Shown: piece after piece, positions 1 through 64,000 of the stretch
Layout: each line of letters opens with the position of its first letter
How positions within the stretch are numbered: the first letter of the stretch is position 1
From: Micrococcus sp. 2A
Lineage (GTDB): Bacteria; Actinomycetota; Actinomycetes; Actinomycetales; Micrococcaceae
Reading direction: 5' to 3'
Length of the DNA: 64,000 nucleotides
NCBI RefSeq assembly: GCF_039519235.1
Contig: NZ_CP154351.1
Location: forward strand, 1,240,001 to 1,304,000
Translations under genes and position numbers: made by a program
The notes under the pieces: generated by a model
The model's database searches: none
The model's input: the letters and a program-made list of their open reading frames with translations, nothing else
Told to the model about the DNA's origin: nothing

Positions 1-654
1 CGCAGCCGGTTCAAGAACGACGGCAAGGGCACCGGCCTCTACGCCGCCGTGCATCGGGACGCGGCGGGGCGGGCGCAGGGGATCGCGCTGTACCGTTTCA
101 AGGGCTGGGACGTCGAGCCCCCCACGGTGACGATGGAGCTCTTCATCGCCCTCACCCCTGAGGCCCGCCGCGGCCTGCTCGCGCACCTCACGAGCCTCGA
201 CCTCGTCGAGCGGGTCGAGTGGGAGCGGGCCCCCGAGGCCGGATGGGTCGAGGCCCTCCTCGAGGACGAGCGCCGCATGCGCACCCAGCGCGACGGCGAC
301 GACCTCTACCTGCGGATCCTCGACGTGCCCGCCGCCCTCGGCGCCCGTGACGACCTGGGCGAGGGCGAGGTCGTCCTGACGGTGGCGGACCCGCTCGGCC
401 ACGCCGACGGAACGTGGCGGCTCGCGGTGCAGGAGGGCGCCGCGAGCGTGGCCGCGGCCGAGCCGGCGGAGGCCGATCTCGTGCTCGACGTGGCCGACCT
501 GTCCGCGGTGTGGCTGGGCGGGCACGGGGCGGCGGGCGGGGCCGCGGCCCGCGTGGCGAGCGGCCTGGTGGAGGAGCGGGTGCCCGGCGCGGCGGACCGC
601 CTGGACGCGATCCTGCGGCCCACGGCGCCCGTGCGGTCCCTGGTGGGTTTCTGA
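1..654 (+). CDS. Eis-like GNAT N-acetyltransferase, C-terminal part (5' end outside window)
   Basis: The frame is open from base 1 to the stop at 652-654, so the N-terminus lies outside the window. The visible 217 residues match the second half of Eis-type acetyltransferases: a GNAT-like segment (around GLYAAVHRD and GIALYRFKGWD) followed by a sterol-carrier (SCP2)-like domain rich in short Ala/Asp segments. The protein ends in Phe (PVRSLVGF). In Mycobacterium Eis the C-terminal carboxylate of a terminal Phe acts in catalysis, so this ending fits. Family members acetylate amines, including aminoglycosides, with acetyl-CoA; the substrate here cannot be told. The next gene, rpsA, is on the same strand 123 bases on with its own likely promoter. 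Confidence 0.7.
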   Translation, partial: RSRFKNDGKGTGLYAAVHRDAAGRAQGIALYRFKGWDVEPPTVTMELFIALTPEARRGLLAHLTSLDLVERVEWERAPEAGWVEALLEDERRMRTQRDGDDLYLRILDVPAALGARDDLGEGEVVLTVADPLGHADGTWRLAVQEGAASVAAAEPAEADLVLDVADLSAVWLGGHGAAGGAAARVASGLVEERVPGAADRLDAILRPTAPVRSLVGF

Positions 655-660
655 TAGCCT
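655..660 (+). promoter_or_regulatory. Candidate -10 box TAGCCT for rpsA
   Basis: TAGCCT lies directly after the acetyltransferase stop and would start an rpsA leader of about 110 bases. The leader holds a small hairpin at 663-680 (GGCAC/GTGC core) and a 10-base palindrome CACGCGCGTG at 720-729. No convincing -35 is visible, so this is tentative. Confidence 0.35.
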
Positions 661-777
661 GGAAGGGCACTTTCGTGCGCTCTTGAATCTGACCATCACA
701 ACCCATGCCGGGTGACGGACACGCGCGTGCCCGGGCCGCCTCGGCATGAACCCCAATCCCATCGGAGTCCCTCCTAC

Positions 778-2238
778 ATGACCACCACTTCCAACGCCCC
801 CCAGGTTGCCGTCAACGACATCGGCACCGCCGAGGAGCTGCTCGCCGCGATCGACGCGACCATCAAGTACTTCAACGATGGCGACCTCGTCGAGGGCACC
901 GTCGTCAAGGTGGACCGCGACGAGGTCCTGCTCGACATCGGGTACAAGACCGAGGGCGTCATCCCCTCCCGCGAGCTGTCCATCAAGCACGACGTGGACC
1001 CGGATGAGGTCGTGGCCGTGGGCGACTCCGTCGAGGCCCTCGTCCTCACCAAGGAGGACAAGGAAGGCCGCCTGATCCTCTCCAAGAAGCGCGCGCAGTA
1101 CGAGCGCGCCTGGGGCGACATCGAGAAGATCAAGGAGGAGGACGGCGTCGTCGAGGGCACCGTCATCGAGGTCGTCAAGGGCGGCCTCATCATCGACATC
1201 GGCCTCCGCGGCTTCCTCCCCGCCTCGCTGGTGGAGATGCGCCGCGTGCGCGACCTGGCCCCCTACATCGGCCAGAAGCTCGAGGCGAAGATCATCGAGC
1301 TGGACAAGAACCGCAACAACGTGGTGCTCTCCCGCCGTGCCTGGCTCGAGCAGACCCAGTCCGAGGTCCGCTCCAACTTCCTCCACAAGCTGGAGAAGGG
1401 CCAGGTCCGTCAGGGCGTCGTGTCCTCGATCGTCAACTTCGGCGCGTTCGTCGACCTGGGCGGCGTGGACGGCCTCGTGCACGTCTCCGAGCTCTCCTGG
1501 AAGCACATCGACCACCCGTCCGAGGTCGTCGAGGTCGGCAAGGAGGTCACCGTCGAGGTCCTCGAGGTCGACATGGACCGCGAGCGTGTCTCCCTGTCGC
1601 TGAAGGCGACCCAGGAGGATCCGTGGCAGCTCTTCGCCCGGACCCACGCCCTGGGCCAGGTCGTGCCCGGCAAGGTCACCAAGCTCGTCCCCTTCGGCGC
1701 GTTCGTGCGCGTCGAGGACGGCATCGAGGGCCTCGTGCACATCTCCGAGCTGGCCTCGCGCCACATCGACACCGCCGAGCAGGTCGTGTCGGTCAACGAC
1801 GAGCTGTTCGTCAAGGTCATCGACATCGACCTCGAGCGTCGCCGCATCTCCCTCTCCCTCAAGCAGGCCAACGAGGGCGTGGACCCGGACGGCACCGAGT
1901 TCGACCCCGCGCTCTACGGCATGGCCGCCGAGTACGACGAGGAGGGGAACTACAAGTACCCCGAGGGCTTCGACGTCGAGACCAACGAGTGGATGGAGGG
2001 CTTCGAGTCCGAGCGCGCGGCGTGGGAGCAGCAGTACGCCGACGCCCAGACCCGCTGGGAGGCCCACAAGGAGCAGGTGCGTCGCTCCGTCGAGGAGGAG
2101 GCCCAGGCGGGCACCGAGTCCTCCTCCGCCGGCGCCGGCGCCTCCACGTACTCCTCCGAGGCCCCGGCCTCCGACGGCGGCACCCTCGCCTCCGACGAGG
2201 CCCTCGCCGCCCTGCGCGAGAAGCTGACCGGCAACTGA
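778..2238 (+). CDS. rpsA: 30S ribosomal protein S1
   Basis: S1 binds mRNA on the 30S subunit and helps initiation on structured or weakly led messages. The 486-residue product has four S1/OB-fold RNA-binding domains at about residues 34-103, 121-186, 206-275 and 292-362, each with the GxVxxVxxFGAF-type core (for example VNFGAFVDLGGVDGLVHVSEL). Four domains is the usual actinobacterial form, against six in E. coli. The C-terminal tail from about residue 400 is acidic and Ser/Ala-rich. I chose ATG 778 over an in-frame start at 712, because the 22 extra residues are unlike S1 and GGAG at 764-767 is well spaced for 778. A strong hairpin follows the gene. Confidence 0.95.
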   Translation: MTTTSNAPQVAVNDIGTAEELLAAIDATIKYFNDGDLVEGTVVKVDRDEVLLDIGYKTEGVIPSRELSIKHDVDPDEVVAVGDSVEALVLTKEDKEGRLILSKKRAQYERAWGDIEKIKEEDGVVEGTVIEVVKGGLIIDIGLRGFLPASLVEMRRVRDLAPYIGQKLEAKIIELDKNRNNVVLSRRAWLEQTQSEVRSNFLHKLEKGQVRQGVVSSIVNFGAFVDLGGVDGLVHVSELSWKHIDHPSEVVEVGKEVTVEVLEVDMDRERVSLSLKATQEDPWQLFARTHALGQVVPGKVTKLVPFGAFVRVEDGIEGLVHISELASRHIDTAEQVVSVNDELFVKVIDIDLERRRISLSLKQANEGVDPDGTEFDPALYGMAAEYDEEGNYKYPEGFDVETNEWMEGFESERAAWEQQYADAQTRWEAHKEQVRRSVEEEAQAGTESSSAGAGASTYSSEAPASDGGTLASDEALAALREKLTGN

Positions 2239-2293
2239 TCCGGTGCGGTGAGCCGGTGACGGCCGCCGCCCGGGCGGACGCCCACCACGGACG

Positions 2294-2330
2294 AGCGCCC
2301 CGTCCCTCCATCACGGAGGGGCGGGGCGCT
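2294..2330. terminator. Hairpin terminator between convergent rpsA and methyltransferase gene
   Basis: AGCGCCCCGTCCCTCC (2294-2309) pairs with 2315-2330 as a 16-bp stem containing one G-U pair, with a five-base loop. There is no U-tract, as is common in high-GC actinobacteria. Its place between converging genes suggests it works in both directions. Confidence 0.7.
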
Positions 2331-2345
2331 TCGTCGTGTCCGGGG

Positions 2346-3587
2346 TCAGCCGCGCCGCGTGGAGGCCGTCACCGTGAACGTGCGGTTCCGCGCGACCTGC
2401 CGGGTGGGCCCGACGACGGACTGCAGGATCCCGCGGTGGTGCAGGTGCGAGTTCCACACGCACCACAGCTCCCCCTCCGGAGCCAGGACGCGCGCGGCGG
2501 CCTCGAAGAGGCGGTGTGCGACCGTGGGGTCCACCGCGTTGCCGTCGTGGAACGGGGGGTTCAGCAGGATCCGCTCCTCGGAGGCGTCCGCCCACGAGGC
2601 GAGCGCGTCGTCCCGGACGGCCTCGATCCGCTCGGCCAGGCCGTTGGCCTCGGCCGTCGCCCGCGTCGAGGCGACCGCGACGGCGGACTGGTCCGTCGCG
2701 GTGATCCGGGCGTGGGGCCACAGGCGGGCCGCGCCGACCGCGATCAGGCCGTTGCCGCAGCCCAGGTCCACGGCGCGGGCCGGGGGGCGCGGGTCCTCCG
2801 CCAGCGCCTCGAGGAGCAGGCGGGAGCCGGGGTCGGCGTGCGCCCCGCCGAACGTGCCGGCCTCGGCCACGAGGCGCACGGGGCCGATCCCCGGCAGGGC
2901 CGCCGTGGTCTCGTCATGGGGCCGGGGCGCCACGCCCGCGCGGGGCGCGCGGGCCGTGAGCACGCGCGCCTTGCGGCGGCCCCGGTTCGCGACGACGTCC
3001 TGGAAGGACGCCGCCAGCACGGCGTTCATCCGCGGGCTCATGTGCTTGTCCCGGCCCCCGGCCAGCACGACGACGGAGGGGTCCGCGCCGCGCGCCAGGA
3101 TCCGGGCGATCCGGTCCAGCTCGTCGAGGGAGCGGGGCAGGGGGAGCAGCACGGTCCGGGCGCCGCGGACGAGCCGATCGTCGAGCTCCGCGTGCGTCAG
3201 GGACCCGGCGGAGTCCCGCAGCAGGCCCTCCGCGCGCCAGCGCTCCAGGTTCGCCCGCACCGAGCGCTCGGCGGACGCGTCGTCCTGGGCCAGGCGGACG
3301 TCGTGCCCGGCCGCGAGCAGGGGGAGGGTGAGGGCGCCGTGCCGGTCCTCGAGGACCACCACGGGGCCGGCCGCGTGGCCGCACGCCAGCCATCCGGCGA
3401 GGGTGTCGAGGAGCAGCACGTCCGCGGCGTCGTGGGCGGCGCGCCCCGCCTCGGCGGGCAGCGGCCAGCGCGTGAGGGACTCCCACGGCACACCGCGGGT
3501 CAGGTCGTCCGGGAGCCCGCCCAGCACCACGTCGGGGGTCACCCCCGCCGGGACACGGCCGCGGTCATCGTGCGAGGTCGTCGTCAT
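2346..3587 (-). CDS. Class I SAM-dependent methyltransferase, RsmC/RlmG-like
   Basis: Likely a ribosomal RNA guanine-N2 methyltransferase of the RsmC/RlmG type. The 413-residue protein has two halves. The N-terminal half is a degenerate methyltransferase-like region. The C-terminal half has the SAM-binding motif I VDLGCGNGLIAVGAA and the catalytic motif IV LNPPFHDG, typical of N2-guanine methyltransferases, then WCVWNSHLHH near the C-terminus. ATG 3587 was chosen because it gives a natural start (MTTTSHDDRGR) and overlaps the end of the upstream yigZ-like gene by 23 bp, which suggests translational coupling. The exact rRNA target cannot be read from sequence. Confidence 0.8.
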   Translation of the reverse strand: MTTTSHDDRGRVPAGVTPDVVLGGLPDDLTRGVPWESLTRWPLPAEAGRAAHDAADVLLLDTLAGWLACGHAAGPVVVLEDRHGALTLPLLAAGHDVRLAQDDASAERSVRANLERWRAEGLLRDSAGSLTHAELDDRLVRGARTVLLPLPRSLDELDRIARILARGADPSVVVLAGGRDKHMSPRMNAVLAASFQDVVANRGRRKARVLTARAPRAGVAPRPHDETTAALPGIGPVRLVAEAGTFGGAHADPGSRLLLEALAEDPRPPARAVDLGCGNGLIAVGAARLWPHARITATDQSAVAVASTRATAEANGLAERIEAVRDDALASWADASEERILLNPPFHDGNAVDPTVAHRLFEAAARVLAPEGELWCVWNSHLHHRGILQSVVGPTRQVARNRTFTVTASTRRG

Positions 3588-4299
3588 GGTCCACCCAGTC
3601 CTCTCCGACGCGCTCCACGCGTCCGCTGCCCGCGGTGATCCCCGCGAGGCTCTGCTCGAGATCCGCCCACGCGGCGGGGGAGTCCGCCACCGCGACGTGC
3701 AGCCACGCGGCGTCGGCGGCGTAGTCGGTCGCCGTGACGTGCACCCCGGCGGCACGCAGGTCGTTCTCCCAGCGCCCCGCGTCGGCATGGGGCGCGGCGA
3801 TCGTTCCGAGCGCCATGCGCTCCCGGGAGAGCAGCGGCGCCGTGGCCAGGGCGGCGGAGACGGCGTCCGAGTATGCGCGCACCAGGCCGCCCGCCCCGAG
3901 CTTCACGCCCCCGAACCAGCGCGCGACGACGGCGCAGACGTCCGTGAGGTCGGCGTGGCCGGGGCGGGTCTCCCGCTGCACGAGGGCCTCCAGCATGGGG
4001 GTGCCCGCGGTGCCGGCCGGCTCGCCGTCGTCGGAGGAGCGCATGCGCTCCCGGCGCGGGCCCAGGACGAAGGCGCTGCACACGTGCCGCGCGTCGTGGT
4101 GGCGGCGCCGCAGCTCGGCGACCATCTCGCGGGCCTCGTCCTCGTCGGCGACGCGTCCCAGGTAGGCGCGGAAGCGGCTGCGCCGCACCTCCTGCTCGAG
4201 GCGGACCCAGCCCTCGGGGCGCCGTGCGCCGGCGGGGAGCACGGTGCACCGCGCGGCGTCGGCGGGCCCGGGCAGGCCCGGGGCGGGGTCGACAGACAT
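3565..4299 (-). CDS. YigZ family protein (UPF0029/IMPACT-like)
   Basis: A 244-residue YigZ-family protein. The N-terminal UPF0029 (IMPACT) domain is recognised by SRFRAYLGRV, by the HHDARHVCSAFVLG segment, and by the hallmark SSDDGEPAGTAGTPML at about residues 85-100. A smaller ferredoxin-fold C-terminal region follows. The family is widespread and its biochemical role is poorly defined, with links to translation and stress. ATG 4299 is preferred to GTG 4305 because a TACGCT -10 box lies exactly 7 bases upstream, fitting a leaderless message. The gene overlaps the methyltransferase gene by 23 bp and the two likely share one mRNA. Confidence 0.85.
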   Translation of the reverse strand: MSVDPAPGLPGPADAARCTVLPAGARRPEGWVRLEQEVRRSRFRAYLGRVADEDEAREMVAELRRRHHDARHVCSAFVLGPRRERMRSSDDGEPAGTAGTPMLEALVQRETRPGHADLTDVCAVVARWFGGVKLGAGGLVRAYSDAVSAALATAPLLSRERMALGTIAAPHADAGRWENDLRAAGVHVTATDYAADAAWLHVAVADSPAAWADLEQSLAGITAGSGRVERVGEDWVDHDDDLAR

Positions 4300-4306
4300 G
4301 GGCACC

Positions 4307-4312
4307 AGCGTA
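4307..4312 (-). promoter_or_regulatory. Leaderless promoter -10 (TACGCT) of the yigZ-like gene
   Basis: On the minus strand TACGCT is separated by 7 bases from ATG 4299, so transcription would begin at or next to the start codon. Confidence 0.5.
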
Positions 4313-4345
4313 GGCGCTCGGCATGCGCCGACCGCGGGCTCACGC

Positions 4346-4351
4346 TAGCCT
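4346..4351 (+). promoter_or_regulatory. Candidate -10 (TAGCCT) of the BCCT-fusion gene
   Basis: TAGCCT lies 85 bases before ATG 4437 and would give a leader of about 80 bases. It faces away from the yigZ-like promoter 33 bases to the left. Confidence 0.4.
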
Positions 4352-4436
4352 GGTGACCCGTGCCACCCGGCACCGGCCCACCGGTGAGCGCACGAACCGC
4401 CGCCGCGGGCTGGACCCGACCCCGTCTGCGAGACCC

Positions 4437-6812
4437 ATGACCTCCCCGCTCACGCGCCTGCACGACGCCCTCCGGCTCCGCACCAGCCCGGCGATCTTCT
4501 TCGGCTCCCTCGGCCTCATCGTCCTCTTCACCGCGGCCATGGGGCTCTTTCCGGGCCCGGTGCAGCGCACCTTCGGCATCGTCGCCACGTGGCTGCGCTA
4601 CGACGCCGGCTGGATCTACACCCTGAGCCTCACCGTTCTCGTCGTCTTCATGCTCGGCCTGGCCTTCAGCCGCTATGGCCGGGTCAAGCTCGGCGACGAC
4701 GACGCGGTCCCCGAGTACTCCGGCCTCGTCTGGTTCGCCATGATGTTCGCCGCCGGCGTCGGCGCCGTGCTCATGTTCTGGGGGATCGCGGAGCCGATCA
4801 ACCACTACGCGAACCCGCCGCTGGCCGGCACCGAGCCCTTCTCCGACCAGGCGGCGTCGGAGGCGATGAGCATCGCCAACTTCCACTTCGGCATCCACAT
4901 GTGGGCGATCCTGCTGGTGCCGGGGCTGTGCTTCGGCTACTTCACGTACAAGCGCAAGCTGCCCCCGCGCGTGTCGTCGGCGTTCCAGCCGCTGCTGGGC
5001 GACGGCATCCACGGCCCCGTCGGCAAGGCCATCGACATCATCGCGGTGGTCTCCACGGTCTTCGGCCTCGGCGTGTCCGTGGGCCTGGGTGCCATGCAGC
5101 TGAACTCCGGCATGAACGAGGTGCTGGGCACGCCCGTCGCCCCCTGGGTCCAGGCCCTGATCCTCGCCGTGATCACCGCGGTGGGCGTCGCCTCCGTCCT
5201 CGCGGGCATGGACAAGGGCGTCAAGCGCCTCTCCTACGCCAACATCATCCTCGCGATCGCCCTCCTGGTGTACGTCCTCATGTGGGCGGGCTCGAGCATG
5301 GACGTCATCCGCGGGACGGTGCAGGCCGTCGGCGAGTACGTCACCGCACTGCCCCTGCTCTCCACCTACAACGACACCTACAACTCGGGCGCCTGGTCCG
5401 GCGACTGGACGGTCTTCTACTGGGCCTGGACCGTGACGTGGGCCCCGTTCGTCGGCATGTTCTTCGCGCGCATCTCCCGCGGCCGCACCATCCGCCAGTT
5501 CGTCGCCGCCGGACTCGGCCTGCCGACGGCGTTCGTGATCATCTGGATGGGTGTCTACGGCCATTCGGCGTTCCAGTCGGACCGGGCCACGGCCCCGTCT
5601 CCGGGGACGGGCGGAGACCTGACCCGGACCATCGTGGAGGAGGGCAACGTGCAGGCCGCGCTGTTCCAGCACCTGCAGGGCACCCCCCTCTCCCTCGGCG
5701 CCGCCGTCGTCGCGCTCGTGGTCATCTCGCTGTTCTTCATCACCTCGATCGACTCCGGCGCCCTGGTCATGGATGCCATGGTCAACGGCCACGAGGACCC
5801 TGCCCCGCGCATCCAGGGCGTCGTCTGGGCCGTGTCGATCGGCGCCGTGTGCGCCGCGATCATCCTCACGGCGGGGGAGGACGGCCTGGCCGCCCTCCAG
5901 GAGGTCATCATCGTCATCGGCCTGCCGATCCTCATGATCACCGTCGTCCAGGTGGTGCTCCTCGTTCAGGCGCTCCGTGAGGACGCCGGCACCGTCCGTC
6001 CGATGCGCACCCGCCAGTGGAAGAAGGTGCTCCCCGCCGAGGAGTACCGCCGCCGCGCCGCGGAGGACGGCGCCGACGTGTCCGACTACGTCGTGCGCCC
6101 CGAGTTCGAGGTGGGCACGGAGCCGGAGTACGACACCCACACGCCGAAGACGTGGCACCAGCAGCGTGCGGCCGCCGAACACGCCCTCCTGACGGTCGGC
6201 CTGACCGGCGGCGTCGCGGCCGGCCGGACCGCGGTGGGGGAGGAGCTCGAGCGGCTCGGTGCCGTCGTCGTCGAGTTCGACGACCTCATGGGCGAGGTCC
6301 TCGTGCCCGGCAGTGCCGTGCTCGACGAGCTGCGCGAGGTGTTCGGAGAGGAGATCGTGCACGCGGACGGCTCCCTCGACGTGCGCGCCCTCAACCGCCT
6401 GACCACGGAGAGCACGACGGCGCGCCGCCGCATGTACGAGATCGTCGCGCCGGCCGTGCGGACCGAAGCCGACGCCCGGGCCAGGGCCGTCGGGGAGGAC
6501 GCCGTGCTGGTGATGGACCTCGCGCTCCTGACCGAGACCGGCTCCGCCCGCGAGTTCGACCAGGTGCTCGCGGTCTCCGCCCCGGCCGAGCTGCGCGTCG
6601 CCCGCCTCATGGACTCCCACGCGATGAGCCGCGAGCGGGCCTGGGCGTTCATCGACGAGGAGGCGGCGGACGAGGAGCGCGCCGAGGTCGCGGACACGGT
6701 GCTCGAGAACGCCGGCACCCTCGAGGAGCTCCGCGACGAGGTCCGGGCATACTGGGACGCGAGGATCCAGCCCGTCGTCGACGCCGCCGGCGCCTCCCAC
6801 CCTGCCCGCTGA
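4437..6812 (+). CDS. BCCT-family transporter fused to a degenerate CoaE-like domain
   Basis: 791 residues. Residues about 15-515 form a betaine/choline/carnitine transporter with the expected 12 membrane segments, the signature GVGAVLMFWGIAEP (about 105-118), the substrate-site segment FYWAWTVTWAPFVGMF (about 326-341) and SIDSGALVMDAM. This part should import a quaternary amine with Na+ or H+. After a hydrophilic linker (about 515-582), residues 583-780 align end to end with dephospho-CoA kinase: GLTGGVAAGRT starts at 588 and MDLALLTETG follows. Key kinase residues are changed: the P-loop Lys is Arg597 and the HP motif is AP at 671-672. So the domain may bind a nucleotide or only a partner, but is probably not a kinase. 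True coaE follows after 17 bases. In BetP the cytoplasmic C-terminus senses osmotic state, so the extra domain may be regulatory; that is inference. Confidence 0.85.
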   Translation: MTSPLTRLHDALRLRTSPAIFFGSLGLIVLFTAAMGLFPGPVQRTFGIVATWLRYDAGWIYTLSLTVLVVFMLGLAFSRYGRVKLGDDDAVPEYSGLVWFAMMFAAGVGAVLMFWGIAEPINHYANPPLAGTEPFSDQAASEAMSIANFHFGIHMWAILLVPGLCFGYFTYKRKLPPRVSSAFQPLLGDGIHGPVGKAIDIIAVVSTVFGLGVSVGLGAMQLNSGMNEVLGTPVAPWVQALILAVITAVGVASVLAGMDKGVKRLSYANIILAIALLVYVLMWAGSSMDVIRGTVQAVGEYVTALPLLSTYNDTYNSGAWSGDWTVFYWAWTVTWAPFVGMFFARISRGRTIRQFVAAGLGLPTAFVIIWMGVYGHSAFQSDRATAPSPGTGGDLTRTIVEEGNVQAALFQHLQGTPLSLGAAVVALVVISLFFITSIDSGALVMDAMVNGHEDPAPRIQGVVWAVSIGAVCAAIILTAGEDGLAALQEVIIVIGLPILMITVVQVVLLVQALREDAGTVRPMRTRQWKKVLPAEEYRRRAAEDGADVSDYVVRPEFEVGTEPEYDTHTPKTWHQQRAAAEHALLTVGLTGGVAAGRTAVGEELERLGAVVVEFDDLMGEVLVPGSAVLDELREVFGEEIVHADGSLDVRALNRLTTESTTARRRMYEIVAPAVRTEADARARAVGEDAVLVMDLALLTETGSAREFDQVLAVSAPAELRVARLMDSHAMSRERAWAFIDEEAADEERAEVADTVLENAGTLEELRDEVRAYWDARIQPVVDAAGASHPAR

Positions 6813-6829
6813 GTCCTCCAGGAGAGTCG

Positions 6830-7468
6830 ATGTCCGAGCCCCCCGCCCCCGTCGCCCACCGTCCCCGCGTCCACGTGGGGCTCACCGGGGGCATCGCGGC
6901 CGGCAAGTCGGCCGTGGCCCGGGTGCTCGAGGAGCGCGGCGCCCTGCTGGTGGACTCGGACGCACTGGCCCGCGCCGTCCTCGAGAAGGGGACGGAGGGC
7001 CTCGCCGCCGTCCAGGACGCGTTCGGGGACCGGGTGATCACCGCCGACGGGGAGCTCGACCGGGTCGCGCTGGCCCGCATCGTGTTCGGCGACGCGGGCC
7101 AGCGGGAGCGGCTCAACCGAATCGTGCACCCCCGGGTGCGGGAGATGGCCCGCGGGATCGTGGCCGAGGCGGGCCCGGACGCCGTCGTGGTCCAGGACGT
7201 GCCGCTGCTCGTGGAGACCGGCCAGGCGGACGCCTTCGACCTCGTCGTCGTCGTGGAGGCCCCGCTCGAGGAGCGGATCCGGCGCATGACGCAGGACCGG
7301 GGGATGAGCCGGGAGGACGCCGAGGCGCGCATCGCCGCGCAGGCGAGCGACGCGCAGCGCCGCGCGGCCGCCGACGTCGTGATCGTCAACGACGCCGACC
7401 TCACGCGCCTGGCCTCCGCCGCGAACCAGGTGTGGGACCGGTTCCTCGCTGCGCCCGCTGCGCCGTGA
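6830..7468 (+). CDS. coaE: Dephospho-CoA kinase
   Basis: CoaE phosphorylates the ribose 3'-OH of dephospho-CoA with ATP, the last step of CoA synthesis. The 212-residue protein has an intact P-loop GLTGGIAAGKS at 17-27 with Lys26, the acidic DSDAL segment after strand 2, the IVHP motif at 98-101, QDVPLLVETG, and the lid segment RRMTQDRGMSREDAEARI. Start ATG 6830 has AGGAGA just upstream. It lies 17 bases after the BCCT fusion gene, which carries a diverged copy of this same fold, so the two were probably made by tandem duplication and are likely co-transcribed. uvrB follows behind its own promoter. Confidence 0.95.
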   Translation: MSEPPAPVAHRPRVHVGLTGGIAAGKSAVARVLEERGALLVDSDALARAVLEKGTEGLAAVQDAFGDRVITADGELDRVALARIVFGDAGQRERLNRIVHPRVREMARGIVAEAGPDAVVVQDVPLLVETGQADAFDLVVVVEAPLEERIRRMTQDRGMSREDAEARIAAQASDAQRRAAADVVIVNDADLTRLASAANQVWDRFLAAPAAP

Positions 7469-7493
7469 CGCGCTGACGCGTCGGCGGCGCGCG

Positions 7494-7499
7494 TAGGGT
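7494..7499 (+). promoter_or_regulatory. Leaderless promoter -10 (TAGGGT) of uvrB
   Basis: TAGGGT is followed by 7 bases and then ATG 7507, with no ribosome-binding site between them. I see no LexA-type palindrome here. Confidence 0.55.
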
Positions 7500-7506
7500 T
7501 CTGCCC

Positions 7507-9645
7507 ATGAGCCTGGCCAAGCAGATCAACCGCGTCGTCGCGCCGTTCGAGGTCGTCTCCCCGTTCGAGCCCTCAGGCGACCAGCCCGCCGCCATCGCGG
7601 AGCTCGCCGAGCGCGTCCAGGCGGGGGAGAAGGACGTCGTCCTCCTGGGCGCCACCGGCACCGGCAAGTCGGCCACGTCCGCGTGGCTGATCGAGAGGCT
7701 GCAGCGGCCCACCCTCGTGATGGTGCAGAACAAGACGCTCGCGGCACAGCTGGCCAACGAGTTCCGTGAGCTGCTGCCGAACAACGCGGTCGAGTACTTC
7801 GTCTCCTACTACGACTACTACCAGCCCGAGGCCTACGTCCCGCAGTCGGACACCTTCATCGAGAAGGACTCCTCCGTCAACGAGGAGGTGGAGCGGCTGC
7901 GCCACTCCGCCACCAACGCCCTCCTCACACGCCGGGACGTCGTGGTGGTGGCCACCGTCTCCTGCATCTACGGCCTCGGCACGCCCGAGGAGTACATCGA
8001 GCAGATGGTCACCCTGCGCCGCGGCGGGGAGATGGACCGGGACGCCCTGCTGCGCCAGTTCGTGCAGATGCAGTACGTGCGCAACGACATGGACTTCCAC
8101 CGCGGCACGTTCCGGGTGCGCGGGGACACGGTGGAGATCATCCCCATGTACGAGGAGCTCGCGGTGCGCATCGAGTTCTTCGGGGACGAGATCGAGTCCA
8201 TCCAGACCCTCCACCCCCTCACCGGCCAGGTCGTGCGGGAGGAGACGGAGATGTACATCTTCCCGGCCTCCCACTACGTGGCCGGGGACACGCGCATGGG
8301 CAAGGCGATCACGTCGATCGAGGACGAGCTGCGCGAGCGTCTCCAGGAGCTGGAGTCCCAGGACAAGCTGCTCGAGGCCCAGCGCCTGCGGATGCGCACC
8401 ACGTACGACCTCGAGATGATGCAGCAGATGGGCTACTGCAACGGGATCGAGAACTACTCCCGGCACATCGACGGGCGGCCCGCCGGCTCGGCCCCCCACT
8501 GCCTGCTGGACTACTTCCCGGACGACTTCCTGCTCGTGGTGGACGAGTCCCACGTGACCATCCCGCAGATCGGCGCGATGTACGAGGGGGACATGTCCCG
8601 CAAGCGCACGCTCGTGGAGCACGGCTTCCGCCTGCCCTCGGCCATGGACAACCGGCCGCTGAAGTGGGACGAGTTCCTCGAGCGGATCGGGCAGACCGTC
8701 TACATGTCCGCCACGCCCGGCACCTACGAGCTCTCCCAGGCGGACGGCTGCGTGGAGCAGATCATCCGCCCCACCGGGCTCGTGGACCCGAAGATCGTGG
8801 TCAAGCCGACGCAGGGCCAGATCGACGACCTGCTCGAGCAGATCCGCTTCCGCGTCGAGAAGGACGAGCGCGTCCTCGTGACCACGCTGACCAAGCGCAT
8901 GGCCGAGGACCTCACCGACTACCTGCTCGAGGCGGGTGTGAAGGTCGAGTACCTCCACTCGGACGTGGACACCCTGCGCCGCGTGGAGCTGCTGCGCGAG
9001 CTGCGCCAGGGCGTGTTCGACGTCCTCGTGGGCATCAACCTGCTGCGCGAGGGCCTGGACCTGCCCGAGGTCTCGCTCGTGGCCATCCTGGACGCGGACA
9101 AGGAGGGCTTCCTGCGCTCCTCCACCTCGCTCATCCAGACCATCGGCCGCGCGGCCCGCAACGTCTCCGGCGAGGTGCACATGTACGCCGACCGCGTCAC
9201 GGACTCCATGCGGCAGGCCATCGAGGAGACCGACCGCCGGCGCGCCGTGCAGGTGGCGTACAACGAGGAGCACGGGATCGACCCGCAGCCGCTGCGCAAG
9301 AGGATCGCGGACATCACCGACCAGCTGGCCCGCGAGGACGCGGACACCGCCGATTTCCTCAAGGGCATGGGGGGCGTGAAGTCCGGCTTCGACTACGGCA
9401 TGGGCCACCGCGGGCTCTCCTCCGTCCGCGAGGGCGCGGAGCGGGCGGGCACGGGCTCCGACGGCGACGCGCCCGCCGTCGGAGCCGGGTCCATCCCCGC
9501 CAAGGACCTCCAGGACCTCATCGAACAGATGTCCGCCCAGATGCACCAGGCCGCCACCGAGCTGCAGTTCGAGCTCGCGGCGCGCCTGCGCGACGAGGTC
9601 GCGGAGCTGAAGAAGGAGCTGCGCCAGATGGAGCGCGAACGGTGA
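7507..9645 (+). CDS. uvrB: Excinuclease ABC subunit B
   Basis: UvrB is the damage-verification helicase of nucleotide excision repair: it is loaded by UvrA and then recruits UvrC. The 712-residue protein has Walker A GATGTGKS at 48-55, the DNA-gripping beta-hairpin region [12 protein letters not shown] near 102-113, the DEAD-like [11 protein letters not shown], and helicase motifs V and VI ([24 protein letters not shown]). The C-terminal UVR domain (about 672-708, [14 protein letters not shown]) contacts UvrC. The linker before it is longer than in E. coli (673 residues) and Gly/Ala-rich. Its TGA overlaps the GTG of the MFS gene by 4 bp, so both are probably made from one message. uvrA and uvrC lie 11-17 kb away in the same window. 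Confidence 0.97.
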
Positions 9646-11009
9646 CCCCCGCCGGGCTCCTCGACACCACCCCCCGCCGCGCCGCCCGACGCCGCACCGT
9701 CCGCACCCTCGCCGCCAGCCAGGTCTTCTCCGGCCTCGGCAACGGCTCCGCGCTCGCGGTCGGCTCGGTCATGGCCGTCGAGCTCAGCGGCCACGCCGGC
9801 TGGGGCGGGACCACCACCATGGCCATGTCCCTCGCCGGGGCGCTGAGCGCGCTGCCCCTGGCCCGCCTGGCCCTCGCCCACGGCCGGCGCACGGCCCTCA
9901 CCGCCGCCTACGGTCTCGCCGCCCTCGGCACCGTCGGCATGGTCCTCGCCCCCGTGCTCGGCAGCTACCCGCTGCTCCTCGCCGCCGCGCTCCTCGTGGG
10001 CCTCGGCGCCGCCGGCAACCTCCAGGCCCGCTTCGCCGCCACGGACCTCGCCGACGACGCGACCCGCGCCCGCGACCTGGGCCTCGTCGTCTGGTCCATC
10101 ACCCTCGGCGCCGTCGCCGGCCCCAACCTCATCGGCCCCGGTGCCGCCCTGGCGCGACCGCTGGGGCTGCCGGACACGTCCGGCCCGTTCCTGCTGTCCC
10201 TGGCGGGCATGCTGCTCGCCGTCGCCGTCCTCCAGGTCGGCCTCCGCCCCGACCCCCTCACCACGGCCCTGCGCCTCGGGGGCGGACCCCCCGCCCCCCG
10301 CCCCCGGCTCGCGGACGGTCTCGCCGTCCTGCGCCGGGAGCGGGCGGTCGCGCTCGCCGTGACGGCTGTGGTGACCGCGCACGCGGTGATGGTGGCCGTC
10401 ATGTCCATGACGCCCGTGCACCTGGCCCGCCTGGCCCAGGACGCGGCGGCCCAGGACGCGGCGGCCCAGGACGCGGCCTCCGGTGCGGCGCACGCCGCGC
10501 ACGACCATGCCGCGCACCTGGACACCGCTCCGGACACCTTCGTGGTGATCGGGCTCGTCATCTCCCTGCACATCGCGGGCATGTACGCGCTCTCCCCGGT
10601 GATGGGCCACCTGGCGGACCGGTGGGGACGCGTGCGTCTCACCGCGGTCGGGCTGGGGACGCTGGCGGCCGCGTGCCTCCTCGCGGGGGCGGGTCGGGCC
10701 TCGGTGCCCGTGGTCACCGTGGGCCTGATCCTGTTGGGCCTCGGCTGGTCGGCGGCCACCGTGGCCGGTTCGGCCCGGGTGTCGGAACTGGTCACGGGGA
10801 CGGACCGGGTGCTGGTGCAGGGCGTCACCGACGCCGGCATGGGACTGGCCGGAGCCGCGGGCGCCGGGCTGGCCGGCGTCGTGCTGGGCGTGGCCGGCTA
10901 CGGCGGCCTGGCGGTGCTGTCTGCGATGCTGGCCCTCGTCGTGGCCGCTGCCGCGCTGCGGGGGGCATCGCCCGGACCGACGCGTGTCAGGAATGCTGAT
11001 ATTCGCTGA
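9642..11009 (+). CDS. MFS transporter
   Basis: A 455-residue major facilitator with about 12 hydrophobic segments, in two halves split by a long central loop. The second-half signature [16 protein letters not shown] resembles the GxxxDRxGRR loop of MFS exporters. The central extracytoplasmic loop (about residues 266-292) is odd: it holds a tandem QDAAA repeat encoded by a 15-base repeat, then a His-rich stretch ([11 protein letters not shown]). The substrate is unknown; a drug exporter is possible, and the His loop could bind metal. GTG 9642 overlaps the uvrB stop by 4 bp. The stop codon lies inside the first palindrome upstream of the satD-like gene. Confidence 0.75.
10437..10478 (+). repeat. 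15-bp tandem repeat (2.8 copies) in the MFS gene
   Basis: The unit CAGGACGCGGCGGCC occurs at 10437 and 10452, with a third partial copy from 10467. It encodes QDAAA repeats in the central loop of the MFS protein. Being in frame, copy-number change would lengthen or shorten the loop without breaking the gene. Confidence 0.85.
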
Positions 11010-11032
11010 TTATCAGCAGTGATGTAACATCA
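10995..11032 (+). promoter_or_regulatory. Two palindromes forming a probable operator/promoter of the satD-like gene
   Basis: GCTGAT-T-ATCAGC (11005-11017) is a perfect 6-bp inverted repeat around one base, with another GCTGAT at 10995-11000, one helical turn earlier. TGATGT-A-ACATCA (11020-11032) is a second perfect 6-bp inverted repeat around one base. Inside the latter, TAACAT (11025-11030) sits 7 bases before ATG 11038 as a leaderless -10. TTCGCT at 11002-11007 is at -35 distance (17-base spacer). The region is AT-rich for this genome. A repressor bound here would cover the promoter. The first palindrome covers the MFS stop codon. Confidence 0.65.
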
Positions 11033-11037
11033 GGGCC

Positions 11038-11712
11038 ATGCCACGTCGCCGGACGGACACCGCAGCGCGAGAGCCCCGACCCACCCGGGGCGTCGCCGTG
11101 ATCGCGGACATCGTCGGATCCCGCACCCTCGCGGACCGGGCGGCCGCCCAGGCCGCGATCCTCCACGCCTTCGCCGCGGCCGAGCGCCAGGTGCCCCCGC
11201 TCCTGCCGGGCTGGGCCACGGTGGGGGACGAGTTCCAGTCGCTCCACACCCACTGGAGCACGGCCGCGCGCGCCGTCCTGCGGGTCGGCCTGGCGCTGCC
11301 GCCCGGGCTCGCGCTGCGGTTCGGCCTTGGCGAGGGGGACCATCACGAGGTCGGCGGGGACGCGGGGGAGGGCGGCCCGATCCTGGACGGCACCGCATGG
11401 CACCGCGCCCGCGCGGCCCTCGAGACCGCGGACGGCCGGGCCCCCGGCGCGGCCACGGCGTTCGTCGGCCCGGACCCGGAGCTCTCCCTCGCCGTGGACG
11501 GCCAGCTTCTCCTGAGGGACCACCTCGTCGGGCGGCTCCGGGCCCGGGAGCGCCGCCTGGCGGCGGCCCTGCTCGCCGGGTCCACGCAGACCGAGGCCGC
11601 ACGGCAAGAGCGCATCACCCAGTCGGCGGTCTCCCAGGCCGTCGCCCGCTCCGGCGTGGGACGGATCCTCGAGCTGGACGCCCTGCATGCCGCCGCGGGG
11701 GAGGGCCGATGA
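11038..11712 (+). CDS. SatD-family protein
   Basis: 224 residues. The start AVIADIVGSRTLADRAAAQ is the SatD-family opening (VIxDIVGSR), and the later GDEFQ supports it. The C-terminal third contains a helix-turn-helix: residues about 180-210, STQTEAARQERITQSAVSQA. SatD was named from streptococcal acid-tolerance work; its biochemical activity is not established. The HTH and the two palindromes right at the promoter suggest it, or a linked regulator, controls this operon. Its TGA overlaps the ATG of the next membrane gene (ATGA), the usual pairing of SatD with a DUF3307-like membrane protein. The family call is fairly sure; the function is open. Confidence 0.75.
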   Translation: MPRRRTDTAAREPRPTRGVAVIADIVGSRTLADRAAAQAAILHAFAAAERQVPPLLPGWATVGDEFQSLHTHWSTAARAVLRVGLALPPGLALRFGLGEGDHHEVGGDAGEGGPILDGTAWHRARAALETADGRAPGAATAFVGPDPELSLAVDGQLLLRDHLVGRLRARERRLAAALLAGSTQTEAARQERITQSAVSQAVARSGVGRILELDALHAAAGEGR

Positions 11713-12428
11713 CCGCGCTCGCCCTGCTCGCCGTCGGCCTGTACGACCTCGCGCGTTCGCTCGCGCCGGCGGCGTGGTCCCCGGGTCGGGCGGGGCGGAC
11801 CGCCCTGGGCGCCGCGGTCGTCGGCGTGCTGCTGGGCGCGGCCGCGCTGGCCGTCGTCGGCCCGCCGTGGACCTCGGTGGCGGGCGCGGTCCTCGTGGCC
11901 TGCGGAGCCCTCCTGGCGTGGGGCGCCACGGGAGCGGAACGGCCCCGCGTCCTGCTGGGCGTGGTGGCCGCCCTCGGGCTGGTCGGCGTCCTCGAGCTGG
12001 GTCTCGGCGCACCGGAGCACCGCTTCGCACCGGCGGGGCTGACGATGGTGGCGGTGGCCGTCGCCCTCGCCGAGACGTCCAATCGCATCACGCGCGCCGT
12101 GCTGCAGCTCGCCGGGCGCCGCACCGGGGAGTCGGACGCCGCCCCGGCCGCCGAGGCGGAGCCGCCCCTGCGCGGGGGCCGCTACATCGGCCCCATGGAG
12201 CGGGTGCTCATGGTGCTCCTCGGCCTCGCCCACGCGTGGCAGGTCATCGCCGCGCTCATGGCGGCCAAGGGCATCGTGCGCTTCCCGGAGATCTCGGCCG
12301 ATCGGGGGGACGGCTCGCGCGCCGAGGAGTTCCTGGTGGGCTCACTGGCCAGCTGGGGGCTCGCCGCCGTCGGCGGTCTGCTCGTGTGGCTCTCCCTCGG
12401 CTCTCCGCCCTTCCCTGCGGGAGGGTGA
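11709..12428 (+). CDS. SatD-linked integral membrane protein (DUF3307-like C-terminus)
   Basis: 239 residues with about five or six hydrophobic segments. The C-terminal part has RYIGPMERVLMVLLGLAHAW, then AALMAAKGIVRFPEI and AEEFLVGSLASWGLA. This matches the conserved C-terminal region of DUF3307 proteins, which are usually encoded next to satD. The N-terminal half is Ala/Leu-rich and less conserved. ATG 11709 overlaps the satD-like stop by 4 bp, so the two are coupled and probably act together at the membrane. No catalytic motif is visible. Confidence 0.65.
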   Translation: MTALALLAVGLYDLARSLAPAAWSPGRAGRTALGAAVVGVLLGAAALAVVGPPWTSVAGAVLVACGALLAWGATGAERPRVLLGVVAALGLVGVLELGLGAPEHRFAPAGLTMVAVAVALAETSNRITRAVLQLAGRRTGESDAAPAAEAEPPLRGGRYIGPMERVLMVLLGLAHAWQVIAALMAAKGIVRFPEISADRGDGSRAEEFLVGSLASWGLAAVGGLLVWLSLGSPPFPAGG

Positions 12429-12446
12429 GACAGCGACGACGCCGTG

Positions 12447-12493
12447 TCACACGAACACTGATAGTCCCCCCATATAAGCAGTTTCACGCGAAC
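12447..12493 (+). promoter_or_regulatory. Promoter region of the D-glutamate cyclase-like gene with paired direct repeats
   Basis: TCACACGAAC (12447-12456) and TCACGCGAAC (12484-12493) are 10-base direct repeats with one mismatch, 37 bases apart. They flank TATAAG (12473-12478), a good -10, inside an unusually AT-rich patch. An RBS, ACCGGAGG, precedes ATG 12513. The repeats may be sites for a regulator. Confidence 0.45.
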
Positions 12494-12512
12494 GCACCGG
12501 AGGCCCGCCCCC

Positions 12513-13331
12513 ATGACCCACCACCACCACGACGCCGACTCTCCGGCTGCCCTGGCCCGCGCCGGGTCCCCAGCTGCCCTGGCCCGCGCCGACTTCCGTT
12601 CCGGCCTCGTCCGCCCGACGTCGGGCCTGGCCCCGGGCCGCACGCAGGCCAATCTCGTGGTCCTGCCGCGGGACTGGGCCTTCGACATGCTGCTGTTCGC
12701 CCAGCGCAACCCCGGCCCCATGCCCCTGCTGGACGTCACCGAGCCGGGAGAGCCGACGACGTCGTGGGCACCCGGCGCGGACCTGCGCACCGACCTGCCG
12801 CTCTACCGCGTGTGGCGCGGCGGCGAGCTGGTCGAGGAGGTCTCGGACGCGACCGACCACTGGGGCGAGGACGCCGTCGCCTTCCTCATCGGCTGCAGCT
12901 TCGGCTTCGAGGCCGCGCTGCAGCGGGCCGGGGTGCCCGTGCGCAACCTGGACCAGGGGCGCAACGTGGCGATGTACCGCACGGACCGTCCGCTGCGCCC
13001 CGCGGGGCGGATGCGCGGCGAGCTCGTGGTCTCGATGCGTCCCGTGCCGCCCGAGCTCGTGGCGACGGCCGTCACCGTCAGCGCCGCCGTGCCGTTCGCC
13101 CACGGCGCCCCCGTGCACGTCGGCGACCCCTCCCGCCTCGGCGTCGCCGACCTCGCCGCGCCGGACTACGGCGAGGCCACGGACCTCGAGCCGGGCGACG
13201 TCCCCGTCTTCTGGCCGTGCGGCGTCACCCCGCAGCGGGCGCTCGAGGTCTCCCGGCCGCCGTGGGCCATCACGCATGCGCCGGGGCACATGTTCATCAC
13301 CGACGCCGTGGAGGGGGCGGCGCGGGTCTAG
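12513..13331 (+). CDS. Putative hydro-lyase, D-glutamate cyclase family (DUF1445)
   Basis: 272 residues matching the DUF1445 family: [17 protein letters not shown] near 30-46, the [13 protein letters not shown] motif near 130-142, and the C-terminal [10 protein letters not shown] followed by [13 protein letters not shown] mitochondrial homologue is a D-glutamate cyclase making 5-oxo-D-proline; bacterial members are annotated as hydro-lyases, so the reaction here is inferred. The N-terminus is odd: MTHHHH, then SPAALARA written twice from an 18-base direct repeat (12546-12563 and 12573-12590). The core family homology starts after this segment, so a later start is conceivable, though the RBS supports ATG 12513. 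Confidence 0.75.
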
Positions 13332-13334
13332 ACT
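13329..13334 (+). promoter_or_regulatory. -10 box TAGACT of the first TerC gene
   Basis: TAGACT begins inside the last codons of the preceding gene. It gives a leader of about 28 bases ending in GAAAGGA before ATG 13369. The leader is too short for a riboswitch. Confidence 0.5.
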
Positions 13335-13368
13335 GACGGCCGCCCCGCCGACGAAAGGACCCCCGTCC

Positions 13369-14412
13369 ATGGACGTTCTCAGCCCCGCCTTCGAGGTCGG
13401 CACCCTCGTGGTGCTCGGCCTCATCCTGCTGCTGGACCTGCTCTACGTCGCGCGGCGGCCCCATGAGCCCTCCATGAAGGAGGCGGGCCTGTGGATCGGC
13501 TTCTACGTGACGCTCGCCCTCGTCTTCGCGGGCCTGCTCTTCGTCCTGGGCGACGCCCAGCACGGCACGGAGTTCCTTGCCGGCTGGGTCACCGAGTACA
13601 GCCTGAGCGTGGACAACCTGTTCGTCTTCCTCATCATCATGGCCAAGTTCCAGGTGCCGCGCCGGTACCAGCAGGAGGTCCTGATGGTGGGCATCATCAT
13701 CGCCCTCATCGCGCGGGCCGTCTTCATCGCGATCGGCGCGGTGGCCATCGAGCACCTCACGTGGGTGTTCTACATCTTCGGCGCCTTCCTGCTCTGGACC
13801 GCATGGCACCAGCTCAAGGACGACGACGACGGCGAGGAGTCCGAGCCCGGGATCGTCGCCCGGCTCACGCGCCGGCTCAACGTGGCCCCGGACTACGACG
13901 GGAACAGGCTGCGCACCACCGTGGACGGCAAGCGCATGTTCACCCCCATGGTGGTCGTGTTCATCACCATCGGCCTGACGGACGTCATGTTCGCGGTGGA
14001 CTCGATCCCGGCGATCTTCGGCCTCACCCAGAACTGGTTCATCGTGCTGACGGCCAACATCTTCGCCCTCATGGGCCTGCGCCAGCTCTACTTCCTGCTC
14101 GGCGGGCTCATGGACCGCCTGGTGTTCCTCAAGCACGGACTCGCGTTCATCCTCGCCTTCATCGGCGTGAAGCTCATCCTCCACGCCCTGCACGAGAACG
14201 AGCTGCCCTTCCTCAACGGCGGCCAGCCCGTCACCTGGGTGCCGGAGATCTCCACGTTCGTCTCGCTGGCCGTCATCCTGGGCACCCTCGTGGTCGCCAC
14301 CCTCGCCTCCCTGCTGTGGGGCAAGGCGCCCGAGGACGGGGCGGAGCCGGTCTTCCACGGCGCGCACCGCATGCAGGACATCGCGGAGCGGGCGGAGTCG
14401 GACGACCGTTGA
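13369..14412 (+). CDS. TerC family integral membrane protein (copy 1)
   Basis: 347 residues with seven to nine membrane segments and the TerC signatures SVDNLFVFLIIM, FAVDSIPAIFGLT and ALMGLRQLYFLLGGLMDRL. The conserved acidic residues within membrane segments are those proposed to carry metal ions. TerC proteins are linked to tellurite resistance and to Mn2+ export and metal loading of secreted enzymes. The second copy begins 200 bases downstream on the same strand and shares these motifs, but only that copy has a riboswitch-like leader, so the two may be regulated differently. The C-terminal tail (EDGAEPVFHGAHRM) is soluble and specific to this copy. Confidence 0.88.
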   Translation: MDVLSPAFEVGTLVVLGLILLLDLLYVARRPHEPSMKEAGLWIGFYVTLALVFAGLLFVLGDAQHGTEFLAGWVTEYSLSVDNLFVFLIIMAKFQVPRRYQQEVLMVGIIIALIARAVFIAIGAVAIEHLTWVFYIFGAFLLWTAWHQLKDDDDGEESEPGIVARLTRRLNVAPDYDGNRLRTTVDGKRMFTPMVVVFITIGLTDVMFAVDSIPAIFGLTQNWFIVLTANIFALMGLRQLYFLLGGLMDRLVFLKHGLAFILAFIGVKLILHALHENELPFLNGGQPVTWVPEISTFVSLAVILGTLVVATLASLLWGKAPEDGAEPVFHGAHRMQDIAERAESDDR

Positions 14413-14433
14413 GCGGGCGGGCGCGCCCTCCGG

Positions 14434-14439
14434 TAGAGT
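14434..14439 (+). promoter_or_regulatory. -10 box TAGAGT ahead of the terC2 riboswitch
   Basis: TTGAGC (14409-14414), spacer 19, TAGAGT. Transcription would start near 14446, just before the riboswitch-like leader. The block CGGTAGAGTGGGCC recurs unchanged upstream of rpmE2 near 61167. Confidence 0.5.
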
Positions 14440-14445
14440 GGGCCC

Positions 14446-14590
14446 GTCGTGGGGGAGTATCCACAACGCTGTGAACGTCAGTACGCGCGCCGATCGGTCG
14501 AGAATCCCGATGCGGCCCGCCGGGCACAGCGGCCTGGGCGCCGGGAGGAACCGGAGGCGAGGCGGAGAGACTTGCGAGCACTCATCGAGA
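14446..14590 (+). promoter_or_regulatory. Probable yybP-ykoY manganese riboswitch upstream of terC copy 2
   Basis: The leader opens with GGGGGAGTATCC (14451-14462), matching the invariant GGGGAGUA of yybP-ykoY loop L1. It continues with GTCAGTACGC (near 14477-14486) and a GC-rich stem region, and closes with GGAGAGACTTGC (14566-14577), resembling the conserved A-rich L3/closing part. Known members bind Mn2+ and turn on Mn exporters, and TerC-family genes are classic targets. The leader is about 165 bases from inferred start to ATG. I could not fold it rigorously, so boundaries are approximate. Confidence 0.7.
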
Positions 14591-14612
14591 CCCCCTCACG
14601 AAAGGTGCTCCC

Positions 14613-15866
14613 ATGGAGATCACCGGTCTGACCTGGGGGCTGACGATCGCACTGATCGTGGGCCTCCTCGCCTTCGACTACTTCGCCCACGTGCGCAAGG
14701 CGCACACGCCCACCATCCGCGAGGCCGCGGTCTGGTCCGGCGTCTACATCGGCATCGCCCTGCTCTTCGGCCTCGTCTTCTTCGCGTTCGGGGACGCCCA
14801 GCACGCGGTGGAGTACTACACCGGCTACATCCTGGAGAAGGCGCTCAGCGTCGACAACCTCTTCGTGTTCCTGGTCATCATGGCCTCGTTCCGGGTCCCG
14901 CGCGACTACCAGCAGAAGGTGCTGCTGTTCGGCATCACCTTCGCGCTCATCTCCCGCACGGTCTTCATCCTGCTGGGCGCGGCCGTGATCTCGGTGTGGT
15001 CCGACGTGTTCTACCTCTTCGGCATCGTGCTCCTGATCGTGGCCGGCAACCAGCTCAAGGGGGAGCTCGCGGGCGACTCCGCCGAGGACGAGGCGGACAA
15101 CGTGATGGTCCGCCTGGCCAAGCGCTTCCTCCCCGCCTCGGACTCGTTCGACGGCGACCGGCTGTTCACGGTGGAGAACGGCAAGAAGGTCATGACGCCG
15201 ATGCTGCTGGTCATGGTGGCCATCGGCGCGACGGACATCCTCTTCGCCTTCGACTCCATCCCCGCCATCTTCGGCGTGACCCAGGAGGCGTACATCGTCT
15301 TCACGGCCACCGCGTTCTCCCTCATGGGCCTGCGCCAGCTGTACTTCCTCATCGACGGCCTCCTGGACCGCCTCGTGTACCTCTCGTACGGCCTGTCCGC
15401 GATCCTCGCCTTCATCGGCGTGAAGCTGATCCTCCACGCGCTGCACGAGAACAACCTCTCGTTCATCAACGACGGCCAGAACGTGTCGGTCGTGGAGATC
15501 CCCACGGTGCTCTCGCTGATCGTCGTCGTCGGCATCCTGGTGCTGACCGTGCTGGTCTCCCTGGCCTCGCCCAAGGGCCAGGCCCTGCGGACGCTGCAGA
15601 ACGCGGAGAAGTTCTCCCACCGCTTCACCCAGCTCGACCCGCAGGCGCCCCTCGAGGAGCGCCGCGCGGCCGCCGAGAGGATGGACACCTGGACGGCCAA
15701 GGCCGAGCAGGTCGACCAGAAGTGGCGGGACAAGCTCCTGGACCACAAGGACCGCTACTCCCAGATCATCCGCACGGCGCACGAGACGCGCCTCTCCGAC
15801 CCGGACTCGGCGGATCCGCGCGGCGTGTCCGAGGCGATCGTCCGCCAGGCCGGACCCCGCGTCTGA
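14613..15866 (+). CDS. TerC family integral membrane protein (copy 2), likely Mn-regulated
   Basis: 417 residues with the same TerC motifs as copy 1: SVDNLFVFLVIMASF, FAFDSIPAIFGVTQ, SLMGLRQLYFLIDGLLDRL. An extra charged C-terminal region of about 90 residues, from about residue 330, includes KAEQVDQKWRDKLLDHKDRY, which may be helical or coiled. It is probably a Mn2+ exporter or metal-loading membrane protein, given the riboswitch-like leader. ACGAAAGG precedes ATG 14613. A two-way hairpin ends the gene. The tandem arrangement with copy 1 suggests duplication followed by regulatory divergence. Confidence 0.9.
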   Translation: MEITGLTWGLTIALIVGLLAFDYFAHVRKAHTPTIREAAVWSGVYIGIALLFGLVFFAFGDAQHAVEYYTGYILEKALSVDNLFVFLVIMASFRVPRDYQQKVLLFGITFALISRTVFILLGAAVISVWSDVFYLFGIVLLIVAGNQLKGELAGDSAEDEADNVMVRLAKRFLPASDSFDGDRLFTVENGKKVMTPMLLVMVAIGATDILFAFDSIPAIFGVTQEAYIVFTATAFSLMGLRQLYFLIDGLLDRLVYLSYGLSAILAFIGVKLILHALHENNLSFINDGQNVSVVEIPTVLSLIVVVGILVLTVLVSLASPKGQALRTLQNAEKFSHRFTQLDPQAPLEERRAAAERMDTWTAKAEQVDQKWRDKLLDHKDRYSQIIRTAHETRLSDPDSADPRGVSEAIVRQAGPRV

Positions 15867-15890
15867 GGCACGCGGCGTCGCCGCACGGGC

Positions 15891-15928
15891 AGGCCCCCGC
15901 CCCGATCACCCGATCGGACCGGGGGCCT
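15891..15928. terminator. Hairpin terminator between terC copy 2 and the convergent hydrolase gene
   Basis: AGGCCCCCGCCCCGATC (15891-15907) pairs with 15912-15928 over 17 positions with two mismatches and an ACCC loop. It overlaps the last codons of the minus-strand hydrolase. Confidence 0.65.
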
Positions 15929-17399
15929 CCGTCATCTCCAGGAGACGGGCGAGGACGGCCGCGCCGTCGTCGGCGAGCCCGTCGTGGTGGAACGCGTCGG
16001 TCTCCCACACGCGCAGCCCGCGCACCCGTGCGGCCGTCTCGAGGGAGAGGTCGCGGTCCACGTAGACGTCGTGCGTGTAGACGGCCGCGGCCACGGGCAC
16101 GCGGTTGGCCGCCAGCGCGCCGAGGTCGTAGAGCGCGCCCCAGTCCTCGCGGGCGGCAATGAGCTGCGCGGCCTCGGCCAGCGGGTGCAGGGGCGCCCCG
16201 GCCTCGAGCTGCCACGCGAACACGTGCTCGCCCGTGAGCAGGGGGGTGCCCTCCGGGGCGGCGGCGTCCCCGCCGCACGCGCCCGGGTCGAAGTCCGGGT
16301 GCTCCTGGAGGACGCGCGCGGCCGACCAGTCCGTCGGCGCGGCGCCCGGCTGGGCGTAGATCGCCTCGTGGAGCAGCGTGTACAGCGGCGTCTGGGCGCG
16401 GTCGGCCTGGGCGGCGACGGCGGCCCGGAAGCCCTCGCTCAGCCGCGCCTGGCGAGCACCCTCGTCGAACGCTTCGGTCAGCACGTAGAGCAGGGAGTCG
16501 ACGCGGGTGTTGCCGCCCAGCAGCATGCCGAGCATCTGGGCTCGGGCCACCGTGAGCGCGGTGCCGTCCGGCAGGCGCTCGGGCGTGCCGGCCGCCTCGC
16601 GGGCCCGAAGATGGGCGACGACGCGCTCCCAGGCCACCCACGCGTGCGGGTGGCGGTCGAAGAACTCGCGGTTCCGCTCCCGCATGCGCGCGTAGGTGGC
16701 CCGGTACACGCGGTCCGCGGGCCCCGTGAGCGGGGCGAGGCCGCCCGTGACGTGGCAGCGCGCGAGGCCCTCGGGGAACCAGGAGAGGTAGCTCAGCGTG
16801 CAGAAGCCCCCGAAGCTCTGGCCGAGCGTGGCCCACGCGTTCGCGCCGAGGGCGAGGCGGACCATCTCGGCGTCCGCGACGATGGAGGGCGCCCGCAGGT
16901 GCCCCAGGTACGCGGCCTGGGCCTCGGGGGACATTCCCGCGAGGGAAGCGACGGTGGCCGGGGTGGCGGCCCCCGTCCCGCGCTGGTCCAGCAGGAGCAC
17001 CCGGAACCGCCCCGCGGCCTCCTTGAGCCAGCCGCCCAGGCGTGGGGGGCGGGCGGCGCCGCTGCCCGGACCGCCCTGCAGGTACAGGAGCCAGGGCAGG
17101 TCCGCCGACCCTGCCGCCGGTCCGCGCACCTCGCGCGCGACCACGCGGAGCGTGCCCGCGCCCCCGGGCCCGAGCCCCGTGGCGGACGCGTCCTTCGCCC
17201 GCGCCTGCTCGAGGGTGTCGGCGTGGTCGACGGGGACGGTGAACCGGTGGTCCACGATCACCGTGCCGTCGAAGAGCGTCGTCTGCGCGCCGCGCACGTG
17301 CTCCGCGGCCTCCCGGGGCGCGAAGCCGCGCGGGTCGCCGGGCGGGAGCCCCGAGGCGGCCCCGCCCCCGGAGACGGGGGAGCCGCCGTCGTGCGTCAC
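15906..17399 (-). CDS. Alpha/beta hydrolase, prolyl aminopeptidase-like (S33 type)
   Basis: 497 residues. Oxyanion-hole motif YLQGGPGSGA (the family HGGPG variant), nucleophile elbow LGQSFGGFCTLSY with the catalytic Ser, a late Asp in YTHDVYVD, and a His in DAFHHDGL complete a plausible triad. This is the layout of proline iminopeptidases, which remove N-terminal proline, though the large cap domain leaves the substrate uncertain. No signal peptide is visible, so it is probably cytoplasmic. The start is GTG 17399, whose first bases overlap the stop of the upstream helicase gene (GTGA), so translation is probably coupled to that gene. Confidence 0.8.
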   Translation of the reverse strand: MTHDGGSPVSGGGAASGLPPGDPRGFAPREAAEHVRGAQTTLFDGTVIVDHRFTVPVDHADTLEQARAKDASATGLGPGGAGTLRVVAREVRGPAAGSADLPWLLYLQGGPGSGAARPPRLGGWLKEAAGRFRVLLLDQRGTGAATPATVASLAGMSPEAQAAYLGHLRAPSIVADAEMVRLALGANAWATLGQSFGGFCTLSYLSWFPEGLARCHVTGGLAPLTGPADRVYRATYARMRERNREFFDRHPHAWVAWERVVAHLRAREAAGTPERLPDGTALTVARAQMLGMLLGGNTRVDSLLYVLTEAFDEGARQARLSEGFRAAVAAQADRAQTPLYTLLHEAIYAQPGAAPTDWSAARVLQEHPDFDPGACGGDAAAPEGTPLLTGEHVFAWQLEAGAPLHPLAEAAQLIAAREDWGALYDLGALAANRVPVAAAVYTHDVYVDRDLSLETAARVRGLRVWETDAFHHDGLADDGAAVLARLLEMTEAPGPIG

Positions 17400-20047
17400 A
17401 GCCCCCACCCGGACTCGGGCGCGCCCACCGAGACGACGCGGATGACGGGGTGACCGGCCTCGTCCGAGGCGTCGAGGTCGACGACCGCGTTGATGCCGTG
17501 GTCGAGGTCGCCGTCGTGGTCCTTGAGGACCTGGCGGACGGCCCACCAGCGGGCGCCGGTGAGCTCGAGCGGGGCGGGCACGGGGGGCGCCGTGGCCACG
17601 CGGAACAGCTCGGGGCCGCGCGCGGCGGCCGAGTCGTCGATGTCCTCGTGGTCGTCGAAGTACGCGTCGAGCGCGTCGGCCCAGTCGTCCGCGGAGAGGT
17701 CGCCGGAGAGCTCGGCCAGCCGCGCGTCCTGCTCGTCCCCGAACAGGCGCACCCGCTGGAACATCGCGTTGCGCACCATCACGCGGAACACCGGCGTGTT
17801 GTCCGTGAGGCGCGGGGGAGCGGGCGGGGCGATGGACTCCATGTCCTTGCGGAGCTCCTCGATGTCCCCGGCCACGAGGTCCTCCCACTCCTCGAGGAGG
17901 GAGGAGTCGGTCTGCTTGACCATCTCGTCGAGCCAGTCCAGCAGCACCTGCAGCTCGTCCGTGCGCGACTCCTGCGGCACCGTGTGGCGCAGCGCCTTCA
18001 CGGCGTCCGTGAGGTAGCGCAGCAGCACGCCCTCGGAGCGGGCGATCCCGTAGAAGCGCACGTAGTCGCCGAAGCCCATGGCGCGCTCGAACATGTCCCG
18101 CACCACGGACTTCGGGGCGAGCTCGAACTCGGCGAGCCACGGGGCGTCCTTGCGGTACACCTCGAACTGCTGCTCGAGCAGCTCGGCGAGCGGCTGCGGG
18201 TACGTGACCTCCTCGAGGGCGGCCATGCGGTCGTTGTAGTCCATGCCCTCGGCCTTCATGGCGGCCACGGCCTCGCCCTTGGCCTTCTTCGCCTGGGCGG
18301 AGAGCACCTGGCGCGGCGGGTCGAGGGTCGCCTCGATCACGGAGACGACGTCGAGCGCGTGGTCCGGCTCGGCCGGGTCCAGGAGCTCGAGGGCGGCCAG
18401 GGCGAAGGGGGAGAGCGGCTGGTTGAGGGCGAAGTCCGCCTGCAGGTCCACCGTGAGGTCCACCGTGCGGCCCTCGGCGTCCGGCTCCGGGAGCTTCTCC
18501 ACGATCCCCGCGGCGAGCAGCTCGCGGAAGATGCCGAGCGCCTGCCGCATCAGCGCCGCCTGGCGGGCCGGCGTCTCGTGCGTGCCGCGCAGCAGGCGCC
18601 GCACCGCGATCACGGGGTCCCCGGGCCGGTCCAGGATGTTCAGGAGCATGGAGTGGGTGAGCCGCATGCGGGAGGACAGCGGCTCCGGCTCGGCCGCCAC
18701 GAGGCGCTCGAAGCTGGCCCGGCCCCACGAGACGAACCCCTGCGGCGGCGACTTCTTCTTCGCGCCCTTGAGGGACTGCTTCATGCGCTTCTCGCGCTCG
18801 GCCTCGTCCTTGACGGACGCGAACTTCGCGGCGGCCCTGCGCGCGGACGCGGCGTTCTCGATCACGTGCTCGGGGGCCTGGACCACCACGGTGCCCGAGG
18901 TGTCGTAGCCCGCGCGCCCGGCCCGTCCGGCGATCTGGTGGAACTCGCGGGCCTGGAGGAGGCGGGTCCGCTCGCCGTCGAACTTGGACAGCGCGGTGAG
19001 GAGCACGGTACGGATCGGCACGTTGATCCCGACGCCGAGCGTGTCCGTGCCGCAGATGACCTTGAGCAGGCCGTCCTGCGCGAGCTTCTCCACGAGGCGC
19101 CGGTACTTCGGGAGCATGCCCGCGTGGTGCACGCCGATGCCCGCCCGCACGAGGCGGTTCAGGGTGTGGCCGAAGCCCGCGGAGAAGCGGAAGCCGGCGA
19201 TCCGCGCCGCGATGGCCTCCTTCTCCTCCTTCGTGGTCACGGAGATCGAGGTCAGCCCCTGGGCCGTCTCCACGGCGTCCAGCTGGGAGAAGTGCACCAC
19301 GTACACGGGGGCCTGGCGGGTGGAGACGAGCTCCTCCACCTTCTCCTGCAGCGGGACCTCGGACCACTCGAAGCTCAGGGGGATCGGGCGCTCGGCGTGG
19401 GCGACGACGGCGGTCTCGCGGCCCGTGCGCTCGGTCAGGTCCGCGGTGAGGCGGCTCGTGTCGCCCAGGGTGGCGGACATGAGGAGGAACCGCGCCTGGG
19501 GGAGCTCCAGGAGCGGCAGCTGCCACGCCCAGCCGCGGGAGGGGTCCGCGTAGTAGTGGAACTCGTCCATGACCACGGTGCCGATGTCCATCCCCGAGCC
19601 CTCCCGCAGTGCGCGGTTGGCCAGGATCTCGGCGGTGCAGCAGATGATGGGGGCGTCACCGTTCACGGTGGAGTCGCCCGTGACCATGCCGACGTTCTCC
19701 GCGCCGAACACGTCCACGAGGGCGAAGAACTTCTCGGAGACGAGCGCCTTGATCGGCGCCGTGTAGTAGGAGACGCGCTCGTGCGCGAGGGCGTCGGCGT
19801 GGGCCCCGATGGCCACGAGTGACTTCCCGGAGCCCGTGGGGGTGGCGAGCACCACGTTGTGGCCCTGCACGAGCTCGAGGACGGCCTCCTCCTGCGCCGG
19901 GTACAGGGAGATCCCGCGCTCGTCCGTCCACGCGGTGAACGCCTCGAACACCGCGTCGGCGTCCGGGGACGCGTCCAGGGCGTCGAGGCGGGCGAGGAGG
20001 GCGGGCGGAGTCGTGGCGGAGGCGGGAGCGGGGGCAGAGGAAGTCAT
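17396..20047 (-). CDS. Ski2-like DEAD/DEAH-box RNA helicase with DUF3516 C-terminal domain
   Basis: 883 residues. Walker A ATPTGSGKS near 70-78, DEFHYYADP (motif II, DEFH form), LLMSATLGDTS (III), and GTDTLGVGINVPIRTV with HQIAGRAGRAGYD (V and VI). The C-terminal half carries the actinobacterial DUF3516 region, including FGDYVRFYGIARSEGVLLRY. The form fits Ski2/HelY-like helicases acting on RNA, probably in processing or decay, but the target is unknown. ATG 20047 begins MTSSAPAP; the longer open frame upstream has no similarity. The gene overlaps the downstream hydrolase by 4 bp. Confidence 0.88.
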   Translation of the reverse strand: MTSSAPAPASATTPPALLARLDALDASPDADAVFEAFTAWTDERGISLYPAQEEAVLELVQGHNVVLATPTGSGKSLVAIGAHADALAHERVSYYTAPIKALVSEKFFALVDVFGAENVGMVTGDSTVNGDAPIICCTAEILANRALREGSGMDIGTVVMDEFHYYADPSRGWAWQLPLLELPQARFLLMSATLGDTSRLTADLTERTGRETAVVAHAERPIPLSFEWSEVPLQEKVEELVSTRQAPVYVVHFSQLDAVETAQGLTSISVTTKEEKEAIAARIAGFRFSAGFGHTLNRLVRAGIGVHHAGMLPKYRRLVEKLAQDGLLKVICGTDTLGVGINVPIRTVLLTALSKFDGERTRLLQAREFHQIAGRAGRAGYDTSGTVVVQAPEHVIENAASARRAAAKFASVKDEAEREKRMKQSLKGAKKKSPPQGFVSWGRASFERLVAAEPEPLSSRMRLTHSMLLNILDRPGDPVIAVRRLLRGTHETPARQAALMRQALGIFRELLAAGIVEKLPEPDAEGRTVDLTVDLQADFALNQPLSPFALAALELLDPAEPDHALDVVSVIEATLDPPRQVLSAQAKKAKGEAVAAMKAEGMDYNDRMAALEEVTYPQPLAELLEQQFEVYRKDAPWLAEFELAPKSVVRDMFERAMGFGDYVRFYGIARSEGVLLRYLTDAVKALRHTVPQESRTDELQVLLDWLDEMVKQTDSSLLEEWEDLVAGDIEELRKDMESIAPPAPPRLTDNTPVFRVMVRNAMFQRVRLFGDEQDARLAELSGDLSADDWADALDAYFDDHEDIDDSAAARGPELFRVATAPPVPAPLELTGARWWAVRQVLKDHDGDLDHGINAVVDLDASDEAGHPVIRVVSVGAPESGWGL

Positions 20048-20076
20048 CCCGCCCAGGGTATCGGCGCCGGCCGGGG

Positions 20077-20760
20077 TCACCAGCCGCGCTCGGCCCACTC
20101 CGGCAGGTGCGGCCGCTCGTCGCCGAGCGTGGTCGAGTCGCCGTGGCCGGGGTGGACGTGCGTGTCGTCGTCGTAGACGTCGAAGAGGCGCGCGGTGACG
20201 TCGGCGAGCAGGGAGGCGAACCGCTCCGGATCCTTCTCCGTGCTGCCCACGCCGCCGGGGAAGAGGGAGTCTCCGGTGAAGAGCAGGGTCGCCTCGTCGG
20301 GGCCGGGCTCGTAGGCCAGGGCGATCGAGCCCGGGGTGTGGCCGCGCAGGGCGATCACGTCGAGCACGAGGCCGTCCACGGCGATCCGGTCGCCCTGGCC
20401 GACGGCCCGGTCGATCTGCACGCCGGACTCCTCGGCGATGGCGGCGGCGTCGTCGGCCCCGGCGTAGAGGACCGCCTCCTCGTGGGCCCCGGCGACCTCG
20501 GCGAGCGCCCGGACGTGGTCCCAGTGGCGGTGCGTCGTGACGATCGCCGCGAGCCAGGTCTCGCACGGGGTGTCGACGTCGGCCGAGGCCAGCAGCGCCT
20601 CGATCGCGTCCGCGTCGTCCGCGGCGTCGATCAGCACCTGTGCTCCCGTCGTCTTGGAGGTCAGGAGGTACACGTCGTTGTCCATCGCGGAGACGGGGCG
20701 GACGCGCACGGAGATTCCCGGCAGGTCGTGCAGGACGCGGTTCTTCGAGGTCGCGGGCAT
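20077..20760 (-). CDS. MBL-fold metallohydrolase (glyoxalase II-like)
   Basis: 227 residues. The zinc-binding motif is THRHWDH (HxHxDH), near residues 75-81, with later ligands in [17 protein letters not shown] and HPGHGDST. This is the metallo-beta-lactamase fold of glyoxalase II-like hydrolases, which cleave thioesters or similar bonds; the substrate is not predictable. Near the start, CACACT lies 7 bases before ATG 20760, a weak leaderless promoter. It lies 29 bases upstream of the helicase gene on the same strand and diverges from uvrA. Confidence 0.82.
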
Positions 20761-20852
20761 GCGGACCAGTGTGGCCGAAAGGCCCCGGAGGCGCCAGGGG
20801 CGGACCGGCTCCGCCGCGCGGGGAGTCCCCCTGCCGTGTCCGGTGCCCCGCC

Positions 20853-20858
20853 TACACT
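20853..20858 (+). promoter_or_regulatory. Leaderless promoter -10 (TACACT) of uvrA
   Basis: TACACT is 6 bases before GTG 20865 and there is no RBS between them. No SOS-box palindrome was seen in the 104-base divergent gap. Confidence 0.5.
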
Positions 20859-20864
20859 GGCCGG

Positions 20865-23882
<3,018 letters not shown>

Positions 23883-23924
23883 CATGACCCGATTCCCGAC
23901 CACACGCTGAAGGGCGGAGACACC

Positions 23925-24608
23925 ATGGCCACCTCGGAGCCCATCCGCCGGTCCGCGGCGGCGTTCCTGCGTCTGTCGTGCCGGCCGGAGGTGACCGGCC
24001 TCGAGAACGTTCCCGCATCCGGGCCGTTCATCCTCGCTTCCAACCACCTCTCCTTCTTCGACTCCGTGATCCTCCAGGCGCTCGCCCCGCGCCCGGTCGC
24101 GTTCTTCGCCAAGGCGGAGTACTTCACGGGCGCCGGGCCCCGAGGCCGCGCCCAGAGGTGGTTCTTCGACGCCGTCGGATCGATCCCCGTGGAGCGCGGG
24201 GAGCAGGCGGCCTCCGTCGCGGCCCTGGACCAGCTGGTGGGCCTGATCGAGGCCGGCCAGGGCGTGGGCATCTACCCCGAGGGCACCCGCAGCCGCGACG
24301 GGCGCCTCTACCGCGGACGCACGGGCGCGGCATGGCTCGCGCTCACCACGGGCGCCCCCGTGGTCCCGGTCGGCCTGCGCGGCACCGAGGGCCTCCAGCC
24401 CCCCGGCACCAACGGGTTCCGCCCGCACCGCTTCACCCTCGCGGCAGGCGAGCCGCTCGACTTCGGGCACCCCGGCCGCCGGCACGCCCTGCCGCAGCGG
24501 CGCGAGGCCACCGAGGCGATCATGGCCGCGATCGCCGCGCTCTCCGGCCAGGAGCGCGTGGACACGTACAACGCCGCGCCGTCGTCGGACCAGGGCGCCC
24601 GTGGCTGA
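23925..24608 (+). CDS. 1-acyl-sn-glycerol-3-phosphate acyltransferase (PlsC-like)
   Basis: 227 residues of the lysophospholipid acyltransferase family. It has the HX4D catalytic motif NHLSFFDS near residues 36-43, block II-like FFAKAEYF, and the PEGTRS block III motif (YPEGTRSRDG). It transfers an acyl chain to lysophosphatidic acid or a related glycerolipid at the inner membrane face. The last 8 bases overlap the start of uvrC, so uvrC translation may depend on it. Confidence 0.88.
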   Translation: MATSEPIRRSAAAFLRLSCRPEVTGLENVPASGPFILASNHLSFFDSVILQALAPRPVAFFAKAEYFTGAGPRGRAQRWFFDAVGSIPVERGEQAASVAALDQLVGLIEAGQGVGIYPEGTRSRDGRLYRGRTGAAWLALTTGAPVVPVGLRGTEGLQPPGTNGFRPHRFTLAAGEPLDFGHPGRRHALPQRREATEAIMAAIAALSGQERVDTYNAAPSSDQGARG

Positions 24609-26565
24609 TCCGTCCACCTACCGCCCCGCGCCGGGCGAGATCTCCACGTCCCCGGGCGTGTACCGCTTCCGGGACGCGGACGGCCGCGTCGTCTACGTGG
24701 GCAAGGCGAAGAACCTCCGGTCGCGCCTGAGCTCCTACTTCCAGGACCCGGCCCGGCTGGCCACCAAGACCCGCACCATGGTCTTCACCGCGGCCGCCGT
24801 GGAGTGGACCGTGGTGGGCTCGGAGCTCGAGGCGCTGCAGCTCGAGTTCACCTGGATCAAGCAGTACCGGCCCCGCTTCAACATCATGTACCGGGACGAC
24901 AAGTCCTACCCCTACCTCGCCGTGACCATGAACGAGCAGTTCCCGCGCGTGCAGGTGATGCGTGGGGACAAGCGGCCCGGCGTGAAGTACTTCGGGCCCT
25001 TCCACCCCGCCAAGGCCATCCGCGAGACCGTGGACCTCATGCTGCGCGTCTTTCCCGTGCGCACGTGCTCCGCGGGGGTGTTCCGGCGCGCGCAGGCCCA
25101 GGACCGCCCGTGCCTGCTCGGCTACATCGGCAAGTGCTCCGCCCCGTGCGTGGGGCGGATCAGCCCGGCCGAGCACCGCGAGCTCGCGCAGGACTTCTGC
25201 GACTTCATGGCCGGGGACGCGACCCGCTTCATCCGCGAGCTCGAGGCGGCCATGGGGGACGCCGTCGCGGACCTGCGCTACGAGGACGCCGCCCGCCTGC
25301 GCGACGACGTCGCCGCCCTGCGCCGCGTGTTCGAGCGCAACGCCGTGGTGCTCCCGGAGAACACCGAGGCGGACATCTTCGCCCTCCACTCGGACGAGCT
25401 GGAGACCGCCGTGCAGGTGTTCCACATCCGCCAGGGCCGCATCCGCGGCCAGCGGGGCTGGGTCATGGACCGCGTGGAGGACGTGGGGGAGGACGTCATG
25501 GTGGAGGAGCTGCTCAAGCAGGTCTACGGCGACGCCGCGGACACCGAGCGGATCCCCGCCGAGGTCCTCGTGCCCGTGATGCCGAGCGAGGCGGAGCAGC
25601 TGACCGAGTGGCTCTCCGGGCTGCGCGGGGCCCGGGTCTCCATCCGCGTCCCGCAGCGCGGCGCCAAGCAGGACCTCCTGGGCACGGTGCGCCAGAATGC
25701 GGAGATGGCCCTCGGCCTCCATAAGTCGCGCCGCACGGGGGACCTCACCGCGCGCTCGGCCGCCCTGACCGAGCTGCAGGAGGCCCTGGAGATCGCCGAA
25801 CCCCTGCTGCGCATCGAGTGCTACGACATCTCGCACTCGCAGGGCACCGACGTGGTCGGCTCGATGGTGGTCATGGAGGACGGCCTGGCCAAGAAGAAGG
25901 ACTACCGCCGCTTCAACGTCACCGGTGAGGCAGCGCGGGACGACACCGCGTCCCTGCGGGACGTGCTGCGCCGCCGGTTCTCCCGGCTCGCCGCCGAACG
26001 CCGCGAGGGCGTGCCCCTGACGGGGCAGATCGCCGAGGACGGCGAGACCGGGTCGGAGGAGCGCCGGTTCGCGTACCCGCCCTCGCTCGTCGTCGTCGAC
26101 GGCGGCGCTCCCCAGGTGGCGGCCGCGGCCGAGGTGCTCGCCGAGCTCGGCCTCGAGGACCTCCCCGTGGTCGGCCTCGCCAAACGGCTCGAGGAGGTGT
26201 GGCTGCCCGGGGACGAGTTCCCCCTGGTCCTGCCGCGCAGCTCCGAGGGGCTGTTCCTGCTGCAGCGCATCCGCGACGAGTCCCACCGGTTCGCCATCGC
26301 CGGCCACCGCTCCCGGCGGACGAAGGGCATGACCGCCTCCGTCCTGGACGAGGTGCCCGGCCTGGGCCCCGCCAAGCGCCAGGCGCTGCTCACCCACTTC
26401 GGCTCGACGGAGCGCATGCGGGCGGCCGGCATCGAGGGGCTCACGGAGGTGGCCGGCATCGGACCCCGCCTCGCCGAGGCCGTGCACACGGCGCTGACGG
26501 CGTCGGCACCGGCGCCCGCAGACCCCTCTGTCGCGTCCGCCCCGGCGGATACAGTGACCCCATGA
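24601..26565 (+). CDS. uvrC: Excinuclease ABC subunit C
   Basis: UvrC makes both incisions in nucleotide excision repair. The 654-residue protein has an N-terminal GIY-YIG nuclease (PGVYRFRDADGRVVYVGKAKNL, about 18-39), a Cys region (CSAPCVGR), a UVR domain (ADLRYEDAARLRDDVAALR), the RNase H-like 3' domain with ECYDISHSQGTD and VVVDGGAPQ, and a C-terminal double helix-hairpin-helix (VPGLGPAKRQALLTHFGS, VAGIGPRLAEAVH). GTG 24601 overlaps the acyltransferase by 8 bp, and its TGA overlaps rapZ (ATGA). Confidence 0.97.
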   Translation: MADPSTYRPAPGEISTSPGVYRFRDADGRVVYVGKAKNLRSRLSSYFQDPARLATKTRTMVFTAAAVEWTVVGSELEALQLEFTWIKQYRPRFNIMYRDDKSYPYLAVTMNEQFPRVQVMRGDKRPGVKYFGPFHPAKAIRETVDLMLRVFPVRTCSAGVFRRAQAQDRPCLLGYIGKCSAPCVGRISPAEHRELAQDFCDFMAGDATRFIRELEAAMGDAVADLRYEDAARLRDDVAALRRVFERNAVVLPENTEADIFALHSDELETAVQVFHIRQGRIRGQRGWVMDRVEDVGEDVMVEELLKQVYGDAADTERIPAEVLVPVMPSEAEQLTEWLSGLRGARVSIRVPQRGAKQDLLGTVRQNAEMALGLHKSRRTGDLTARSAALTELQEALEIAEPLLRIECYDISHSQGTDVVGSMVVMEDGLAKKKDYRRFNVTGEAARDDTASLRDVLRRRFSRLAAERREGVPLTGQIAEDGETGSEERRFAYPPSLVVVDGGAPQVAAAAEVLAELGLEDLPVVGLAKRLEEVWLPGDEFPLVLPRSSEGLFLLQRIRDESHRFAIAGHRSRRTKGMTASVLDEVPGLGPAKRQALLTHFGSTERMRAAGIEGLTEVAGIGPRLAEAVHTALTASAPAPADPSVASAPADTVTP

Positions 26566-27458
26566 CCGCTCCGAGTCTGCAGCCCGAGAAGCCCCCGTCC
26601 CCCGAGGTCGTCGTCATCACGGGCATGGCCGGCGCCGGCCGCACGACCGCGGCCCACGCCCTCGAGGACCACGGCTGGTACGTGGTCGAGAACATGCCCC
26701 CGCAGCTCTTCGTCACCCTCGCGGACCTTGTGGCCCGCTCTCCCGAGGCGTTCGCGCGCGTGGCCATCGTGGTGGACATGCGCTCCCGCACGTACGTGGA
26801 GGCGCTGTGGACCGCGCTCCAGCAACTCGAGAACAACGGCGTGGAGTTCCGCATGGTCTACCTCGAGGCGGAGGACGAGGTGCTCGTGCGCCGCTTCGAG
26901 GCGGGCCGCCGCCCTCATCCGCTGCAGGGCAACGCCCGGCTCCTCGACGGGATCCAGGCGGAGCGGGAGGTCCTCGCGGACCTGCGCGCCCGCGCCGACG
27001 TCGTGGTGGACACCTCGAACCTGAACGTGCACGGGCTGGCCACGGAGATCACCCAGCTCTTCTCCGAGTCCGGCACCATCACCCTACGCCTGAACATCAT
27101 GAGCTTCGGGTTCAAGTACGGACTCCCCGCGGACGCCAACTTCGTGGCGGACATGCGCTTCATCCCCAACCCGCACTGGGTGCCCGAGCTGCGCCCGTTC
27201 ACGGGCCGCGAGGAGCAGGTCTCGGACTACGTGCTGCAGCAGCCGGGCGTGCAGGAGTTCCTCTCCGCGTACACGGCGGCCCTCGTCCCCGCCTTCGAGG
27301 GGTACCGCCGCGAGAACAAGCACTATGCGACCCTCGCTGTCGGGTGCACCGGCGGCAAGCACCGCTCGGTGGCGGTCGTGGAGGAGCTGGCCCGCCGGCT
27401 GGCCCAGCGCCCGCACGTGGGCGTGCACGTGCAGCACCGGGACGTGGGCCGCGAATGA
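26562..27458 (+). CDS. rapZ: RNase adapter/nucleotide-binding protein RapZ (YvcJ)
   Basis: 298 residues. The N-terminal P-loop is GMAGAGRTTAAHALED (Arg in place of Lys, usual for actinobacterial RapZ). YVVENMPPQL follows. The C-terminal half has the RapZ sensor motifs LNIMSFGFKYGLPADAN, MRFIPNPHWVPELRPFTG and AVGCTGGKHRSV. In E. coli RapZ steers RNase E to the GlmZ small RNA; in Gram-positives YvcJ binds and hydrolyses GTP. Its partner here is not shown by sequence. It sits in the uvrC-rapZ-yvcK-whiA order that is standard in actinobacteria, overlapping both neighbours by 4 bp. Confidence 0.93.
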   Translation: MTAPSLQPEKPPSPEVVVITGMAGAGRTTAAHALEDHGWYVVENMPPQLFVTLADLVARSPEAFARVAIVVDMRSRTYVEALWTALQQLENNGVEFRMVYLEAEDEVLVRRFEAGRRPHPLQGNARLLDGIQAEREVLADLRARADVVVDTSNLNVHGLATEITQLFSESGTITLRLNIMSFGFKYGLPADANFVADMRFIPNPHWVPELRPFTGREEQVSDYVLQQPGVQEFLSAYTAALVPAFEGYRRENKHYATLAVGCTGGKHRSVAVVEELARRLAQRPHVGVHVQHRDVGRE

Positions 27459-28501
27459 CGTCCCCCCTCACGGGCCAGCTGCCCCTGCCCCCCGGATCCG
27501 ACGGCCGCGGGGGAGTGCGCACCCCGGGCGCCGCCCGCCCCGGCGTGCGGGTCACCGCCCTCGGGGGCGGCCACGGCCTCTACGCCTCCCTCTCCGCGCT
27601 GCGGCTCGTGGCCGGCCACCTCACGGCCGTCGTCACGGTGGCCGACGACGGCGGCTCCTCCGGCACGATCCGCAAGGAGATGGCGGTCCTGCCGCCCGGG
27701 GACCTCCGCATGGCGCTGGCCGCCCTGTGCGACGACACGGACTGGGGCCGCACGTGGGCGCAGGTGATGCAGCACCGCTTCCGCTCCACCGAGGTGCCCG
27801 CCCATGAGGCGACGCTGGACAACCACGCGCTCGGCAACCTGTTGATCGTCGCGCTCTGGGAGCTGCTCGGCGACCCCGTGGACGGGCTGCGCTGGGCCGG
27901 CGCGCTCCTGCGCGCCCACGGGGAGGTCCTGCCGATCTCCCGCACGCCCCTGACGATCGAGGGCGACGTGCTCAGCTCCGACGCCGAGGGCCGGCTGCGC
28001 ACGCGCCGTGTCGAGGGGCAGGTGGCGCTGGCTCGGGCCGCGCTCGAGGGGCGCGTCACGGGCGTACGCCTCAACCCTTCGGACGCCGTGCCCGCCCCCG
28101 AGGCGCTGTCCGCCATCGAGCTGGCCGACTGGGTCGTCATCGGCCCCGGATCCCTCTACACGTCCGTCCTGCCGCACCTGCTCATGGCGGACGTGCGGGC
28201 GGCCCTGAGCGCCACGCCCGCGCGTCGCCTGTACCTCATGAACCTGCACACCGGGACGCAGGAGACCACGGGCCTCACCCACGCCGACCACCTCGCCGTG
28301 CTGCACTCCCACGCCCCCGACCTGCGGCTCGACGTCGTGATCGCGGACGCGGACGCGGTCCAGGACCGCGCCGAGGTCGTGCGGGCCGCCCGCCGCATGG
28401 GCGCGCGCGTCGTCTTCAGTAGAGTGGGCAGTGCCCTCGACCCGCAGGTCCACGACCCGCTGCGCCTGGCCGTGGCGATCGACGAGGCCATGACCGACTG
28501 A
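27455..28501 (+). CDS. yvcK: YvcK family (CofD-like) protein
   Basis: 348 residues of the UPF0052/YvcK family: [51 protein letters not shown] and [18 protein letters not shown]. YvcK binds UDP-sugars and is needed for growth on gluconeogenic carbon and for cell-wall balance in several bacteria (CuvA in mycobacteria). ATG 27455 overlaps rapZ by 4 bp. The last 80 bases contain a TAGAGT -10 box likely serving whiA. Confidence 0.92.
28420..28425 (+). promoter_or_regulatory. Internal -10 box (TAGAGT) in yvcK, likely for whiA
   Basis: AGTAGAGTGGGC matches the shape of the promoters at 14434 and 61169. It would give whiA a leader of about 120 bases. Confidence 0.4.
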
Positions 28502-28554
28502 TCGCGTCGGCGGCGGCCGCCCATCCGGGCGCAGACCCCAGAAGGAGGCCGAGC

Positions 28555-29517
28555 GTGGCCCTGACCATGACCCTGAAGGAAGAGCTGGCGCGCGTGCCGG
28601 TGGGCTCGACGTCCGAGCGGCGGGCGGAGACCGCCGCCATGCTCCGGTTCGCCGGGGGGCTGCACCTCGTCTCCGGCCGCGTGGTCATCGAGGCCGAGCT
28701 GGACCACGGGGCGAGCGCCCGCCGCCTCCGGGCCGCGATCACGGAGCTGTACGGCCACACGACCGAGATCGTGGTGGTCTCGGGCGGGAACCTGCGCCGG
28801 GGCCAGCGCTACGTCATCCGCGTGGTGCGGGGCGGCGGGGACCTCGCGCGGCAGTCCGGGCTGCTGGACCTTCGCGGCCGCCCCGTGCGGGGCCTGCCGG
28901 CGGTGCTCGTGAACGGCACCCGCGGGGACACCGCCGCCGTGTGGCGCGGCGCCCTGCTCGCCCACGGCTCGCTCACGGAGCCCGGCCGCTCCGCCGCCCT
29001 CGAGGTCACCACGCCCGGCCCGGAGGCAGCCCTCGCCCTCGTCGGCGCCGCGCGGCGCCTCGGCGTCGGCGCCAAGGCCCGCGAGGTCCGCCAGGCGGAC
29101 CGCGTCGTCGTGCGGGACGGCGAGGGGATCGCGACCCTCCTGACGGCGGTGGGCGCGGAGCAGACCGCCACGCTGTGGCAGGAGCGGCGCGAGCGCAAGG
29201 AGGTCCGGGCCACGGCCAACCGGCTCGCCAACTTCGACGACGCCAACCTGCGCCGCTCGGCCCAGGCCGCCGTCGCCGCCGGGGCCCGCGTGGAGCGCGC
29301 CCTCGAGATCCTCGGCGCAGACGTGCCGGACCACCTGCTCGAGGCCGGACGCCTCCGGATCGCCCACAAGGAGGCCTCCCTCGACGAGCTCGGCCGCCTC
29401 GCGGACCCGCCCATGACGAAGGACGCGATCGCCGGTCGCATCCGCCGCCTCCTGGCGATGGCCGACAAGCGGGCCGCGGAGCAGGGACTGCCGGGGGCCT
29501 CCCCCACCGGATCCTGA
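28555..29517 (+). CDS. whiA: Sporulation-type DNA-binding regulator WhiA
   Basis: 320 residues. The N-terminal two-thirds is the LAGLIDADG-nuclease-like fold with no catalytic acids evident ([20 protein letters not shown] at the start). The C-terminus is a helix-turn-helix ([20 protein letters not shown], then [18 protein letters not shown]). WhiA works with WhiB in Streptomyces sporulation septation; in non-sporulating actinobacteria it controls cell division. GTG 28555 has a strong RBS, GAAGGAGG. The gene ends the uvrC-rapZ-yvcK-whiA series. Confidence 0.95.
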
Positions 29518-29715
29518 ACCCCGGATCCAGCGCACCGATCCCGCGCTCCGGATCCCGAGCGCCGGATCCCGAGTGCCGGGGCGGTGGGCCATGGCGCCGC
29601 AGGGCCCCGCGCTACCAGAATGGTGGTGTACGGAATACGCCGCCGAGAGGCGGAGTTCGCACCAGGTGACGGCCACGGGCGCCCCGCCCGCGGTCCCGCC
29701 GACGAAGGAGGAAGC
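29518..29715 (+). other. Intergenic region upstream of sodA with short repeats
   Basis: 198 bases. CCGGATCCCGAG is present twice (29548-29559, 29562-29573), with further CCGGATCC copies near 29521 and in the last whiA codons, so GGATCC occurs four times in about 65 bases. A small hairpin CCGCC-GAGA-GGCGG lies at 29640-29653. A strong RBS, AAGGAGGAA, precedes ATG 29716. A -10 such as CAGAAT near 29618 is possible but weak. I see no iron or manganese regulator box. Confidence 0.45.
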
Positions 29716-30342
29716 ATGACGGAGTACGTTCTGCCGGAGCTGGACTACGACTACGCCGCCCTGGAGCCGCACATCTCTGCGCGCATCATGGAGCTGCACC
29801 ACTCGAAGCACCACGCCACCTACGTGAAGGGCGCCAACACGGCGCTCGAGAAGCTCGCCGCCGCCCGCGACGCCGAGGACTTCTCCGCCGTCAACCAGCT
29901 CTCCAAGGACCTGGCGTTCAACCTCGGCGGCCACACGAACCACTCGATCTTCTGGAAAAACCTCTCCCCGGAGGGCGGCGACAAGCCCACGGGCGAGCTC
30001 GCCGCCGCGATCGACGATCACTTCGGCTCGTTCGAGAAGTTCCAGGCGCACTTCACCGCCGCCGCCCTCGGCATCCAGGGCTCCGGCTGGGCCGTGCTGG
30101 CCTACGAGCCCATCGGCGGCAACCTGGTCATCGAGCAGTTCTACGACCAGCAGAACGGCGTCCCCGTGGCGACCATCCCGCTGTTCCAGCTGGACATGTG
30201 GGAGCACGCCTTCTACCTGGACTACCAGAACGTGAAGGCCGACTACGTGAAGGCGGTCTGGAACATCGTGAACTGGGCCGACGTCCAGGACCGCTTCGAG
30301 GCGGCCCGCTCCGGCGCCCGCGGCCTCGTCCTCCCGGCCTGA
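29716..30342 (+). CDS. sodA: Superoxide dismutase, Mn/Fe type
   Basis: 208 residues. It dismutates superoxide in the cytoplasm (no signal peptide). The metal ligands of the Mn/Fe family are in place: His in [12 protein letters not shown], His in [14 protein letters not shown], and Asp/His in [15 protein letters not shown]. The GGxxNHSxFW segment and Gln in LGIQGSGW suggest a Mn or cambialistic enzyme. The mRNA leader has a textbook RBS. A nested hairpin follows. A likely Mn-controlled terC elsewhere in the window suggests manganese matters to this organism. Confidence 0.94.
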
Positions 30343-30364
30343 CCCGCCCGACCCCGCAGCGCGC

Positions 30365-30408
30365 AGGGCGGCGCGCATCCTCCTCCACGGAGGCGTGAGC
30401 GCCGCCCT
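30365..30408 (+). terminator. Nested hairpin after sodA
   Basis: AGGGCGGCGC (30365-30374) pairs perfectly with GCGCCGCCCT (30399-30408), enclosing a small CTCC-AC-GGAG stem. It lies 22 bases after the sodA stop and before gap. Confidence 0.55.
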
Positions 30409-30477
30409 TCGGCGTGTGCGGACGCAGGAACCCGAAGATCCCGAACCCCCAGAGCCAGATCGACAAGAGGGAACCCC

Positions 30478-31488
30478 ATGACCAAGATCGCCATCAACGG
30501 ATACGGCCGCATCGGACGCAACGCCGTCCGCGTGCTCCTCGAACAGGGCCACGACGACCTCGAGCTGGTCGCGGTGAACGACCTCGCGAGCACGGAGGAC
30601 CTCTTCTGGCTCACCAAGTACGACACCATCCTCGGCCGATTCCCGGGCGAGCTGGAGCTCACCGACAAGGGCTTCCGCATCAACGGCAAGGAGGTGGCCT
30701 TCTTCTCCGAGAAGGACCCCTCCGCGCTGCCGTGGGGCGAGCTCGGCGTGGACGTCGTGGTGGAGTGCACGGGCATCTTCACCACGGGCCCGAAGGCCAA
30801 GGCCCACCTGGACGCGGGCGCCAAGAAGGTCCTGCTCTCCGCACCCGGCAAGGAGGTCGACGGCACCTTCGTGATGGGCGTCAACGAGGAGGACTACGAC
30901 TCGGCGTCCATGGACATCGTCTCCAACGCGTCCTGCAGCACCAACTGCCTGGCCCCCATGGTCAAGGTGCTCAACGACGAGTTCGGCATCGTCGACGGCA
31001 TCATGACCACGATCCACGCGTACACGGGCGACCAGAACCTGCACGACAACGTGCACAAGAAGGACCGCCGCCGTGCCCGCGCCGCCGCGCAGAACATGGT
31101 CCCCACCTCGACCGGCGCCGCCAAGGCGATCGGCGAGGTCATCCCGGAGCTCAAGGGCAAGCTGGACGGATTCGCGATGCGCGTGCCGACCATCACCGGC
31201 TCCGCCACCGACCTCACCGTCGAGCTGACCCGCCACGTGGAGGTCGAGGAGGTCAACGAGGCCTTCCGCAGGGCGGCCGAGTCCGAGCGCCTCAAGGGCC
31301 GCCTCGTGTACTCCGAGGACCCGATCGTCTCCTCGGACATCGTGACCTCCCCGGCCGCGTGCACCTTCGACGCTCCCCTGACGAAGTCCATCGGCCAGAC
31401 CGTGAAGATCATCGGCTGGTACGACAACGAGTACGGCTACACGTGCCAGCTCATGGACATGGCGTCCCACATGGGCCGCCAGCTCTGA
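30478..31488 (+). CDS. gap: Glyceraldehyde-3-phosphate dehydrogenase, type I
   Basis: 336 residues. NAD-binding [13 protein letters not shown] at the N-terminus, catalytic [12 protein letters not shown] with the active Cys near 155, and [15 protein letters not shown] at the C-terminus. It oxidises glyceraldehyde-3-phosphate to 1,3-bisphosphoglycerate. ATG 30478 has AAGAGGGA upstream. It heads gap-pgk-tpiA, but a perfect 18-bp hairpin separates it from pgk, so gap is probably also made as its own message. Confidence 0.97.
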
Positions 31489-31504
31489 CCTGCTGAGCAC
31501 CCCC

Positions 31505-31544
31505 GACGGCCCGGCCCGGTGGCATACCACCGGGCCGGGCCGTC
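31505..31544 (+). terminator. Perfect 18-bp hairpin between gap and pgk
   Basis: 31505-31522 pairs without mismatch with 31527-31544 around a CATA loop. There is no U-tract. It lies 16 bases after gap and directly before the pgk promoter, so it likely ends or attenuates the gap transcript. Confidence 0.8.
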
Positions 31545-31548
31545 TGCC

Positions 31549-31554
31549 TAGACT
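31549..31554 (+). promoter_or_regulatory. -10 box TAGACT of pgk
   Basis: TAGACT starts 5 bases after the gap hairpin; the -35 region would fall inside the stem. The leader is about 30 bases with CAGGAGG before ATG 31592. Confidence 0.5.
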
Positions 31555-31591
31555 GACCACGTACGCGCACGACGCACCCCAGGAGGCCCGC

Positions 31592-32839
<1,248 letters not shown>

Positions 32840-32841
32840 GC

Positions 32842-33630
32842 ATGGCCCCGGCGCGCACCCCGCTGATCGCGGGCAACTGGAAGATGAACATGGACCACCG
32901 CGAGGCGGTCACCCTGGTGCAGCGTCTCGCCTGGCTGCTGCAGGACGCCGGCCACGAGCAGGAGCACGTGGAGGCCGCGGTGTTCCCGCCCTTCACCGAC
33001 CTGCGCGCGGTGCAGACCCTCGTCACGGGGGACCGCATCGAGCTCGCCTACGGCGCGCAGGACCTCTCCCCGGAGGACTCCGGCGCGTACACCGGCGACG
33101 TCTCGGGCGCGTTTCTGAACTCGCTCGGCTGCGCCTACGCGATCGTCGGGCACTCCGAGCGCCGCACGATCCACGGCGAGGACGACGCCCTCGTGGCGCG
33201 CAAGGCCGCCGCCGCGCTGCGCCACGGGCTCGCCCCCGTGGTCTGCGTGGGCGAGGGCCTCGAGGTCCGGCAGGCCGGCCGTCACGTCGAGCACACCGTG
33301 GAGCAGCTGCGCGGCTCCCTCGCGGGGCTCTCCGCCGAGGACGCCGCGCGCATCGTCGTCGCCTACGAGCCCGTGTGGGCCATCGGCACCGGCGAGGTCG
33401 CGAGCGCCGGGGACGCCCAGGAGATGTGCGCGGCGCTGCGCGCGGAGGTCGCCCGCATCCACGGCGACGACGTCGCCGCCGGGATGCGCCTGCTCTACGG
33501 CGGCTCGGTGAAGTCCTCGAGCGCCCCCGAGCTGCTCGCCCAGCCGGACGTGGACGGCGCCCTCGTGGGCGGCGCCAGCCTCGACGCGGACGAGTTTGCT
33601 AGGATCGTCCGGTTCGACGCGGCCGCCTGA
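32842..33630 (+). CDS. tpiA: Triosephosphate isomerase
   Basis: 262 residues. GNWKMNMD at the N-terminus supplies the active Lys; the electrophilic His is in VGHSERR; the catalytic Glu is in [13 protein letters not shown]; the phosphate loop is [16 protein letters not shown]. It interconverts dihydroxyacetone phosphate and glyceraldehyde-3-phosphate. ATG 32842 nearly abuts pgk. TAGGAT within its last codons (33600-33605) probably starts the secG transcript. Confidence 0.97.
33600..33605 (+). promoter_or_regulatory. Candidate -10 (TAGGAT) of secG inside tpiA
   Basis: TAGGAT lies 108 bases before GTG 33714. With TAAGGAG as RBS this would be a leadered message. Confidence 0.35.
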
Positions 33631-33713
33631 GCGGGCGCGCGGACGAGATGACCTTCGGAGCCGGTCCCGGTGCGTGACGCCCGGGGCCGGGCCGTGACCC
33701 TAAGGAGCGGACC

Positions 33714-33965
33714 GTGGACGTCCTGACCCCCATCCTGCAGATCCTCGTCGTGGTGCTCAGCGTGGTGATCGTCCTCCTGGTGCTCCTGCACAAGGGGCGC
33801 GGCGGCGGCGTGTCGGACATGTTCGGCGGCGGCGTGACCACGTCGATGAGCTCCTCGGGCTCTGCGCAGCGCCTCCTGACCCGCGTGACGGTGGCATCCG
33901 TGATCCTGTGGGGCGCGTCGATCATCGCCATCGGTCTCATCGGCCGCCTCAGCATCGACTCCTGA
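33714..33965 (+). CDS. secG: Preprotein translocase subunit SecG
   Basis: 83 residues with two membrane helices (about 5-26 and 55-77) joined by the conserved cytoplasmic loop LLHKGRGGGVSDMFGGG. SecG assists SecYE-SecA protein export. GTG 33714 is preceded by TAAGGAG. The placement after tpiA is the normal actinobacterial order. A strong two-way hairpin lies just past the stop. Confidence 0.93.
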   Translation: MDVLTPILQILVVVLSVVIVLLVLLHKGRGGGVSDMFGGGVTTSMSSSGSAQRLLTRVTVASVILWGASIIAIGLIGRLSIDS

Positions 33966-34008
33966 ACCCCGGCCCGGCCACGCCCCGCCGTGACGCCCCG
34001 CCGAGACG

Positions 34009-34043
34009 AGGACCCCGCGATCCGCCATGGATCGCGGGGTCCT
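34009..34043. terminator. Perfect 15-bp hairpin between convergent secG and opcA
   Basis: AGGACCCCGCGATCC (34009-34023) pairs perfectly with 34029-34043; the loop is GCCAT. It serves both genes. Confidence 0.8.
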
Positions 34044-34087
34044 GTCGCGTCGGGAGCCTCGCGTGTCCGGGGCCGCCGAGCTCCCCG

Positions 34088-35029
34088 TCAGCGCTCGCTC
34101 GCCTGCACCGCGGAGAGGTCGGCGAGGGGCAGGCCCTCGTGGAGCACGGCGCCGAACACCTCGTCCGGGTCCAGGCGGCGCAGCTCCTCGGCCAGGCAGT
34201 CCTGGTCGGAGCGGCGGGGCAGCGCGATGCGCTGCACGGGGCGGCCCTGCTGGTAGAGCCGGGCCACCTGGGACTGCGAGCGTGAGAGGACGACGTCGCC
34301 CTCGGGGCGGCGCAGCCGCACGGACCGGATCCCGCGCCCGACCTTGGAGTGTGCGATGGTCACGGGGATCCGCAGGCCAAGCGTGAGCCATGAGGCCAGC
34401 AGGAGCGTGCTGGGGGAGTCCGGGGCACCGTCCACGCTCACGGAGGCCAGGCTCCGCGCGTCGAGGTTGTCCAGGATCCCGGCCACCTGGATGCGCCACA
34501 GCGTCAGGCGGGTCCAGGCCAGGTCCGTGTCCCCGTCGCGGTGGCCGGCGCGCAGGTCCCACAGCGCGGACTCGGCGTGGGCGGAGGCGCCCGAGTCGGT
34601 GATGCGCCGGTGGGCGAGGCGGCCCAGCGGCGTGGCGGAGGGCACCGCGGGCGGCAGGCCCGGCCACCACGCCACGATCGGGGCGTCGGGCAGCAGGAGC
34701 GCCCCCACGAGGGACTCGTCGGCCTGCGCGTTGTCCCCGGTGCACCACAGGATCACGACGTCGGACGCGCCGGCGTCCCCGCCCACGCGGATCTCCGCGT
34801 CGAGGCGGGTCGGCGCAGCGGGGTCGCCGAGCGCGAGCACGATGATCCGGCAGGGATGCTCCAGCGAGGCCGCGTTGGCGGCCTCGAGGGCGGACTCGAT
34901 GCCGGCGTCGTCGGTGCTGATCACGAGGGTGAGCACGCGGCCGAGGGCCACGACTCCGCCCTTCTCCCGCAGGCGGGTGAGGCGCTTGGCCACGTGGGAG
35001 GTGGTGGTGTCCTGCATGCTGATCCTCAC
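34088..35029 (-). CDS. opcA: Glucose-6-phosphate dehydrogenase assembly protein OpcA
   Basis: 313 residues. The opening QDTTTSHVAKRLTRLREKGG and the middle AWWPGLPPAVPS identify OpcA, which assembles or activates Zwf. Three starts are possible: ATG 35041, GTG 35029 and ATG 35017. GTG 35029 is chosen because it overlaps the zwf stop as GTGA and gives the usual nine-residue lead to DTTTS. It is the last gene of the minus-strand tkt-tal-pgi-zwf-opcA operon. In many actinobacteria pgl follows; here a terminator and secG follow instead. Confidence 0.93.
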   Translation of the reverse strand: MRISMQDTTTSHVAKRLTRLREKGGVVALGRVLTLVISTDDAGIESALEAANAASLEHPCRIIVLALGDPAAPTRLDAEIRVGGDAGASDVVILWCTGDNAQADESLVGALLLPDAPIVAWWPGLPPAVPSATPLGRLAHRRITDSGASAHAESALWDLRAGHRDGDTDLAWTRLTLWRIQVAGILDNLDARSLASVSVDGAPDSPSTLLLASWLTLGLRIPVTIAHSKVGRGIRSVRLRRPEGDVVLSRSQSQVARLYQQGRPVQRIALPRRSDQDCLAEELRRLDPDEVFGAVLHEGLPLADLSAVQASER

Positions 35030-36597
35030 GGCCGCCTCCATGCTCGTCCGTCGCGGGCCATGAGGGCGTCCGCCGAGGGCGGACCCCACGTCCCGGGCGC
35101 GTAGGGCTCGGGCTGCGCGTCGAGGGAGGCCCAGTGCTCCTCGAACGGGTCCACGATGCGCCAGGACTGCTCCACCTCCGCCTGCCGCGGGAACAGCGGA
35201 GGCTCGCCCAGCAGGACGTCCAGGATGAGGCGCTCGTAGGCCTCGGGGGAGTCCTCGGTGAACGCGTGGCCGTAGCCGAAGTCCATGGTCACGTCGCGGA
35301 CCTCGGACTGGGTGCCGGGCACCTTGGAGCCGAAGCGGATGGTCACGCCCTCGTCCGGCTGCACGCGGATGACGATCACGTTCTGCCCGTACTCGTCCCC
35401 GGCGTGCACCGGGAACAGCAGGTGCGGGGGCTTCTTGAACACCACGGCGATCTCCGTGACCCGCCGGCCGAGGCGCTTGCCCGCCCGCAGGTAGAACGGC
35501 ACGCCCTGCCAGCGGCGCGTGTGGATGCCCACCTTGAGGGCCGCGAAGGTCTCCGTGGTCGAGGCCGGGTTGAACCCCTCCTCGTCGAGGAAGCCCGTGA
35601 CCTTCTCCCCGCCCTGCCAGCCGCTCGTGTACTGGCCGCGGGCGGAGGCCGCCTCGAGCCCGGCGGGCGTGTCCGGCACCTGCACGGCGGCGAGGACCTT
35701 CTCCTTCTCCGCGCGCAGGTGGTCGGCGACGAAGGAGATGGGCTCCTCCATCGCGGTGAAGGCGAGCAGCTGGAGCAGGTGGTTCTGGATGACGTCGCGG
35801 GCCGCGCCCACGCCGTCGTAGTAGCCCGCGCGGCCTCCGATGCCGATGTCCTCGGCCATGGTGATCTGCACGTGGTCCACGTGGTCTGCGTTCCACAGCG
35901 GCTCGAAGATCCGGTTGGCGAACCGGAAGGCCAGGATGTTCTGGACCGTCTCCTTGCCGAGGTAGTGGTCGATCCGGAACACCGCGTCGGAGGGGAAGAC
36001 GCGCTCGATCACGGCGTTGAGCTCCTGCGCGCTGGCCAGGTCATGACCGAACGGCTTCTCGATCACCACACGCCGCCACGGGCCGTCGGCCGGCTGAGAG
36101 CGGTCCGCGAGGCCCTGGTCCGCGAGGTGGCGGGAGACGGCCTCGAACCAGTCCGGCGGGATCGAGAGGTAGAACACCGCGTTGCCGGCGGTCCCGCGGG
36201 TGGTCTCGAGCTCCGCGAGGATGTCCCGCAGGCGTGCGTAGGCCTCGGCGTCGTCGAACGCGCCCGAGACGAACCGCAGCCCCCCGCGGAACTGGTCCCA
36301 CACCGTCTCGTCGAACGGGGTGCGGGAGGCCGCCTCGACGGAGGCCCGCACGTAGTCCGCGAACTCGTCGTCGGACCAGTCACGGCGTCCGAACCCCACG
36401 AGGGAGAACGAGGGCGGCAGGAGGCCGCGATGGGCGAGGTCGTACATGGCGGGCAGCAGCTTCTTTCGCGCGAGGTCACCCGTCACCCCGAACAGCACGA
36501 GCGAGGACGGCCCGGCGATGCGGGTCAGGCGGCGGTCGCGCGGGTCGCGCAGGGGGTTGGACGGGCGGCCGGCGCGCACGGGGAGCTCAGCGGCCAC
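35026..36597 (-). CDS. zwf: Glucose-6-phosphate 1-dehydrogenase
   Basis: 523 residues. NADP-binding FGVTGDLARKKLLPAMY, the active-site signature RIDHYLGKETVQNI, and EKPFGHDL. It oxidises glucose-6-phosphate to 6-phosphogluconolactone, making NADPH. GTG 36597 overlaps the end of pgi by 11 bp, and its stop overlaps opcA, so translation along the operon is tightly coupled. Confidence 0.97.
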   Translation of the reverse strand: MAAELPVRAGRPSNPLRDPRDRRLTRIAGPSSLVLFGVTGDLARKKLLPAMYDLAHRGLLPPSFSLVGFGRRDWSDDEFADYVRASVEAASRTPFDETVWDQFRGGLRFVSGAFDDAEAYARLRDILAELETTRGTAGNAVFYLSIPPDWFEAVSRHLADQGLADRSQPADGPWRRVVIEKPFGHDLASAQELNAVIERVFPSDAVFRIDHYLGKETVQNILAFRFANRIFEPLWNADHVDHVQITMAEDIGIGGRAGYYDGVGAARDVIQNHLLQLLAFTAMEEPISFVADHLRAEKEKVLAAVQVPDTPAGLEAASARGQYTSGWQGGEKVTGFLDEEGFNPASTTETFAALKVGIHTRRWQGVPFYLRAGKRLGRRVTEIAVVFKKPPHLLFPVHAGDEYGQNVIVIRVQPDEGVTIRFGSKVPGTQSEVRDVTMDFGYGHAFTEDSPEAYERLILDVLLGEPPLFPRQAEVEQSWRIVDPFEEHWASLDAQPEPYAPGTWGPPSADALMARDGRAWRRP

Positions 36598-38194
36598 GGG
36601 CGGCGTCCCGCAGGGCGGCGATCCCGGCGGCGCGCCGGGGCAGGTGCACCGTGATCACGGGGCGCCCGAGCGCGCGCAGCACGTCGGCGTCGCCGGAGGC
36701 CTGCGCGGCGATCAGGCGGCCGAGGGAGAACGCGCGGTCCGGGACCTCCACGTCCGTCCCGGCCGCGCCGGTGACCTGCAGGAACACTCCCGTGGCGGGG
36801 CCGCCCTTGTGGTACTGGCCGGTGGAGTGCAGGAACCGCGGGCCCCAGCCGAAGGTCACCGGACGCCCGGCGAGCTCGGCGAGCTCCGAGCGGATCCCGG
36901 CGAGCTCGGAGTCCGCGTGGCGCGAGAGGTAGGCCTGCACGGCCAGGTAGCCGCCCGGCGGGATGAGCCCGACGACGGCGCCCAGGGCCGAGCGCAGGTC
37001 CGCGGACTCCGTGACGGCGGCGGGGCCCGAGACCTCGACGCCCTGGAGCACGGCACCGGACTCCGCGGGGCCGGCCGGTGCGTCGAGCAGCGCGCGGGCG
37101 GCGGCCTTGGCGGCCTCCACGTCCGGCTGGTCGAACGGGTTGATCCCCAGCAGGCGGCCGGCCACGGCGGTGGCCACCTCCCAGGTGAGCATCTGGGCGC
37201 CGAGGGAGCCCGAGACGCGCAGGCCGTGGGCCGGGGCGTCGTCCTCGGGGACGTCGGCGCCGGCGATCTGGACCTGGAGGAGGTCACCCGCGGCGGAGAC
37301 GGTCTCCGGGTCGCCGGGGGCCACGACGACGGGCAGCAGGCCCGTCCCGTCCTTGCCCGTGGACTCGGCGAGGAGCTGCTCGGCCCAGTCCCCGAAGCCG
37401 GGGAGGCCGGAGCCGAGGTCGGAGATCACCAGCTTGTCGCGCAGCGGGCTCGTGCCGCCGATCGCGGCGCCGAGCCGCAGCCCGGGGTTCTCGACGTCGT
37501 CCGCGGTGAGCAGGCCTGCGACGGACTCCGCCTCGTCGAGGAGGGCGGCGACGTCCGCGCCGGCCAGGCCCGCGGGCACGAGGCCGAACGCGGTGAGGGC
37601 GGAATAGCGCCCGCCCACGGTCGGGTCGGCCGTGAAGACGGCGCGGTAGTGGGCGGCCTCGGCAGCCTCGTGCAGGGGCGAGCCCGGATCCGTCACCACC
37701 ACGATCCGCTCGGCGGGGTCGACGCCGGCCTCGCGCAGCGCGCGCTCCACGATGCGCCGCTGGGAGTCGGTCTCGACGGTGGAGCCCGACTTGGAGGAGA
37801 CCACGAGCACGGTCCGGTCCAGGTCACGGCCGATCACGTCGGCCACCTCGAGGGGGTCGGTGGAGTCCAGCACCTCGAGGGGGACGCCGGCGGCGGCCGC
37901 GATGACCTCGGGGGCGAGGGAGGAGCCGCCCATGCCGGCGAGGACCACGCGGGTCAGGCCCGCGCGGCGCAGCTCGGCGGCCAGGGCCTCGACGTCCGCC
38001 ACCACGGCCCGCGCGTCGGCGAACGGCGAGATCCAGCCCAGGCGGCGCGCGGCCTCGTCCCGGGCCTGCTCGCCCCACAGGGTGGCGTCCTGGGCGCCGA
38101 GGCGGGAGGCGACGCGGTCCTCCAGGAGGGCGGGCAGGTGGCGGTCGATCGCCTCGAGGGCGGATCCGGTGGTGGTCAGGCCGAGCGTGCTCAT
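36587..38194 (-). CDS. pgi: Glucose-6-phosphate isomerase
   Basis: 535 residues. SIS-fold signatures [18 protein letters not shown] and [12 protein letters not shown], and the PGI motif [15 protein letters not shown]. It interconverts glucose-6-phosphate and fructose-6-phosphate, joining glycolysis to the pentose-phosphate genes around it. The form is the shorter, diverged one found in actinobacteria with tal-linked pgi. ATG 38194 is 41 bases after tal. Confidence 0.93.
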
Positions 38195-38235
38195 GGTGGT
38201 CCTTCCGGGTGCGGTGGAGGTCGGTCGGGCTGTGC

Positions 38236-39351
38236 TCAGCGGTGGGCGTCGAGGCCGGCGCGCACGGAGTCGAGCAGCTCGGCCCACGCGGACTCGAACT
38301 TCTGCAGGCCCTCGGCCTCCAGCTGCTCGACGACCTCGGTGTAGGAGACGCCCGCGGCGCCGATCGCGTCGAGGTCGGCCTCGGCCTGGGCGCCGGCGCG
38401 GGTGACGGTGTCACCCGTGACCTCGCCGTGGTCCGCGAAGGCCTCGAGGGTCTTCTCCGGCATGGTGTTCACGGTGCGGGGGGCCACGAGGCCGGCGACG
38501 TACAGGGTGTCCGGCAGGGCGGGGTCCTTCACGCCGGTGGACGCCCACAGGGGGCGCTGCACGGGGGCGCCGGCGGCCTCGAGGAGACGCCACCGCTCGG
38601 TGTCGAGGGCCTGCGTGAAGGCCCGGTACGCGAGGCGCGCGTTGGCGAGGCCGGCCCTGCCGGTCAGGCCGTCGGCGTCGTCACGGCCGCCCGCGCGCAG
38701 GCGCGCGTCCACCTCGGTGTCCACGCGGGAGACGAAGAAGGAGGCCACGGAGTGGATGCGGGAGAGGTCGTGGCCGTTCTCCCGGGCCTGCTCGAGGCCC
38801 GACTGCCACGCGTTGAGCACCTCGCGGTAGCGGGGCAGGGAGAAGATGAGCGTCACGTTCACGCTGATGCCCTCGGCGAGCACCGCGGAGATGGCCGGCA
38901 GGCCCTCCACCGTGGCGGGGATCTTCACCATGAGGTTCGGGCGGTCCACGACGGCGGCCAGATCGCGGGCCTGCGCGATCGTCCCGTCGGTGTCCCGCGC
39001 GAGGCGGGGGTCCACCTCGATGGACACGAAGCCGTCCGCTCCACCCGTCGCCTCGTGCACGGGCGCAAGGACGTCTGCCGCGCGGCGCACGTCCGTCGTC
39101 GTCAGCGCCGTGACGGCGTCGTCGACGGTGGCACCGGCCGCGGCGAGCTCGGCCAGCTGCGCCTCGTAGGCGTCCGCGTCCTTCAGGGCAAGGGCGAAGA
39201 TGGAGGGGTTCGTCGTCACGCCGGTCACGGAGCGGGTCGCGATCAGCTCCTCGAGCGTGCCCGAGTCCAGGCGCGTGCGGGAGAGGTCGTCCAGCCACAG
39301 GGACACGCCGGCCTCGGCGAGGGCGGCGGTGCGGGGGTTCTTCTCGGTCAT
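38236..39351 (-). CDS. tal: Transaldolase
   Basis: 371 residues of the actinobacterial type. [33 protein letters not shown], and the Schiff-base Lys in [12 protein letters not shown]. It moves dihydroxyacetone units between sugar phosphates. Start ATG 39351 has AAGG upstream and is 21 bases after tkt. Confidence 0.96.
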
Positions 39352-39372
39352 GGGAGGCGCCCTTCGTTCGGT

Positions 39373-41553
39373 TCAGAGCAGGCCGCGGGCCGTGGCCGCG
39401 ACGTTCTCGGGGGTGAAGCCGTACTCGGCGAGGAGGAGGGGCCCGTCGGCCGACTCGCCGTAGTGCTCGAGGCTCACGCGGGCCCCGCGGGATCCGGCGG
39501 TGACGGTGTGCTCGAACCACGGCTGGGCGATCCCGGCCTCCACGGAGACGCGGACGGGGGCATCCGGGCCGTCGGGGAGGACCTCGGCCCGGTAGGCCTC
39601 GTCCTGCTCCGCGAACCACTCGAGGCACGGGGCGGACACCACGCGGGTGGGCACGCCGTCGGCCTGCAGCAGGCCCCGCGCGCCCAGCGCCACCGACACC
39701 TCGGAGCCGGTGGCGATCAGCAGGACGCGCGGCGCGGCGGGGGAGCCGTCCGGGCCGGCCGCCTCCGCGAGCACATAGGCCCCGCGGGCGGTGCCGGAGG
39801 CCGCGGCGAGCGCGCCCTCCCCACGGTCGAGCACGGGGACGTTCTGCCGGGTGAGCACGAGGCCCGTGGGGCGCGTGCGGCGCTCGAGCACGGTGCGCCA
39901 CGCCCACGCGGTCTCGTTCGCGTCGGCGGGGCGCACGACGTCGAGGCCCGGGATCGCGCGCAGCGCGGCGAGGTGCTCCACGGGCTGGTGGGTCGGCCCG
40001 TCCTCGCCGAGACCGACCGAGTCGTGCGTCCACACGTAGATGCTCGGCACGCCCATGAGGGCCGCGAGGCGGACGGCGGCGCGCTGGTAGTCGGCGAACT
40101 GGAGGAACGTGCCGGCGTACGCACGGGTCAGCCCGCCGATCGTGATGCCGTTGACGATCGCGCCCGCCGCGAACTCGCGGATGCCGAAGTGCAGGGTGCG
40201 GCCGTACGCGTCGCCCTGCCACGTGCTCGTGGAGCGGCGTGCGGGGACGAAGGAGGGCTCGCCCTTCATGGTGGTGTTGTTCGAGCCGGCGAGGTCGGCG
40301 GAGCCGCCCCACAGCTCGGGCATCACGGGGGCGAGGGCGGTCAGGACCTCGCCGGAGGCGGCGCGCGTGGCGATGCCCTTCGCATCGGCGTCCCAGGTGG
40401 GGAACGCCTCGGCGAAGCCCTCGGGCAGATCGCCGGCGGTCAGCCGGTCGAAGAGGCGGGCGCGCTCCGGGTTCGCCTCGCGCCACGCGGCGAGGGCCTC
40501 CTCCCACTGCGCGCGGTAGGCCTTCGAGCGCTCGCCCACGGCGCGGGCGTGCTCCAGGAGGCCCGGCTCCACCGCGAAGTGCTCCTCGACGTCGAAGCCG
40601 AGGTGCGCCTTGAGCTCACGGACCTCGTCCTCGCCGAGCTTCGCGCCGTGGATGCCGCCGGTGTTCTGCTTCGTGGGGGAGGGCCAGCCGATCACGGTGC
40701 GCAGCCTGATCAGGGAGGGGCGCCCGGTCTCGGCCTTCGCCGCGGCGAGGGCCTCGTAGAGCCGCTCGACGTCCTCCGTGTACTCGGAGACGTCGTGCCC
40801 CTGGGCGCCGTTGGTCCAGTCGACCTCCTGCACGTGCCAGCCGTAGGCCTCGTAGCGGGCGGCGACGTCCTCAGTGAAGGCGATGTCGGTGTCGTCCTCG
40901 ATGGAGATGCGGTTCGCGTCGTAGACGACCACGAGGTTCCCGAGCTCCTGATGACCGGCGAGCGAGCACGCCTCGGCGGTCACGCCCTCCTGGACGTCGC
41001 CGTCCGAGGCGATCACGAAGACGTGGTGGTCGAAGGGCGAGGTCCCAGGGGCGGCGTCGGGGTCCAGCAGGCCGCGCACCCGCCGCTGGTCGTACGCGAA
41101 GCCGACCGCGGAGGCCAGGCCCTGGCCGAGCGGGCCCGTCGTCATCTCCACGCCGGGCGTGTGGCGGTACTCCGGGTGGCCGGGGGTCAGGGATCCGCGG
41201 GTGCGCAGGGCCTCGAGGTCCTCGACCTCGAGGCCGTACCCGGCGGCGAAGAGCTGCAGGTAGAGGACGAGGGAGGCGTGGCCCGCCGAGAGGATGAACC
41301 GGTCTCGGCCGGCCCAGCGGTCGTCGGCCGGGTCCAGGTGCATGACGTTCTGGAAGAGCTGCCACGCCACCGGCGCGAGCGAGATCGCGGTGCCGGGGTG
41401 GCCGTGGCCCGCACGCTCCACCGCGTCCACGGCGAGGACCTTGAGCGTGTCCACCATGCGGCGGTCGGCGTCGTCGTACACGAACTCCCGCGCGGGCGGC
41501 ACGCGGTCCAGGGCGGGGATGGGCCCGGCGGCGGGGGACGGGGCGTCGGTCAC
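39373..41553 (-). CDS. tkt: Transketolase
   Basis: 726 residues. Thiamine-diphosphate motif [22 protein letters not shown] with [12 protein letters not shown], the N-terminal [16 protein letters not shown], and the pyrimidine-domain [15 protein letters not shown]. It transfers two-carbon units in the pentose-phosphate cycle. GTG 41553 has CCAGGAGCAG upstream. It is the first gene of the minus-strand operon; a TAGGCT box lies about 75 bases upstream. Confidence 0.97.
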
Positions 41554-41626
41554 GGGACTGCTCCTGGCATGTGGGGGACATCGGGGCGCGCCGTCGGGGT
41601 CGCTCCCGAAGGGCGGCGTCCCCGCC

Positions 41627-41632
41627 AGCCTA
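41627..41632 (-). promoter_or_regulatory. -10 box TAGGCT of the tkt operon
   Basis: Minus-strand TAGGCT would give tkt a leader of about 65 bases. It diverges from the ctaB promoter. Confidence 0.45.
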
Positions 41633-41699
41633 GCCCGCGGACCCCCGGCCGGTCCCGGAGTGACGCCCGCCTCCCCGGGCGCGCCGCGGGGCCCGCGGG

Positions 41700-41705
41700 T
41701 AGGAT
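41700..41705 (+). promoter_or_regulatory. -10 box TAGGAT of ctaB
   Basis: TAGGAT gives a leader of about 75 bases before ATG 41788. Confidence 0.4.
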
Positions 41706-41787
41706 GGAGCAGGGCCCCGTGCAGGGCGTGGAGGTTTCCCCGCGCCCCGCCCCCGGCCTGACCCCGTCCCCTCACCGTGAGAAGCAG

Positions 41788-42774
41788 ATGTCATCCTCCG
41801 TGGAGTCGCACTCCCCAGCACCCGCCGCCGACGTCCGGTCGGCCACCGCGCCCGAGCGGCCGCCGGTCCCCCTGGGCCGGAAGCTGCGCGCCTACCTGGA
41901 GCTCACCAAGCCCCAGGTGATCGAGCTCCTGCTGGTGACCACGCTCCCCACCATGATCTTCGCCCAGCGCGGATTCCCGGACCTCACCACCATGATCGCC
42001 ACCCTCGTGGGCGGTGCCATGGCGGCCGGCGCCTCCGGCGCGTTCAACTGCTACATCGACCGGGACATCGACCGGATCATGAAGCGCACCGAGCGCCGGC
42101 CCCTCGTCACGGGCGAGCTCACCCCGCGGGAGGCCCTGGTGTTCTCGTGGACCCTCGCTGTCCTCTCCGTGCTGGTCCTCGGCTTCGGCGCCAACTGGCT
42201 GGCGGCGGGCCTGGGCGTGGCCGCCATCTTCTTCTACGTGGTGGTCTACACGCTGATCCTCAAGCGCCGCACGGAGCAGAACATCGTGTGGGGCGGGATC
42301 GCCGGCTGCTTCCCCGTGCTGATCGGCTGGGCCGCGGTCCGCGGCACGGTCGAGTGGCCCGCCCTCGTGCTCTTCACCGTGATCTTCCTGTGGACCCCGC
42401 CGCACTACTGGCCCCTGTCCATGAAGTACAAGCGGGACTACCAGGAGGCGGACGTCCCCATGCTCGGGGCCGTCGCCTCGGCGCGTCTCGTGTCCAACCA
42501 GGTGGTGCTCTACGCGTGGGCCACCGTGGTGTGCTCGCTGCTGCTGGTGCCCATGGGCTGGGCCGGCATCGTGTACACGGCCGTGGCGCTCGGCGTCGGC
42601 GGCTGGTTCGTGTGGGAGGCCCACGTCCTCCAGCGCCGCGCGCAGCGCGAGGACTTCGACGACCGCAAGGCCATGAAGGTCTTCCACCTCTCCATCACGT
42701 ACCTGACGCTGCTGTTCGTGGCTCTGGCCATCGACCCGTTCGTGGGCGTGCCGCTCATGCGCTTCGGCGCCTGA
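41788..42774 (+). CDS. ctaB: Protoheme IX farnesyltransferase (heme O synthase)
   Basis: 328 residues with about nine membrane helices. The prenyl-diphosphate-binding motif [20 protein letters not shown] and the second site [16 protein letters not shown] are present. It attaches farnesyl to heme B, giving heme O for cytochrome oxidase. AGAAG precedes ATG 41788. It converges with ctaA, which encodes the next enzyme of the pathway, across a strong hairpin. Confidence 0.96.
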
Positions 42775-42799
42775 ACCGGCCCTCGGCCCCGTCACGACG

Positions 42800-42837
42800 A
42801 CGGCCCCGCATCCTCCGGCCGGAGGATGCGGGGCCGT
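42800..42837. terminator. Perfect 17-bp hairpin between convergent ctaB and ctaA
   Basis: 42800-42816 pairs perfectly with 42821-42837 around GGCC, followed by TCT. It serves both directions. Confidence 0.8.
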
Positions 42838-42859
42838 TCTGCGTCTCCGGCGCGGGTTT

Positions 42860-43813
42860 TCAGTGCCCCGGCGTGACGTGTCCGCTGGTCTGGCGCTGCC
42901 ACGCCAGGGTGCCGGCGACGACGGCGACCGTGGCGCCGGCCAGGTGGGCCGCCACGACCCCGATGGGCAGCCCCGCGACGTGCTGCCAGTAGCCGAGGAT
43001 CCCCTGGAGGACGACGGCCGCCAGCAGGAACCACGCCGAGGACCGCTGGCCCGCGCCGGAGCCGAGCGTGCGGTGGATGAGCACCAGCAGCACCACCGTC
43101 GCGATGACCGTGAGGTAGACCGGCACGACGTGCAGGCGGGTGATCATGACGGCGTCGAAGCCGTGCCGGGCCGCCGCCGGGTCGCCGGAGTGCGGACCGG
43201 TGCCGGTCACGAGGGTGCCCAGGACGAGGGCGGCCCAGAGGGCGGCGTACGCGACCCGGGCGGCCAGGCGCGTGCCGGGGGTGGTGACGCCGTCCACGAG
43301 GGGTGCGCCCGCGCCGTGGCGGTGCGCCTCCCGCACCCGCAGCCACAGCATGGCCGCGAGGGCGATGAGCACCCCGGAGATGACGAAGTGGACGCCCACG
43401 ATCCGGGGGTCCAGGTGCATCCACACGGTGATGCCCCCGATGACGGCCTGGAGCGCGATGCCCGCCAGGAGCAGGCACGCGAGCAGGAACGACGTGCGGT
43501 GCGTGCGGCGGAGGGGCCAGAGCTGCACGATCATGAGCAGGGCGATGACCCCCAGGACGCCCGTGAGGGTCCGGTTGCCGAACTCGATGACGCCGTGGAT
43601 GCCCATCTCCGGCGTGGTGGTGAGGGATTCGGGCGTGCACGTCGGCCACGTGGGGCAGCCCAGTCCGGAGCCGGTGAGCCGGACGGCCCCGCCCGTCACC
43701 ACGATGACCATCTGGGAGATGAGGGAGGCGAGGGCGAGGGCCACGGTGGTGGCGGTGATGCGGGAGGGGTTCGCCGCGCCGGCGGCGCGGTGGGAGGAGG
43801 ATGAAGCGGTCAC
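42860..43813 (-). CDS. ctaA: Heme A synthase (COX15/CtaA)
   Basis: 317 residues with eight membrane helices. GGAVRLTGSGLGCPTWPTC at the N-terminus and the paired heme-ligand His residues in HGVIEFGNR, VHFVISG, RLHVVPVYL and AAHLAGATV. It oxidises heme O to heme A. GTG 43813 has a modest upstream site. The Cys pair (GCP...C) on the outer loop is the conserved actinobacterial redox pair. Confidence 0.95.
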   Translation of the reverse strand: MTASSSSHRAAGAANPSRITATTVALALASLISQMVIVVTGGAVRLTGSGLGCPTWPTCTPESLTTTPEMGIHGVIEFGNRTLTGVLGVIALLMIVQLWPLRRTHRTSFLLACLLLAGIALQAVIGGITVWMHLDPRIVGVHFVISGVLIALAAMLWLRVREAHRHGAGAPLVDGVTTPGTRLAARVAYAALWAALVLGTLVTGTGPHSGDPAAARHGFDAVMITRLHVVPVYLTVIATVVLLVLIHRTLGSGAGQRSSAWFLLAAVVLQGILGYWQHVAGLPIGVVAAHLAGATVAVVAGTLAWQRQTSGHVTPGH

Positions 43814-43876
43814 GAGAACCGGTCCTTTGCGGGGTCGAGGGTGGGTCGGGGGAGCAGGGAGGGCGGTGCCGGGCCG

Positions 43877-44629
43877 TCAGGGGCGCCAGCGGAACCAGCG
43901 CAGGGCGGCCAGCACGGCCGCCGCGGTCCACGCCACGAGGACGACGAGGGGCAGCGGCTCCCACGCGCCGTCGAGCAGGGCGCCGCGCAGGGCCGCGCCG
44001 AGGGCGCCCGAGGGCAGGAGCTCGAGCCAGCCCCACCGCGCGGGGAACACGGTGCCGCCGACCGCGCCGAACAGCACCCACAGCAGGTTGGCGGCGGCGA
44101 GGGTCGCCTCGGGGCGCGCCGTGCCCGCCAGGAGCAGGCCGAGGGCGGTGAACGCCGCCGCGCCCAGCACGAGGGCGACGGCGGCGGGCAGGATCCCCGC
44201 CGGGTCCGGCCGCCAGCCCAGCGCGAGGCCGACGCCGCCGATCACCGCGGTCTGGACCACGAGCAGGACGGCGACGGACGCGGCCTTGCCGGCGACCAGC
44301 CCGAGCGTGCCGAGCGGCGTCGTGGCGAGCGCGGCGAGCACGTCGTAGCGGCGCTCGAAGCCCGTGGAGATCGCGGTCGCCGTGAAGGCCGAGCTGATGA
44401 CGGCCAGCGCGAGGACGCCGGGGACGGCCACGTCCAGGCCGGAGCGGGAGGGCGCGTCCAGCAGACCGGTGGCGTGCACGCCGATCAGCGCGAGCAGCGG
44501 CAGGATCAGGGTGACCATCAGCTGCTCGCCGTTGCGCAGGGCCGTGCCGGTCTCGTAGGCGGCCTGGCGCGCCACGCGGGAGCCCAGGGGGGCGGCTCCG
44601 GCGTGGGGGGCGGCGGTGGGGGTGCTCAT
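43877..44629 (-). CDS. ABC-2 type transporter permease
   Basis: 250 residues with six membrane helices and the ABC-2 permease pattern: AISTGFERRYDVLAALATTPLG, then ANLLWVLFGAVGGTVFP. It pairs with the ATP-binding gene just upstream, whose stop overlaps its start (ATGA). The pair looks like an exporter of the DrrAB type. The substrate is unknown; the place beside the heme A gene ctaA is common in actinobacteria and suggests an envelope or respiratory role. Confidence 0.85.
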   Translation of the reverse strand: MSTPTAAPHAGAAPLGSRVARQAAYETGTALRNGEQLMVTLILPLLALIGVHATGLLDAPSRSGLDVAVPGVLALAVISSAFTATAISTGFERRYDVLAALATTPLGTLGLVAGKAASVAVLLVVQTAVIGGVGLALGWRPDPAGILPAAVALVLGAAAFTALGLLLAGTARPEATLAAANLLWVLFGAVGGTVFPARWGWLELLPSGALGAALRGALLDGAWEPLPLVVLVAWTAAAVLAALRWFRWRP

Positions 44630-45591
44630 GCGGCGCTCTCCTGGAGGATGTGCTCGAGGCGCAGGCTCGCCCGGTCCCAGCGCGTGGGCAGCAGGCCGTG
44701 GGCCCGCCACGTGCCGGCGAGGGCCTCGAGGTCGGCGGGGGTGCGCACGCCCGTGACCCGGACGCTGGGGGAGTCGGGCAGCGGGCGGGCGGTGAAGGGG
44801 GCGCGCAGGGCCGCGGACCACGCGCGCACGTCGGCGGGCCGCGCCTGCGCGAACTCCACGTCCACGACGTCGCCGGCCTCCACGCGGGTCAGCTCGGCGA
44901 GGGAGCCGGCGCGCACCACGCGTCCGGCCCGGAGGATCGCCACGTCGTCGGCGAGGCGCTCGGCGTCGTCGAGCAGGTGGGTGGTCAGCAGCACCGCGGC
45001 GCCGCGCGCGGTCTGCTCGCGGATGACCTCGTGGACGACGGGGCGCGTCTCCGGGTCCAGCCCGGCCGTCGGCTCGTCCAGGAAGAGCATGTCCGGGCGG
45101 CCGACGAGGGCCGCGGCGAGCGCGACGCGCTGGCGCTGGCCGCCGGAGAGGCGGCGCAGGGAGCGGCCGGCGACCTTCGCGATCAGCAGGCGCTCGAGCA
45201 GCTCCTCCGGGTCCTCGGGGCAGCGGTAGAGCGAGGCCACGTGCGTGACGAACCGGCGCGCCGTCACCGAGGGCGGCAGCCCGCCCTCCTGCCACATGAC
45301 GCCGATGCGGGCGCGCAGGTCCGCGGATGCGCGCCAGGGGTCGCGCCCGAAGACGCGGACCGTGCCGGCGTCCGGACGGTCCGTGCCGTGGCACAGGCCC
45401 AGCGTCGTGGACTTGCCCGCGCCGTTGGGGCCGAGCAGGACGGTCACGGCCCCGGCGCGGGCGGTGAGGTCCACCCCGCGCAGCACGGGCGTGCGGGCGC
45501 GCCCGCGGCCCAGGCTCCGGTGGGCGTCCCGCAGGCTCAGCGCCGGCACGGGTGCGTCGGTGTGGGCGTCGTCGGGGGAGGTGGGGGGCAC
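44626..45591 (-). CDS. ABC transporter ATP-binding protein (DrrA-like)
   Basis: 321 residues. Walker A LLGPNGAGKST near 54-64, signature LSGGQRQRVALAAALVG, Walker B MLFLDEPTAGLDP and switch TTHLLDD. A roughly 90-residue C-terminal extension is typical of DrrA-like subunits. GTG 45591 is 6 bases after a TAGACT -10 on the minus strand, so it is probably leaderless. It is divergent from the sufR-like gene. Confidence 0.9.
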   Translation of the reverse strand: MPPTSPDDAHTDAPVPALSLRDAHRSLGRGRARTPVLRGVDLTARAGAVTVLLGPNGAGKSTTLGLCHGTDRPDAGTVRVFGRDPWRASADLRARIGVMWQEGGLPPSVTARRFVTHVASLYRCPEDPEELLERLLIAKVAGRSLRRLSGGQRQRVALAAALVGRPDMLFLDEPTAGLDPETRPVVHEVIREQTARGAAVLLTTHLLDDAERLADDVAILRAGRVVRAGSLAELTRVEAGDVVDVEFAQARPADVRAWSAALRAPFTARPLPDSPSVRVTGVRTPADLEALAGTWRAHGLLPTRWDRASLRLEHILQESAA

Positions 45592-45597
45592 CGGTCC

Positions 45598-45603
45598 AGT
45601 CTA
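45598..45603 (-). promoter_or_regulatory. Leaderless promoter -10 (TAGACT) of the ABC-2 operon
   Basis: Minus-strand TAGACT is followed by 6 bases, then GTG 45591. Confidence 0.5.
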
Positions 45604-45695
45604 GTCGGGCGGGCCGGCGGTGCCCGGTGCCGCGGGCGGGGCGTCCCGGGTGACGCGGGACACCGGTGCCGAGAGCGGACGAAGGGCCCCCTCAC

Positions 45696-45725
45696 TTGAA
45701 CGGTTCCAGATCATTACGTCATCAT
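45696..45725 (+). promoter_or_regulatory. sufR-like promoter with overlapping GAACGGTTC palindrome
   Basis: TTGAAC (45696-45701) and CATCAT (45720-45725) are spaced 18 bases apart, just before GTG 45732. GAAC-G-GTTC (45698-45706) is a small perfect palindrome on the -35 and could be a regulator site, perhaps for the gene's own product. Confidence 0.45.
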
Positions 45726-45731
45726 GGACTG

Positions 45732-46436
45732 GTGTATTCCGAACTGCCCGTCCCCGCGCATGACGCCGCGCCCGCCCCGGCACCCGCCGAGGGCACGCGC
45801 GAGCGCGTCCTGCAGCTGGTCCTCACTCGCGGGCCGGTGAGCGCGGCCGAGATCGGCCGGGAGCTGGAGCTCACCGCTGCGGCCGTGCGCCGCCACCTCG
45901 ACGCCCTCGAGGAGGAGTCCCTCGTGGCCGTGAAGCTCGTCAGCGCCGCCCGCGGAGCGGGCCGCCCCTCCCGCCGGTACGTGGTGACGCAGCACGCCCA
46001 GCGCCGTCTCGGCGACGACCACCTCTCGGTCGCCGTCGACGCGATCGACCGCCTCGCGGAGCTCGGCGGCGAGGGCGAGGTCCGGCGCCTCGCGCGCGGG
46101 GCCTTCCGCGACGTCGAGCGGAGGTTCGACGCCGCCGTCGCCGGCGCGGACCTGCCGCTGGAGGAGCGGACCGCCGTGCTCGCCAGGGTGCTCGACGCCG
46201 CCGGATTCGCCGGCACGCTGCGCCACCTGGGCGAGGGGCTGGCCCCCACCCTGCGGGCCGACCAGGTGTGCCAGGGCCACTGCCCCCTGCAGGGCCTGCC
46301 GGCCCGCTACCCGGAGTTCTGCGAGGAGGAGGCCGCCCTGTTCGCGCGCCTGCTCGGCGTCGACGTGCGCCGGCTCTCCACCCTCGCCACCGGCGGGCAC
46401 GTGTGCACCACACACGTGCCCCTGGGCCGCACGTGA
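45732..46436 (+). CDS. sufR: SufR-like transcriptional regulator
   Basis: 234 residues. An N-terminal winged helix ([32 protein letters not shown], about 30-62) is followed by a dimer domain. The C-terminal part has Cys and His candidates for an Fe-S cluster (VCQGHCPLQ, then [14 protein letters not shown], and [10 protein letters not shown]). SufR represses the suf operon until Fe-S clusters are sufficient. Its place immediately before sufB is the classic one. GTG 45732 is inferred from the promoter spacing; ATG is not available in frame. Confidence 0.88.
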
Positions 46437-46507
46437 GGCCGCCCGCCGGCCCCGAGAAGACCACCCGACCGTCCGACCACCCCAACACCGCAACGAGAGA
46501 GGCTGAG

Positions 46508-47980
46508 ATGACAGACCAGATCGTCCAGCGGGAGACCACGGAGACCGCCGATCCCGGCGTGATCGCCGAGATCCTCGAGAAGAACCCCGAGTTGAACGCC
46601 ATCGGCGCCTACCAGTACGGCTGGGCCGACTCCGACGCGGCCGGCGAGAAGGCCGTGCGCGGCCTGAACGAGGACGTCGTGCGCGACATCTCCGCCAAGA
46701 AGTCCGAGCCGCAGTGGATGCTCGACCTGCGCCTCAAGGGCCTGAAGTACTTCGAGCGCAAGCCGATGCCCGCGTGGGGCCCGGACCTCACCGGCATCGA
46801 CTTCGACAACATCAAGTACTTCGTGCGCTCCACCGAGGGCCAGGCGAAGTCCTGGGAGGACCTGCCCGAGGACATCCGCAACACGTACGAGCGCCTCGGC
46901 ATCCCCGAGGCGGAGCGCGACCGCCTCGTGGCGGGCGTCGCCGCCCAGTACGAGTCCGAGGTCGTCTACCACCAGATCCGCGAGGACCTCGAGGCCCAGG
47001 GCGTGCTGTTCCTCGACACCGACACGGCCCTCAAGGAGCACCCGGAGGTGTTCGAGGAGTACTTCGGCACCGTGATCCCGGTGGGCGACAACAAGTTCGC
47101 CTCCCTGAACACGTCCGTGTGGTCCGGCGGCTCCTTCGTGTACGTGCCCAAGGGCGTGCACGTGGACATCCCGCTGCAGGCCTACTTCCGCATCAACACG
47201 GAGAACATGGGCCAGTTCGAGCGCACGCTGATCATCGCGGACGAGGACTCCTACGTGCACTACATCGAGGGCTGCACCGCCCCGATGTACAAGTCGGACT
47301 CCCTGCACTCCGCCGTGGTGGAGATCGTGGTGAAGAAGAACGCCCGCGTGCGCTACACCACCATCCAGAACTGGTCCACCAACGTGTACAACCTGGTGAC
47401 CAAGCGTGCCGTGGTCGAGGCCGGCGGCACGATGGAGTGGGTCGACGGCAACATCGGCTCGAAGGTCACCATGAAGTACCCCGCGGTGTACCTCACGGGT
47501 GAGCACGCCACCGGCGAGACGCTCTCCGTGGCCTTCGCCGGCGCCGACCAGCACCAGGACACGGGCTCGAAGATGGTGCACATGGCCCCCAACACCTCCA
47601 GCTCGATCGTCTCGAAGTCGATCGCCCGCAACGGCGGCCGGGCCGCCTACCGCGGGCTCGTGCAGGTGGACGAGGGCGCCAAGGGCGCCGCGAACTCGGT
47701 GGTGTGCGACGCGCTGCTCGTGGACACGGTCTCCCGCTCGGACACCTACCCGTACATCGACATCCGCGAGGACGACGTGACCCTCGGCCACGAGGCCACG
47801 GTGTCCCGCGTCTCGGAGGAGCAGCTCTTCTACCTCCAGAGCCGCGGCCTCTCCGAGAGCGAGGCCATGGCGATGATCGTGCGCGGCTTCATCGAGCCGA
47901 TCGCGCGCGAGCTGCCGATGGAGTACGCCCTCGAGCTGAACAAGCTGATCGAACTGCAGATGGAAGGGTCGGTGGGCTGA
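46508..47980 (+). CDS. sufB: Fe-S cluster assembly scaffold SufB
   Basis: 490 residues. [41 protein letters not shown] with a conserved Cys, and the C-terminal [17 protein letters not shown] tail ([20 protein letters not shown]). SufB forms the SufBC2D scaffold with SufC and SufD. The next gene begins on the very next base. AGAGAGG precedes ATG 46508. There is a 71-base gap from the regulator gene with no visible terminator. Confidence 0.97.
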
Positions 47981-49222
47981 GTGGCCGAGACCATGGATGT
48001 GACCGAGCGCAATCTCATTCCGGGCATGGGGGAGGAGGGCGAGAAGCTCGCCGTCACCCAGGAGGCCCCGAAGCCCGCGGCGCAGCCGCGCCGCACCGGC
48101 GGCTCCCGCGCGGACCGCGTGAGCTCGTACGAGCTCGCCGACTTCCCGGTGCTCACCGGGCGCGAGGAGGACTGGCGGTTCACCCCGCTCAAGCGCCTGG
48201 GCGGGCTGCACCTGCCCGGCGGCGACGACGCGCGGCTCACCGGCGCGGCACCGACCGTGACCGTGTCCGAGCACGAGGGCGTCTCCGTGGAGACCGTCTC
48301 GCGCGAGGACGCGCGCGTCGGCTCCGTGCTGACGCCGGACGACCGCGTCTCCGCCGCGGCGTGGGCCTCGACCTCCGAGGCCGTCGTCGTGACGGTCGCG
48401 GCGGGAGCCGAGGTCGCCGAGCCGATCCGGATCGAGGTGACCGGCGCAGGCCCCCAGGCTGCCGCCGCGCACCTGACGGTCATCGTCGAGGAGAACGCCC
48501 AGGCCGACGTCGTGATCCGCCACCGCGGCTCCGCCGTGCTGGCCCAGAACGTCGAGTTCGACGTCCGGCGGGACGCCCGCCTGAACGCAGTCTCCCTGCA
48601 GGCGTGGGACGAGGGCGCCGTGCACGTGTCGGCGCAGCAGGCCTCCGTGGCCACGGGCGCGCACCTCACGCACGTGACCGTCTCCCACGGCGGCTCGCTG
48701 GTGCGCCTCACCCCGACCGCGCGCTTCTCCGCCGAGCGCGGCGAGGCCCGCCTCTACGGCCTCTACTTCGCCGACGCCGGCCAGCACCTCGAGAGCCGCC
48801 TGTTCGTGGACCACAACCAGCCGAACTGTGTCTCGGACGTGCTCTACAAGGGCGCGCTGCAGGGCGCCGACGCGCGCACCGTGTGGGTGGGCGACGTGCT
48901 GATCCGCAAGGAGGCCGAGGGCACGGACACGTACGAGAAGAACCAGAACCTGCTGCTCACCGACGGCGCCCGCGCCGACTCGGTGCCGAACCTCGAGATC
49001 GAGACCGGCGTCATCGAGGGGGCGGGCCATGCGTCCGCCACCGGACGGTTCGACGAGACCCAGCTGTTCTACCTCATGGCCCGCGGCATCCCGGAGTCGG
49101 AGGCGCGCCGCCTGATCGTGCGCGGCTTCCTCAACGAGATCATCCAGAAGATCGGCATCGCCGACGTCGAGGACGAGCTCACCACCGTCATGGAGGACGA
49201 GCTGCGCATCGCCGCGCTCTGA
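47981..49222 (+). CDS. sufD: Fe-S cluster assembly protein SufD
   Basis: 413 residues. DWRFTPLKRLGGLHLP at the N-terminus, a beta-helix core, HNQPNCVSDVLYKGAL, and HASATGRFDETQLFYLMARGI at the C-terminus. It partners SufB in the scaffold. GTG 47981 directly abuts the sufB stop. Confidence 0.96.
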   Translation: MAETMDVTERNLIPGMGEEGEKLAVTQEAPKPAAQPRRTGGSRADRVSSYELADFPVLTGREEDWRFTPLKRLGGLHLPGGDDARLTGAAPTVTVSEHEGVSVETVSREDARVGSVLTPDDRVSAAAWASTSEAVVVTVAAGAEVAEPIRIEVTGAGPQAAAAHLTVIVEENAQADVVIRHRGSAVLAQNVEFDVRRDARLNAVSLQAWDEGAVHVSAQQASVATGAHLTHVTVSHGGSLVRLTPTARFSAERGEARLYGLYFADAGQHLESRLFVDHNQPNCVSDVLYKGALQGADARTVWVGDVLIRKEAEGTDTYEKNQNLLLTDGARADSVPNLEIETGVIEGAGHASATGRFDETQLFYLMARGIPESEARRLIVRGFLNEIIQKIGIADVEDELTTVMEDELRIAAL

Positions 49223-49269
49223 GCCCACCTCCCGCTCACCCCACCTTTTTCTTCCAAGGAGAACCGCAC

Positions 49270-50037
49270 ATGGCAACTCTGCAGATCACCGACCTGCACG
49301 TGCAGATCGAGACCGACAACGGCCCGAAGGAGATCCTCAAGGGCCTGAACCTCACCCTGAACACGGGCGAGACGCACGCCATCATGGGCCCCAACGGCTC
49401 CGGCAAGTCCACCCTGGCCTCCACCATCGCCGGCCACCCCCGCTACGAGGTGACCTCCGGGTCCATCACCCTGGACGGCGAGGACGTCCTGGAGATGGGC
49501 GTGGACGAGCGCGCGCAGGCGGGTCTCTTCCTGGCCATGCAGTACCCCGTGGAGATCCCGGGCGTGACCATGACCAACTTCCTGCGCACCGCCAAGACCG
49601 CGCTGGACGGGGAGGCGCCCTCGCTGCGCACGTGGACCAAGGACGTCAAGGGCGCCTTCGAGGCCCTCCAGATGGACCCGGCGTTCATGAACCGCAACGT
49701 CAACGAGGGCTTCTCGGGCGGCGAGAAGAAGCGCGCCGAGATCATGCAGCTCGAGCTCTTCAAGCCGAAGTTCGCGATCCTCGACGAGACCGACTCCGGC
49801 CTCGACGTGGACGCCCTGCGCATCGTCTCGGAGGGCGTGAACCGCGCCGCCGAGGCGAACGAGATGGGCACGCTGCTCATCACCCACTACACGCGCATCC
49901 TGAACTACATCAAGCCCCAGCACGTGCACGTGATGGTGGCCGGCCGCATCGCCGAGTCGGGCGGCCCCGAGCTCGCCGCGCAGCTCGAGGCCGAGGGCTA
50001 CGCCCGCTTCGAGCAGGCCGCAGAGGTCTCGGCATGA
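49270..50037 (+). CDS. sufC: Fe-S cluster assembly ATPase SufC
   Basis: 255 residues. Walker A GPNGSGKST near 38-46, signature FSGGEKKRAEI, Walker B AILDETDSGLDVDALR. The SufC-type ETDSGLD form is clear. It powers SufBD assembly. CAAGGAG precedes ATG 49270. ATGA overlap couples it to sufT. Confidence 0.97.
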   Translation: MATLQITDLHVQIETDNGPKEILKGLNLTLNTGETHAIMGPNGSGKSTLASTIAGHPRYEVTSGSITLDGEDVLEMGVDERAQAGLFLAMQYPVEIPGVTMTNFLRTAKTALDGEAPSLRTWTKDVKGAFEALQMDPAFMNRNVNEGFSGGEKKRAEIMQLELFKPKFAILDETDSGLDVDALRIVSEGVNRAAEANEMGTLLITHYTRILNYIKPQHVHVMVAGRIAESGGPELAAQLEAEGYARFEQAAEVSA

Positions 50038-50360
50038 CCGAGGCCGCCGCGCAGACGCCCACGGAGGACGTCCGTGAGGCCCTCAAGGACGTCATCGACC
50101 CCGAGCTCGGGGTGAACGTGGTGGACCTGGGCCTGCTCTACGGCCTGCACTACGCCGAGGACGGCGCGCTGCTCGTGGACATGACCCTGACCACCGCCGC
50201 GTGCCCCCTCACCGAGGAGATCGAGGACCAGGTCTCGCGCGCCATCGGCACCATGGTGGACGAGTGGCGCCTGAACTGGGTCTGGATGCCGCCGTGGGGT
50301 CCCGAGCGGATCACCGAGGACGGCAAGGACCAGATGCGGGCCCTCGGCTTCAACATCTGA
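50034..50360 (+). CDS. sufT: Metal-sulfur cluster biosynthesis protein (DUF59/SufT)
   Basis: 108 residues. The MIP18/DUF59 core: ALKDVIDPELGVNVVDLGLLYGL and DMTLTTAACPLTEEIEDQV with the conserved Cys. SufT helps maturation of Fe-S proteins. It directly follows sufC, where many actinobacteria have sufS and sufU; these are missing here. The gene ends at a 28-bp hairpin. Confidence 0.92.
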   Translation: MTEAAAQTPTEDVREALKDVIDPELGVNVVDLGLLYGLHYAEDGALLVDMTLTTAACPLTEEIEDQVSRAIGTMVDEWRLNWVWMPPWGPERITEDGKDQMRALGFNI

Positions 50361-50372
50361 CCCAGCCCCGGT

Positions 50373-50432
50373 CCCGGAACGACGTCGGGCCCCCACCTCC
50401 GCGCGGAGGTGGGGGCCCGACGTCGTTCCGGG
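50373..50432. terminator. 28-bp hairpin between the suf operon and the convergent metallopeptidase gene
   Basis: 50373-50400 pairs with 50405-50432 without mismatch around a GCGC loop. It is the longest perfect stem I found and serves both genes. Confidence 0.85.
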
Positions 50433-50451
50433 GAGACCGCGGGAAGCGCCC

Positions 50452-51393
50452 TCAGATGTCCAGCGTGCTCGCGGTGAACGTGTTGCACTGCTGGATGTCC
50501 GGCTCGGCCTGGCGGCCGTTCTGGTAGCCGCGCATGAACCAGCCCATGCGCTGCTCCGAGGTGCCGTGCGTGAAGCTGTGCGGGTCGACGCGGCCGCGGG
50601 CCTGCTCCTGGATGTGATCGTCGCCCACGGAGGCCGCTGCGTCGATCGCCTGGCGCAGCTGCGCGTCCGAGATGGGCTGCAGGAACGGCTCCCCGGACTC
50701 CGGGTCCGTGGTCACCGTGCCGTGGCCGGCCCACATGCCGGCGAAGCAGTCGGCCTGGAGCTCGGCCTTCACCGAGCCCGAGGTGGCGCCCGTCGTGCCG
50801 TCCCGCGAGTACTCCAGGTAGCCGACCACGTTCTGCACGTGGTGGCCGTACTCGTGCGCGACGATGTACTCCTCGGCCAGGGGGCCGCCCTCGGCGCCGA
50901 AGTCGCGCTGGAGGGTGCCGAAGAAGGACGTGTCGAAGTACATCGACTCGTCGGAGGGGCAGTAGAACGGGCCGGTGTCCGAGGACGCGGCGCCGCAGCC
51001 GGTGTTCACCTGGCCGGAGAACAGGGTGAGTTTCGGCTCGCGCCAGTCGATGTTGGAGTACCGGCCGAGGTACCCGCCCCAGAACTGGTCGGCGGCCTCG
51101 GTGGTGGCGATCACGCGGCAGTCCACGTTGCGGTTCGCGTCGTCGCCGGTGCTGCACTCCGACGGGGAGACCGGCTGGTCCGTGCCCCCCGTGGTCTGCT
51201 GCTGGTACTGGCCCTGGCCGGAGGTGGCCGAGCCGGTGTCGATGCCGAGCTGGTCGGCCAGCCCGGGCGCGAAGATGGCCAGGAGCAGCGCCAGCAGGCC
51301 GCCGCCGCCGCCGATCGCGGCGCCCCGGCCGAGGCCCCCGCCGCCGCCGGAGGCGCGGCCCGCGTCGAGCTGCACGTTGGAGTTGAAGGTCAT
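50452..51393 (-). CDS. Neutral zinc metallopeptidase (YpfJ-like)
   Basis: 313 residues. It starts MTFNSNVQLDAGRASGGGGG, a Gly-rich region, then one membrane helix (about 30-50), then an outside domain with the zincin motif HEYGHH near residue 180 and a third-ligand Glu region (ELQADCFAG). Cys residues (SECSTGD, DCRV, NTGCG, YCPS) suggest disulphides outside the cell. The family is YpfJ/KPN_02809; no substrate is known. ATG 51393 is 8 bases after TAGACT, a leaderless promoter whose upstream part has been replaced by the IS481 element. Confidence 0.88.
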   Translation of the reverse strand: MTFNSNVQLDAGRASGGGGGLGRGAAIGGGGGLLALLLAIFAPGLADQLGIDTGSATSGQGQYQQQTTGGTDQPVSPSECSTGDDANRNVDCRVIATTEAADQFWGGYLGRYSNIDWREPKLTLFSGQVNTGCGAASSDTGPFYCPSDESMYFDTSFFGTLQRDFGAEGGPLAEEYIVAHEYGHHVQNVVGYLEYSRDGTTGATSGSVKAELQADCFAGMWAGHGTVTTDPESGEPFLQPISDAQLRQAIDAAASVGDDHIQEQARGRVDPHSFTHGTSEQRMGWFMRGYQNGRQAEPDIQQCNTFTASTLDI

Positions 51394-51401
51394 GAGGCCT
51401 G

Positions 51402-51407
51402 AGTCTA
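51402..51407 (-). promoter_or_regulatory. -10 box TAGACT of the metallopeptidase gene, abutting the IS
   Basis: Minus-strand TAGACT overlaps the left target duplication. It is 8 bases before ATG 51393. Its natural -35 has been displaced by the element, so expression may be altered. Confidence 0.55.
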
Positions 51408-51409
51408 GA
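51404..51409. repeat. Left 6-bp target-site duplication TCTAGA of the IS
   Basis: TCTAGA lies directly outside the left end and again directly outside the right end (52504-52509). It fits the NCTAGN target preference of IS481 elements. Confidence 0.85.
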
Positions 51410-51432
51410 TGTGATGTCCAGGGACGTTGTTG
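51410..51432 (+). repeat. Left terminal inverted repeat of the IS
   Basis: 23 bases beginning TGTGATGTCCAGGGA; it matches the reverse complement of 52481-52503 except at position 16 (C versus G). Confidence 0.9.
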
Positions 51433-51512
51433 CGTGAACAGCTGACAGGCGAAGGCCTCCTGTTGCGAGAGTGGAGTTGTCGAGAAACCGCTCACGCGAA
51501 CAGAAGGCCTTC

Positions 51513-52508
51513 ATGTCCCACGCTAACGCCGCCCTGACCCCTCGCGCCCGCCTACGCCTGGCCAAGCTCATCGTCGAGGAGCACTGGCCGGTCGCCACCG
51601 CGGCCAAGATGTTCATGGTCTCCCCACCCACCGCACGCAAATGGGCCACACGCTTCCGGGCCGAGGGACCTGCAGGGATGGCAGACCGGTCCAGCCGGCC
51701 GTCCACGATGCCGACCAGAACACCGCCGGCGGTGGTGAAACAGATCGTGGCCGCCCGATGGCGCCGACGCCTGGGGCCGGCACAGATCGCCGGAGAACTC
51801 AGGATGCCGGCCTCCACCGTCCATGCCGTGCTCGTGCGCTGCCGGATCAACCGCCTCGCCCGTCTGGACCGGGTCACCGGCGAGCCGATCCGCCGCTACG
51901 AGCACCCCCACCCCGGGTCGCTGATCCACGTCGACGTCACCAAGTTCGGGCGCATCCCCGACGGGGGCGGACACCGATTCGTCGGGCGCCAGCAGGGCCT
52001 GAAGCACCGCGCGGCGACCTCGGACCGCGAAGGAACCCGTGATGCCCGATACCAGCCCCGGCTCGGGGTGGGCTTTCTGCACACCGTGATCGATGATCAC
52101 TCCCGCTTCGCCTATGTCGAGATGCACTCCGATGAACGCAGCCAGACGGCCATCGCGGTGTTGCGCCGCGCGGTCGCCCACTTCGCGCGCCTGGGCGTGG
52201 AGGTGGAGCGGGTGCTCTCGGACAACGGCTCGGCCTACCGCTCGCATGCCTGGCGTGATGCCTGTGCCGAGCTCGGGATCAAGCCCAAGCGGACTCGGCC
52301 CTACCGGCCGCAGACGAACGGGAAGATTGAGCGGTTCCATCGCACGCTCGCTGACGGGTGGGCCTACGCCCGGTTCTACAGCTCAGAGACGGAGCGCAGG
52401 GCCGCGTTGCCTGGATGGCTGCACTTCTACAATCATCATCGCGTCCACTCCGCGATCGGTGCCGTGCCTGCCACCAGGCTCAACAACCTCCCTGGACATC
52501 ACATCTAG
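51513..52508 (+). CDS. IS481-family transposase
   Basis: 331 residues. N-terminal helix-turn-helix (ARLRLAKLIVEEHWPVATAA, then SPPTARKWATRF), a DDE catalytic core with Asp in LIHVDVTKFG, Asp in VLSDNGSAYRS and Glu in YRPQTNGKIERFHRTL. ATG 51513 has AGAAGG upstream; a GTG at 51471 is a possible longer start. The stop TAG (52506-52508) is not inside the element: the element ends at 52503 and the TAG comes from the TCTAGA target duplication. So the reading frame is closed by the host sequence. Confidence 0.93.
   Translation: MSHANAALTPRARLRLAKLIVEEHWPVATAAKMFMVSPPTARKWATRFRAEGPAGMADRSSRPSTMPTRTPPAVVKQIVAARWRRRLGPAQIAGELRMPASTVHAVLVRCRINRLARLDRVTGEPIRRYEHPHPGSLIHVDVTKFGRIPDGGGHRFVGRQQGLKHRAATSDREGTRDARYQPRLGVGFLHTVIDDHSRFAYVEMHSDERSQTAIAVLRRAVAHFARLGVEVERVLSDNGSAYRSHAWRDACAELGIKPKRTRPYRPQTNGKIERFHRTLADGWAYARFYSSETERRAALPGWLHFYNHHRVHSAIGAVPATRLNNLPGHHI
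52481..52503 (-). repeat. Right terminal inverted repeat of the IS
   Basis: Matches the left end over 23 bases with one mismatch. It overlaps the last transposase codons and contains TGGACA (52493-52498), a -35-like hexamer pointing out towards the ABC-F gene. Confidence 0.9.
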
Positions 52509-52520
52509 ACGGACTAGACT
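52493..52520 (+). promoter_or_regulatory. Possible hybrid promoter: IS-borne -35 with host -10 for the ABC-F gene
   Basis: TGGACA (52493-52498, in the IS end), spacer 16, TAGACT (52515-52520, host DNA). The TAGACT probably was the native -10 and the IS now supplies the -35. The leader to ATG 52613 is about 85 bases. Confidence 0.5.
52504..52509. repeat. Right 6-bp target-site duplication TCTAGA of the IS
   Basis: Second copy of the target. It supplies the TAG stop codon (52506-52508) for the transposase. Confidence 0.85.
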
Positions 52521-52612
52521 GGGGCGGCGCGGCCCCGGGCCCCTCGGCCCTTCGCGCGCCCTCGACCGGTCCGCTGCGGCCGCCCCCACACCCCCAGGAG
52601 CTCCACCCCCTC

Positions 52613-54211
52613 ATGCTCACCGTCACGGATCTCGAACTGCGCGTCGGCGCCCGCCTGCTCATGGACGAGGTGAACTTCCGCGTGGACAAGGGGGACAAGG
52701 TGGGCCTGGTGGGGCGCAACGGCGCCGGCAAGACCACCCTCACGAAGGTGCTCGCCGGCGGCGGACAGCCCGCCGGGGGGACCGTCACCCGCTCGGGTCG
52801 GATCGGCTACCTCCCGCAGGACCCCAAGGTGGAGGACATGGACCAGTCCGGCCGCGACCGGATCCTCTCCGCCCGGGACCTGGACCAGACCATCCGCCGC
52901 ATGCGCGCCGCGGAGGAGGGGATGGCGGCGGACGACGACGCCGAGCGCGAGAGGGCCATGAACCGGTACTCGCGGCTCGAAGCGGAGTTCGCCGCCCGCG
53001 GCGGGTACGCGGCCGAGTCCGAGGCCGCCCGGATCACCTCGAACCTGGGCCTGCCGGACCGCGTCCTGGACCAGCCGCTGCACACGCTCTCCGGCGGCCA
53101 GCGCCGCCGCGTGGAGCTCGCCCGCATCCTCTTCTCGGACGCGGACATCATGCTCCTCGACGAGCCCACCAACCACCTGGACCACGACTCGATCGTGTGG
53201 CTGCGCGAATACCTCAAGACGTACTCCGGCGGCCTGCTGATGATCAGCCATGATGTGGAGCTCATGGAGATGACCGTGAACAAGGTCCTCTACCTCGACG
53301 CCAACCGCCAGGTGATCGACGTCTACAACATGTCCTGGAAGAACTACCTGGCCCAGCGCCAGCAGGACGAGTCCCGCCGCCGCCGGGAGTTCGCCAACGC
53401 GGAGAAGAAGGCCTCCGCGCTGATCTCCCAGGCGGAGAAGATGCGGGCCAAGGCCACGAAGGCCGTGGCCGCGCAGAACATGATCAAGCGCGCCGAGCGC
53501 CTCATGCGGGACGTCGAGGGCGAGCGCGCGCAGGACCGCGTGGCCGCCATCCGCTTCCCCTCGCCGCAGCCCTCGGGCAAGACGCCGCTGCGCGCGGAGA
53601 ACCTCTCCAAGTCCTACGGATCGCTCGAGATCTTCACGGGCGTGGACCTGGCGATCGACCGCGGCTCCCGCGTGGTGATCCTGGGCTACAACGGCGCGGG
53701 CAAGACCACGCTGCTGCGCATGCTGGCCGGTGCCGAGACCCCGGACACGGGCGGCGTGGAGGCCGGGCACGGCCTCAAGCTCGGCTACTTCGCCCAGGAG
53801 CACGACACCCTCGACCAGGACGCCTCGGTGCTCGACAACATGCGCCACGCCGCGCCGCAGCTGGGGGACACCCAGGCGCGCACGCTGCTGGGCTCGTTCC
53901 TCTTCCAGGGCGACGACGTGGACAAGCCCGCGCGGGTGCTCTCCGGCGGCGAGAAGACCCGCCTGGCCCTGGCCACGCTCGTGGCGTCCTCCGCGAACGT
54001 CCTGCTGCTCGACGAGCCCACCAACAACCTCGACCCCGCCAGCCGCGAGGAGATCCTCAACGCGCTGCGCCGGTACGAGGGCGCCGTGGTGCTCGTGACC
54101 CACGACGAGGGTGCCGTCCAGGCGCTCGCCCCGGAGCGCGTGGTGCTGCTGCCGGACGGCGTCGAGGACCTCTGGAACGACGACTACCTGGACCTCATCA
54201 CCCTGGCCTGA
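52613..54211 (+). CDS. ABC-F family ATPase (ribosome-associated)
   Basis: 532 residues with two ABC modules and no membrane segments: Walker A GRNGAGKTT (about 34-42) and GYNGAGKTT (about 353-361), signatures TLSGGQRRRVELA and VLSGGEKTRLALA, and LLDEPTNHLD and LLDEPTNNLD. A charged linker (YLAQRQQDESRRRREFANAEKK, about 245-266) joins them. ABC-F proteins act at the ribosomal exit site; this looks like a housekeeping form, but a resistance form cannot be excluded. AGGAG (52596-52600) precedes ATG 52613. The IS now lies in its promoter. Confidence 0.9.
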   Translation: MLTVTDLELRVGARLLMDEVNFRVDKGDKVGLVGRNGAGKTTLTKVLAGGGQPAGGTVTRSGRIGYLPQDPKVEDMDQSGRDRILSARDLDQTIRRMRAAEEGMAADDDAERERAMNRYSRLEAEFAARGGYAAESEAARITSNLGLPDRVLDQPLHTLSGGQRRRVELARILFSDADIMLLDEPTNHLDHDSIVWLREYLKTYSGGLLMISHDVELMEMTVNKVLYLDANRQVIDVYNMSWKNYLAQRQQDESRRRREFANAEKKASALISQAEKMRAKATKAVAAQNMIKRAERLMRDVEGERAQDRVAAIRFPSPQPSGKTPLRAENLSKSYGSLEIFTGVDLAIDRGSRVVILGYNGAGKTTLLRMLAGAETPDTGGVEAGHGLKLGYFAQEHDTLDQDASVLDNMRHAAPQLGDTQARTLLGSFLFQGDDVDKPARVLSGGEKTRLALATLVASSANVLLLDEPTNNLDPASREEILNALRRYEGAVVLVTHDEGAVQALAPERVVLLPDGVEDLWNDDYLDLITLA

Positions 54212-54230
54212 GCGGCCGGCCGGGGCCGCT
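54211..54230. terminator. Small hairpin between convergent ABC-F and SURF1 genes
   Basis: AGCGGCC (54211-54217) pairs with GGCCGCT (54224-54230), overlapping both stop codons. It is short, so termination is uncertain. Confidence 0.4.
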
Positions 54231-55162
54231 CAGTCGAACAGCGCGTCCTCGGCCTGCTCGTCCGTGAGCCGTCCGTCCCGGCGGCGCCGCACGGGCTGGG
54301 GGCGCGGCGGGCGGCGGGCGGCGAACGTGCCGTCGTCGACGGCGTCCTCGAGGGCGTCCGCGCGGTCGTTGCGGGCGCGCATCCACGCCGAGTAGCCCCA
54401 CACGCCGAAGCCCATGGCCGCGAAGAGGTACCACTGGATGGCGTAGGAGAGGTGCGGGCCCTCGTCGAGCGTGGGCTCCACGAGCCTCTGCGGCGCGGTC
54501 TCCGCGGCCGGGTCCTCGCTCACCATGATCCCGTACGCGGTGTCCGCCACGGGCTCGCCGACGACGCGGCCGATCTCCGGCAGGTCGATCGAGGCGACCT
54601 GCCCCTCGGGGGCGTCGCGGTCCAGGGTGGGCTCGCCGGGCTTGACGCGCACGACGGCGGACACCTCGCCCTCCGGCGGCGCCGGCACCACGTCGGGCCG
54701 TCCGGGGGTGTCGCCCACGGGCAGCCAGCCGCGGTCCACCACGACGACGACGCCCTCGTCCGTGCGGAACGGCACCAGCACCTCGTAGCCGGGGCGGCCG
54801 GCGCGGGGGCGGTTGCGGGCGATCAGCGTCTCCTCCACGAGGTACTCCCCGCTCAGGGTCACGGGCGTCCACTCGTCCTGGGCGTCGAAGTCCGTGAACA
54901 TCCGCTCGGCCTCGGCGAACGGCACGGCGTCGTCGTCGTAGTTCTCCAGCACGCGGTTGACCTCGTGCATCTTCTGCACACGCCGGTCCCACTGCCACTG
55001 CGCGAGGTAGTGGCACGCGAACGCGAAGAGGACGCACACGAGGAGGCCGAGGATCCAGGGCCCCGTGGCGAGGAAGCCGAACCGCAGGCGGGGCAGGCGC
55101 TCCGTGGCCGTGTCCCCGGGGGGACGGCGGGAGCCGACGCGGGGGCCGGTGGCGGTGCTCAT
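54230..55162 (-). CDS. SURF1 family cytochrome oxidase assembly protein
   Basis: 310 residues. One helix near each end of the SURF1 domain (about 30-52 and 240-258), with the family marks WQWDRRVQKMHEVN, GYEVLVPF, VDRGWLPVG and SYAIQWYLFAAMGFGVWGY. It assists insertion of heme A into cytochrome c oxidase, so it fits functionally with ctaA and ctaB in this window. ATG 55162 overlaps the stop of the small gene upstream (ATGA). Confidence 0.9.
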   Translation of the reverse strand: MSTATGPRVGSRRPPGDTATERLPRLRFGFLATGPWILGLLVCVLFAFACHYLAQWQWDRRVQKMHEVNRVLENYDDDAVPFAEAERMFTDFDAQDEWTPVTLSGEYLVEETLIARNRPRAGRPGYEVLVPFRTDEGVVVVVDRGWLPVGDTPGRPDVVPAPPEGEVSAVVRVKPGEPTLDRDAPEGQVASIDLPEIGRVVGEPVADTAYGIMVSEDPAAETAPQRLVEPTLDEGPHLSYAIQWYLFAAMGFGVWGYSAWMRARNDRADALEDAVDDGTFAARRPPRPQPVRRRRDGRLTDEQAEDALFD

Positions 55163-55533
55163 GCGGGGACCTCATCGTCGGGGTGGTCGGGGTGGTCGGG
55201 GTGGTCGGGGGCCACGAGGGGCCGGACGCGGCGCAGGAAGCCGCGCGCCTCGAGGAAGTCCTCGAGGTGGGCGCGATGCTCGCGGCAGGCGAGCCACGTC
55301 TTGGTCCGCTCGGGAGCGTGCACGCGGGGGTTGTTCCACTCGAGCGCCCACACCGCGTCGGCGCGGCAGCCGCGGCGCGAGCACGGGTGCGGATCGCCGG
55401 GCCCGGCGGCCACGCCGGCGGGTCCCCCGACGGGCCCGGGCGTGGCGCCCGGAACGGAGCCCGGCGCGGGGGAGGACCCCGCGGCGAGGGCTCCGAGCAG
55501 GTCCATGCCGCCGAGCGGGCCCGCGGTGCTCAT
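55159..55533 (-). CDS. Small Cys/His protein of an actinobacterial family, function unknown
   Basis: 124 residues. The conserved part is PCSRRGCRADAVWALEWNNP followed by PERTKTWLACREHRAHLEDFL and ARGFLRRVRPL. Cys-x4-Cys and a later Cys-x2-His (CREH) look like a small zinc-binding site. I recall such proteins often carrying a doubtful 'acetone carboxylase' label; nothing here supports that enzyme. The N-terminal third is Pro/Gly-rich. The C-terminus is a DHP repeat encoded by a 9-base tandem repeat. It overlaps both SURF1 and the DUF3099 gene by 4 bp, so a shared membrane or oxidase role is possible. Confidence 0.7.
   Translation of the reverse strand: MSTAGPLGGMDLLGALAAGSSPAPGSVPGATPGPVGGPAGVAAGPGDPHPCSRRGCRADAVWALEWNNPRVHAPERTKTWLACREHRAHLEDFLEARGFLRRVRPLVAPDHPDHPDHPDDEVPA
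55177..55209 (-). repeat. 9-bp tandem repeat, about 3.7 copies
   Basis: The plus-strand unit GTCGGGGTG encodes Asp-His-Pro repeats at the C-terminus of the small Cys/His protein. Confidence 0.85.
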
Positions 55534-55925
55534 GCGCCCGCCTCCCCACCGGTCCGCGGCCCGGGCAGGGCCCGGCGCCGGTCGAGGACGGGGTCCGCCA
55601 CGACGTCGCCCGTCAGGACCACGGGCTGCGGCGCCGCGGGGCCGGACTCCTCGGGGACGGGGAGGGCGGCGGCGCCCGAGTCCACGCGGCGCAGCGTGCC
55701 GGAGCGCTCGGGGCCGGCGTTGTTCACGGAGACCACCGCGATGTAGGGCAGGGCCACGGCGCCCAGGATGAGCGCGAGCTGGAGCCAGCCGTGCGTGAAG
55801 AGGGCGGCCACGAAGCACAGCGTGCGGACGCCCATCTGGAGGAGGTAGACGCGCATGCGGTGCGAGCGGTCCTCGCTGCGGGCCGGCGCGGCGGTGGTGA
55901 CCCCCTGGACCGGGCGGGTGGTCAT
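55530..55925 (-). CDS. DUF3099 family membrane protein
   Basis: 131 residues. After DRSHRMRVYLLQMGVRTLCF come two adjacent membrane helices (about 33-75), then the conserved AVVSVNNAGPE and a soluble Pro/Ala tail. DUF3099 proteins are small actinobacterial membrane proteins with no known function. CAGGAGGTG precedes ATG 55925. It leads a coupled run: DUF3099, the Cys/His protein, SURF1. Confidence 0.75.
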   Translation of the reverse strand: MTTRPVQGVTTAAPARSEDRSHRMRVYLLQMGVRTLCFVAALFTHGWLQLALILGAVALPYIAVVSVNNAGPERSGTLRRVDSGAAALPVPEESGPAAPQPVVLTGDVVADPVLDRRRALPGPRTGGEAGA

Positions 55926-56058
55926 GGCGTCACCTCCTGCACGGCGTCCGGGGGCGGGTCCCGGCACGACGGCACACGTAGAGTGGTGGTTCACGGCGGC
56001 GGGCGGGCGCTTCGCGTCCGCCTCGGACGGCTCTCAGAGCCGACCGCCGGTCGATGTC

Positions 56059-56852
<794 letters not shown>

Positions 56853-56896
56853 CCCGCCCCCTCACCCTTCCCACCCCAGGCAGAAAGGCCCCGAGC

Positions 56897-57661
56897 ATGA
56901 CTGAGACAGACCTCACCGGACGCGGCGTCGTCGTCACCGGCTCCTCCCGCGGCATCGGCGCGGAGACCGCGCGGCTGCTGGCCGCCCGCGGCGCCGGCGT
57001 CGTGGTGAACTACCGCCAGAAGGCCCCGCGCGCGAACAAGGTGGTCGCCGCCATCGAGGAGGCCGGAGGCCGCGCCGTGGCCGTGGGCGGCGACGTCACG
57101 AAGGCCGAGGACCGCGCCGCCCTGCTCGACGCCGCCGTCGAGGCGTTCGGCTCGCTGGACGTGCTCGTGCTCAACGCCTCCGGCGGCATGGAGTCCCAGT
57201 TCGGCGAGGACTACGCCATGACGCTCAACCGGGACGCGCAGGCCGCCCTCGCGGACGCCGCCCTCGAGCGGATGGGGGAGGGTGGGCAGATCGTGTTCGT
57301 CACCTCGCACCAGGCGCACTTCATCGATGAGGTGGACACCATGGAGTCCTACGAGCCCGTGGCCCGCTCCAAGCGCGCCGGAGAGCTCGCGCTGCGCGAG
57401 CGCATCCCCGCGTTCGCGGAGAAGGGCGTGGGCTTCGCGGTGGTCTCGGGCGACATGATCGAGGGCACCATCACCGCCACGCTGCTCAACCGCGCGGAGC
57501 CGGGCGCCATCGAGGCGCGCCGTGAGGCGGCCGGGAAGCTGTACACGGTGGAGGAGTTCGCGTCCGAGGTGGCCGCCCTGGTGGGGCGCACCGACCTCGA
57601 GGTGGGCCACACCGAGCTCGTGGGCGGCGCCCGCGACTTCCTGGCCCGCCACCGGGGCTGA
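56897..57661 (+). CDS. SDR-family oxidoreductase with an atypical catalytic site
   Basis: 254 residues. The NAD(P) motif TGSSRGIGAETARLL and NASGGM are normal. In the active-site area Ser137 is present (VFVTSHQ), but the segment reads YEPVARSKRAGE: Lys159 is four residues after Val155, not after Tyr, and the only Tyr (152) is seven residues before Lys. So the YxxxK pair is not canonical. It may use a shifted Tyr, or not be an oxidoreductase. It follows fabG by 44 bases, likely in one transcript. It is not an InhA-type enoyl reductase by motif. Confidence 0.75.
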   Translation: MTETDLTGRGVVVTGSSRGIGAETARLLAARGAGVVVNYRQKAPRANKVVAAIEEAGGRAVAVGGDVTKAEDRAALLDAAVEAFGSLDVLVLNASGGMESQFGEDYAMTLNRDAQAALADAALERMGEGGQIVFVTSHQAHFIDEVDTMESYEPVARSKRAGELALRERIPAFAEKGVGFAVVSGDMIEGTITATLLNRAEPGAIEARREAAGKLYTVEEFASEVAALVGRTDLEVGHTELVGGARDFLARHRG

Positions 57662-57671
57662 GTCGCCGGCG

Positions 57672-57692
57672 GCTCGGGCTCAGAGCCCGAGC
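57672..57692. terminator. Hairpin between convergent SDR and serB
   Basis: GCTCGGGCT (57672-57680) pairs with AGCCCGAGC (57684-57692); the loop CAG includes part of the serB stop. Confidence 0.6.
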
Positions 57693-58519
57693 AGCCAGCG
57701 CAGCGGGGTGAACGAGGGCACGTCGAGCACCACGTCGGCGTGCTCGCGCAGCGCCGGCTTGGCGCACAGGGCCACCCCGCACCCCGCGGCCGTCAGCAGG
57801 TCGATGTCGTTGGCGCCGTCGCCCACCGCCACGACGGCGGTCTCCGCGACGCCGGCGTCGGCCGCCCACGCGCGCAGCATGGCCGCCTTGGCGGCGCGGT
57901 CCACCACAGTCCCGACGACGCGCCCCGTGAGGCGCCCGTCCGCGGCCTCGAGCTCGTTCGCGCAGTAGGCGTGCAGGCCCCACGCGGCCGCGAGCGGGGC
58001 GAGCACCGAGGTGAACCCGCCCGAGACGGCGCAGACCCGACCCCCGGCCGCGTGCACGGCGGCGATCAGCTCGAGCGCGCCGTCCGTGGGGCGCACGGCG
58101 TCCACGACCTCCTCGACCACGCCCACGGGCAGGCCCGCGAGCGCCTCGACGCGCGCGTGGAGGGACTGGGCGAAGTCGAGCTCGCCGCGCATGGCCCGCT
58201 CCGTGACCTCGGCGACCTTCGCCTCGCGCCCGGCGTGCGCCGCGAGCAGCTCGATGACCTCCTGCTGGATCAGCGTGGAGTCGACGTCGGTCACCACGAG
58301 CGGGTGCGGGTTCGCCGTCGCGTCCTCGGGCAGCGTCAGCGCGGCCCAGCCGGGACCCGGATCGGGAGCCGCGGCCCACGCGTCGCTCAGGAACCGCCAG
58401 CCCACGAGGCCGTCCGCGGCGACGCGCTCGGCGCCCTCCGGCACGCCCTCCGGCGTGCCCGCGGGACCAGGGGCGTCGGCGGGCGAGGCGGTCAGGACGA
58501 GGCGGCGCACGGAGCTCAT
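57680..58519 (-). CDS. serB: Phosphoserine phosphatase
   Basis: 279 residues. HAD motif I VTDVDSTLIQQE, motif II AVSGGF, motif III Lys in RAAKAAML and motif IV VGDGANDIDLLTAAG. It removes phosphate from O-phosphoserine, the last step of serine synthesis. The N-terminal 75 residues are a poorly conserved extension. ATG 58519 is 7 bases after TAGATT (minus strand), so probably leaderless. Confidence 0.92.
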   Translation of the reverse strand: MSSVRRLVLTASPADAPGPAGTPEGVPEGAERVAADGLVGWRFLSDAWAAAPDPGPGWAALTLPEDATANPHPLVVTDVDSTLIQQEVIELLAAHAGREAKVAEVTERAMRGELDFAQSLHARVEALAGLPVGVVEEVVDAVRPTDGALELIAAVHAAGGRVCAVSGGFTSVLAPLAAAWGLHAYCANELEAADGRLTGRVVGTVVDRAAKAAMLRAWAADAGVAETAVVAVGDGANDIDLLTAAGCGVALCAKPALREHADVVLDVPSFTPLRWLLGL

Positions 58520-58526
58520 GGGCCTC

Positions 58527-58532
58527 AATCTA
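58527..58532 (-). promoter_or_regulatory. Leaderless promoter -10 (TAGATT) of serB
   Basis: Minus-strand TAGATT, 7 bases before ATG 58519. Confidence 0.5.
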
Positions 58533-58577
58533 GGGGCGCGGACGCAGCGCGCCCCGCGTGTGAACGCCCGGCCCCAC

Positions 58578-58583
58578 TATGGT
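58578..58583 (+). promoter_or_regulatory. Leaderless promoter -10 (TATGGT) of the ABC ATPase gene
   Basis: TATGGT is 7 bases before ATG 58591 and divergent from serB 46 bases away. Confidence 0.5.
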
Positions 58584-58590
58584 GGAGGCC

Positions 58591-59415
58591 ATGACCACGC
58601 CCCAGCACCTCGAGGACATCTTCACCCCGGACGAGGACGCCGTGCTCCAGCTGCGCGGCGTGCGCGTGCACCGCGGCGGCCGGGACATCGTCGCCGACGT
58701 GGACTGGACCGTCCGGGCGGGCGAGCGCTGGGTCGTGATGGGCCCCAACGGCGCGGGCAAGTCGACCCTGCTGCAGATCGCCGCGGCCCGCCTGCACCCC
58801 ACCGCCGGCGACGTCGCGATCCTCGACGAGGTGCTGGGCGCCGTCGACGTGTTCGAGCTGCGCCCGCGCATCGGGCTCTCCTCCGCCCAGCTGGCGGCCC
58901 AGGTGCCGCGCGCGGAGCTCGTGCAGGACGCCGTGGTGACCGCCGCGTACGGCGTGACCGGCACGTGGCGCGAGAGCTACGAGACGCAGGACCGCATGCG
59001 GGCCCTCGGGCTCGTGTCCGCGTGGGGGCTCTCCCGCCTGGCGCACCGGCCCTTCGGCTCCCTCTCGGACGGCGAGCGCAAGCGGGTGCTGATCGCCCGC
59101 GCGCTCATGACCGACCCCGAGCTGCTGCTCCTGGACGAGCCCGCCGCGGGGCTGGACCTGGCCGGGCGCGAGGAGCTCGTCCGCCAGCTCACCGAGCTCG
59201 CGGAGGACGAGGCGGCGCCGGCCACCGTTCTCGTGACGCACCATGTGGAGGAGGTCCCTCCGGGCTTCACCCACGCCCTGCTGCTGCGCGAGGGCGGCGT
59301 GGTGGCCGCCGGCCCCGTCGCGGAGGTCCTCACGGACGAGCACCTCTCCACCGCGTTCGGCCTCGCGCTCACCGTCACCTCCACGGACGGGCGCTACTCG
59401 GCCGTCGGCGCGTGA
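58591..59415 (+). CDS. Stand-alone ABC transporter ATP-binding protein
   Basis: 274 residues. Walker A MGPNGAGKST, Walker B LLLLDEPAAGLD and H-loop VTHHVEE. The signature is LSDGERKRV rather than LSGGQ. No permease gene is adjacent; the next gene is a TSUP permease, which does not use ATP. It resembles the ModF/YlmA-type orphan ATPases. ATG 58591 is chosen over an in-frame GTG at 58579 because of the leaderless -10. Confidence 0.8.
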   Translation: MTTPQHLEDIFTPDEDAVLQLRGVRVHRGGRDIVADVDWTVRAGERWVVMGPNGAGKSTLLQIAAARLHPTAGDVAILDEVLGAVDVFELRPRIGLSSAQLAAQVPRAELVQDAVVTAAYGVTGTWRESYETQDRMRALGLVSAWGLSRLAHRPFGSLSDGERKRVLIARALMTDPELLLLDEPAAGLDLAGREELVRQLTELAEDEAAPATVLVTHHVEEVPPGFTHALLLREGGVVAAGPVAEVLTDEHLSTAFGLALTVTSTDGRYSAVGA

Positions 59416-60260
59416 GCGAGCTGCTCGCCGCCCAGGTCCTCGGGATGGACCTGTGGCAGGTGCTGCTCGTGCTGCTGGCCGGGTTCTGGGCCGGCACCAT
59501 CAACTCCGTGATCGGCTCGGGCACCCTGGTCACCTTCCCCGTGCTCGTGGCCGTGGGGTACCCGCCCGTCACGGCGCAGATCTCCAACGCCATGGGCCTC
59601 GTGGCCGCCGGGTTCTCGGGCGTGTTCGGGTACCGCCGCGAGCTCGCGGAGTCGCGGGCCGTGCTGCCCGTGCTGACCGTGGCCTCCCTGCTGGGCGGCA
59701 TCCTCGGGGCATCCCTGCTGATCCACCTGCCGCCCGAGGTGTTCGGGTACGCGGCGCCGATCCTCATCGTGGTGGCCCTCGCCTTCGTGATCCTCCAGCC
59801 CCGCCTGCAGGCGTGGGTGCGCCGGCGGGCCGCCGCGCGGGCGGGCGGCGAGGTCGCCGAGGCCCCCGCCGTGCCGAGCCGGCCCGTCGGCCCCGCGCTG
59901 TGGATCCTCGTCTTCCTGGCCGGTGTGTACGGCGGGTACTTCGTGGCCGCGCAGGGCGTGCTGCTCATGGGCATCCTCGGCGTGTTCCTCTGCGGCGGCA
60001 CGCTCGTGCACGCGAACGGCATCAAGACGTGGCTCTCCCTCTCGGTGAACCTCATCGCCGCCGTCTCCTACCTGCTGTTCGCCTTCGACCGCATCGACTG
60101 GACGGCCGTGCTGCTCATCGCGGCGTCCTCCCTGGTGGGCGGGTCCGTGGGGGCCAGGATCGGGCGGCGCATCTCCCCGACGCTGCTGCGCGGGGTGATC
60201 GTGGTGGTGGGCCTGGCCGGACTGACGAGCATGATCCTGCGCCTGGTGAACGGTGGCTGA
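59412..60260 (+). CDS. TSUP family (TauE/SafE) permease
   Basis: 282 residues with eight membrane helices. The family repeat GFWAGTINSVIGSGTLVTFP and its counterpart GVYGGYFVAAQGVLLMGIL are clear. Members carry sulfite, taurine breakdown products or other organosulfur anions; the substrate here is unknown. GTG 59412 overlaps the ABC gene stop (GTGA), and its end overlaps the methyltransferase gene by 8 bp. Confidence 0.88.
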   Translation: MSELLAAQVLGMDLWQVLLVLLAGFWAGTINSVIGSGTLVTFPVLVAVGYPPVTAQISNAMGLVAAGFSGVFGYRRELAESRAVLPVLTVASLLGGILGASLLIHLPPEVFGYAAPILIVVALAFVILQPRLQAWVRRRAAARAGGEVAEAPAVPSRPVGPALWILVFLAGVYGGYFVAAQGVLLMGILGVFLCGGTLVHANGIKTWLSLSVNLIAAVSYLLFAFDRIDWTAVLLIAASSLVGGSVGARIGRRISPTLLRGVIVVVGLAGLTSMILRLVNGG

Positions 60261-61110
60261 GCACACCCGGCTTCCGGGCGCGGCCGGCCGCGAGGTGCGG
60301 CTGACCCCGGCCGACCTCGCCGACCCCCGCCTGGCCGCGTACACGACCATGACCGACGCCGCCCTGCGCCGCCGCGTGGACGCCGAGCACGGGGTCTTCC
60401 TGGCGGAGTCCTCCTCCGTGGTGCGGCGGGCGCTGGCCGCCGGGCACACGCCGCGCTCGTTCCTGCTGGGGGACCGGTACCGCGAGACGTTCGCGGACGC
60501 CCTCGCCGCCCACCCGGACGTGCCGGTCTTCACCGGCCCGGACGAGGTCCTCACGGAGCTCACCGGCTTCCACCTGCACCGCGGCGCGCTGGCGGCGATG
60601 GACCGGCCGGCCCCGCGCTCCGTGGGCGAGGTGCTCGCGGGCGCGCGGCGCGTCCTCATCGCCGAGGACCTCGTGGACCACACGAACCTGGGCGCGGTGG
60701 TGCGCTCGGCGGTGGCCCTGGGGTGGGACGCGCTGCTGCTGACCCCGCAGGCCGCCGACCCGCTCTACCGGCGGGCGATCCGCGTGAGCATGGGGACGGT
60801 GTTCCAGCTGCCCTGGGCGCGGCTGGACGGCCCCGTGGGGTCCGCGGTGCCCGTGCTGAAGGAGGCGGGGTTCGCGGTCGCCGCGCTCGAGGTGACCGAG
60901 CGGGCCGTGGGCCTGGACAGCCCGGAGCTCGAGGGGATCCGGGGCGCCGAGCGGCTGGCCCTCGTGCTGGGCCAGGAGGGCCCCGGCGTCCGCGAGGAGA
61001 CGCTCGCCCAGACCGACGCCGACGTCGTGATCCCCATGCCGGCGGGCGTGGACTCGCTGAACGTGGCCGCGGCGGCCGCCGTCGCACTGTGGGAGCTGCG
61101 CGCGCGGTGA
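60253..61110 (+). CDS. TrmH/SpoU family RNA methyltransferase
   Basis: 285 residues. N-terminal RNA-binding domain ([23 protein letters not shown]), then the SPOUT knot motifs [37 protein letters not shown] and [19 protein letters not shown]. It methylates a 2'-O of tRNA or rRNA. Resistance-type TsnR shares this fold, but nothing marks it as such. GTG 60253 overlaps the permease by 8 bp. Confidence 0.92.
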
Positions 61111-61168
61111 GGGCCGGGCGCGACGCGCGGGCCGCGCGATCCGCGGGGAGACGCGACGGGGCATGCGG

Positions 61169-61174
61169 TAGAGT
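61169..61174 (+). promoter_or_regulatory. -10 box TAGAGT of rpmE2
   Basis: CGGTAGAGTGGGCC is identical to the terC copy-2 promoter block near 14432. The leader is about 85 bases. No Zur-like palindrome was seen. Confidence 0.45.
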
Positions 61175-61265
61175 GGGCCGCTGGCCCGCCGACCGGCGGA
61201 CCCCACCGACCACACCTCTCGCGCCCCTGGTCCCAATCAGGCGGCAGAAACGAAGGATGCTCCCC

Positions 61266-61523
61266 ATGAAGACCGCGATCCACCCCGAGTACCGCTACGT
61301 CATCTTCAACGACCTCGCCTCCGGTGAGAAGATCCTCACCCGCACCACCGCGAACTCCGAGAAGACCGCGGAGTGGGAGGACGGCAACACCTACCCGGTG
61401 ATCGACGTCGAGATCTCGGCCGCCTCGCACCCGTTCTACACGGGCAAGCAGCGCATCATGGACACCGCCGGCCGCGTGGAGCGCTTCAACGCCCGCTTCA
61501 AGGGCTTCGGCGGCAAGAAGTGA
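61266..61523 (+). CDS. rpmE2: Ribosomal protein L31, type B
   Basis: 85 residues. [24 protein letters not shown] and [21 protein letters not shown] are clear type B L31. There is no Cys, so it is the zinc-free form that replaces the CxxC form when zinc is scarce. ATG 61266 gives MKTAIHPEY; an in-frame ATG 9 bases upstream is less likely. Confidence 0.93.
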
Positions 61524-61564
61524 TCGCAGCGGCCTGAGCCGCTCTCACCTCGGACCACGACGAC

Positions 61565-61605
61565 GGGCCCCGCGCCTCCGGCACCACGCCGGAGGAGCGG
61601 GGCCC
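61565..61605 (+). terminator. Hairpin after rpmE2
   Basis: 61565-61582 pairs with 61588-61605, 18 positions with a single G-A mismatch; loop ACCAC. Confidence 0.7.
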
Positions 61606-61664
61606 CTCGCGTCCCCGGCTCCCGCCCGGCGCGAACGCCCCTGGCCCGTGCCCCGGCGGGATCC

Positions 61665-61670
61665 TAGGCT
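61665..61670 (+). promoter_or_regulatory. Leaderless promoter -10 (TAGGCT) of the lipoate ligase-like gene
   Basis: TAGGCT is 6 bases before ATG 61677 with no RBS. Confidence 0.5.
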
Positions 61671-61676
61671 GGCGGC

Positions 61677-62750
61677 ATGACCACGAACCAGGACAGCGCC
61701 CACCACGGGGAGTACAAGGTGATCGGCGGCAAGCTGGTGGCCGCGGACCTCACCCTCCACGACGGCCGGATCGCCACGGCCAGCATCAACGGCGACTTCT
61801 TCCTCGAGCCCGACGAGGCGCTCGAGGACCTCAACGCGGCCGTGGCCGGGCTCTCGGCCGACGTGGAGCACCGCGCCATCCGGGCGGCGGTGGAGCAGGG
61901 CCTGCGGCCCGAGGCCGAGCTGTTCGGCGTCGACGCCTTCGCGATCGCCTCCGCGGTGCGCCGCGCCCTCGGCAAGTCGACCACGTGGGAGGACCACCAG
62001 TGGGAGATCATCCCGCCGGAGCCGCTGCCGATCGCGCTGACGGTGGCCCTCGACGAGGTCCTCACCCGCCAGGTGGCCGAGGGACGGCGGAACCCGACCA
62101 TGCGGCTGTGGCAGTGGAATGAGCCCGCCGTCGTGATCGGGGCCTTCCAGTCGCTCGCCAACGAGGTCGACCCGGAGGGCGTGGAGCGGCACGCGATCAA
62201 CGTGGTGCGGCGGATCTCCGGCGGCGGCGCGATGTTCATGGAGGCGGACAACTGCGTCACGTACTCGCTGCACGTGCCGCAGTCCCTCGTGGACGGCCTC
62301 GAGACCGCTGAGACCTACCCGTTCCTCGACGAGTGGACCATGGACGCGCTCGGCCGCCTCGGCGTGGAGGCGTTCTACCAGCCGCTCAACGACATCGCCA
62401 CGCCCCAGGGAAAGATCGGCGGGGCCGCCCAGAAGCGCGTGGGGGAGTCCGGCCTCCTGCACCACGTCACCATGAGCTACGACATCGACGCGGTCAAGAT
62501 GCTCGAGGTCCTGCGGATCGGCCGCGAGAAGCTGCGCGGCAAGGGCGTCGCCTCGGCGAAGAAGCGGGTGGACCCGCTGCGCCGTCAGACCGGCGTCCCC
62601 CGCGTTGAGATCTGGGAGACCATGATGGCCACCTTCGAGGAGCGGTACGGGGCGCGGCGCGTCGACCTCGACGCCGAGACCCGCGCCGAGGCCGAGGAGC
62701 TGGCCCGCACGAAGTTCGCCACGCCGGAGTGGACCGCCCGCGTCCCGTGA
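61677..62750 (+). CDS. Lipoate-protein ligase family protein with accessory domain at the N-terminus
   Basis: 357 residues. Residues about 10-90 (EYKVIGGKLVAADLTLHDGR, then SINGDFFLEPDEALEDLN) look like the lipoate-ligase accessory domain, which in E. coli LplA is C-terminal. Residues about 120-350 are the catalytic domain with RRISGGGAMFMEAD (about 177-190) and the Lys of GKIGGAAQKR (Lys246). It should activate and attach lipoate or octanoate to E2 or GcvH proteins. The domain order is the reverse of LplA and equals a fusion of archaeal-type LplB to LplA. The true substrate is not certain. Confidence 0.82.
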   Translation: MTTNQDSAHHGEYKVIGGKLVAADLTLHDGRIATASINGDFFLEPDEALEDLNAAVAGLSADVEHRAIRAAVEQGLRPEAELFGVDAFAIASAVRRALGKSTTWEDHQWEIIPPEPLPIALTVALDEVLTRQVAEGRRNPTMRLWQWNEPAVVIGAFQSLANEVDPEGVERHAINVVRRISGGGAMFMEADNCVTYSLHVPQSLVDGLETAETYPFLDEWTMDALGRLGVEAFYQPLNDIATPQGKIGGAAQKRVGESGLLHHVTMSYDIDAVKMLEVLRIGREKLRGKGVASAKKRVDPLRRQTGVPRVEIWETMMATFEERYGARRVDLDAETRAEAEELARTKFATPEWTARVP

Positions 62751-62778
62751 CCGGGCGGCTCACCCCTGCGCAGCCCGC

Positions 62779-64000
62779 CTACCCCTCGAGGTCGTGCTGG
62801 GCCGCCTGCACCCGCAGGGACCGGCGCAGCGCGTCCGTGTGCTCCACGACGAGGCGGCGCAGGGCGCCCGGGGCGTCCGGGTGGCCGTCGATCCAGCGCT
62901 GGGCGGCGGCGAGCGTGGGGTGGCGCTCCTGGTCCTCGGCACCGCCCGGCACCGCGTGCTGGTGCCCCGGGAACAGCCCGCCGATCGCGCGGCTGGCCAG
63001 CCCGTTCGACCGGCTCGCCCACACCTGCTCCAGCCGCGGCCAGAACCCGTCCTCGTGGGCGGCGAGCAGCTCCACGGAGCCCGCGGCGAAGCCGGCGGCC
63101 GTGGCGGAGAGCAGGTCGTTGGACAGCTCGACGCCGTCGGCGGTGCGCCCGGCCATGACGGCCTCCCACGCTGCGGCCTTCACGCCGGGCTCGGGGCGCG
63201 CGGCGAGGGCGAGGCGGTGCCACGTGACCGTCTGCGCGGTGCGCTTCGCCTCGAGCTCGGCGTCCAGGCGGGCCGCATCGGCCTGGCCGGTCGCGGCGAG
63301 GGCCTGGAGCACGAGCCAGCGCACCTCGGCGTCCACGGCGAGCCCGGGGGCCGCCGTGCCGGGCGAGACCAGCAGGGCCTCGGCCAGAGAGCCCGCCAGC
63401 GCCGCGTCGGCGCGCGCCACGAGCGCCCACGTGCGGGCCGCCGTGCGCTGGCGGTCGGAGCCGGCCTCGAGCGTGCGGGTCTGCTCGGCCAGCTCGGTGC
63501 CGAGCCGCGAGCGCAGGGCGGCGCGGTCCTCGGCCCGGGCGTACTGGGACACCGCGGCGGCGGCCTGGGCGAGCACCTGGGTGTGGACGCCGACGGTCTC
63601 GATCCCGGCGGAGAGCTGCCCCACCGCGGTCACGAAGCGCTCCACGGGCAGCGCGCCGTCGCGCGTCATCGACCACAGGGCCGCCCACACGGTGGCCTCG
63701 GCCAGCGGATCCGCGATCGGGTGAGCGAGCACCGCCTCGAGCGAGGCGTCGTCCACCTCCACGGCCGCGTACGTGAGGTCCTCGTCGTTGGGCAGCACGA
63801 GCCGGACGCCCTCCGGCACCTCGAGCCCGGCCAGCGGCACCGCGGCGCCCTCGGCACCGCCCGGCACGTCGACGGTGGCCTGGCCGGTGCGCACGAGCAC
63901 ACCGTCCTCGTCGGGCGTGAACACGCCCACCTTCACCACGTGGGGGCGCAGCACCTGGCGGCCCGTGACGGGATCCCGGCCCTCCTGGTGCAGGAGGACG
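62779..64000 (-). CDS. pepN: Aminopeptidase N, C-terminal part (5' end outside window)
   Basis: About 407 codons visible, open to the window edge. The region is the helical ERAP1-like C-terminal domain of M1 aminopeptidases: VRLVLPNDEDLTYAAVEVD, ALWSMTRDG, and QRTAARTWALV. The HEXXH zinc motif and GAMEN motif would be upstream, outside the window. Alternating Ala/Arg helices end at QAAQHDLEG. It removes N-terminal residues from peptides in the cytoplasm. It converges with the lipoate ligase gene with a 28-base gap. Confidence 0.88.
   Translation of the reverse strand, partial: VLLHQEGRDPVTGRQVLRPHVVKVGVFTPDEDGVLVRTGQATVDVPGGAEGAAVPLAGLEVPEGVRLVLPNDEDLTYAAVEVDDASLEAVLAHPIADPLAEATVWAALWSMTRDGALPVERFVTAVGQLSAGIETVGVHTQVLAQAAAAVSQYARAEDRAALRSRLGTELAEQTRTLEAGSDRQRTAARTWALVARADAALAGSLAEALLVSPGTAAPGLAVDAEVRWLVLQALAATGQADAARLDAELEAKRTAQTVTWHRLALAARPEPGVKAAAWEAVMAGRTADGVELSNDLLSATAAGFAAGSVELLAAHEDGFWPRLEQVWASRSNGLASRAIGGLFPGHQHAVPGGAEDQERHPTLAAAQRWIDGHPDAPGALRRLVVEHTDALRRSLRVQAAQHDLEG

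Follow-up and report, generated by a model that had tools for sequence, protein, structure and literature searches.

The fusion gene and its neighbourhood

We analysed a window of 64,000 nucleotides from the genome of Micrococcus sp. 2A (contig NZ_CP154351.1, positions 1,240,001 to 1,304,000, forward strand), in which a BCCT transporter gene extends without interruption into a CoaE-like domain and is followed directly by a separate, canonical coaE gene (Table 1). The ORF scan of the window shows the fusion frame open from an in-frame ATG at 4323 to the stop at 6812; ATG 4437 is taken as the start because 15 of the 21 matches in the protein search are 787-792 aa long. The original prediction recognised the fusion, and Pfam bears it out: in a single open frame, an entire BCCT transporter is joined through a linker to a full-length CoaE-like domain. 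What the prediction did not mention is the canonical coaE gene next door and the altered active site of the fused domain.

Table 1. Features of the BCCT-CoaE locus, in window coordinates.
Feature	Coordinates	Strand	Remarks
BCCT-CoaE fusion gene	4437..6812	+	791 aa plus stop, from ATG 4437
BCCT transporter domain, residues 20-516	4494..5984	+	PF02028, 522 bits (cut-off 27), whole profile
Linker	5985..6176	+	also in unfused orthologs, 57-67% identical
CoaE-like domain, residues 581-791, catalytic motifs eroded	6177..6809	+	PF01121 at residues 586-763
Arg597 codon, replacing the Walker-A lysine (Lys14 of M. tuberculosis CoaE)	6225..6227	+	alignment
Trp736 codon, fused-domain-specific residue in the lid region	6642..6644	+	W in 58/58 fused domains, 0/64 separate CoaE
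17-nt gap with AGGAGAG, fusion stop to coaE start	6813..6829	+	
Canonical coaE, 212 aa	6830..7468	+	PF01121, 188 bits; TIGR00152 and PRK03333 above cut-off; scored motifs all intact

BCCT and CoaE are the only Pfam domains of the fusion protein, UPF0157 being absent. The fused domain spans positions 2-179 of the 180 in the PF01121 profile (122 bits, cut-off 27) and is, judging by this match, a full CoaE fold. It also scores above the TIGR00152 (CoaE) cut-off (87.4 against 65.55), and the fusion protein stays below that of PRK03333, the CoaE-UPF0157 type (163 against 215). On the transporter side, TIGR00842 (BCCT) is exceeded (467.9 bits, cut-off 407.55) and the glycine betaine BCCT equivalog NF047988 is not reached (443, cut-off 650). 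The statement of the original prediction that no standard BCCT family member is known to have such a domain is supported by the NCBIfam BCCT profiles, which match the transporter half alone. Third-position GC is nearly uniform across the fused CoaE domain (0.971), the BCCT half (0.973) and the separate coaE (0.976).

The gene upstream, divergent to the fusion, belongs to UPF0029 (YigZ-type, 3565-4305), and rpsA lies at 712-2238. After coaE, the ORF at 7507-9645 reads by eye as uvrB (relatives 74-91% match). The whole genome holds two CoaE matches and two BCCT matches.

For site mapping in the transporter half we used the published BetP residue numbering, from which the chain index of the aligned structure (3p03) is offset by 29. 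In this alignment BetP Trp189, Trp194 and Trp374 correspond to Phe151, Trp156 and Thr332, and Thr332 is invariant in 56 fused proteins and 18 unfused relatives. F, T and S residues conserved in the fusion align to the sodium (Na2) site of BetP. The transporter half would thus be coupled to sodium and have a substrate site unlike that of BetP, both before and after the fusion.

Distribution of the fusion

With three candidates scored per genome, the fusion turns up in 27 of the 295 genomes sampled from the family: all 11 of the source genus Micrococcus (g1), 7 of 8 in g4, read as Citricoccus-like from one label (P0025), 9 of 24 in g6, and none of 252 in the other 29 genera. We read g6 as Kocuria from two matches (the BCCT half of Kocuria palustris L089 is that of G250, and the motifs of Kocuria salsicia L088 are those of G069) and, likewise, g3 as Rothia from Rothia terrae L090, whose BCCT half is that of G265. 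As a cross-check, two CoaE matches occur in just three further genomes (G067, G033 and G210), none of which has a fused copy. Two of the 11 Micrococcus genomes (G002 and G010) carry a second fused copy in tandem. No stop or frameshift separates the two parts in any of the 11, the source genome and one conspecific included; the condition under which the original prediction would have fallen is thus not seen in the other Micrococcus genomes.

Outside the family, one of the 393 other genomes of the class sample, with two candidates scored per genome, is fused (G421, from another family). The protein searches, each scoring about 8000 candidates, added fused proteins whose source labels are Luteococcus, Dermacoccus and Microbacterium sp. 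A93, as well as Luteimonas sp. JM171, a label that belongs to a different phylum. Two of the searches yielded 105 proteins, redundant and some partial sequences included, of which 81 match BCCT, linker and CoaE alike. The taxonomic spread of the architecture, which the original prediction had proposed to survey, is therefore three genera plus other lineages. In a search of 72,556 records for plasmid-borne copies, no place covered 80% of the query.

Some loci depart from the common arrangement. G109 of g6 (L073, 1444-3699) has the lone truncated CoaE domain among the 27 fused family genomes. G006 (L209) holds an unfused bcct with linker (3797-5476) and a fused copy (6550-8898), with yigZ between them. 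In a draft of Kocuria atrinae (L091, 5959-8969) the BCCT part, the fused-type CoaE domain and coaE are spread over several overlapping frames, a picture that either sequencing error or decay would give.

In all 27 fused family genomes a separate, motif-intact coaE adjoins the fusion, and in 20 of the 27 loci examined (G421 and K. salsicia included) a coaE start overlaps the fusion stop, the starts in this count being candidate codons. The overlap is 4 nt in G001, G002, G005, G009, G043, G089, G108, G124 and G151, 8 nt in G013, G137 and G195, 8 or 17 nt in G266, and 32-35 nt in G069, G090, G152, G175, G185, G233 and K. salsicia. A further candidate coaE start, just past the fusion stop, is present in several of the overlapping loci. 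In G000, G421, G003, G004, G006, G007 and G010 a gap of 16-188 nt lies between the two genes. Because the candidate reading frame of coaE overlaps that of the fusion in most of these loci, their synthesis is likely to be coupled.

Origin of the fusion

Phylogenies were built for both halves. The CoaE tree comprises 89 domains, five of the initial 94 rows having been dropped before it was built (the truncated domain of G109 and the two copies of each of two near-identical genomes), and a single branch (support 99/96) parts its 27 fused domains from all the others. For the BCCT tree, 104 fused sequences were reduced to 56 at 96% identity and combined with 18 unfused ones, short-BCCT proteins being left out; the 56 fused halves again form one side of a branch (100/100). 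Several independent fusions are disfavoured because the trees of both halves show one origin. The fusion thus apparently occurred once, in an organism that was ancestral to Micrococcus, the Citricoccus-like genus and Kocuria or that donated it to their lineages.

The nearest relatives of the fused BCCT halves are unfused orthologs, first of the Kocuria palustris type and then of Rothia. The linker is already present in the unfused Rothia orthologs and in one of the two Kocuria palustris BCCT genes; linker-bearing BCCT genes that lack the CoaE domain are found in L074, L089 (first copy), L090 and L092-L095, with 57-67% linker identity. G142 has the order yigZ, bcct with linker, coaE, uvrB, that is, the order of the fused loci minus the extra CoaE domain. 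The order in Rothia (G067) is coaE first, then bcct. In G421 (L210, 3678-6696) the fusion lies directly before its own coaE and uvrB while the upstream genes differ, which fits a transfer between families. As a separate observation, a bcct in G011 (L208, 1805-3797) changes frame near its end, directly before the single coaE, and has the appearance of an unfused relative in decay.

Most simply, coaE was duplicated in tandem next to bcct and the upstream copy was then fused. The data support a history in which a coaE duplicated next to a pre-existing bcct gave one copy to the transporter as its C-terminal domain, the other remaining the normal enzyme; the fused copy then shed catalytic elements that differ from lineage to lineage, while staying under purifying selection and beside coaE.

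Erosion of the active site

Seven sites were scored, each invariant in 64 of 64 separate CoaE proteins, a reference set that includes a few near-copies and leans canonical, 30 of its members being the 30 best-scoring matches of the family search. Four of the sites are M. tuberculosis CoaE residues whose roles are given in PMC3019153 (Lys14, Asp32, Leu114 and Arg140) and were mapped via an alignment with 6n39 and the mutagenesis primers of the same paper; the other three (His671, Pro696 and Gln742) were chosen on the very alignment that was scored. Of the 58 non-redundant fused domains, 11 keep all seven, every one of them from the Citricoccus-like clade; among the separate CoaE the figure is 64 of 64. 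Among the 58, Arg140 is kept in 58, Asp32 in 49, Leu114 in 43, Lys14 in 34, His671 in 24, Pro696 in 23 and Gln742 in 20, with fewest changes on the BCCT tree of 0, 2, 7, 5, 2, 3 and 1, respectively.

In the window domain, Arg597 stands for Lys14, A671 for the histidine of the HP motif, A696 for the proline of the PLL motif and E742 for the lid glutamine; D615 and R723, the equivalents of Asp32 and Arg140, are retained. The losses differ between lineages: the lysine has become arginine in G266 and in the M. luteus and Luteimonas-labelled groups, and threonine or alanine in the Luteococcus-labelled group; the aspartate is lost in Kocuria and in two Micrococcus-type rows; and all 13 Micrococcus rows are without the histidine, proline and glutamine, several of them keeping the lysine. 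The P-loop glycines are invariant in the fused domains.

As regards the sensor role suggested by the original prediction, these glycines and the invariant ATP-site arginine would fit nucleotide binding, but the changes at 671, 696 and 742 argue against a normal dephospho-CoA site in the source species, and a partnership with CoaE competes with it as an explanation. The Citricoccus-like domain may still be an enzyme because its motifs are intact.

Selection on the fused domain

The fused domain gave pN/pS values of 0.07-0.63 in 14 genome pairs, one of them intraspecies and some sharing branches. Neutral simulation of the window domain at its own GC content gave medians between 1.34 and 1.51, with 5% points at 1.02-1.15, and the comparison excludes a recent pseudogene. 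The open frame taken by itself was dropped as an argument for retention, since under the GC-rich model about 75-77% of the simulated neutral domains remain without a stop (1-12% under an equal-rates model). Relative to the neighbouring gene the picture varies with the lineage: in Micrococcus, dN/dS of the fused domain is above that of the separate coaE in 6 of 8 pairs (for G000 paired with G002, G005 and G009, 0.32-0.34 against 0.14-0.22), and in g4 and g6 it is below in 5 of 6 pairs.

Two residues set the fused domains apart. Trp736 is exclusive to them (Table 1), and Asp740 is present in 56 of 58 fused domains against 10 of 64 separate CoaE; they lie 13 and 17 residues past R723. Since the lid of E. 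coli CoaE is Thr141-Ile155 (PMC3019153), Trp736 would sit in the lid and Asp740 just past it. The low pN/pS, the invariance of Trp736 and of the Arg140 equivalent, and the loss of catalytic sites together show that the fused domain is constrained and indicate that, in most lineages, the constraint is not for the kinase reaction.

Possible roles of the fused domain

The reading we favour, to which we give about an even chance, is that the fused domain is mostly non-catalytic and regulates BCCT transport. The Micrococcus domain would act as a non-catalytic (pseudokinase) cytoplasmic domain in the place of the BetP regulatory tail; it would bind a nucleotide, a remaining CoA-pathway ligand or an oligomeric partner, and binding would alter how the BCCT trimer is gated or how stable it is. 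As far as its invariant ATP-site arginine, P-loop glycines and tryptophan indicate, the domain could bind CoaE, the transporter, a nucleotide or another copy of itself. Synthesis appears coupled with that of coaE, and the status of CoA or adenylate metabolism may accordingly be the signal. BetP is a homotrimer whose engineered monomer loses regulation (PMC6406002), fused nucleotide-binding domains are described as regulators of transporters (PMC10710835), and three CoaE domains beneath a BCCT trimer would match it in symmetry.

Next in our ranking, though rather unlikely, comes a partnership with CoaE: the domain would serve the adjoining enzyme as a regulatory subunit or as a scaffold at the membrane, a hetero-oligomer would hold CoaE at the membrane or in a dormant trimer, and the transporter would control CoA synthesis instead of being controlled by it. 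The separate coaE beside the fusion in every fused family genome and in G421, as well as the candidate overlap of the two genes in 20 of 27 loci, speak for it, as do the trimeric state of the BCCT proteins BetP and CaiT (PMC6406002) and the behaviour of M. tuberculosis CoaE, a mixture of trimer and monomer in which the monomer is active and to which dephospho-CoA brings a shift towards monomer (PMC3123319). Yet E. coli CoaE is monomeric in solution and forms a trimer only in a sulphate-containing crystal (PMC3123319), and adjacency could persist merely since the duplication placed the fusion there. An elaboration that we hold to be improbable is that the BCCT trimer, by presenting its three CoaE-derived pseudokinase domains, templates a dormant trimer of CoaE, capturing co-made CoaE and releasing active monomer upon a transport, osmotic or nucleotide change; if it were true, CoA synthesis would be gated at the membrane.

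It is also doubtful, and in our ranking placed below the partnership with CoaE, that the domain takes no part in signalling and is either a structural tail (for stability, or to clamp the trimer) or a passenger in slow decay. The repeated loss of active-site residues (at fewest five changes at the lysine and seven at the Leu114 position), the dN/dS above coaE in most Micrococcus pairs and the truncated domain of G109 are in line with such a role; a pure passenger, however, accords poorly with purifying selection in 14 of 14 pairs, with the invariant W736 and R723 and with the presence of the domain in every Micrococcus genome.

That the domain is still a dephospho-CoA kinase, which would make the protein a bifunctional transporter-enzyme, we consider improbable, and we rank it below the structural reading. 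The fully intact domains of the Citricoccus-like clade, the TIGR00152 score of the window domain and its retained Asp32 and Arg140 equivalents, catalytic according to PMC3019153, are what it has in its favour. Positions such as Lys14 tolerate substitution to some extent (PMC3019153), and for this reason a weak residual activity is possible. Against it, the window protein has replaced the lysine, histidine, proline and glutamine that all 64 separate CoaE proteins keep, and a complete coaE adjoins the fusion. An assembly join or annotation artefact, finally, can be dismissed, the identical architecture recurring in independent genomes, 27 of the 295 in the family, and in 81 of the 105 retrieved proteins.

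Relation to known systems

The fusion protein shares with BetP and the BCCT family (PF02028, TIGR00842) a complete transporter half, and its extra domain lies where BetP has its regulatory C-terminus; it differs in that a CoaE fold of about 200 residues takes the place of a short tail and in that the aromatic box is altered (W189 -> F, W374 -> T). To our knowledge, no other BCCT protein has a domain from CoA biosynthesis. CoaE is one domain of a larger actinobacterial protein in the M. tuberculosis CoaE-UPF0157 protein (PRK03333 type) as well, but the partner there is UPF0157, which lies at the C-terminus, whereas here CoaE is eroded and itself C-terminal to a transporter. In bifunctional CoA synthase (2f6r), two enzymes of one pathway, CoaE is likewise part of a larger protein, but one without a transporter. 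PMC2765170 assigns the UPF0157 domain of M. tuberculosis CoaE a part in folding.

Transporters that bear a fused regulatory domain are already known as a kind (PMC10710835). Transporters with CBS, UspA or CNBD domains resemble the fusion in having a plug-in cytoplasmic domain, usually C-terminal; the accessible part of that article names no CoaE domain, whereas here the domain derives from the last enzyme of CoA synthesis. We found no description of a CoaE-derived BCCT domain with repeated catalytic loss in open-licence PMC papers. The orthologs form a rare natural series, in which an enzyme domain, joined to the transporter in apparently a single event, stays intact in one clade and has been stripped of different active-site residues in others, and with them the transition from enzyme to regulator becomes directly testable.

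The fusion also bears on annotation. Fusions of 789-791 aa are named 'dephospho-CoA kinase' at source (P0004, P0006, P0009 and P0015), among them a cluster of 565 member sequences named for Micrococcus luteus (P0004); other sources name P0014 and P0024 as betaine or ectoine transporters. The kinase label would be explained by the eroded domain still passing TIGR00152, and on transporter fusions it misleads metabolic models and target lists.

Other unusual CoaE fusions appear in precomputed Pfam annotation, namely CoaE with S1 domains in a protein of 765 aa (P0084) and CoaE in a PmbA/TldD-named protein (P0122). In a further protein of 603 aa (P0003), which perhaps comes from a chimeric contig, a fused CoaE domain of the Micrococcus type is attached to a HAD-type domain (PF13344).
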